The translations under genes and the position numbers were made by a program. A model generated the notes under the pieces. The model was given only the letters and a program-made list of their open reading frames with translations. It searched no databases and was not told the DNA's origin. DNA of 29,086 nucleotides from a virus: positions 1 to 29,086 of the IMG/VR virus record IMGVR_UViG_3300032213_000932; one strand, written 5' to 3'. This document shows, one piece after another, positions 1 to 29,086 of the stretch (position 1 is its first letter; every line of letters begins with the position of its first letter).

Positions 1-6254: not shown

Positions 6255-6835
6255 CACAAACAGTTCAAGGTCTTAACCTCAAAAATATTGTAGATGACTT
6301 TAGGTTATTAGCAGAAAGACATAAGCAAATCAATTCATATGGGTTTGGTGATTTGGACGAGTTCTCTTATCAGGTTGATAGAAGAGACAAAGAAGTAAAC
6401 CTATCAGACCAAGCCCCATATTATCCATATTTTTATGTTATTCCTTCTAATGTAATTCAAGAGTTCAACTTTATGACTTATGAGTTTAACTTGATTGTGT
6501 CGGATATAATGAAAAGGGATATGGATAATATGACCGATATTTTATCAGATACTTTACAAATGATGAACGACATTATATCTATGTTCCGTTTATCATATAC
6601 AGAGGCAAATGGTAATTATAACGAGTTTTATTTTGTTGATGATGCTGTAACCCTCGTTCCATTTATAGAACGATATGAGGACTTATTATGTGGTTATTCT
6701 GCTACTTTGAGAATCAAGACAAGAACCCCACTTGATAGATGTGTTGCGGCGTTTAATCCATTCCCTGCTGACCCTTGTATAACTCCAACACCAACTACTA
6801 CAACAACCCCAACACCAACACCAACTCAAATCTAA
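6251..6835 (+). CDS. Neck or tail-terminator-like protein with Thr/Pro C-terminal tail
   Basis: This 194-residue protein has a compact alpha/beta composition with LKNIVDDFRLLAERHKQINSYGFGD at the start (read as two adjoining segments), YPYFYVIPSNV in the middle and a helical DILSDTLQMMNDIISMFR segment. I recognise this combination as a widespread head-tail joining or tail-terminator-type protein of Bacteroidota phages, placed between the chaperone and an HK97 gp10-like gene. The last 20 residues, from PCITPTPT onwards, are almost pure Thr and Pro, like the linkers that connect domains in the fibre genes, but here no domain follows. The start ATG overlaps the stop of the -1 frame upstream. The function is family-level inference. 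Confidence 0.65.
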   Translation: MTQTVQGLNLKNIVDDFRLLAERHKQINSYGFGDLDEFSYQVDRRDKEVNLSDQAPYYPYFYVIPSNVIQEFNFMTYEFNLIVSDIMKRDMDNMTDILSDTLQMMNDIISMFRLSYTEANGNYNEFYFVDDAVTLVPFIERYEDLLCGYSATLRIKTRTPLDRCVAAFNPFPADPCITPTPTTTTTPTPTPTQI

Positions 6836-6841
6836 TAATCT

Positions 6842-7390
6842 ATGTGGGAAGGAACAAAAGACGAACTACAAGAATTAGGTGAGGTGTTTGTAGAACACTA
6901 CCAACAAATACTCACCCAAAAGAAATACCCTTATGGTAATCCAAATATCAAGGGGATGGGGAACAAGTATGCTACTGGTAATTTATACAATAGCCTCAAG
7001 GCAAAAGTGGTCGGTACTGGTGATAATATGCAATTAGAAATATCTTATGCTAATTATTACAAGAATGTTAATTTTGGTAGAAGATCTGGTGGTAAAAAAG
7101 TTCCTATTAAAGCCTTGATGGAATGGATTAAAGTTAGGGGATTAAAAAAGAGAGATTCTAAAGGTAGATTTGCCAAGGGTGGTATAAGGAGTTTGGCATT
7201 CGCAATACAGACAAATATTCATAAGTTCGGTATTAGGCCTGCTAATTTATTTGATAAAGCCTATGACTCATTGGAGGAAGTATTAGAAAATCCACCACCA
7301 TTTTTACAGGAGCAATTTACACAACTATACGACGCAATAGGTAGAGATGTGGAAAACTTTATTGATAATACAATAACAAAAGAAATATAA
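6842..7390 (+). CDS. HK97 gp10-like neck or tail component
   Basis: This 182-residue protein has the layout of HK97 gp10-type proteins, which act at the head-tail joint or as minor tail components. It shows a TGNLYNSLKAKV strand-helix start, an ANYYKNVNFGRRSGGKKVP segment, a helix at ALMEWIKVRGL, and a C-terminal AFAIQTNIHKFGIRPANLF followed by a long helix. The central KKRDSKGRFAKGG stretch is basic. There is no signal peptide or membrane segment. It begins six bases after the preceding stop and is followed closely by the next tail gene, so it belongs to the tail operon that starts at 5497. The family assignment rests on recognisable motif order, and the exact place in the virion is inference. 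Confidence 0.72.
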   Translation: MWEGTKDELQELGEVFVEHYQQILTQKKYPYGNPNIKGMGNKYATGNLYNSLKAKVVGTGDNMQLEISYANYYKNVNFGRRSGGKKVPIKALMEWIKVRGLKKRDSKGRFAKGGIRSLAFAIQTNIHKFGIRPANLFDKAYDSLEEVLENPPPFLQEQFTQLYDAIGRDVENFIDNTITKEI

Positions 7391-7400
7391 AGTATAAAAA

Positions 7401-9077
7401 ATGAGTTTTAACCTAACCATATTACAGAGTCCATTATCGGTTACGGAGACCCACTCCGACCACACTTGGAATGTAGCATTAAATAGTTATTCAGCATACA
7501 CCGATATTAGATTGGTTGTAGACATCTATAAGAACCCGTATCAGAACGATTCAGGCCCCAACAATACCACAGGAACAACACAGGAATCGGGTAAGATAGG
7601 ACGACTACTAATCCCCTGCAACGAGTTTGGTAATTGTATATTTAATGTGGAGACAATCATTAGGAATATTGTTAAACCTAATCCTCGTAATATGTCTATG
7701 ATTTACAACACCACTACTGGTGAAGCAGAATCAGACCCTTATATTGTATCCGTAACAAACTCATTATTAGTAAATGTAGACCAAGAAACCTCACAAGCAA
7801 CAATCAATAACTTACCTATCAATTTCATAAGTTTTTCTAATGGTTTCAATGGGGGTTATGAAGGGTTTGAGAATATCTATCAGGTTAATGAATATCGTTT
7901 GATATTTGGGGTTCAATACACATCAGGTGGGACAACTACCTTAATTATAGATACAACGAACTACGGGGTTTATTCAGGGTTTACAGGACAAACTATAAGT
8001 CCAGCAAGTGCCTCCACACAACCTTATGGTGTGATGGTATGGCCTGGCGTTCAAGACAACAAAAGATATGCTGTATCAAATAACCAAGCACTAACATATT
8101 ATTATTCAGGTTTCAATAAGAACGGACAATATAACTTTTGGAATACAAAGGTCTATGATTTTGCTATGAATACCGGTATTGTTCCATTCAATATTGCTGG
8201 TAGATTTATGGGGACATTTGGTGAAGAGACAAGACCTATGACTATATTGGGAGGGCCGGCAATACAAACAAGATATAGAAGTCATTATTATACTTGTCCT
8301 ATTGTATTAGGTTTTATGTATGGTGAGAATGAGTTATTCAATAATTCATCTGTCGTCAAGTCTGTAAGTATATTACAGAAGACACAAACAAACTCACAAT
8401 TAAACTACGATGTAATCTATTCACAACCTATTTCATTCACCCCAAATCCAACTGGTTATAACTCATTCTTGGGGCAGAGAATAGCCTATGTAAATTGGAA
8501 ACAAAACCCCCTATTTAGAACGAATAGTGATGTGGCGATATACTTGTCTAGTGGAGGTTGTGATACAAATTGTACTAGTGGTGTATCAGAAATAGTACAA
8601 TATAAGATGATGGATGAGGAGTGTTTCAACGACCCTGTTAATTTCTTGTTTATCAATAGAAATGGGGTATGGGATACATTCACCTTCACAAAGAAAAGTC
8701 AGTATGCCAAGACACCAAGTAAGAAGATATACGGGTCTCAAAAAACATTAAACTCTACTGTATGGAATATGCAGAGTTATGACTCAAGTGAGACAACTTA
8801 CTATGGAGATGCGATTGAGTTTATGACTGTGGCATCTAACTTTGTTAAACAGAATGATGTAGATATAATTGAGGAATTGATTTTATCCCCAACTGTATAT
8901 GTAATTAAAGATGATTGGACGCCTGAAAATAACCAACCACTTATTTATCCATATTTAATACCAGTTCAAGTATTAAACAAAGAAGTGAAAAAGTATCAAC
9001 AGAAATACGATAGAGTATTTCAATATGAATTAGAATTAAAATTAACTCCGTACCGTCAATATAATTTACCTTACTAA
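7401..9077 (+). CDS. Large tail structural protein, probably distal tail or baseplate
   Basis: This 558-residue, mainly beta protein is rich in Asn, Thr, Tyr and Gly, with no membrane segment. It starts MSFNLTILQSPLSVTETHSD and carries a Cys cluster (GGCDTNCTSG) around residues 390-400, followed by DEECFNDPVNFLFINRNGVWDTF, an edge seen in tail-tip proteins (quoted as adjoining segments). It lies between the gp10-like gene and the 1275-residue tail protein, and its stop overlaps the next ATG (TAATG at 9075-9079). I cannot assign a named family. Size, composition, and the partnership with the very large next protein suggest a distal tail, baseplate hub or receptor-apparatus component. No enzyme motif is visible. 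Confidence 0.6.
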   Translation: MSFNLTILQSPLSVTETHSDHTWNVALNSYSAYTDIRLVVDIYKNPYQNDSGPNNTTGTTQESGKIGRLLIPCNEFGNCIFNVETIIRNIVKPNPRNMSMIYNTTTGEAESDPYIVSVTNSLLVNVDQETSQATINNLPINFISFSNGFNGGYEGFENIYQVNEYRLIFGVQYTSGGTTTLIIDTTNYGVYSGFTGQTISPASASTQPYGVMVWPGVQDNKRYAVSNNQALTYYYSGFNKNGQYNFWNTKVYDFAMNTGIVPFNIAGRFMGTFGEETRPMTILGGPAIQTRYRSHYYTCPIVLGFMYGENELFNNSSVVKSVSILQKTQTNSQLNYDVIYSQPISFTPNPTGYNSFLGQRIAYVNWKQNPLFRTNSDVAIYLSSGGCDTNCTSGVSEIVQYKMMDEECFNDPVNFLFINRNGVWDTFTFTKKSQYAKTPSKKIYGSQKTLNSTVWNMQSYDSSETTYYGDAIEFMTVASNFVKQNDVDIIEELILSPTVYVIKDDWTPENNQPLIYPYLIPVQVLNKEVKKYQQKYDRVFQYELELKLTPYRQYNLPY

Positions 9078-12000
9078 TGAGTTTAAGAATCCGTACAGTA
9101 ATATCAGGTGTTCACAAATATTTAGATTTATTTGATGATGAGGACATCTTGATGTCTTTTTCAGTTGGAGAAATCCAAGACATAACATCAAAAAACTCAA
9201 GTTATTCTAAATCATTCACCTTACCAGGAACAAAGAATAATAACGACATATTCAATTATTTCTACGATGTCAATTCTGTTCCTTTGGACTTTGACCCGAA
9301 TGATAAGTTTGATGCGATTATATCTTGGGATGGTTATGAGATACTAGTTGGAAATATTCGTTTGGATGGGGTTACAATACAAGGTGAAGATTTCACTTAT
9401 CAGATTACATTTTATAATCAAGTTGGTAATTTAGCAGCAAACATAGGAGATAAGTTTTTAAGACAAACTGACCTATCACATTTATCACACCCATTTACAG
9501 AACAAGTTATACTACAATCAAATGTGGATTATAACCTATTTCCAATAACAGGTGCCACAAACTATTCATATCAAAATGGAAAAACGATGTGGGGATTATA
9601 CAACATAGGTTATTCTTATTCAGGTAATTCACCATTCATACAACCTGAAATAACCCCTTTGGTAGAGTTCTCTGACTTATCAGGATTAACATATACACCA
9701 AAGTTTGGTTATTTTGATTTTTCAGGAACCCCTGTTAATGATTATTATTTCAAGCCAACACTACAAATCAAAGAATTATATTCAAGTATAGTTCGTGATG
9801 CGGGATATGAGATACAATCTGATTTCTTTGATACATCTTATTTTGAGAGATTTTATTTACCACTAAAGTTTTTAGATGAAACAGTATATTCAAGAAACGC
9901 TATAATACCCTGTTATACTTATGAAAATCTAGGATTCTTTTTTTCAACAAGTCCACAAAGTGCTTCAACAAATCCAAGTTCAGGAGTAATTTGTAATACA
10001 CTTAATTTATCAGCAACTACAGAGTTTATCAATATCCCTCCATTTTTTGCGGGGTTATACACATTCAAGTTTAGTTATACCGCTCAAAGAAACCTTTTTA
10101 GTGGTTGTGGATTTACTATTATCAATACTGGCCCTGGTAATTTGACTTACCAATATAGAAACTCATCTGGCGTTGTATCTACTGGATTTATTCCAAGTAT
10201 AGACATAGGACTTCCATATAACGTAATTGGTGAGTTTCTTTTAATAACAGGTGGTAATGGTACGGTCACTAATGAAACTAGTTCTGATGTATCATTATTT
10301 TATAATGATTATACTAGTACTCAAGTGCTTCGCGAAGATGGACTTTGTAGTAATGAAACATCAACCACACAAGTTGAGTTCACAAAGGACTTTAATTTTA
10401 CAGGTAATTCTGATATACAATTTTATTTTTTTGGAACAAACGCAACAATATCAAACTTCAAGTTTGAGATATTCACAGGCCCAAGATTTTTAGTATCAGG
10501 TCAAACATTTGATTACGCTTTGGAGTTCCCTGATAATGATTATAAACAAATAGATTTTATAACATCTATTAACAGATATTTTAACTTGGTTGTTGTTCCA
10601 AGTCCTGATAAACCTAATACTCTTATTATTGAACCTATTGTAGATTACTTTGGAAAGGGTGAGTTATTAGATTGGACGACAAAAGTAGATTATAACCAAT
10701 TACAATCATTATCCCCAACAACATCTTTGATAAATGGAACATTACAGTTTAATTTTCAATTAGACCAAGATTATGCCAATCAGGATTTTAAGACCGCATC
10801 TAACAAGGTATTTGGAACTGATAAAATCAATCTAAATATTCCATATAAAAACTCATCAACTAACTTTACCTACATATTCTCGTCTCCTATTGACATAACC
10901 ATCAATAGCGTACAGAGTAATTATTTAACCCTATCATCGTTCTCAAAAATCAAAAATACTGATGTCACTGGTACGACATTACAACAGTTCCAACCATTTA
11001 AGATATTACCTCGTGTTGTATTTAGGGGATTGACACTACCATCATTAAACTATGGTTTTATTGGAACTGGTGCAACACAATTACAAACTTGGTATATGCA
11101 GTCATTTGGGACAACATATCCACAAACAAGATTTACAAACATCAATAGATTCACAACCTATCCTTTTAATTATAGTGGTTTTTCTCATTATATTAACTTC
11201 AGAGGAGAAGACCTTACTACCATTCAACCAAGAGAGTTTGAGTTCGTAGCAGAGGACTTATATGACATCTATTACAAAGATTATATTGATGACCTAATCA
11301 GTCCTGAAAATAAGATATACAAACTAAAAATATACCTTACCCCAAATGAAGTAAAATCACTTTTATTTAATGAAACAATACTAATTAAAAACTCATTATT
11401 TAGGATAAATAAAATAGATAATTTCAATTTGTTAGAACCATCTATTTGTGATTTGGAACTAGTCAAACTTACAAAGACCTATGACGAACATAGGAAATTA
11501 TATTATGACTTAATCCCTTGTGTATCGGGGGCAACAAGATATAGTAATTCTGACTTGAATTATAATTTATATGCTTACATAGGAAATTATGTAACCTTAT
11601 TTGATGATGATGTAAATGCGTTGGGGTGTCATCAAGTAGTTCAAGGGTCTTACAACGAAAACAATAATTATCAACATTATTATATTTCATCAGGATTTAC
11701 TCCAAACTTCGTAAATGCTTATTCTGATTGTAATTGTACTGGTTTCACAGCATTTGATGTGGTTCAGGATGGTTCAGTTGTTCCACCTGTTCCAAGTGCA
11801 ACACCAACACCAACTCCAACATCTACTCAAGTACCAACACCAACACCTACAACTACTCAAACATCAACTCCTACAACTACTCAAACACCAACGGTGACAC
11901 AGACACCAACCAATACTCAAACTCCTACAACTACTCAAACACCAACCAATACTCAAACACCAACGGTGACACAGACACCAACCAATACTCAAACTCCTAC

Positions 12001-12904
12001 AACTACTCAAACACCAACCAATACTCAAACACCAACGATTACTGCAAGTCCAACTGTATCACCAACTAATACAAATACACCGACAACAACCACTACTCAA
12101 ACCCCAACTCCATCAAATGTAGCATTTGACTCTGACGCAGCGGCATATTTGGGAAGAGTATTATTATCAGGAGGTACATTGAGTCCAACTATATCAGCGG
12201 CAACTAATACCTTCTTTACAACCTTGAAATCAACTGGTGTTTATACAAGGTTGAAGGCTATGTATCCATTCGTTGGAGGAACTGCAGCATCTCACGCTAT
12301 AAACGCTTTAACTTCAAGTCAATACACTATAACTTGGTTTGGTGGTATGTCTCACGGAGTTAGTGGTGCCACAGGTAATGGTTCTAATGCTTATGGTAGA
12401 ACAGGATACTTAAACGGATCTTGGAGTGCTAATTCAATATCTCACGGATTCTATCAACTTACTGAAAATACACCACTACAATCAGCGGAGTGTATTATGG
12501 GAGGGTTTCAGTCAGCACCATTCGTTCAAACTCATACTAACCTGAATCCAAATAGATGGGCTATTAGAAATGGGCCAGATCTTCCTGGTGCTATAACAAG
12601 TGCTAATACTGGAAATATTGATGGCTTCTATATCAATAACAGGAACTCATCAACTAATTATGGTCTATATCGTTGTAATAATTTAGTAGTATCTGCGAGT
12701 AGCACTTATACTCCTGGACCTGGAACAGTAGAACAATTCTTATTTGTTTTATCAGTTGCTAATGCACCATTTAATACAACTTATGCTAATCAAACATTAT
12801 CCTTCGCATTTATCGCGGATGGACTAACGACTCTACAAATGACCGACCTATACAACGCAGTACAAACATATCAAACATCATTAAGCAGAAGTGTGACTTG
12901 TTAA
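9077..12904 (+). CDS. Giant tail protein with Thr/Pro linker and C-terminal receptor-binding-like domain
   Basis: This 1275-residue protein, the largest in the window, has three parts. Residues 1 to about 900 are beta-rich and tail-like (LDLFDDEDILMSFSVGEIQD near the start). Residues of about 905-1012 are a repetitive Thr/Pro/Gln/Asn linker. Residues 1015-1275 form a globular domain starting AAAYLGRVLLSGGT, with YPFVGGTAASH, TWFGGMSHGVSGATGNGSN and a helical LQMTDLYNAVQTYQTSL end. That last domain is clearly related to the end of the protein at 20831-22693, and I have seen the pattern widely in Bacteroidota phage virion proteins. The likely role is a tail-tip or side-fibre protein with the C-terminal domain held outward for host contact. 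A small partner gene follows. Confidence 0.75.
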   Translation: MSLRIRTVISGVHKYLDLFDDEDILMSFSVGEIQDITSKNSSYSKSFTLPGTKNNNDIFNYFYDVNSVPLDFDPNDKFDAIISWDGYEILVGNIRLDGVTIQGEDFTYQITFYNQVGNLAANIGDKFLRQTDLSHLSHPFTEQVILQSNVDYNLFPITGATNYSYQNGKTMWGLYNIGYSYSGNSPFIQPEITPLVEFSDLSGLTYTPKFGYFDFSGTPVNDYYFKPTLQIKELYSSIVRDAGYEIQSDFFDTSYFERFYLPLKFLDETVYSRNAIIPCYTYENLGFFFSTSPQSASTNPSSGVICNTLNLSATTEFINIPPFFAGLYTFKFSYTAQRNLFSGCGFTIINTGPGNLTYQYRNSSGVVSTGFIPSIDIGLPYNVIGEFLLITGGNGTVTNETSSDVSLFYNDYTSTQVLREDGLCSNETSTTQVEFTKDFNFTGNSDIQFYFFGTNATISNFKFEIFTGPRFLVSGQTFDYALEFPDNDYKQIDFITSINRYFNLVVVPSPDKPNTLIIEPIVDYFGKGELLDWTTKVDYNQLQSLSPTTSLINGTLQFNFQLDQDYANQDFKTASNKVFGTDKINLNIPYKNSSTNFTYIFSSPIDITINSVQSNYLTLSSFSKIKNTDVTGTTLQQFQPFKILPRVVFRGLTLPSLNYGFIGTGATQLQTWYMQSFGTTYPQTRFTNINRFTTYPFNYSGFSHYINFRGEDLTTIQPREFEFVAEDLYDIYYKDYIDDLISPENKIYKLKIYLTPNEVKSLLFNETILIKNSLFRINKIDNFNLLEPSICDLELVKLTKTYDEHRKLYYDLIPCVSGATRYSNSDLNYNLYAYIGNYVTLFDDDVNALGCHQVVQGSYNENNNYQHYYISSGFTPNFVNAYSDCNCTGFTAFDVVQDGSVVPPVPSATPTPTPTSTQVPTPTPTTTQTSTPTTTQTPTVTQTPTNTQTPTTTQTPTNTQTPTVTQTPTNTQTPTTTQTPTNTQTPTITASPTVSPTNTNTPTTTTTQTPTPSNVAFDSDAAAYLGRVLLSGGTLSPTISAATNTFFTTLKSTGVYTRLKAMYPFVGGTAASHAINALTSSQYTITWFGGMSHGVSGATGNGSNAYGRTGYLNGSWSANSISHGFYQLTENTPLQSAECIMGGFQSAPFVQTHTNLNPNRWAIRNGPDLPGAITSANTGNIDGFYINNRNSSTNYGLYRCNNLVVSASSTYTPGPGTVEQFLFVLSVANAPFNTTYANQTLSFAFIADGLTTLQMTDLYNAVQTYQTSLSRSVTC
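11878..12037 (+). repeat. 72-base tandem repeat within the Thr/Pro linker
   Basis: Bases 11878-11965 recur exactly at 11950-12037, so a 72-base (24-codon) unit is present about 2.2 times. The unit is built from shorter ACCAACCAATACTCAAAC-like blocks. The reading frame is kept. A recent unequal exchange or slippage event would give this pattern. Confidence 0.85.
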
Positions 12905-12920
12905 AATAAAAAAAAAATAT

Positions 12921-13148
12921 ATGATAGTAGGATTATTAACAATAGAACAAAAAGACCAATTAGTTGGAGTTGAAGTCCAATATGATTGGTATTTCAATCC
13001 AGTACAAGATGGAAATGGAGATTGGATTATATCAACTCAAGAAATAGATAATAATACAAATCCTGATGTTATGTGGGTAAAAGATTTACCACTAATTGAA
13101 TATGTACCATTACCACCAACTGAAGATATATCATTATCAATAATTTAA
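12921..13148 (+). CDS. Small partner protein of the linker-type fibre, paralogue of 22695-22946
   Basis: This 75-residue acidic protein lies 16 bases after the giant tail protein. It shares LTI-QKD-LVG, YFNP, an IS-EIDN segment and WVKDL with the 83-residue product at 22695-22946. The paralogue also sits directly after a protein ending in the related C-terminal domain. The pairing suggests the small protein works with that domain, for example as a folding chaperone or a bound cap, but no motif shows this. An A-rich leader precedes ATG 12921, with no Shine-Dalgarno site. Confidence 0.75.
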   Translation: MIVGLLTIEQKDQLVGVEVQYDWYFNPVQDGNGDWIISTQEIDNNTNPDVMWVKDLPLIEYVPLPPTEDISLSII

Positions 13149-13161
13149 TAAAATAAAAAAA

Positions 13162-13175
13162 TATATTTATAAGTA
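13162..13175 (+). promoter_or_regulatory. TATATTTATAAGTA motif before 13178
   Basis: This is the same 14-mer as at 5482-5495, also after an A-rich run and two bases before an ATG. A gap of 29 bases from the preceding gene, larger than usual here, fits a new transcription unit. Confidence 0.45.
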
Positions 13176-13177
13176 AT

Positions 13178-14473
13178 ATGAGTTGTATAACATACCTACA
13201 TAATGACCCTTTTGATAGTGGTGGAACAAAGTTTATTTCGGGAACTACTTGTGATGGTTCGGCGACATCTTATAACCTAACCTTTGGTAGTTTTGCCTGT
13301 ATGGAGGCGGAACTACCATTAGTAATATGTGATGGTTTAACTATTTCAGGATCTTGTATTCCTCCAACCCCAAGTCCAACTCCAACTACTACAACAACTC
13401 CAACTACTACAACAACTACTACAACAACTCCAACAACAACTCCAACTCCTTCATTTTGTTCTAATCCTCTGGTATGGGGTATATTTGATTCCAATAGTGG
13501 CAGAGTAGCATTAGCCTCTTGGATGACAGCTCAAGGTAGTACTTGGAAAGGGTTTAACTCTGTTCCATCCGCACCATCTACAGTATTAGCAACATTTGAG
13601 GCACAGATGAACGCATATATTAGTTATTCAGGGTGGGGAGTAACAGCATTTTCTTTGGTAAGTTCAGTAATGAGTTATAATCAAGACCCTATTTTACTTC
13701 TTAATAGTGTAAATAGTTGGAGCGGTGATTTTACTTGGGTCTCCCTTTTAGTTCCTTCTTGTGCTGTTTGCCCTGATGGGGAATATGGACTTATTGGGGA
13801 CACTAGTTTACCCGTTTATACAACATCTAATACATATAGAAGTTTGGAGTTTTATTATTCTGGTTCATCCATACCACAGGGTTATTATAGATTTTACTCA
13901 ACATTCAGTAATACGGCTATGAGAAATGCAGTTTCATCATTTGAGTATTCTCTTGGGTCGTTGGTTTGTCCTACTCCAACCCCAACACCAACTAATACTA
14001 CAACTCCAACAACAACACCAACTAATACCTCAACACCTGCGGGAACAACCCCAACTTCAACCCCAACTAACACAGGAACACCAACAAATACTACCACCCC
14101 AACTGCAACAACTACCCGAACACCGACACCAACACCTAATCCATATTGTTATACAATAACAACCCAACAAAGTGCTCCTGGTGAATGTTTTGATTGTCCT
14201 GGATATTTCGCAAGCACAACAGATACGATTATAGAGTTCTTTAATGGTTGTAGCGGAACTACAATAAATGCTCCATTTAATATGAATGTAATAGCACATT
14301 ATAGCGATAGTTCAACAGGAACTACCTACATATCTGGTGGAACAGTTGGTAGTGTAGTTATTGCTACAAGTGATATACAATGTGCTCCACTACCTGCTTG
14401 TGGTGAGGTCGCAAGTCCAACATTTGACTTCCTTACTATATCAGGTGGAACTATTAGTGAATGTTGTGTCTGA
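13178..14473 (+). CDS. Three-domain, Cys-rich appendage protein joined by Thr/Pro linkers
   Basis: This 431-residue protein is modular. An N-terminal domain (1-61) has Cys in MSCITYLH, TTCDGS, FACMEAE and VICDG. Linker 1 (about 62-91) is nearly all Thr and Pro. A middle domain (92-264) begins FCSNPLVWGIFDSNSG and contains SCAVCPDGEYGL. Linker 2 (265-320) has repeated TPTNT units. A C-terminal domain (321-431) has PGECFDCPG and ends ISECCV. No catalytic motif or membrane segment is seen. The linkers are the same type as in the fibre proteins at 9077 and 20831, and the gene lies between a fibre module and the tape measure, so it is probably a virion surface or tail appendage. No family is assigned to its globular domains. 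Confidence 0.65.
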   Translation: MSCITYLHNDPFDSGGTKFISGTTCDGSATSYNLTFGSFACMEAELPLVICDGLTISGSCIPPTPSPTPTTTTTPTTTTTTTTTPTTTPTPSFCSNPLVWGIFDSNSGRVALASWMTAQGSTWKGFNSVPSAPSTVLATFEAQMNAYISYSGWGVTAFSLVSSVMSYNQDPILLLNSVNSWSGDFTWVSLLVPSCAVCPDGEYGLIGDTSLPVYTTSNTYRSLEFYYSGSSIPQGYYRFYSTFSNTAMRNAVSSFEYSLGSLVCPTPTPTPTNTTTPTTTPTNTSTPAGTTPTSTPTNTGTPTNTTTPTATTTRTPTPTPNPYCYTITTQQSAPGECFDCPGYFASTTDTIIEFFNGCSGTTINAPFNMNVIAHYSDSSTGTTYISGGTVGSVVIATSDIQCAPLPACGEVASPTFDFLTISGGTISECCV

Positions 14474-14495
14474 CCCCCTTTAATAATATAAAAAT

Positions 14496-14636
14496 ATGAA
14501 GTTTATAACTGACGAAGTAATAAGTAATAGTCCCAAACAAGTAGAAACATACCTCAACGAAATTGAGAATATAAAAGGATTGGTAAGAAACTATAATTTA
14601 ATAAAAAAATTAAACTTGAGAAAGAAGAATGGCTAA
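14496..14636 (+). CDS. Small helical protein overlapping the tape measure start
   Basis: This 46-residue frame begins at ATG 14496, 22 bases after the previous gene, and its TAA (14634-14636) lies inside the first codons of the tape measure gene at 14629. The sequence starts MKFITDEVISNSPKQVETY, then a helix (LNEIENIKGLVRNYN), and ends basic (KKLNLRKKNG). There is no recognisable domain. The overlap implies translational coupling, and the position just before a tape measure suggests a tail assembly role, perhaps a small chaperone. That function is inference. Confidence 0.6.
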   Translation: MKFITDEVISNSPKQVETYLNEIENIKGLVRNYNLIKKLNLRKKNG

Positions 14637-16626
14637 TGCATCAGTAAAAGCACTACGTGATTTAAGGAAGGAGATGAGAGCCCTGACTGTGGGAACAGAT
14701 GAGTTCAACAGAAAAGCCGCAGAAATCAGGGATATGGAGGACTCGTTAGAGGCTGCTAAAATTGGTGCTGAAGATTTAGGTGGAGCATTAGAAGCGGCAC
14801 CTGGCCCACTTGGTAGTTTAGCTAAAGGGTTCAAGTCATTAGAATTAAATACCAAAAGTTTTGGGACAGCACTTCGGGCTACGGGTATTGGATTACTTGT
14901 AGGTTTGATTGGTGGACTAGTTGCTGCTTTTACAGAAAACGAGAAGGCGATGAAAAAGTTGGAACCTGTTATGCAAGCGTTCCAAAAAATACTTGGTGGT
15001 ATATTCGCAGCATTTGAACCAGTATTGGATGTATTCATAGAAATGGTTGAATATGCTTTACCATATTTCACACAGGCTATTGGGGTTGTTTATTCTACTT
15101 TATATGGTTTATTCTCACTAATTAAAGAAGCGGGTATTGGAGCAGGTAAGTTGTTAGTGGGTATTTTTACACTAGATACTGAAATGATTGGTGCTGGTAT
15201 AGATCAGTTGGGTAATTCTGTAAATGCTGCGGTGGATAGTGGTATGGAAGCATATAAAAGGTTTGAGCAAGGTTCACAGGAATTAACCGCAGCAGAAAAA
15301 GAAGAATTAGAAAAAAGACAACAGGCAGAAGCCGAGGCAGCACAGAAAAGAAAAGAAGCAGCAGAAAAGGCTGCGAAGGAAGAGGAGCAAAGATTGAAGG
15401 CAGCACAAGATGTTTATAAAAAATATCTTGATGCTGAAAAAGACCTATTGGCAAAGACCGATGAGGAAAAATTGGCGTTAGAAAAACAAAGGGCACAGGC
15501 TGAACTTGATGCGTTGAACCTTACCGCAAAAGAACGACAAAAGATACAAGACCAATTCAACGCTGTTTATAAGTTGAAGGAAGAGGAACTTGCAAAACAG
15601 AACGAACAAAGAGAATTACAAAAGATACAAAAAGAAAAAAACTTACAGGTTGAATTACAAAAGTTAAGGGCTGCGGGGACAGAAACATTACAAGATGATG
15701 CTAATATTGAATTAGGTATTATCAATAAAAAATACGAAGACCTTGTTGCTGCGGCTATATTGAATAATGAAGCGACCATAACATTAGAAATGTTAAAGGA
15801 GGAGGAACTTGCCAAAGTAAGAAAAGATTATGAGACGAGAGAAAATCAAAGGGTCGCAGCACAATTAGAAAAACAAAGACAGGACTTATTCAAGGCTATT
15901 GATGATGAACGAACTGCAGCACAAGAAAAGATTGGTATTCGTTCAGGAATAGTAAGTGCTATATCAGAAATAGCAGGTCAGGAAACAGCAATAGGTAAAG
16001 CGGCATTCGTGGCACAACAATTATTACGACTGGCTGACTTGAAGGCAACCGCTACGGCAGCATTAAAGAAAATAGCAATAGACCAAGCAGGAACAGGTGC
16101 GGATGTCGCTAAAGGTTTTGCAGCAACATTAAAGGCAGGTTTCCCACAGAACGTTCCATTATTGGTTCTATACGCAGCACAAGCGGCGGCTATTGTAGCG
16201 GCAGGAATAAGTGCTTTTACCAAGGCTAAAGGAGAAGTCAAAGGAGGAGAACAAGCAGGAGGGTCATTATCAACCGCAGCACCATCAACCCCCGCACCTA
16301 TTAGTGTTGTTGCTCGTCGTAATCAGGGTGGATTTGTATTTGGTGATGGAGGGTCAATAACTGACTCCATACCAGCGATGTTGTCAAATGGTGAGTTTGT
16401 TATGAACTCAAGATCTGCTGAAATGTTCTCACCATTATTGATGGCGATGAATGATACAGGAAATCTACCAAATACTTCTTTACCGAGATCGGTGGGTAAT
16501 CAATCATTAGTAGATGTTATGCAGGGAAATACAAACAACAGACCTATTAGGACTTACGTGACGGCACAAGATATGTCTAACCAACAACAATTTGATAGAA
16601 CCATAAAATCAAGGTCGTTGATATAA
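14629..16626 (+). CDS. Tail tape measure protein
   Basis: This 665-residue protein sets tail length and is probably delivered with DNA. It has a helical N-terminus, a hydrophobic segment at about 84-101 (ATGIGLLVGLIGGLVAAF), a second apolar region near 110-180, and then a long charged coiled coil at about 215-460 made of Glu/Lys/Ala/Gln heptads. After another Ala-rich apolar region (about 485-555), the C-terminus carries GGFVFGDGGSITDSIPAMLS followed by NGEFVMN, a pattern I know from the ends of many tape measure proteins. It is short for the family, so the tail should be short to moderate for a siphovirus. No lysozyme or peptidase motif is visible. ATG 14629 overlaps the small upstream gene. 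Confidence 0.92.
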   Translation: MANASVKALRDLRKEMRALTVGTDEFNRKAAEIRDMEDSLEAAKIGAEDLGGALEAAPGPLGSLAKGFKSLELNTKSFGTALRATGIGLLVGLIGGLVAAFTENEKAMKKLEPVMQAFQKILGGIFAAFEPVLDVFIEMVEYALPYFTQAIGVVYSTLYGLFSLIKEAGIGAGKLLVGIFTLDTEMIGAGIDQLGNSVNAAVDSGMEAYKRFEQGSQELTAAEKEELEKRQQAEAEAAQKRKEAAEKAAKEEEQRLKAAQDVYKKYLDAEKDLLAKTDEEKLALEKQRAQAELDALNLTAKERQKIQDQFNAVYKLKEEELAKQNEQRELQKIQKEKNLQVELQKLRAAGTETLQDDANIELGIINKKYEDLVAAAILNNEATITLEMLKEEELAKVRKDYETRENQRVAAQLEKQRQDLFKAIDDERTAAQEKIGIRSGIVSAISEIAGQETAIGKAAFVAQQLLRLADLKATATAALKKIAIDQAGTGADVAKGFAATLKAGFPQNVPLLVLYAAQAAAIVAAGISAFTKAKGEVKGGEQAGGSLSTAAPSTPAPISVVARRNQGGFVFGDGGSITDSIPAMLSNGEFVMNSRSAEMFSPLLMAMNDTGNLPNTSLPRSVGNQSLVDVMQGNTNNRPIRTYVTAQDMSNQQQFDRTIKSRSLI

Positions 16627-16646
16627 TGGCATAACATATAATAAAA

Positions 16647-16660
16647 TATATTTAATATAG
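16647..16660 (+). promoter_or_regulatory. TATATTTAATATAG motif before the protease gene
   Basis: This is a variant of the recurring motif, with the TATATTTA core intact, ending one base before ATG 16662. A 35-base gap after the tape measure gene supports the start of a separate head-gene transcription unit. Confidence 0.4.
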
Positions 16661-16661
16661 A

Positions 16662-18263
16662 ATGAAAATCGTAGAATTACTCATAGACGAAGATTTTGAG
16701 GAATCAGGGATAGAAGCAATATCTTTGGTAGGTAGTCCCGCTCACGAGGAAAATTGGATTGCCTTTAATAATGAGGACGCACCCACCCTTGATGACAATT
16801 CTATAACATATAGAATTGTGGAGGACGACTTCTGTTCTTCTAATCCTCTTTTAGACACATTAGGGGAGTCGTACAACGACTTAATCAGTCAAGGGTGGGT
16901 GGTAAGTCGTGTAGAACAGATGAACCCCGAGAGAATACTTAAAATGAGCCGTGAGAGGTTCTCTGATCCTAATGCTGAATCATACGAAGACACAGTCCAA
17001 TTTAGAATTAGATTCAAGTATGTTGGGCCGAGAGACAATAAGAATAGAAAGTTTTGTGCTGATATGTTGGCAAAGAACAGAGTGTATAGAATAGAAGACA
17101 TAGAACAACTATCAAACCCCGAGTTCGGTAATTATGATATATTCACTTGGAGAGGTTCATTCAACTGCAGACACACTTGGGTTAAGTTGGTATTCCAACC
17201 AGAAGGTAAGATTAGAAACTCTGGTGATTCAACGAGAGGTCTAATACAAACAGACCCATTATCATCAGGATTACAACCTGACACAAGACCAGGCCCGACT
17301 ATTGATTCACCAACACCACAAAATCAGTGGATGCCAGGAATGCCAAGAACAGGCCCTAATTTGTTTGCTGAAGAAAAGGGACTTGAAGATGCTTGTTGGG
17401 AGGGATATGAAGCAATTGGAACAAAGATATTGGATGGTAAAGAAGTCCCTAATTGTGTTCCAATTCAGATGACCGAAGATGATTTTGCTGAAGCGATTAG
17501 TGATTATCCTGAAGGTGTAAAGAATGCTGCCGCAAGAGCAGTCAAATATGCAGAGAAGAATGGTTGGGGTTCTTGTGGAACGCAGGTGGGAAAAACTCGG
17601 GCATCCCAATTAGCCAAGGGTGAACCCATTTCAGTTGACACGTTGAAGCGTATGTATAGTTATTTATCACGACACAAGGTTGATTTGGAGAGTTCCAAGA
17701 CATACGAAGATGGTTGTGGTAAATTGATGTATGATAGTTGGGGAGGAGAAGCAGGACTTACTTATTCTGAAAGGAAACTCAAACAACTTGAAAACGAAAA
17801 AATGACTTTTGCTGTCGCTAGTGAAGACAAGATGATTATTGTTGGAGCAGCGATGATTCCAAATAAGATGATACATAGATACGATATGTTTGGAAACAAA
17901 TATTATGTCTATTTCTCAAAGGATTCTATTAGAAAAATGGCTAATAGATTCTTAAAACAAAAAAGGACTGACGAAACCTCCATAGAACATAACGGAATTA
18001 AGTTAGGTTCAGACAAGGTCTATGTTACTGAAAGTTGGATTAGTGAAGACCCCATCAAGGACAAGTCAGCCAATTATGGTTTTGAGTTGCCTGCTGGTAC
18101 TTGGTTCGTCCAAATGAAGGTAGAAGACCCAAAAATATGGGAACTTGTTAAACAAAATAACTTGAGTGGATTTTCAGTTGAGGGTCTATTCAGGGAAAAA
18201 GCAGTTTTTTCCAAACAGGAAGAACAAATAAACCAAATAAAACAACTATTAAAATCAATATAA
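16662..18263 (+). CDS. Multidomain prohead protease, XkdF-like
   Basis: This 533-residue protein matures the capsid. Its N-terminus has the signature GIEAISLVGSPAHEENW, typical of Bacteroidota-phage protease precursors. A second segment (about 95-180) with RIRFKYVGPRDNKNRKFCAD and TWRGSFNCRHTW resembles the C-terminal part of Mu gpF-like minor head proteins. A third (about 250-375) has EVPNCVPIQM, EKNGWGSCGTQVGKTRASQL and YEDGCGKLMYDSWGG, a domain I recall in phage head proteins but cannot name. The last part (about 390-515) matches XkdF: IVGAAMIPNKMIHRYD, YYVYFSKDSIRKMANRFL, SIEHNG and NLSGFSVEGLF. It is followed one base later by the scaffold-like gene and then the capsid gene, as expected for a protease. 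The fusion of several head domains is notable. Confidence 0.85.
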   Translation: MKIVELLIDEDFEESGIEAISLVGSPAHEENWIAFNNEDAPTLDDNSITYRIVEDDFCSSNPLLDTLGESYNDLISQGWVVSRVEQMNPERILKMSRERFSDPNAESYEDTVQFRIRFKYVGPRDNKNRKFCADMLAKNRVYRIEDIEQLSNPEFGNYDIFTWRGSFNCRHTWVKLVFQPEGKIRNSGDSTRGLIQTDPLSSGLQPDTRPGPTIDSPTPQNQWMPGMPRTGPNLFAEEKGLEDACWEGYEAIGTKILDGKEVPNCVPIQMTEDDFAEAISDYPEGVKNAAARAVKYAEKNGWGSCGTQVGKTRASQLAKGEPISVDTLKRMYSYLSRHKVDLESSKTYEDGCGKLMYDSWGGEAGLTYSERKLKQLENEKMTFAVASEDKMIIVGAAMIPNKMIHRYDMFGNKYYVYFSKDSIRKMANRFLKQKRTDETSIEHNGIKLGSDKVYVTESWISEDPIKDKSANYGFELPAGTWFVQMKVEDPKIWELVKQNNLSGFSVEGLFREKAVFSKQEEQINQIKQLLKSI

Positions 18264-18264
18264 G

Positions 18265-19206
18265 ATGAATAGTAACAAAACCCTACAAAAGATTAAGCAG
18301 ATTTTGGGTCTATCTCCACAAGTATTCTTTGAGTCAAAAACAGACCAAGGAGTGACGGTAAAAATGGAAGGTGAACTAGAATTGGGGGCTATGATATATG
18401 TTGCCACAGAAGAGGGACTTATCCCCGCACCTGCTGGAGAGCATATGTTAATGGACGGAACTAAAATTGAAGTAGATGAGGATTCTAAAATCACCAAGAT
18501 TGATATGGGTGAAATGGAAATGGAAGTAAAAGTTGACGATGAAAAAGAAGAAAAGTTCGCTGACGTGAAGTTGAAAGACGGAGTGATTATGCGAGTTGAA
18601 GGTGACGCCCCAACTGTGGGTCGTTTAATCAGGAAGGTTTCTTATGACGGCACTTTACTACCATTCACCGATGGAACTTATGAGACCGCAGATGGAAAGA
18701 TGATTTCTATTGTCGGTGGAGCAATTATGGGCATCAAGGAGAAAGGTAAGGACGAGGCATTCGTAATTGCTGAAACCGCACAAGGTGCTAAAGTAGAATC
18801 TAAAACCTTTGATGTCGGTGAAGAAGTATTTGTCCTTGATGGTGATTCTAAAGTACCTGCTCCCGATGGTGAGCACCAAGTTGTCCTAAAAGACGAAAGT
18901 GGTAAAGAGGTAAAGATTAGAGTTATTACCAAAGATGGTATTATCACTGAAAGAGAGAATGTTGAAGAAGAAGATATGGCAGTTGAAAAGATTGCTGAAC
19001 TTTTTTCTCAAGCATTAAAAAATCTTGAAAACAAACTTGATATTCTAGTGTCAAGACAAACTCAACTAGAAAACAAAGTCCAAAAGTTCTCAAAAGAACC
19101 TGCGGGTGACCGAGTATTTACTCAAAAAACATTCACCGAATCTAAATCTGAAAATGACCGTATTGAATCATTCAAGAGATTGAGAAAGGCGATGAATAAA
19201 AACTAA
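18265..19206 (+). CDS. Scaffold-like head assembly protein with internal repeats
   Basis: This 313-residue acidic protein lies between the protease and the major capsid gene, the usual place of the scaffold. It holds three related beta repeats, near residues 38-77 (EGLIPAPAGEHMLMDGTKI), 115-152 (LLPFTDGTYETADGKMI) and 180-225 (SKVPAPDGEHQVVLKD), each ending in a DG-I turn. A coiled coil at about 235-275 (KIAELFSQALKNLENKLDIL) and a basic end (FKRLRKAMNKN) follow. Coiled coil plus basic tail fits capsid-binding scaffold function, while the repeats could be a decoration-type module. There is no enzyme motif. It starts one base after the protease stop. Confidence 0.7.
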   Translation: MNSNKTLQKIKQILGLSPQVFFESKTDQGVTVKMEGELELGAMIYVATEEGLIPAPAGEHMLMDGTKIEVDEDSKITKIDMGEMEMEVKVDDEKEEKFADVKLKDGVIMRVEGDAPTVGRLIRKVSYDGTLLPFTDGTYETADGKMISIVGGAIMGIKEKGKDEAFVIAETAQGAKVESKTFDVGEEVFVLDGDSKVPAPDGEHQVVLKDESGKEVKIRVITKDGIITERENVEEEDMAVEKIAELFSQALKNLENKLDILVSRQTQLENKVQKFSKEPAGDRVFTQKTFTESKSENDRIESFKRLRKAMNKN

Positions 19207-19229
19207 ACTAAAACTAATTTATTATCAAA

Positions 19230-20186
19230 ATGAAAAAATTACAAAAAATGAATTTCAACTACGACCTTGGCGGATTGTCAGAGTATGTAGACCAACTTTC
19301 ATCTGATATTATATCTGAAGCAGTATTGTCCCCCATAACTATGTCTTACGTTAATGTTATTCCTGGTATTAAAGGAACTCAAAATGTAAACTTATTGGAG
19401 GAGACATTATCAGTTCAAACTGGTACAACTTGCGGATGGAACAATGCAGGTGAAGTAACCTTTACAGCAGTACCTTTGGCGGTGCAAGCACTTAAAGTAA
19501 ACCAATCTTTATGTTTGGAGCAACTAAACACTTTATGGTTAGGTCAATACCTAAACGCTGGTTCTTACAACGAAACTGCACCATTTGAGCAGGCTATTGT
19601 TGACCTTCAGACAAAACAAATCAAGAGATATAATGAGGACTTGTTATGGAATGCTTCATCAGGAACTTCAACTTTCTCTGGATTTATTGAATTATTAAGT
19701 AATACTGCTGGTGTTGTTGAATTGACTGGTGCTACAGCATTATGTTCTGTAACTGGTTCTTCAACTATTGAGAAGGCTAATGCTGTATTAACTCAAGTGG
19801 ATAATATCATCAACGCTTTAGATAGAAACATCTATGACAGAGACGATATTGTAATCTTTATGTCTCAACAACAATTCAAGTGTTATATGGTGGCGTTAAG
19901 AAACGTAAACAACTTCCACTTTACTGAACCAACTTTGGGTCAAGTATATGAGACATTCCACCCACAAACTAAATACAAGGTTGTTGGTGTACCAGGTCTT
20001 AACGGATCTTCTTTAATCGCAGCAGCACCGATGCAATACTTCCTTGTTGGAGTTGACTTGATGTCTGATGAGGATTCATTCAGATCTTGGTGGAGTATGG
20101 ACTTCCAAGAGGTACGTATTATGTCTGCTTGGAAATTAGGAACCGCAATTGCGTTTCCACAGTTCTTTGTGACTAATGGACTATAA
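19230..20186 (+). CDS. Major capsid protein
   Basis: This 318-residue protein follows the protease and scaffold-like genes and is flanked by a strong hairpin, as expected for the most abundant virion protein. It has a short helical N-terminus, then VLSPITMSYVNVIPGIKGTQ, a Cys-containing TTCGWNNAGEVTF segment, and a spine-helix-like region (FEQAIVDLQTKQIKRYNEDL). A later region reads DRDDIVIFMSQQQFKCYM and FRSWWSMDFQEVRIMSAWKL. This order fits the HK97-fold capsid proteins of Bacteroidota phages. The long N-terminal delta domain of some capsid proteins is absent, in keeping with a separate scaffold. The C-terminus LGTAIAFPQFFVTNG is typical. Codon usage is more regular than in neighbours, consistent with high expression. 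Confidence 0.9.
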   Translation: MKKLQKMNFNYDLGGLSEYVDQLSSDIISEAVLSPITMSYVNVIPGIKGTQNVNLLEETLSVQTGTTCGWNNAGEVTFTAVPLAVQALKVNQSLCLEQLNTLWLGQYLNAGSYNETAPFEQAIVDLQTKQIKRYNEDLLWNASSGTSTFSGFIELLSNTAGVVELTGATALCSVTGSSTIEKANAVLTQVDNIINALDRNIYDRDDIVIFMSQQQFKCYMVALRNVNNFHFTEPTLGQVYETFHPQTKYKVVGVPGLNGSSLIAAAPMQYFLVGVDLMSDEDSFRSWWSMDFQEVRIMSAWKLGTAIAFPQFFVTNGL

Positions 20187-20191
20187 TATAT

Positions 20192-20210
20192 GGGGGGTGA
20201 ATAACCCCCC
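20192..20210 (+). terminator. G6/C6 hairpin after the major capsid gene
   Basis: GGGGGG (20192-20197) pairs with CCCCCC (20205-20210) around a TGAATAA loop, followed by TATTTACACT. The U tract is weak, so it may be a partial terminator or may protect the 3' end of the capsid message. Confidence 0.65.
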
Positions 20211-20251
20211 TATTTACACTAATAAACTAAAAAACTAAATATAATATACAA

Positions 20252-20776
20252 ATGAGTTGTAATTTAGCACAAGGTATTACTTTTGGTTGTAGAGACAACG
20301 CAGGTGGTGTTAATAGAGTTTGGATTACTGATTTTGATAATGTGACATCAGTAGTAAAGAACTCGGGAGACACGATTACGTCCATCACAGGAACAGGAAC
20401 ATTTTATTCTTTTGAGTTAATCAGGACTACTTCTGAGATGACAGAAACTATAAATGCTTCACTTGAGAATGGTACAGTATTCTACACACAGGAACTTACT
20501 ATGTTCTTCGCAAAGTTGGAACAATACAAAAGAAATATCATAAAAACACTAGCACAAAACTTCAGATTAGCGGTAATATTTGAGGACAATAACGGCGCGT
20601 ACTTCTTACTTGGTGAGGAATATGGAATGTTCGTTTCCGCTGGTTCATCAGCGACTGGTCTTGCTTTAGGAGATAGACAGGGATATAACTTGACTCTACA
20701 AGCGTTAGAACAATTACCTATGAATGAATTGAGTGGAACTATCTATTCAGTTGTTTCAGGTATAACAGTAGAATAA
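20252..20776 (+). CDS. Tail-tube-like structural protein
   Basis: This 174-residue protein begins MSCNLAQGITFGCRDNAGGV and continues with a strand-rich body: TGTFYSFELIRTTSEMTETI, NGTVFYTQELTMFFAKL, FEDNNGAYFLLGEEYGMFVS and GDRQGYNLTLQALEQLPM. I recognise this as a widespread virion protein of Bacteroidota phages. Its size and the final GDR-GY-LTL-A-E pattern are like major tail tube proteins, so tail tube is the best guess. No other gene in the window is a better candidate. It is flanked by hairpins on both sides (20192-20210 and 20783-20816), which fits high, separately controlled expression. A decoration or head protein is the main alternative. Confidence 0.65.
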   Translation: MSCNLAQGITFGCRDNAGGVNRVWITDFDNVTSVVKNSGDTITSITGTGTFYSFELIRTTSEMTETINASLENGTVFYTQELTMFFAKLEQYKRNIIKTLAQNFRLAVIFEDNNGAYFLLGEEYGMFVSAGSSATGLALGDRQGYNLTLQALEQLPMNELSGTIYSVVSGITVE

Positions 20777-20782
20777 CTATTT

Positions 20783-20823
20783 ATCACAGGGGGGTTTATA
20801 ATAACTCCTCTGTGATTATTTTA
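20783..20823 (+). terminator. Rho-independent terminator-like hairpin
   Basis: Bases 20783-20794 (ATCACAGGGGGG) pair with 20805-20816 (CTCCTCTGTGAT) over 12 base pairs, including two G-T pairs, around a ten-base A/T loop. TATTTTA follows. It separates the tail-tube-like gene from the fibre gene. Confidence 0.7.
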
Positions 20824-20830
20824 TACACAA

Positions 20831-22693
20831 ATGATATTATTAAAATCCAACCAACTTAATAAGATTGTTGTAACGCTCACACAGAATACTACTGTTTGTG
20901 ACCCTGAATACTTATTTCAATTTATCCATATATTCTCAAAAAAAGAGGTAGATTTTATCTTGCCTGATGTATCACCGCATCCAACGAGGTATAATCAATT
21001 TGAGTTTGTTGAAGGTCAAGGTGTGGGTCAAATAGCATTTCCTTATGAAGGACAATATAATTATTATGTGTACGCCCAACCATTTGGTTCGGGTAATCTA
21101 AATCCATTATTAGCCACCGAGTTGGTAGAAAATGGTATTGCCGAGTTTATTGTTGTGAGTGCGGATACAACAAATGAAAATTATTTTGAGTTTATTTCTG
21201 ATGATGAGTTTAACTCTAATACAATATTTGCTCCTGATGAGATAAACCCTCCAACACCTTCTCCGACACCAGGATTAAGTCCTACTCCAACTCCAAGTAT
21301 TACTGCTTCTCCAACGCCAACTAATACTCAAACACCAACTAATACTAGTACAACTACGCAGACACCTACTCCAACGCCAACTAATACTCAAACACAGACA
21401 CCTACGGTTACACAAACTCCAACAAATACTGGTACTCAAACACAGACACCAACACCAAGCATAACGGCTAGTGCAACACAGACACCTACTCCAACAAATA
21501 CTTTAACACCGACTAATACGGCTAGTCCTACACAGACCCCAACTCCAAGTATCACAGCGACGAATACTCAAACTCCAACTGTGACACCAACTAATACTGC
21601 AAGTGAAACACCAACACAAACACCTACGAATACATCTACTCCAACTAATACTCCAAGTCAAACTCAAACACAGACCCCTACAAATACCGAAACTCCAACT
21701 CAAACACCTACGATTACACAAACACCAACTAATACTACAACTCCAACAAATACTCCTACAAATACACTAACACCGACAAATACAGAAACCCCAACAAATA
21801 CCCCCACTCCAACAAATACAGAAACCCCAACAAATACTCCAACAAATACTCCTACAAATACACTAACACCAACAAATACTTCAACACCAACACAAACACA
21901 AACACCAAGTTCCACTCCACCAGCAAGTGGAACAACTCAAGCAAATGCTTATTTGAGAGCGGTTGTTGATGCGGGTGGAACAGGTATTACTTCAACTGTA
22001 TCTGCGGCAACTGTCACATTATTTACCTCTTTGGTTAGTAATGGATTGTATGACAAGATTACAGCATTCTATCCTCTATTGGGAGGTAATAGTAATGGTT
22101 GTAAGTTTAATGGTAAAAATCCTGTTGATACAGATGCTGGATATAGATTGACCTTCTTTGGTGGTTGGACTTTTGATACATCTGGTGCGACATCAAACGG
22201 AACAACTGCTTATGCTGATACATTCTTGGCTCCATCGGCACAAACCTTGAATAGTCAGCATTTAGGTATTTATCTTAGCAATAATAACGCACCAGTTGGT
22301 ACGGGTAGGATTTACATAGGTGCCGCCTCTCCAACAAGATATTGTTTAATAGGACAATCTGGAGTTGCTAGTTGGTTTTATGGTTTAAGTTCTGGTGGTG
22401 ATGGTCCTGTATCATCTAGCAGACAAGGTATGATTATAGCCGCTTCAAGTGGAGGAACTATTGATGCGATATACAGAAATGGAACTCTATTTAGTAGTTT
22501 TAGTGCTATTAGAGGTGTTATAAATGTTAACAATTATATTGGAGCGTTTAATAATAATGGAAGTCCTCAACAATATTACGCAAACCAATATACATTTGCG
22601 ACTATTGGTTCAGGATTAACCGCAGCACAAGTATCAACATTATCAACCATAATAAACACTTTCCAAACAACATTAGGACGAAATACATATTAA
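20831..22693 (+). CDS. Fibre protein with virion-anchor domain, long Thr/Pro linker and receptor-binding-like domain
   Basis: This 620-residue protein has three parts. The N-terminal domain (1 to about 137), with [22 protein letters not shown] and a [13 protein letters not shown] strand, matches a small virion-anchoring protein I know from Bacteroidota phages. Residues of about 138-363 are a repetitive Thr/Pro/Asn/Gln linker. Residues 365-620 form a globular domain ([46 protein letters not shown]) related to the end of the 9077-12904 product. The likely role is a flexible fibre or capsid appendage presenting a host-contact domain. The start ATG 20831 lies just after the terminator-like hairpin. 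The small paralogue gene follows after one base. Confidence 0.8.
21244..21924 (+). repeat. Degenerate tandem repeats encoding a Thr/Pro linker
   Basis: About 680 bases are made of six- to eighteen-base units (ACNCCNACNAAYACN and relatives) encoding TPTNTQTP-type peptides. Several longer blocks recur exactly, for example CCAACAAATACAGAAACCCC twice between 21778 and 21831. The opposite strand shows spurious Val/Gly open frames because of the composition. Confidence 0.85.
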
Positions 22694-22694
22694 A

Positions 22695-22946
22695 ATGGAA
22701 CAACTTGTAGCAATACTCACAATACATCAAAAAGATAGTTTAGTAGGACAACTAGTATGCCCTGATGTATATTTCAATCCAACACTAGATGTGAATCAGA
22801 ATTGGTTTATTTCAAGTGAAGAAATAGATAATTCAATTTATCCCGAGCACGAATGGGTTAAAGATTTAACATTATCAGTTTATCAAGGGCCTTATGTTCC
22901 ACCACTACCAACACCATTACCTTCTGGTACAACTATAAATCAATAA
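22695..22946 (+). CDS. Small partner protein of the fibre, paralogue of 12921-13148
   Basis: This 83-residue protein starts one base after the fibre stop. It shares LTI-QKD-LVG, YFNP, IS-EIDN and WVKDL with the product of 12921-13148, then differs, ending in a Pro-rich tail (GPYVPPLPTPLPSG). The conserved position after two related receptor-type domains suggests a dedicated partner, such as a chaperone. Function is inference. Confidence 0.75.
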   Translation: MEQLVAILTIHQKDSLVGQLVCPDVYFNPTLDVNQNWFISSEEIDNSIYPEHEWVKDLTLSVYQGPYVPPLPTPLPSGTTINQ

Positions 22947-22966
22947 TGATGGAATGAGGTAAATAA

Positions 22967-22980
22967 TATATTTATAATTA
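22967..22980 (+). promoter_or_regulatory. TATATTTATAATTA motif at the portal start
   Basis: This motif variant runs right up to ATG 22980, sharing its A. It follows a 33-base gap after the fibre partner gene, at the likely start of the portal operon. Confidence 0.4.
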
Positions 22981-24170
22981 TGAACGAAGAAATAAAAAAG
23001 AATAACGATTTTTTACAAATATTTGATTTTGCTACGGCGAGAGTGCCTCTGATTGAGGAAAACCTTATTATCAATACAAGAACGCCTTGGGTTTTCTTTG
23101 GTGTTGCCAACTTGGCTCCTCAAGAGTTAATACGTCTTTACAACACTTCTCCGACTCATAGAGCCGCTATAACTTCCAAATGGTATGGTACAAGGGGAGA
23201 ATCAATATCGTTGAAATTAGGGGACGATAATAGGTTATTGATGGCTAATAGCATTGGAGACCATATCTATGATATATGGGACAAGTGTGTTCTTGACTTC
23301 ATTTTATATGGAGGTTTTGCCATCAATATTGTATGGAGAAAAGACAGAGAAACAGGATTTGATATGTATTATATGGACTTCTCCAAATTAAGAGCCGAGA
23401 AGTCAGATATGCACGATAGAATACATAATTTCTATTATAGTTCAGATTGGGCTTATCCCAAGAAGTTTATACCTCGTAAATTACCAGCATTTGATATACA
23501 AGATGAAAGCCCATCACAGGTATTTTATTATACCACACACTCTGCGGGAAACAACTACTATCCAACTCCAACTTATTGGGGTTCTGCTACAGCCATTTCA
23601 ACTCAAGTAGAGATATTCAACTGGCACTTTAACAATATTGTTAATGGTCTATCACCGAGTTTATTTGTGGCATTAAATAATGGTGTTCCTGACCCCGAGC
23701 AACGAGAGGAAATCTATAATACGATGGTTGCAAAATATGCTGGTTCTAACGTAAGTGGTAAGTTATTTTTAACTTTTGCTGATGGTAAGGAACAAGCACC
23801 CGAGATTACACCAATCCAAAATAATGGGTCTGATAAATTATGGGTTGAATTGAATGCGATGGTTCAAGAAGCAATCTTGACCGCTCACCAAATATCATCA
23901 CCTGAATTATTGGGTATTATGACACCAGGTAAGTTGGGAACTGCAGACCATCTTGAAGCCCAAGACCACTTCCAAAACCTTGTAATTAAACCATTACAGA
24001 ATGAGATTAAAGGTGTATTCCAAAAGTTATTAACAATCAGAGATGCTGGTGTTCCAACTGAAATAGAAATTAAGCAATTTGAGATGGTGACTATGAAGGA
24101 CGCAGCACCAACGATAGATGTAAATAAAAATGTAGATGTCGTAAAAGACGAAACTATTAACCCAATATAA
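22980..24170 (+). CDS. Portal protein
   Basis: This 396-residue protein would form the dodecameric ring for DNA entry and tail attachment. Features of PBSX/HK97-type portals are visible: LYNTSPTHRAAITSKWYGT near residues 54-72, the strand-helix segment DFILYGGFAINIVWRK, a central helical region (QVEIFNWHFNNIVNG), the DPEQREEIYNTMVAKYAG segment, and VQEAILTAHQISSPELLG followed by a helical end. The length is typical for short portals. It is followed one base later by a connector-like gene. Its place downstream of the capsid and fibre genes, far from the terminase, is unusual, but the protein looks complete and not degraded. Confidence 0.88.
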   Translation: MNEEIKKNNDFLQIFDFATARVPLIEENLIINTRTPWVFFGVANLAPQELIRLYNTSPTHRAAITSKWYGTRGESISLKLGDDNRLLMANSIGDHIYDIWDKCVLDFILYGGFAINIVWRKDRETGFDMYYMDFSKLRAEKSDMHDRIHNFYYSSDWAYPKKFIPRKLPAFDIQDESPSQVFYYTTHSAGNNYYPTPTYWGSATAISTQVEIFNWHFNNIVNGLSPSLFVALNNGVPDPEQREEIYNTMVAKYAGSNVSGKLFLTFADGKEQAPEITPIQNNGSDKLWVELNAMVQEAILTAHQISSPELLGIMTPGKLGTADHLEAQDHFQNLVIKPLQNEIKGVFQKLLTIRDAGVPTEIEIKQFEMVTMKDAAPTIDVNKNVDVVKDETINPI

Positions 24171-24171
24171 T

Positions 24172-24786
24172 ATGTCTCAAGCATTAGTACCTCAAAATAT
24201 ATTATTAGTATCAGAGAATAAATTAAAAAACTTTACTGATATAGACCAAAACGTAACCTCTGCTGTGTTATTACCATTTATTGGTGTAGTTCAACAGACA
24301 AAATTGGAATATATTATAGGTCGTCTTTATTACGTACAATTACTAAATGAGGTTGCAACTAGTACCCTAACTGATATAAATAATAATTTCCTTCAATACT
24401 TCGTTCAACCGATGTTAATATGGGCGGCATATGCGGAAGCATTACCATCAATTTTTATGAGAATTAAAAATAATGGTATTGTTAATGGTTCTGAAAAAAC
24501 TATTACCATATCCGAGATGCAGTATATGCAGACAGCAGCGGATGATAGAAGCCAGTTCTTTGAGAGACGAATGATTGAAGAATTGATATTTAATCAATCA
24601 AACTATCCATTAGTTTATACTTATACCTCCACAGACGGATTAAGACCCCATTTGGGTAAGAATTACTTTAGTGGTATTCACTTGAATAACGGCCCTCGCT
24701 ACCAAAATCTAAATGTTGGGCCTGGTGGAGGTGTATTAACTTCTGTATTGTATGGAGACCCAACTTGGGCTTGTTGTGGTTGGTAA
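24172..24786 (+). CDS. Head-tail connector-like protein
   Basis: This 204-residue helical protein follows the portal after one base. Residues 1-130 contain LLPFIGVVQQTKLEYIIG, YYVQLLNEV and a QYFVQPMLIWAAYAEALP helix, a pattern shared with adaptor-type proteins next to portals in Bacteroidota phages. The C-terminus is Gly- and aromatic-rich (NVGPGGGVLTSVLYGDPTW, then ACCGW). No catalytic motif is seen. Position and fold-like composition point to a connector below the portal, but the assignment is inference. Confidence 0.6.
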   Translation: MSQALVPQNILLVSENKLKNFTDIDQNVTSAVLLPFIGVVQQTKLEYIIGRLYYVQLLNEVATSTLTDINNNFLQYFVQPMLIWAAYAEALPSIFMRIKNNGIVNGSEKTITISEMQYMQTAADDRSQFFERRMIEELIFNQSNYPLVYTYTSTDGLRPHLGKNYFSGIHLNNGPRYQNLNVGPGGGVLTSVLYGDPTWACCGW

Positions 24787-24798
24787 AAATATAAGGAT

Positions 24799-25065
24799 AT
24801 GAATATAGAAACTATTTTAGCAATATTAGGAAGTAATGTAATAACGAGTATAGCCTCGTATTTTGCTGGTAAGAGAAAGACAAAAGCCGAGACAGATAAT
24901 TTGATATTATCCAACTTGGAAAAATCTATATTGTTGTATAGCCAAATTATAACTGACTTGAGGTCAGAAATAGAATTATTGAATGTTAAGGTTCAGGAGT
25001 TAGAATTAAAAATTGACGAACTGCACCTTGAAAATAAAAAATTAAAATCACAAGTTAATCTTTAA
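24799..25065 (+). CDS. Membrane-anchored coiled-coil protein
   Basis: This 88-residue protein has an N-terminal hydrophobic segment (residues 5-23, TILAILGSNVITSIASYFA) followed by a basic stop-transfer motif (GKRKTKAE) and a coiled coil to the end (LRSEIELLNVKVQELELK). It looks like a type I or III single-pass protein with a helical stalk. Similar small proteins near phage portal or lysis genes may be holin- or spanin-related, or structural. No endolysin is adjacent, so a lysis role is unproven. An AAGGA run lies six bases before the ATG, one of the few Shine-Dalgarno-like sites in the window. Confidence 0.65.
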   Translation: MNIETILAILGSNVITSIASYFAGKRKTKAETDNLILSNLEKSILLYSQIITDLRSEIELLNVKVQELELKIDELHLENKKLKSQVNL

Positions 25066-25068
25066 GTA

Positions 25069-25884
25069 ATGCCATTACCAATAAAAACTGATAAGGAAAC
25101 CGACAACGATTTTATATCAAGATGTGCTGTGAAGGTTGCGGACGAGTTCCCAAATATGGAACAGAGATTAGCAGTTTGTTATAGTCAGTTGGAGAAAACT
25201 AAAATGTCTAAAGAAAAGAAGGAAGATAAGTTTGTCCTTCAACCTAGAAGAAAAGAGGCAAGAGGCGTCTATCTAAAAAGATGTTCTGCTAATTCCAAGA
25301 TGAAAGAAATGTACCCTATGATGAAAAAAAGAATGGGATATTGTCTTAATGCTTATTCAGAATATTATAGATGGTGGGGTAAGTTTGACGATACAGACAT
25401 TCCTGCTGATTCAGCGTTGGGTAGATGTATCGCAAGAAAACGAGCGACTGGCACCGACTATAAACAAGCCTACAGAGAATGTGCTTCTCGTGTTGTAGTT
25501 CCAAATACTCCTATTGTTATGAATGATGATTTATTGATTGAACCAGTTGAGTTTAGTGAGATGAGTGTATTAGGTTATGAGACAAAGTATTTCTACATCT
25601 GTCCTGGCGCACAGGCGACATTCCAACATCTTATGGATATGAACCCTGACGATGAAACTGCTGGTATGATTAGAAGTGCGGCTCAAATCGCAGATAATGT
25701 ATTTGAGATTGAAGCCAAGGTGCTTGAAGATAAGACGGCTACAACGGAACAACTTAACCAAGCGGAGATATTGGTTGATGATTTCTATGACCTTATGGAT
25801 GAGATTGATGAAGAGTTAGGTATGATTCACGATGTATCTTATATGGACGGACATATTGAATTGATTGAATCCTACATTAAATAA
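25069..25884 (+). CDS. Cys-pair helical repeat protein
   Basis: This 271-residue protein contains three spaced Cys-pair segments: ISRCAVKVADEFPN to QRLAVCYSQ (about 16-41), YLKRCSANSKMKEM to MKKRMGYCLNAYSEYY, and LGRCIARKRATGTDYKQ to YRECASRV. The EFPN-QRLAVCYSQ motif is one I know from Bacteroidota phage head-associated proteins. The C-terminal third is acidic and helical (DDFYDLMDEIDEELGMI). There is no enzyme motif. The Cys pairs would be 20 or so residues apart, on facing helices, so disulfides or metal sites are possible. It follows three bases after the membrane coiled-coil gene. The function is unknown, and a virion or head-completion role is a guess from position. Confidence 0.6.
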   Translation: MPLPIKTDKETDNDFISRCAVKVADEFPNMEQRLAVCYSQLEKTKMSKEKKEDKFVLQPRRKEARGVYLKRCSANSKMKEMYPMMKKRMGYCLNAYSEYYRWWGKFDDTDIPADSALGRCIARKRATGTDYKQAYRECASRVVVPNTPIVMNDDLLIEPVEFSEMSVLGYETKYFYICPGAQATFQHLMDMNPDDETAGMIRSAAQIADNVFEIEAKVLEDKTATTEQLNQAEILVDDFYDLMDEIDEELGMIHDVSYMDGHIELIESYIK

Positions 25885-25912
25885 ATAAATTAAAATAAAA
25901 ACATAAAAAAAT

Positions 25913-27379
25913 ATGAGTTTTTCAATATCAAATACATCGGCTTCAGCGGTAATCACGACATTATCCACGCCGAGTAGTGTGACTGGTGATGTCACCATAA
26001 CTGGTGGAACTTTACCCCTATTTGTAGGTGGTTTGATTAGTGGTTCTAACACAGAAATAAATAATACTCAAGGTTCTCCATATGGAAGTATCCTAATGCT
26101 CCTTCAACAAGGGGACGCAAAGATTGATACTTATGTGAATAACACTTTGTATTCAACTGATACATATGGTTCAGGTTTAATATCAGTTCAGACCCCAATT
26201 CTACAGAGTACTGATAGTTTGACTATGTCCGTATCTGACTCTCAATTTGATTGTTATGATTTAACACCAAACTTTACAGGCGCAACATCAACTAATAATA
26301 ATGCTACAGAGTTTATAGAACAACCTGATGGAAAGTTCATATTTGCTGGATCTTTTCAGACATATAAAGGTCAATCTTACAATAAAATAATAAGATTAAA
26401 TACAGATTTTAGTATTGATACTTCCTTTGTAATTGGTGCTGGTTTTAATACGGGTGCTACTATAAACTCAATTGCTTTACAAAGTGATGGTAAGATATTA
26501 TGTGGAGGAACTTTTACAGGATATAGCGGAACTAGTATAGCAAGAATATTACGATTAAATAGTGATGGTTCAAGAGATACAACATTCCAATCAGGAACAG
26601 GTGCTACTGGTACAATCAATAGTATTTTAGTTCAACCAGATAATAAGATATTAGTTGGTGGTGCTATAACACAATATAGTGGTGTAAGTTTATCAGGAAT
26701 TACAAGATTAAATAGTGATGGTTCAATAGACCCAAGTTTTAGTTGTACTTTTACACCAACAAGTAATCCTGCGATTGCGATGGCGTTACAAAGCGATGGA
26801 AAAATAGTAGTTGGAGGGGCTTTTACAGGTGTGAGTGCTACTTCAATAAATAGGATAGTTAGATTAGAAACTAATGGTTCTATTGATGCGACTTTTAGTG
26901 CTGGAACTGGATTTGATAACAATGTTTTAGTTGTAAATGTGGAATCTGATGGTAAAATTATGGTTGGTGGGGCTTTTTCAGGATATAATGGTAATGCGTC
27001 ATCACAAATTGTGAGATTAAATGGTGATGGTTCTATTGATAATACTTTTGTTGTTGGATCAGGATTTACAGGGCCGGTCTCAACTAGGGTATTATCTATT
27101 ACTAAAAACAATAATAGATATGTTGTGACTGGATTATTTAGTGGTTACCAATCAACTACACAAGGACTGATTGTAGGATTAAATAATAATGGTAGTATTG
27201 ATTCTACTTTTAATACGGGTGGTGGATTTTCTAGTAGCAGTAATCTAACCACTTTTAATTTTATAAAATCCAACGGAGAAATTATTGTTCCTGGTCGTAA
27301 TTTGGGAACTTATAGGGGTGAATCTGTAACCAATTTGGTTGTATTAGACCCATTAGGAAAACTATTAAATTGTGACTAA
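25913..27379 (+). CDS. Delta-60 repeat beta-propeller protein, probable virion appendage
   Basis: This 488-residue protein has an N-terminal beta domain (1 to about 125, MSFSISNTSASAVITTL start) that may anchor it to the virion. Seven repeats of about 50 residues follow. The delta-60 core ALQSDGKILCGGTFTGYSGT-SI-RLNSDGSIDTTF is clear in the first six, and the last lacks the SIDTTF end. Seven such units suit a seven-bladed propeller. Such proteins usually bind sugars or surface ligands. It ends the long rightward gene series and is followed by a strong terminator, a typical place for a late host-recognition gene. No membrane segment or catalytic motif is visible. The repeat call is firm; the role in adsorption is inference. 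Confidence 0.85.
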   Translation: MSFSISNTSASAVITTLSTPSSVTGDVTITGGTLPLFVGGLISGSNTEINNTQGSPYGSILMLLQQGDAKIDTYVNNTLYSTDTYGSGLISVQTPILQSTDSLTMSVSDSQFDCYDLTPNFTGATSTNNNATEFIEQPDGKFIFAGSFQTYKGQSYNKIIRLNTDFSIDTSFVIGAGFNTGATINSIALQSDGKILCGGTFTGYSGTSIARILRLNSDGSRDTTFQSGTGATGTINSILVQPDNKILVGGAITQYSGVSLSGITRLNSDGSIDPSFSCTFTPTSNPAIAMALQSDGKIVVGGAFTGVSATSINRIVRLETNGSIDATFSAGTGFDNNVLVVNVESDGKIMVGGAFSGYNGNASSQIVRLNGDGSIDNTFVVGSGFTGPVSTRVLSITKNNNRYVVTGLFSGYQSTTQGLIVGLNNNGSIDSTFNTGGGFSSSSNLTTFNFIKSNGEIIVPGRNLGTYRGESVTNLVVLDPLGKLLNCD

Positions 27380-27419
27380 ATATTGATTACCAAGATACTA
27401 TTAGTTATAATAGTTATTA

Positions 27420-27483
27420 GGGGGGGAGGTTCTCTTGTTTGTTTTTTCCCATTTCTATCGTAGATGCTTTACCAAACCCCCCC
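27420..27483 (+). other. G7/C7-closed structured 3' region
   Basis: G7 at 27420-27426 can pair with C7 at 27477-27483, and GGT (27428-27430) with ACC (27471-27473) can extend the helix inward across a short internal loop. Inside, TCTA/TAGA can form a small hairpin around TCG (27454-27464). This lies in the 206-base gene-free stretch after the propeller gene, just before the terminator. No open frame is present. Confidence 0.4.
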
Positions 27484-27488
27484 TTCTT

Positions 27489-27526
27489 AAAAAAGTCAGA
27501 TACTAAAAATATTTGACTTTTTTTTT
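27489..27526 (+). terminator. Rho-independent terminator of the late operon
   Basis: AAAAAAGTCA (27489-27498) pairs with TGACTTTTTT (27514-27523), and the T run continues to 27526. It follows the last structural gene and precedes the promoter-like site at 27536. The symmetry of the A and T tracts would let it act on both strands. Confidence 0.8.
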
Positions 27527-27535
27527 ATTTATTAC

Positions 27536-27564
27536 TTGACTACATATAGGTATGTTGTTATATT
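27536..27564 (+). promoter_or_regulatory. Promoter-like site for the small right-end genes
   Basis: TTGACT (27536-27541) and TATATT (27559-27564) are separated by 17 bases, with TGT before the -10 as an extended element. Read as a Bacteroidota promoter, CTTG and TATATTTA are 20 bases apart, also near consensus. It lies between a terminator and the first small gene, 22 bases before ATG 27586. Confidence 0.65.
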
Positions 27565-27585
27565 TATATTATAAACAAATTAGAA

Positions 27586-27693
27586 ATGGAAAGAACTAAA
27601 AACAAATTGGAACAACTGATTTTCGCAGAGCAGGAAATCAAAAGGCAAGAGACCTATTATCAGTATCACTTATCAAAATACACAAAACAATAA
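27586..27693 (+). CDS. Very small charged helical protein
   Basis: This 35-residue frame begins at ATG 27586 downstream of the promoter-like site. The peptide (MERTKNKLEQLIFAEQEIK, then a Gln/Tyr-rich end) is predicted helical, with no domain. Its TAA overlaps the next ATG (TAATG at 27691-27695), the same coupling seen in the packaging operon, and this is the main reason to accept it. Function unknown. Confidence 0.5.
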   Translation: MERTKNKLEQLIFAEQEIKRQETYYQYHLSKYTKQ

Positions 27694-27872
27694 TGGGAAT
27701 GACTAAAAGATTTTTGGAAGAAATGCTTGAAGAGGATATTTTCCCGTGTGATATGGATTTTCAATACCAACAATGGGTTATGAATAAACAATTACAAGAC
27801 CAAGAAGAATATATGAATAATTTTCTTGAGATACAATCAGCATACGAGGAGATGCTCGCAGACAAATACTAA
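27693..27872 (+). CDS. Small acidic protein
   Basis: This 59-residue frame starts at the ATG overlapping the previous stop; ATG 27699 is an alternative. The product is acidic and helical (FLEEMLEEDIF, MNNFLEIQSAYEEML), with a single Cys. No domain is recognised. The following gene begins one base after its TAA. Promoter, tight spacing and small size suggest an early phage operon of host-modulating or regulatory proteins, which is inference. Confidence 0.55.
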   Translation: MGMTKRFLEEMLEEDIFPCDMDFQYQQWVMNKQLQDQEEYMNNFLEIQSAYEEMLADKY

Positions 27873-27873
27873 T

Positions 27874-28089
27874 ATGGCACAAGATAAAGACAGACAAATT
27901 GTAACACAATCACAGATAAAGTTTGTGTTTGATTATTCCAAACAGATAGGTGTAAATCTTAAACTTAAAGAAATCGTCGGGGTGACTAACGTTCTCGTTG
28001 ATTATTGTATCAACGGTTATAGCAAAGAGATTGGTGAGAGATTAGATGCTATTGATAAGTTCATCACTGATAAGTTTACTGAAGAATAA
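27874..28089 (+). CDS. Small helical protein of the right-end operon
   Basis: This 71-residue protein is read from ATG 27874 (MAQDKDRQIVTQSQIKFV). The frame is open further upstream to a TTG at 27826, but that would overlap the previous gene by 47 bases, and ATG 27874 directly after the stop is the natural start. The sequence has an N-terminal charged helix, YSKQIGVNLKLKEIVGVTNVL in the middle, and an amphipathic C-terminal helix. I know similar small proteins from Bacteroidota phages but no function. It is the last gene of the small operon, with its TAA inside a motif copy at 28088. Confidence 0.65.
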   Translation: MAQDKDRQIVTQSQIKFVFDYSKQIGVNLKLKEIVGVTNVLVDYCINGYSKEIGERLDAIDKFITDKFTEE

Positions 28090-28101
28090 TATTTATAAGT
28101 A
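28088..28101 (+). promoter_or_regulatory. AATATTTATAAGTA motif at the end of the small operon
   Basis: This copy of the recurring motif differs from the 5482 and 13162 copies at the first base only. Unlike those, it precedes no open frame but a hairpin pair ending in a T tract, so if the motif is a promoter it would make a short RNA. Confidence 0.35.
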
Positions 28102-28172
28102 AGACACCAAAAAAAAGGTTTTCCTACTGCCATCCACCTTTTTCCCCTACTATTCGGTAGGGGTTTTTTTTT
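28102..28172 (+). ncRNA. Candidate small RNA or opposed terminators between convergent genes
   Basis: Two hairpins stand side by side. The first pairs AAAAAGGT (28112-28119) with ACCTTTTT (28136-28143). The second pairs CCCCTAC (28144-28150) with GTAGGGG (28157-28163), followed by T9. With the motif at 28088 this could be a 65-70 nt RNA. The simpler reading is two terminators: the second for rightward transcripts, and the first, which on the minus strand is followed by more T, for the leftward gene. The CCTAC in the loop of hairpin 1 could also compete for GTAGG. Confidence 0.35.
28144..28172 (+). terminator. Rho-independent terminator, rightward
   Basis: A seven-pair G/C-rich stem (CCCCTAC with GTAGGGG) encloses TATTCG and is followed by nine T. 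It lies after the small operon and overlaps the 3' end of the convergent minus-strand gene, whose stop codon is inside the stem. Confidence 0.85.
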
Positions 28173-28563
28173 GTCTTCTGTTAGGGTGTGGGTCTCCATT
28201 TGGGAGGAATGATGTAATATGTTTTTTCTTTTTGTATTTCAAGGGTTTTAAGAGGGTCTGGTTGATTTTATCTACAAACTGATGGTGTATGTCCTTTTCA
28301 AGATTATAACCCATTAGGCTCAAGATTTCCCACATATCCTTGTAATCTTTTGGAGTGGTTCCTGCCATTGAAAAATGTAAATCACTATTTTGTCTAAACT
28401 TGATATTAAAGGGGTGTGTAGTTGACTGACCTTTTGTTGAAAGCCTCCCTTGATTTTTACACATTTTACAGACCTTACTAACACCATCTTTACATTGCTT
28501 ACACTTATAGAATGAGGTTATGTCTTTTTCAACTTGACACGAATTACATATTATTTTTTCCAT
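28150..28563 (-). CDS. Zinc-ribbon protein, possibly HNH/endonuclease-related
   Basis: This is the only convincing minus-strand gene. The 137-residue protein has an N-terminal Cys cluster, C6-x2-C9 then C21, C24, C32 and C35 (ICNSCQVEKDITSFYK, CKQCKDG, VCKMCKN). This is the kind of zinc ribbon that leads phage HNH or endonuclease VII-like proteins. The rest contains DLHFSMAGTTPKDYKDMW and MGYNLEKDIHHQFVDKIN, a pattern I recall from small Bacteroidota phage proteins of unknown role, and ends very basic. No complete HNH motif is visible, so nuclease activity is doubtful. It lies between convergent and divergent plus-strand genes, like a moron. Its ATG at 28563 follows a TATATTTATTTAT motif on the minus strand. 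Confidence 0.75.
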   Translation of the reverse strand: MEKIICNSCQVEKDITSFYKCKQCKDGVSKVCKMCKNQGRLSTKGQSTTHPFNIKFRQNSDLHFSMAGTTPKDYKDMWEILSLMGYNLEKDIHHQFVDKINQTLLKPLKYKKKKHITSFLPNGDPHPNRRQKKTPTE

Positions 28564-28576
28564 ATAAATAAATATA
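28564..28576 (-). promoter_or_regulatory. TATATTTATTTAT motif before the minus-strand gene
   Basis: On the minus strand, TATATTTATTTAT directly precedes the ATG at 28563-28561. The motif therefore follows gene orientation, which supports a functional role rather than base composition alone. Confidence 0.4.
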
Positions 28577-28630
28577 GGGATTTTAGGAAAAGTTTTTGTT
28601 GGATAATATTTATCTTTTACATATGACCCC

Positions 28631-28640
28631 TATATTTATT
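28631..28640 (+). promoter_or_regulatory. TATATTTATT motif before the structured RNA
   Basis: A further core match lies three bases before the first hairpin of the structured region 28643-28740, in the divergent gap between the minus-strand gene and the replication-type gene. A second, weaker copy, AATATTTAT, is at 28605-28613. Confidence 0.35.
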
Positions 28641-28642
28641 AT

Positions 28643-28740
28643 TGTCCCTTCTGACAACACAGGACATTAAAGAAATTATAGAACCCCTGTAAAGTATTCC
28701 TTGAAGTCAGAAGCAAGAGAAGAAATACGGGGGTTTTTTT
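28643..28740 (+). ncRNA. Candidate structured leader RNA with kissing hairpin loops and terminator
   Basis: Hairpin 1 pairs TGTCC (28643-28647) with GGACA (28662-28666), and its loop contains CTTCTGAC (28648-28655). Hairpin 2 pairs CTTG (28700-28703) with CAAG (28714-28717), and its loop contains GTCAGAAG (28706-28713). The two loop octamers are exact complements. Hairpin 2 sits in the loop of a terminator-type stem (28682-28691 with 28726-28735) followed by a T run to 28740. The region is divergent, so no upstream rightward gene needs a terminator here. A conditional leader or a stand-alone RNA is therefore suggested. I recognise no known RNA family. Confidence 0.5.
28682..28740 (+). terminator. 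Terminator-type stem just before the replication gene start
   Basis: AACCCCTGTA (28682-28691) pairs with TACGGGGGTT (28726-28735), with one G-T pair, and seven T run from 28734 to 28740. ATG 28747 lies six bases after. The 34-base loop itself holds a small hairpin. As placed, it would attenuate the following gene. Confidence 0.65.
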
Positions 28741-28746
28741 ATTATT

Positions 28747-29086
28747 ATGGAAAAAAGAAAAGCATTCAACTTCTACAGAAGTTATTATGATGTGGCAATG
28801 AACTTGTCAAATGAAGATAGATGTGAGTTTTTGACCGCACTACTCCAAAAACAATTTGATGGTATTGAACCAAAATTAACTGGTATGGCAGAGTTTGCGT
28901 ATATTTCACAAAGACACGCTATAGATTCACAAATTAAAGGATTTGTAAGTAAAACAAAATCTAGCCCTACCGAACCCCCTTACCAACCCCCTACCGAACC
29001 CCCTTACCAACCCCCTACCGAACCCCCTTACCAACCCCCTACCGAACCCCCTTACCAACCCCCTACCGAACCCCCTTCGGTACAAG
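28747..29086 (+). CDS. DUF6291-type replication protein, N-terminal part (cut by window end)
   Basis: About 113 residues are visible from ATG 28747. The start [20 protein letters not shown], the [17 protein letters not shown] helix and [20 protein letters not shown] match the DUF6291 domain, which in phages heads proteins used in replication initiation. The next 40 residues are an eight-residue repeat of the PTEPPYQP type, encoded by 24-base direct repeats. In relatives this place is a variable linker before the rest of the protein, which here lies outside the window. The gene has no Shine-Dalgarno site and starts right after a terminator-type hairpin, so its expression is probably controlled in the leader. 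It may also carry the origin of replication within its own sequence. Confidence 0.8.
28966..29077 (+). repeat. 24-base direct repeats inside the replication gene, iteron-like
   Basis: A 24-base unit (CCTACCGAACC, CCCTTACCAACCC) begins at 28966, 28990, 29014 and 29038 in exact copies, with a 16-base partial copy at 29062. Each unit encodes [14 protein letters not shown] at 29065-29070 also pairs with TTCGGT at 29076-29081 around CCCCC, so the array ends in an inverted repeat. There are no spacers, which excludes CRISPR. Confidence 0.9.

Follow-up and report, generated by a model that had tools for sequence, protein, structure and literature searches.

The window analysed here is the whole of a 29,086-bp stretch from a virus record, which codes for the structural genes of a tailed phage, including the terminase large subunit. 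Several of the structural proteins contain long PT/PTPTNT repeats of variable length (9077-14473, 20831-22693). Just before the terminase (1042-3868) are ORFs for a DNA methylase (N6_N4_Mtase), a second methylase-like protein and a DUF559/restriction-nuclease-like protein; L004 and L005 have different methylase-like ORFs ahead of the terminase.

Near the right end of the window, past the late genes and a short divergent gene, is the site of a two-hairpin RNA (Table 1). The divergent gene, for an endonuclease VII-like zinc protein, is on the minus strand, in agreement with the first-pass annotation, which had described the region as divergent. The protein is strongly diverged between phages in which the RNA is nearly identical. 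An inverted repeat lies between this gene and the RNA. Each of its arms contains a -7 box, the two boxes being mirror images of each other; one belongs to the RNA and the other to the divergent gene, the ATG of which (28563) would be almost leaderless.

Table 1. Coordinates of the RNA, its parts and the neighbouring features in the window.
Feature	Position	Strand	Remarks
Short endonuclease VII-like zinc protein	28150..28563	-	PHROG E 1.4e-5
Inverted repeat AATAAATATAGGG / CCCTATATTTATT	28567..28580 and 28627..28640		
Predicted -7 promoter box TATATTTA, Bacteroidota sigmaA type	28631..28638	+	Predicted start ~28643; box spacing kept in the family
Two-hairpin RNA	28643..28740	+	~98 nt, from sequence reading and folding
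Hairpin P1	28643..28666	+	28643-28647 (TGTCC) pairs with 28662-28666 (GGACA); five of five pairs change on both sides; 96.8% of cells paired
Loop of P1	28648..28661	+	Opens with CTTCTGAC
Predicted kissing loop L1, CTTCTGAC	28648..28655	+	8/8 match to L2 in every member; 10 alleles
A/U-rich single-stranded linker	28667..28679	+	TTAAAGAAATTAT in most members; degenerate in phi18:3 and L026
Terminator hairpin P2	28680..28737	+	28680-28691 pairs with 28726-28737, and apically 28697-28703 with 28714-28721, with one bulge (28718); lowest-energy fold; lower stem pairs despite unrelated sequences across groups
Loop of P2	28704..28713	+	AAGTCAGAAG
Predicted kissing loop L2, GTCAGAAG, within the terminator apical loop	28706..28713	+	Reading and family comparison
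Intrinsic terminator T run	28734..28740	+	T run after the hairpin in all members
First gene 3' of the RNA, DUF6291 protein	28747..29086, open at window end	+	Pfam PF19808, E 2.2e-7
24-bp repeats, CCCTACCGAACCCCCTTACCAACC	28965..29077		4.7 copies, 100% identical

Fold and predicted transcript of the RNA

The loop of the first hairpin, P1, begins with eight bases (L1) that are perfectly complementary to eight bases (L2) in the apical loop of the second hairpin, P2. P2 has the form of an intrinsic terminator, with a T run at its 3' side, and the ATG of the next gene follows after six bases. Both the complementary loops and the placement of the second loop inside a terminator stem had been pointed out in the first-pass annotation, and reading and folding confirmed the coordinates.

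In all 25 sequences folded, P1 and P2 with open loops are either the minimum or within 1.7 kcal/mol of it, and the alternative in which the loop-loop helix is imposed as a nested stem lies 1.4 to 12.5 kcal/mol above P1+P2. As the two hairpins are favoured with their loops free, in this folding model the loops most likely form a kissing contact in addition to P1 and P2. The computed strength of the 8-bp duplex is -9.9 to -10.3 kcal/mol, with one allele at -11.7, and nine of the ten loop alleles have four GC pairs out of eight, which hints that duplex strength is held constant while the loop sequence drifts. A nested loop-loop hairpin with an outer CCCC/GGGGG stem is the lowest-energy fold when folding begins at 28625, and was rejected as an artefact of the chosen start: its 5' arm is the promoter and is not conserved.

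A strict TANNTTTR box is found 9-12 nt before loop 1 in 20 of the 27 distinct members, compared with 2.4% of random windows from the same loci, and most of the remaining members have a near match. In flavobacteria the -7 box, TAnnTTTG, spans -12 to -5 (PMC9723704), and transcription is therefore predicted to start at the base of P1, at 28643 in the window. There is no clear -33 TTG in the window. Transcripts starting after 28740 would have spoken against the first-pass reading; the predicted start lies upstream of that point, and all 27 lack a TANNTTTR box between loop 1 and the ATG. The ATG is typically 5-22 nt past the T run (the value is 0 in three members, where the first ATG shares bases with the end of the T run). 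On sequence prediction a terminator thus stands between promoter and gene, with no box in between, which is the arrangement that characterises an attenuator. Since there is no box between RNA and ATG, the genes behind the RNA should be expressed by read-through, and a promoter type outside the scan could also contribute to their expression.

Comparative evidence for the loop-loop pairing

The 8-bp match between the loops is not significant in the window alone, where several other chance inverted repeats of 8-10 nt lie near the site. It counts as significant because relatives keep the complementarity. In the closest relative, L002, the first protein of which is 97% identical over 72 residues, the loops are GTCTTCAC and GTGAAGAC; four of the eight pairs have double compensatory changes, while most of the leader is unchanged.

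Pattern scans found the same RNA in at least 35 phage records, with at least 27 distinct sequences, among them Cellulophaga phage phi18:3. Two of these scans set no requirement for a loop match. The first fixed only the linker, TTGANGT and CAA, and its result was bimodal: 31 matches have 8/8 complementary loop positions, none has 7/8, and the rest have 4-6/8 and are unrelated. The second, with a fully free 10-nt loop, recovered at least 12 family members, all of them 8/8 complementary; two matches at 7/8, among the matches listed, both lack the family anatomy and are non-members. Across all 27 distinct sequences collected there are ten loop alleles, each perfectly matched by its partner loop. 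Loss of this complementarity in relatives had been proposed as the observation that would overturn the first-pass reading, and the loops instead pair throughout.

Covariation was assessed in an alignment of 25 distinct sequences. Of the pairs in the three helices 99.1% are standard, 11 pairs are changed on both sides, and the covariation score is 0.449, compared with 0.115 in shuffles; the signal is lost when the partners are slid. For the whole structure there are 67 double-changed cells, compared with 20.7 in shuffles. The kissing helix, P1 and the terminator stem all covary. The kissing helix is 100% paired in the alignment partly by construction, as members were gathered with a perfect match, and the unrestricted scans are the unbiased evidence. 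Five of the eight kissing positions are variable, and U5, A7 and C8 of L1 are constant, even where the scan left these positions free. The closing pair above the invariant UUG/CAA can be CG, GC, AU or GU, and the lower stem of the terminator keeps its pairing between groups with differing sequences. Together, the comparison shows an RNA that consists of P1, an A/U linker and an intrinsic terminator hairpin, with an apical loop predicted to pair with the P1 loop over 8 bp. This structure is well supported.

Downstream genes, distribution and known RNAs

Unrelated phages have the RNA at the front of their replication module, with one copy per phage record (other matches are weak, E >=0.03). In phages of the window type the gene behind it codes for a DUF6291 protein, a DnaD/O-like replication initiation protein or a member of an unmatched family. 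In those of the second type it is followed by DUF6291 and then a DnaB-like ATPase, or by other genes, an initiator-type gene coming later. The RNA of phi18:3 precedes a small gene and an annotated DnaD-like helicase loader. DUF6291 is a domain of no known function, and its link to replication rests on position: in relatives the same place is taken by replication initiation or DnaD-like loader proteins, followed in some by a DnaB-like helicase. The first-pass annotation's phrase 'replication gene' is therefore right in context. The 24-bp repeats inside the DUF6291 gene of the window look like origin iterons; L002 carries these repeats with changes and in fewer copies. In L027/L036-type phages a co-directional gene ends ~24 nt upstream of the RNA, and there the terminator could also serve this upstream gene.

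RNAs that are ~90-95% identical outside the kissing loops precede first genes which are non-homologous by BLASTP. The first gene is thus swapped behind near-identical RNAs, so the RNA belongs to the module and not to one gene. For the same reason autogenous control, with the product of the first gene as a gene-specific repressor, is unlikely.

In searches of named phages and plasmids phi18:3 was the sole match (E 0.007, with L036 as query). The hosts are most likely Bacteroidota, given that phi18:3 infects Cellulophaga baltica and given the promoter type. A pattern scan of host-genome contigs gave 15 matches, none with the family anatomy, and a covariance-model search detected no copy in 694 bacterial genomes (299 from one family, 395 from one class), under stricter filters and without a positive control; absence from bacterial genomes is therefore provisional.

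Rfam 15 gave no matches at the gathering threshold in the window and eight relatives, and the RNA region alone gave only chance matches far below gathering. Literature searches found no description of this RNA. The first-pass annotation, too, knew of no described family with such a layout. We class the RNA as an undescribed family within the attenuator kind, and one in which comparison supports a tertiary contact with unusual clarity.

Plasmid copy-number RNAs (ColE1 RNAI/RNAII and pT181-type attenuators) control replication through kissing loops, some of them with transcription attenuation. They use a separate antisense transcript, whereas here a single sense transcript carries both loops. 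A conserved antisense promoter opposite the leader was not observed: 7 of the 27 have a TANNTTTG box within 200 nt on the other strand, at positions that are not conserved. The HK022 put RNA, likewise with two hairpins, stands at the beginning of a phage early module and acts on transcription; to our knowledge it has no terminator and no loop-loop pairing. Two hairpins are also joined by loop-loop pairing in the guanidine-II riboswitch and in RsaOG/RsaI. The present RNA differs from these in having no Rfam match, no metabolic gene downstream and a loop sequence that varies by allele.

The CI RNA of satellite phage P4 (c4 antisense RNA, RF01695) is similar in that an untranslated leader precedes replication genes and RNA-RNA pairing controls premature termination, according to PMC4825925. 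It differs in being a processed antisense RNA that pairs with separate seqA/seqC sites; in the kissing-loop leader a single 98-nt RNA contains the two complementary loops, of which one is the loop of an intrinsic terminator. The c4 covariance model had no match, and P4-type target sites outside the RNA were not found, the loop words occurring elsewhere in eight phage genomes only at chance level. IsrK, of the Salmonella prophage Gifsy-1, is also a short RNA that ends at an intrinsic terminator, past which some of its transcripts continue into the next gene, but it acts in trans on translation of its read-through form and is associated with different genes, and the passages on IsrK in PMC4825925 describe no kissing hairpin-terminator. 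In its mode of action the RNA would resemble attenuators of phages and plasmids (P4 CI, IsrK-type read-through, plasmid kissing RNAs), but it does not pass the tests that define them, as far as these were applied.

Probable attenuation in cis and competing explanations

We infer a regulatory role for the RNA, and consider it fairly likely that it is a ~98-nt phage leader, transcribed by the host RNA polymerase from its own sigmaA-type promoter, which attenuates the replication module in cis. Polymerase would start at the base of P1 and, by default, most polymerases would halt at the T run, releasing the ~98-nt RNA. The kissing contact would form as L2 leaves the polymerase, docking the terminator hairpin against P1 and so setting the efficiency of termination, and the replication genes would be made only by read-through. 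The RNA probably sets the timing or strength of phage replication. Candidates for a signal that would alter docking or termination are a phage protein, a host factor, RNA dosage and growth state. An antiterminator structure competing with the terminator was not found, and termination could be constitutive. The first-pass annotation had offered two interpretations. A tertiary-structure-controlled attenuator remains the best reading of the predicted features; a small RNA like those that control plasmid copy number finds little direct support, as the loops have no further partner site in the eight phage genomes beyond chance.

Two other kinds of regulation were considered and rejected. For a translation-coupled (leader peptide) attenuator, there is no upstream ATG in the window leader, and the upstream ATGs of relatives are scattered, with no conserved leader ORF. 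The antitoxin RNA of a Type III toxin-antitoxin system would be a set of tandem pseudoknot repeats before a ToxN endoribonuclease; here there is a single RNA unit, and the downstream gene is DUF6291 or replication initiation.

The RNA's own predicted promoter and terminator, its 5' end at a hairpin and its compact fold would suit a phage small RNA acting in trans on host transcripts, as would a first downstream gene that varies and is a small unknown protein in some phages. Kissing would then only stabilise the fold, and the terminator would lie before replication genes by chance. We think this unlikely, as the RNA opens the replication module in every case, the ATG follows closely behind the terminator and there is no separate promoter, and the absence of extra partner sites for the loops applies here too.

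Less likely still, each lineage may have a private, self-matching loop pair, such that the RNA, once released, acts in trans: it would kiss L1 or L2 on nascent leaders that share its allele and alter their termination, along the lines of plasmid copy control or satellite P4 CI RNA. This would limit the replication genes and shut out co-infecting phages with the same allele, so that RNA alone would provide copy-number control and keep related phages out. Among the seven closest copies, 8 of 16 loop columns are variable, compared with 11 of 76 elsewhere (Fisher p 0.004, with paired columns not independent), and varying loops always have matched partners. The near-constant GC count of the alleles points the same way, as does the related sRNA/read-through design of the prophage RNA IsrK in the passages of PMC4825925 that deal with it. 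The second group shows no excess of loop variation, the intramolecular contact should beat an intermolecular one, and no integrase or lysogeny repressor was noticed among the window ORFs on non-systematic inspection, all of which make such a loop code doubtful.

It is very improbable that the RNA in its folded form associates with RNA polymerase or a host factor to give a termination-resistant complex, as put RNA does in HK022. Two hairpins at the start of an early module would suit such a read-through element, and a near-identical RNA before non-homologous genes points to a general partner rather than a gene-specific one; unlike put, the RNA ends in a canonical terminator. A DNA-level element of the replication origin (a cruciform or single-strand origin) would fit the position before replication genes and the iteron-like repeats in the first gene of the window, and is scarcely credible given the promoter at fixed spacing, the T run, the sense-strand GU among the departures in P1, the GU pairs of P2 that would be AC mismatches on the other strand, and an 8-nt loop kissing of a stability typical of RNA.

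Under attenuation in cis, the RNA would be located where replication seems chiefly to be switched on or off in a phage group that has been little studied, which suggests that these phages gate genome copying through transcription termination. It would also be a small natural system that allows termination, kissing-loop stability and loop specificity to be changed independently of one another, and the cultured carrier, Cellulophaga phage phi18:3, makes direct testing feasible.

The place of the RNA is occupied differently in L016 (5826-6075). The upstream 271-residue protein is 98% identical. Directly behind the same promoter, ~250 nt of non-coding sequence that may be structured, and for which there is no Rfam match, and a GIY-YIG-like ORF stand in place of the RNA and the replication gene.
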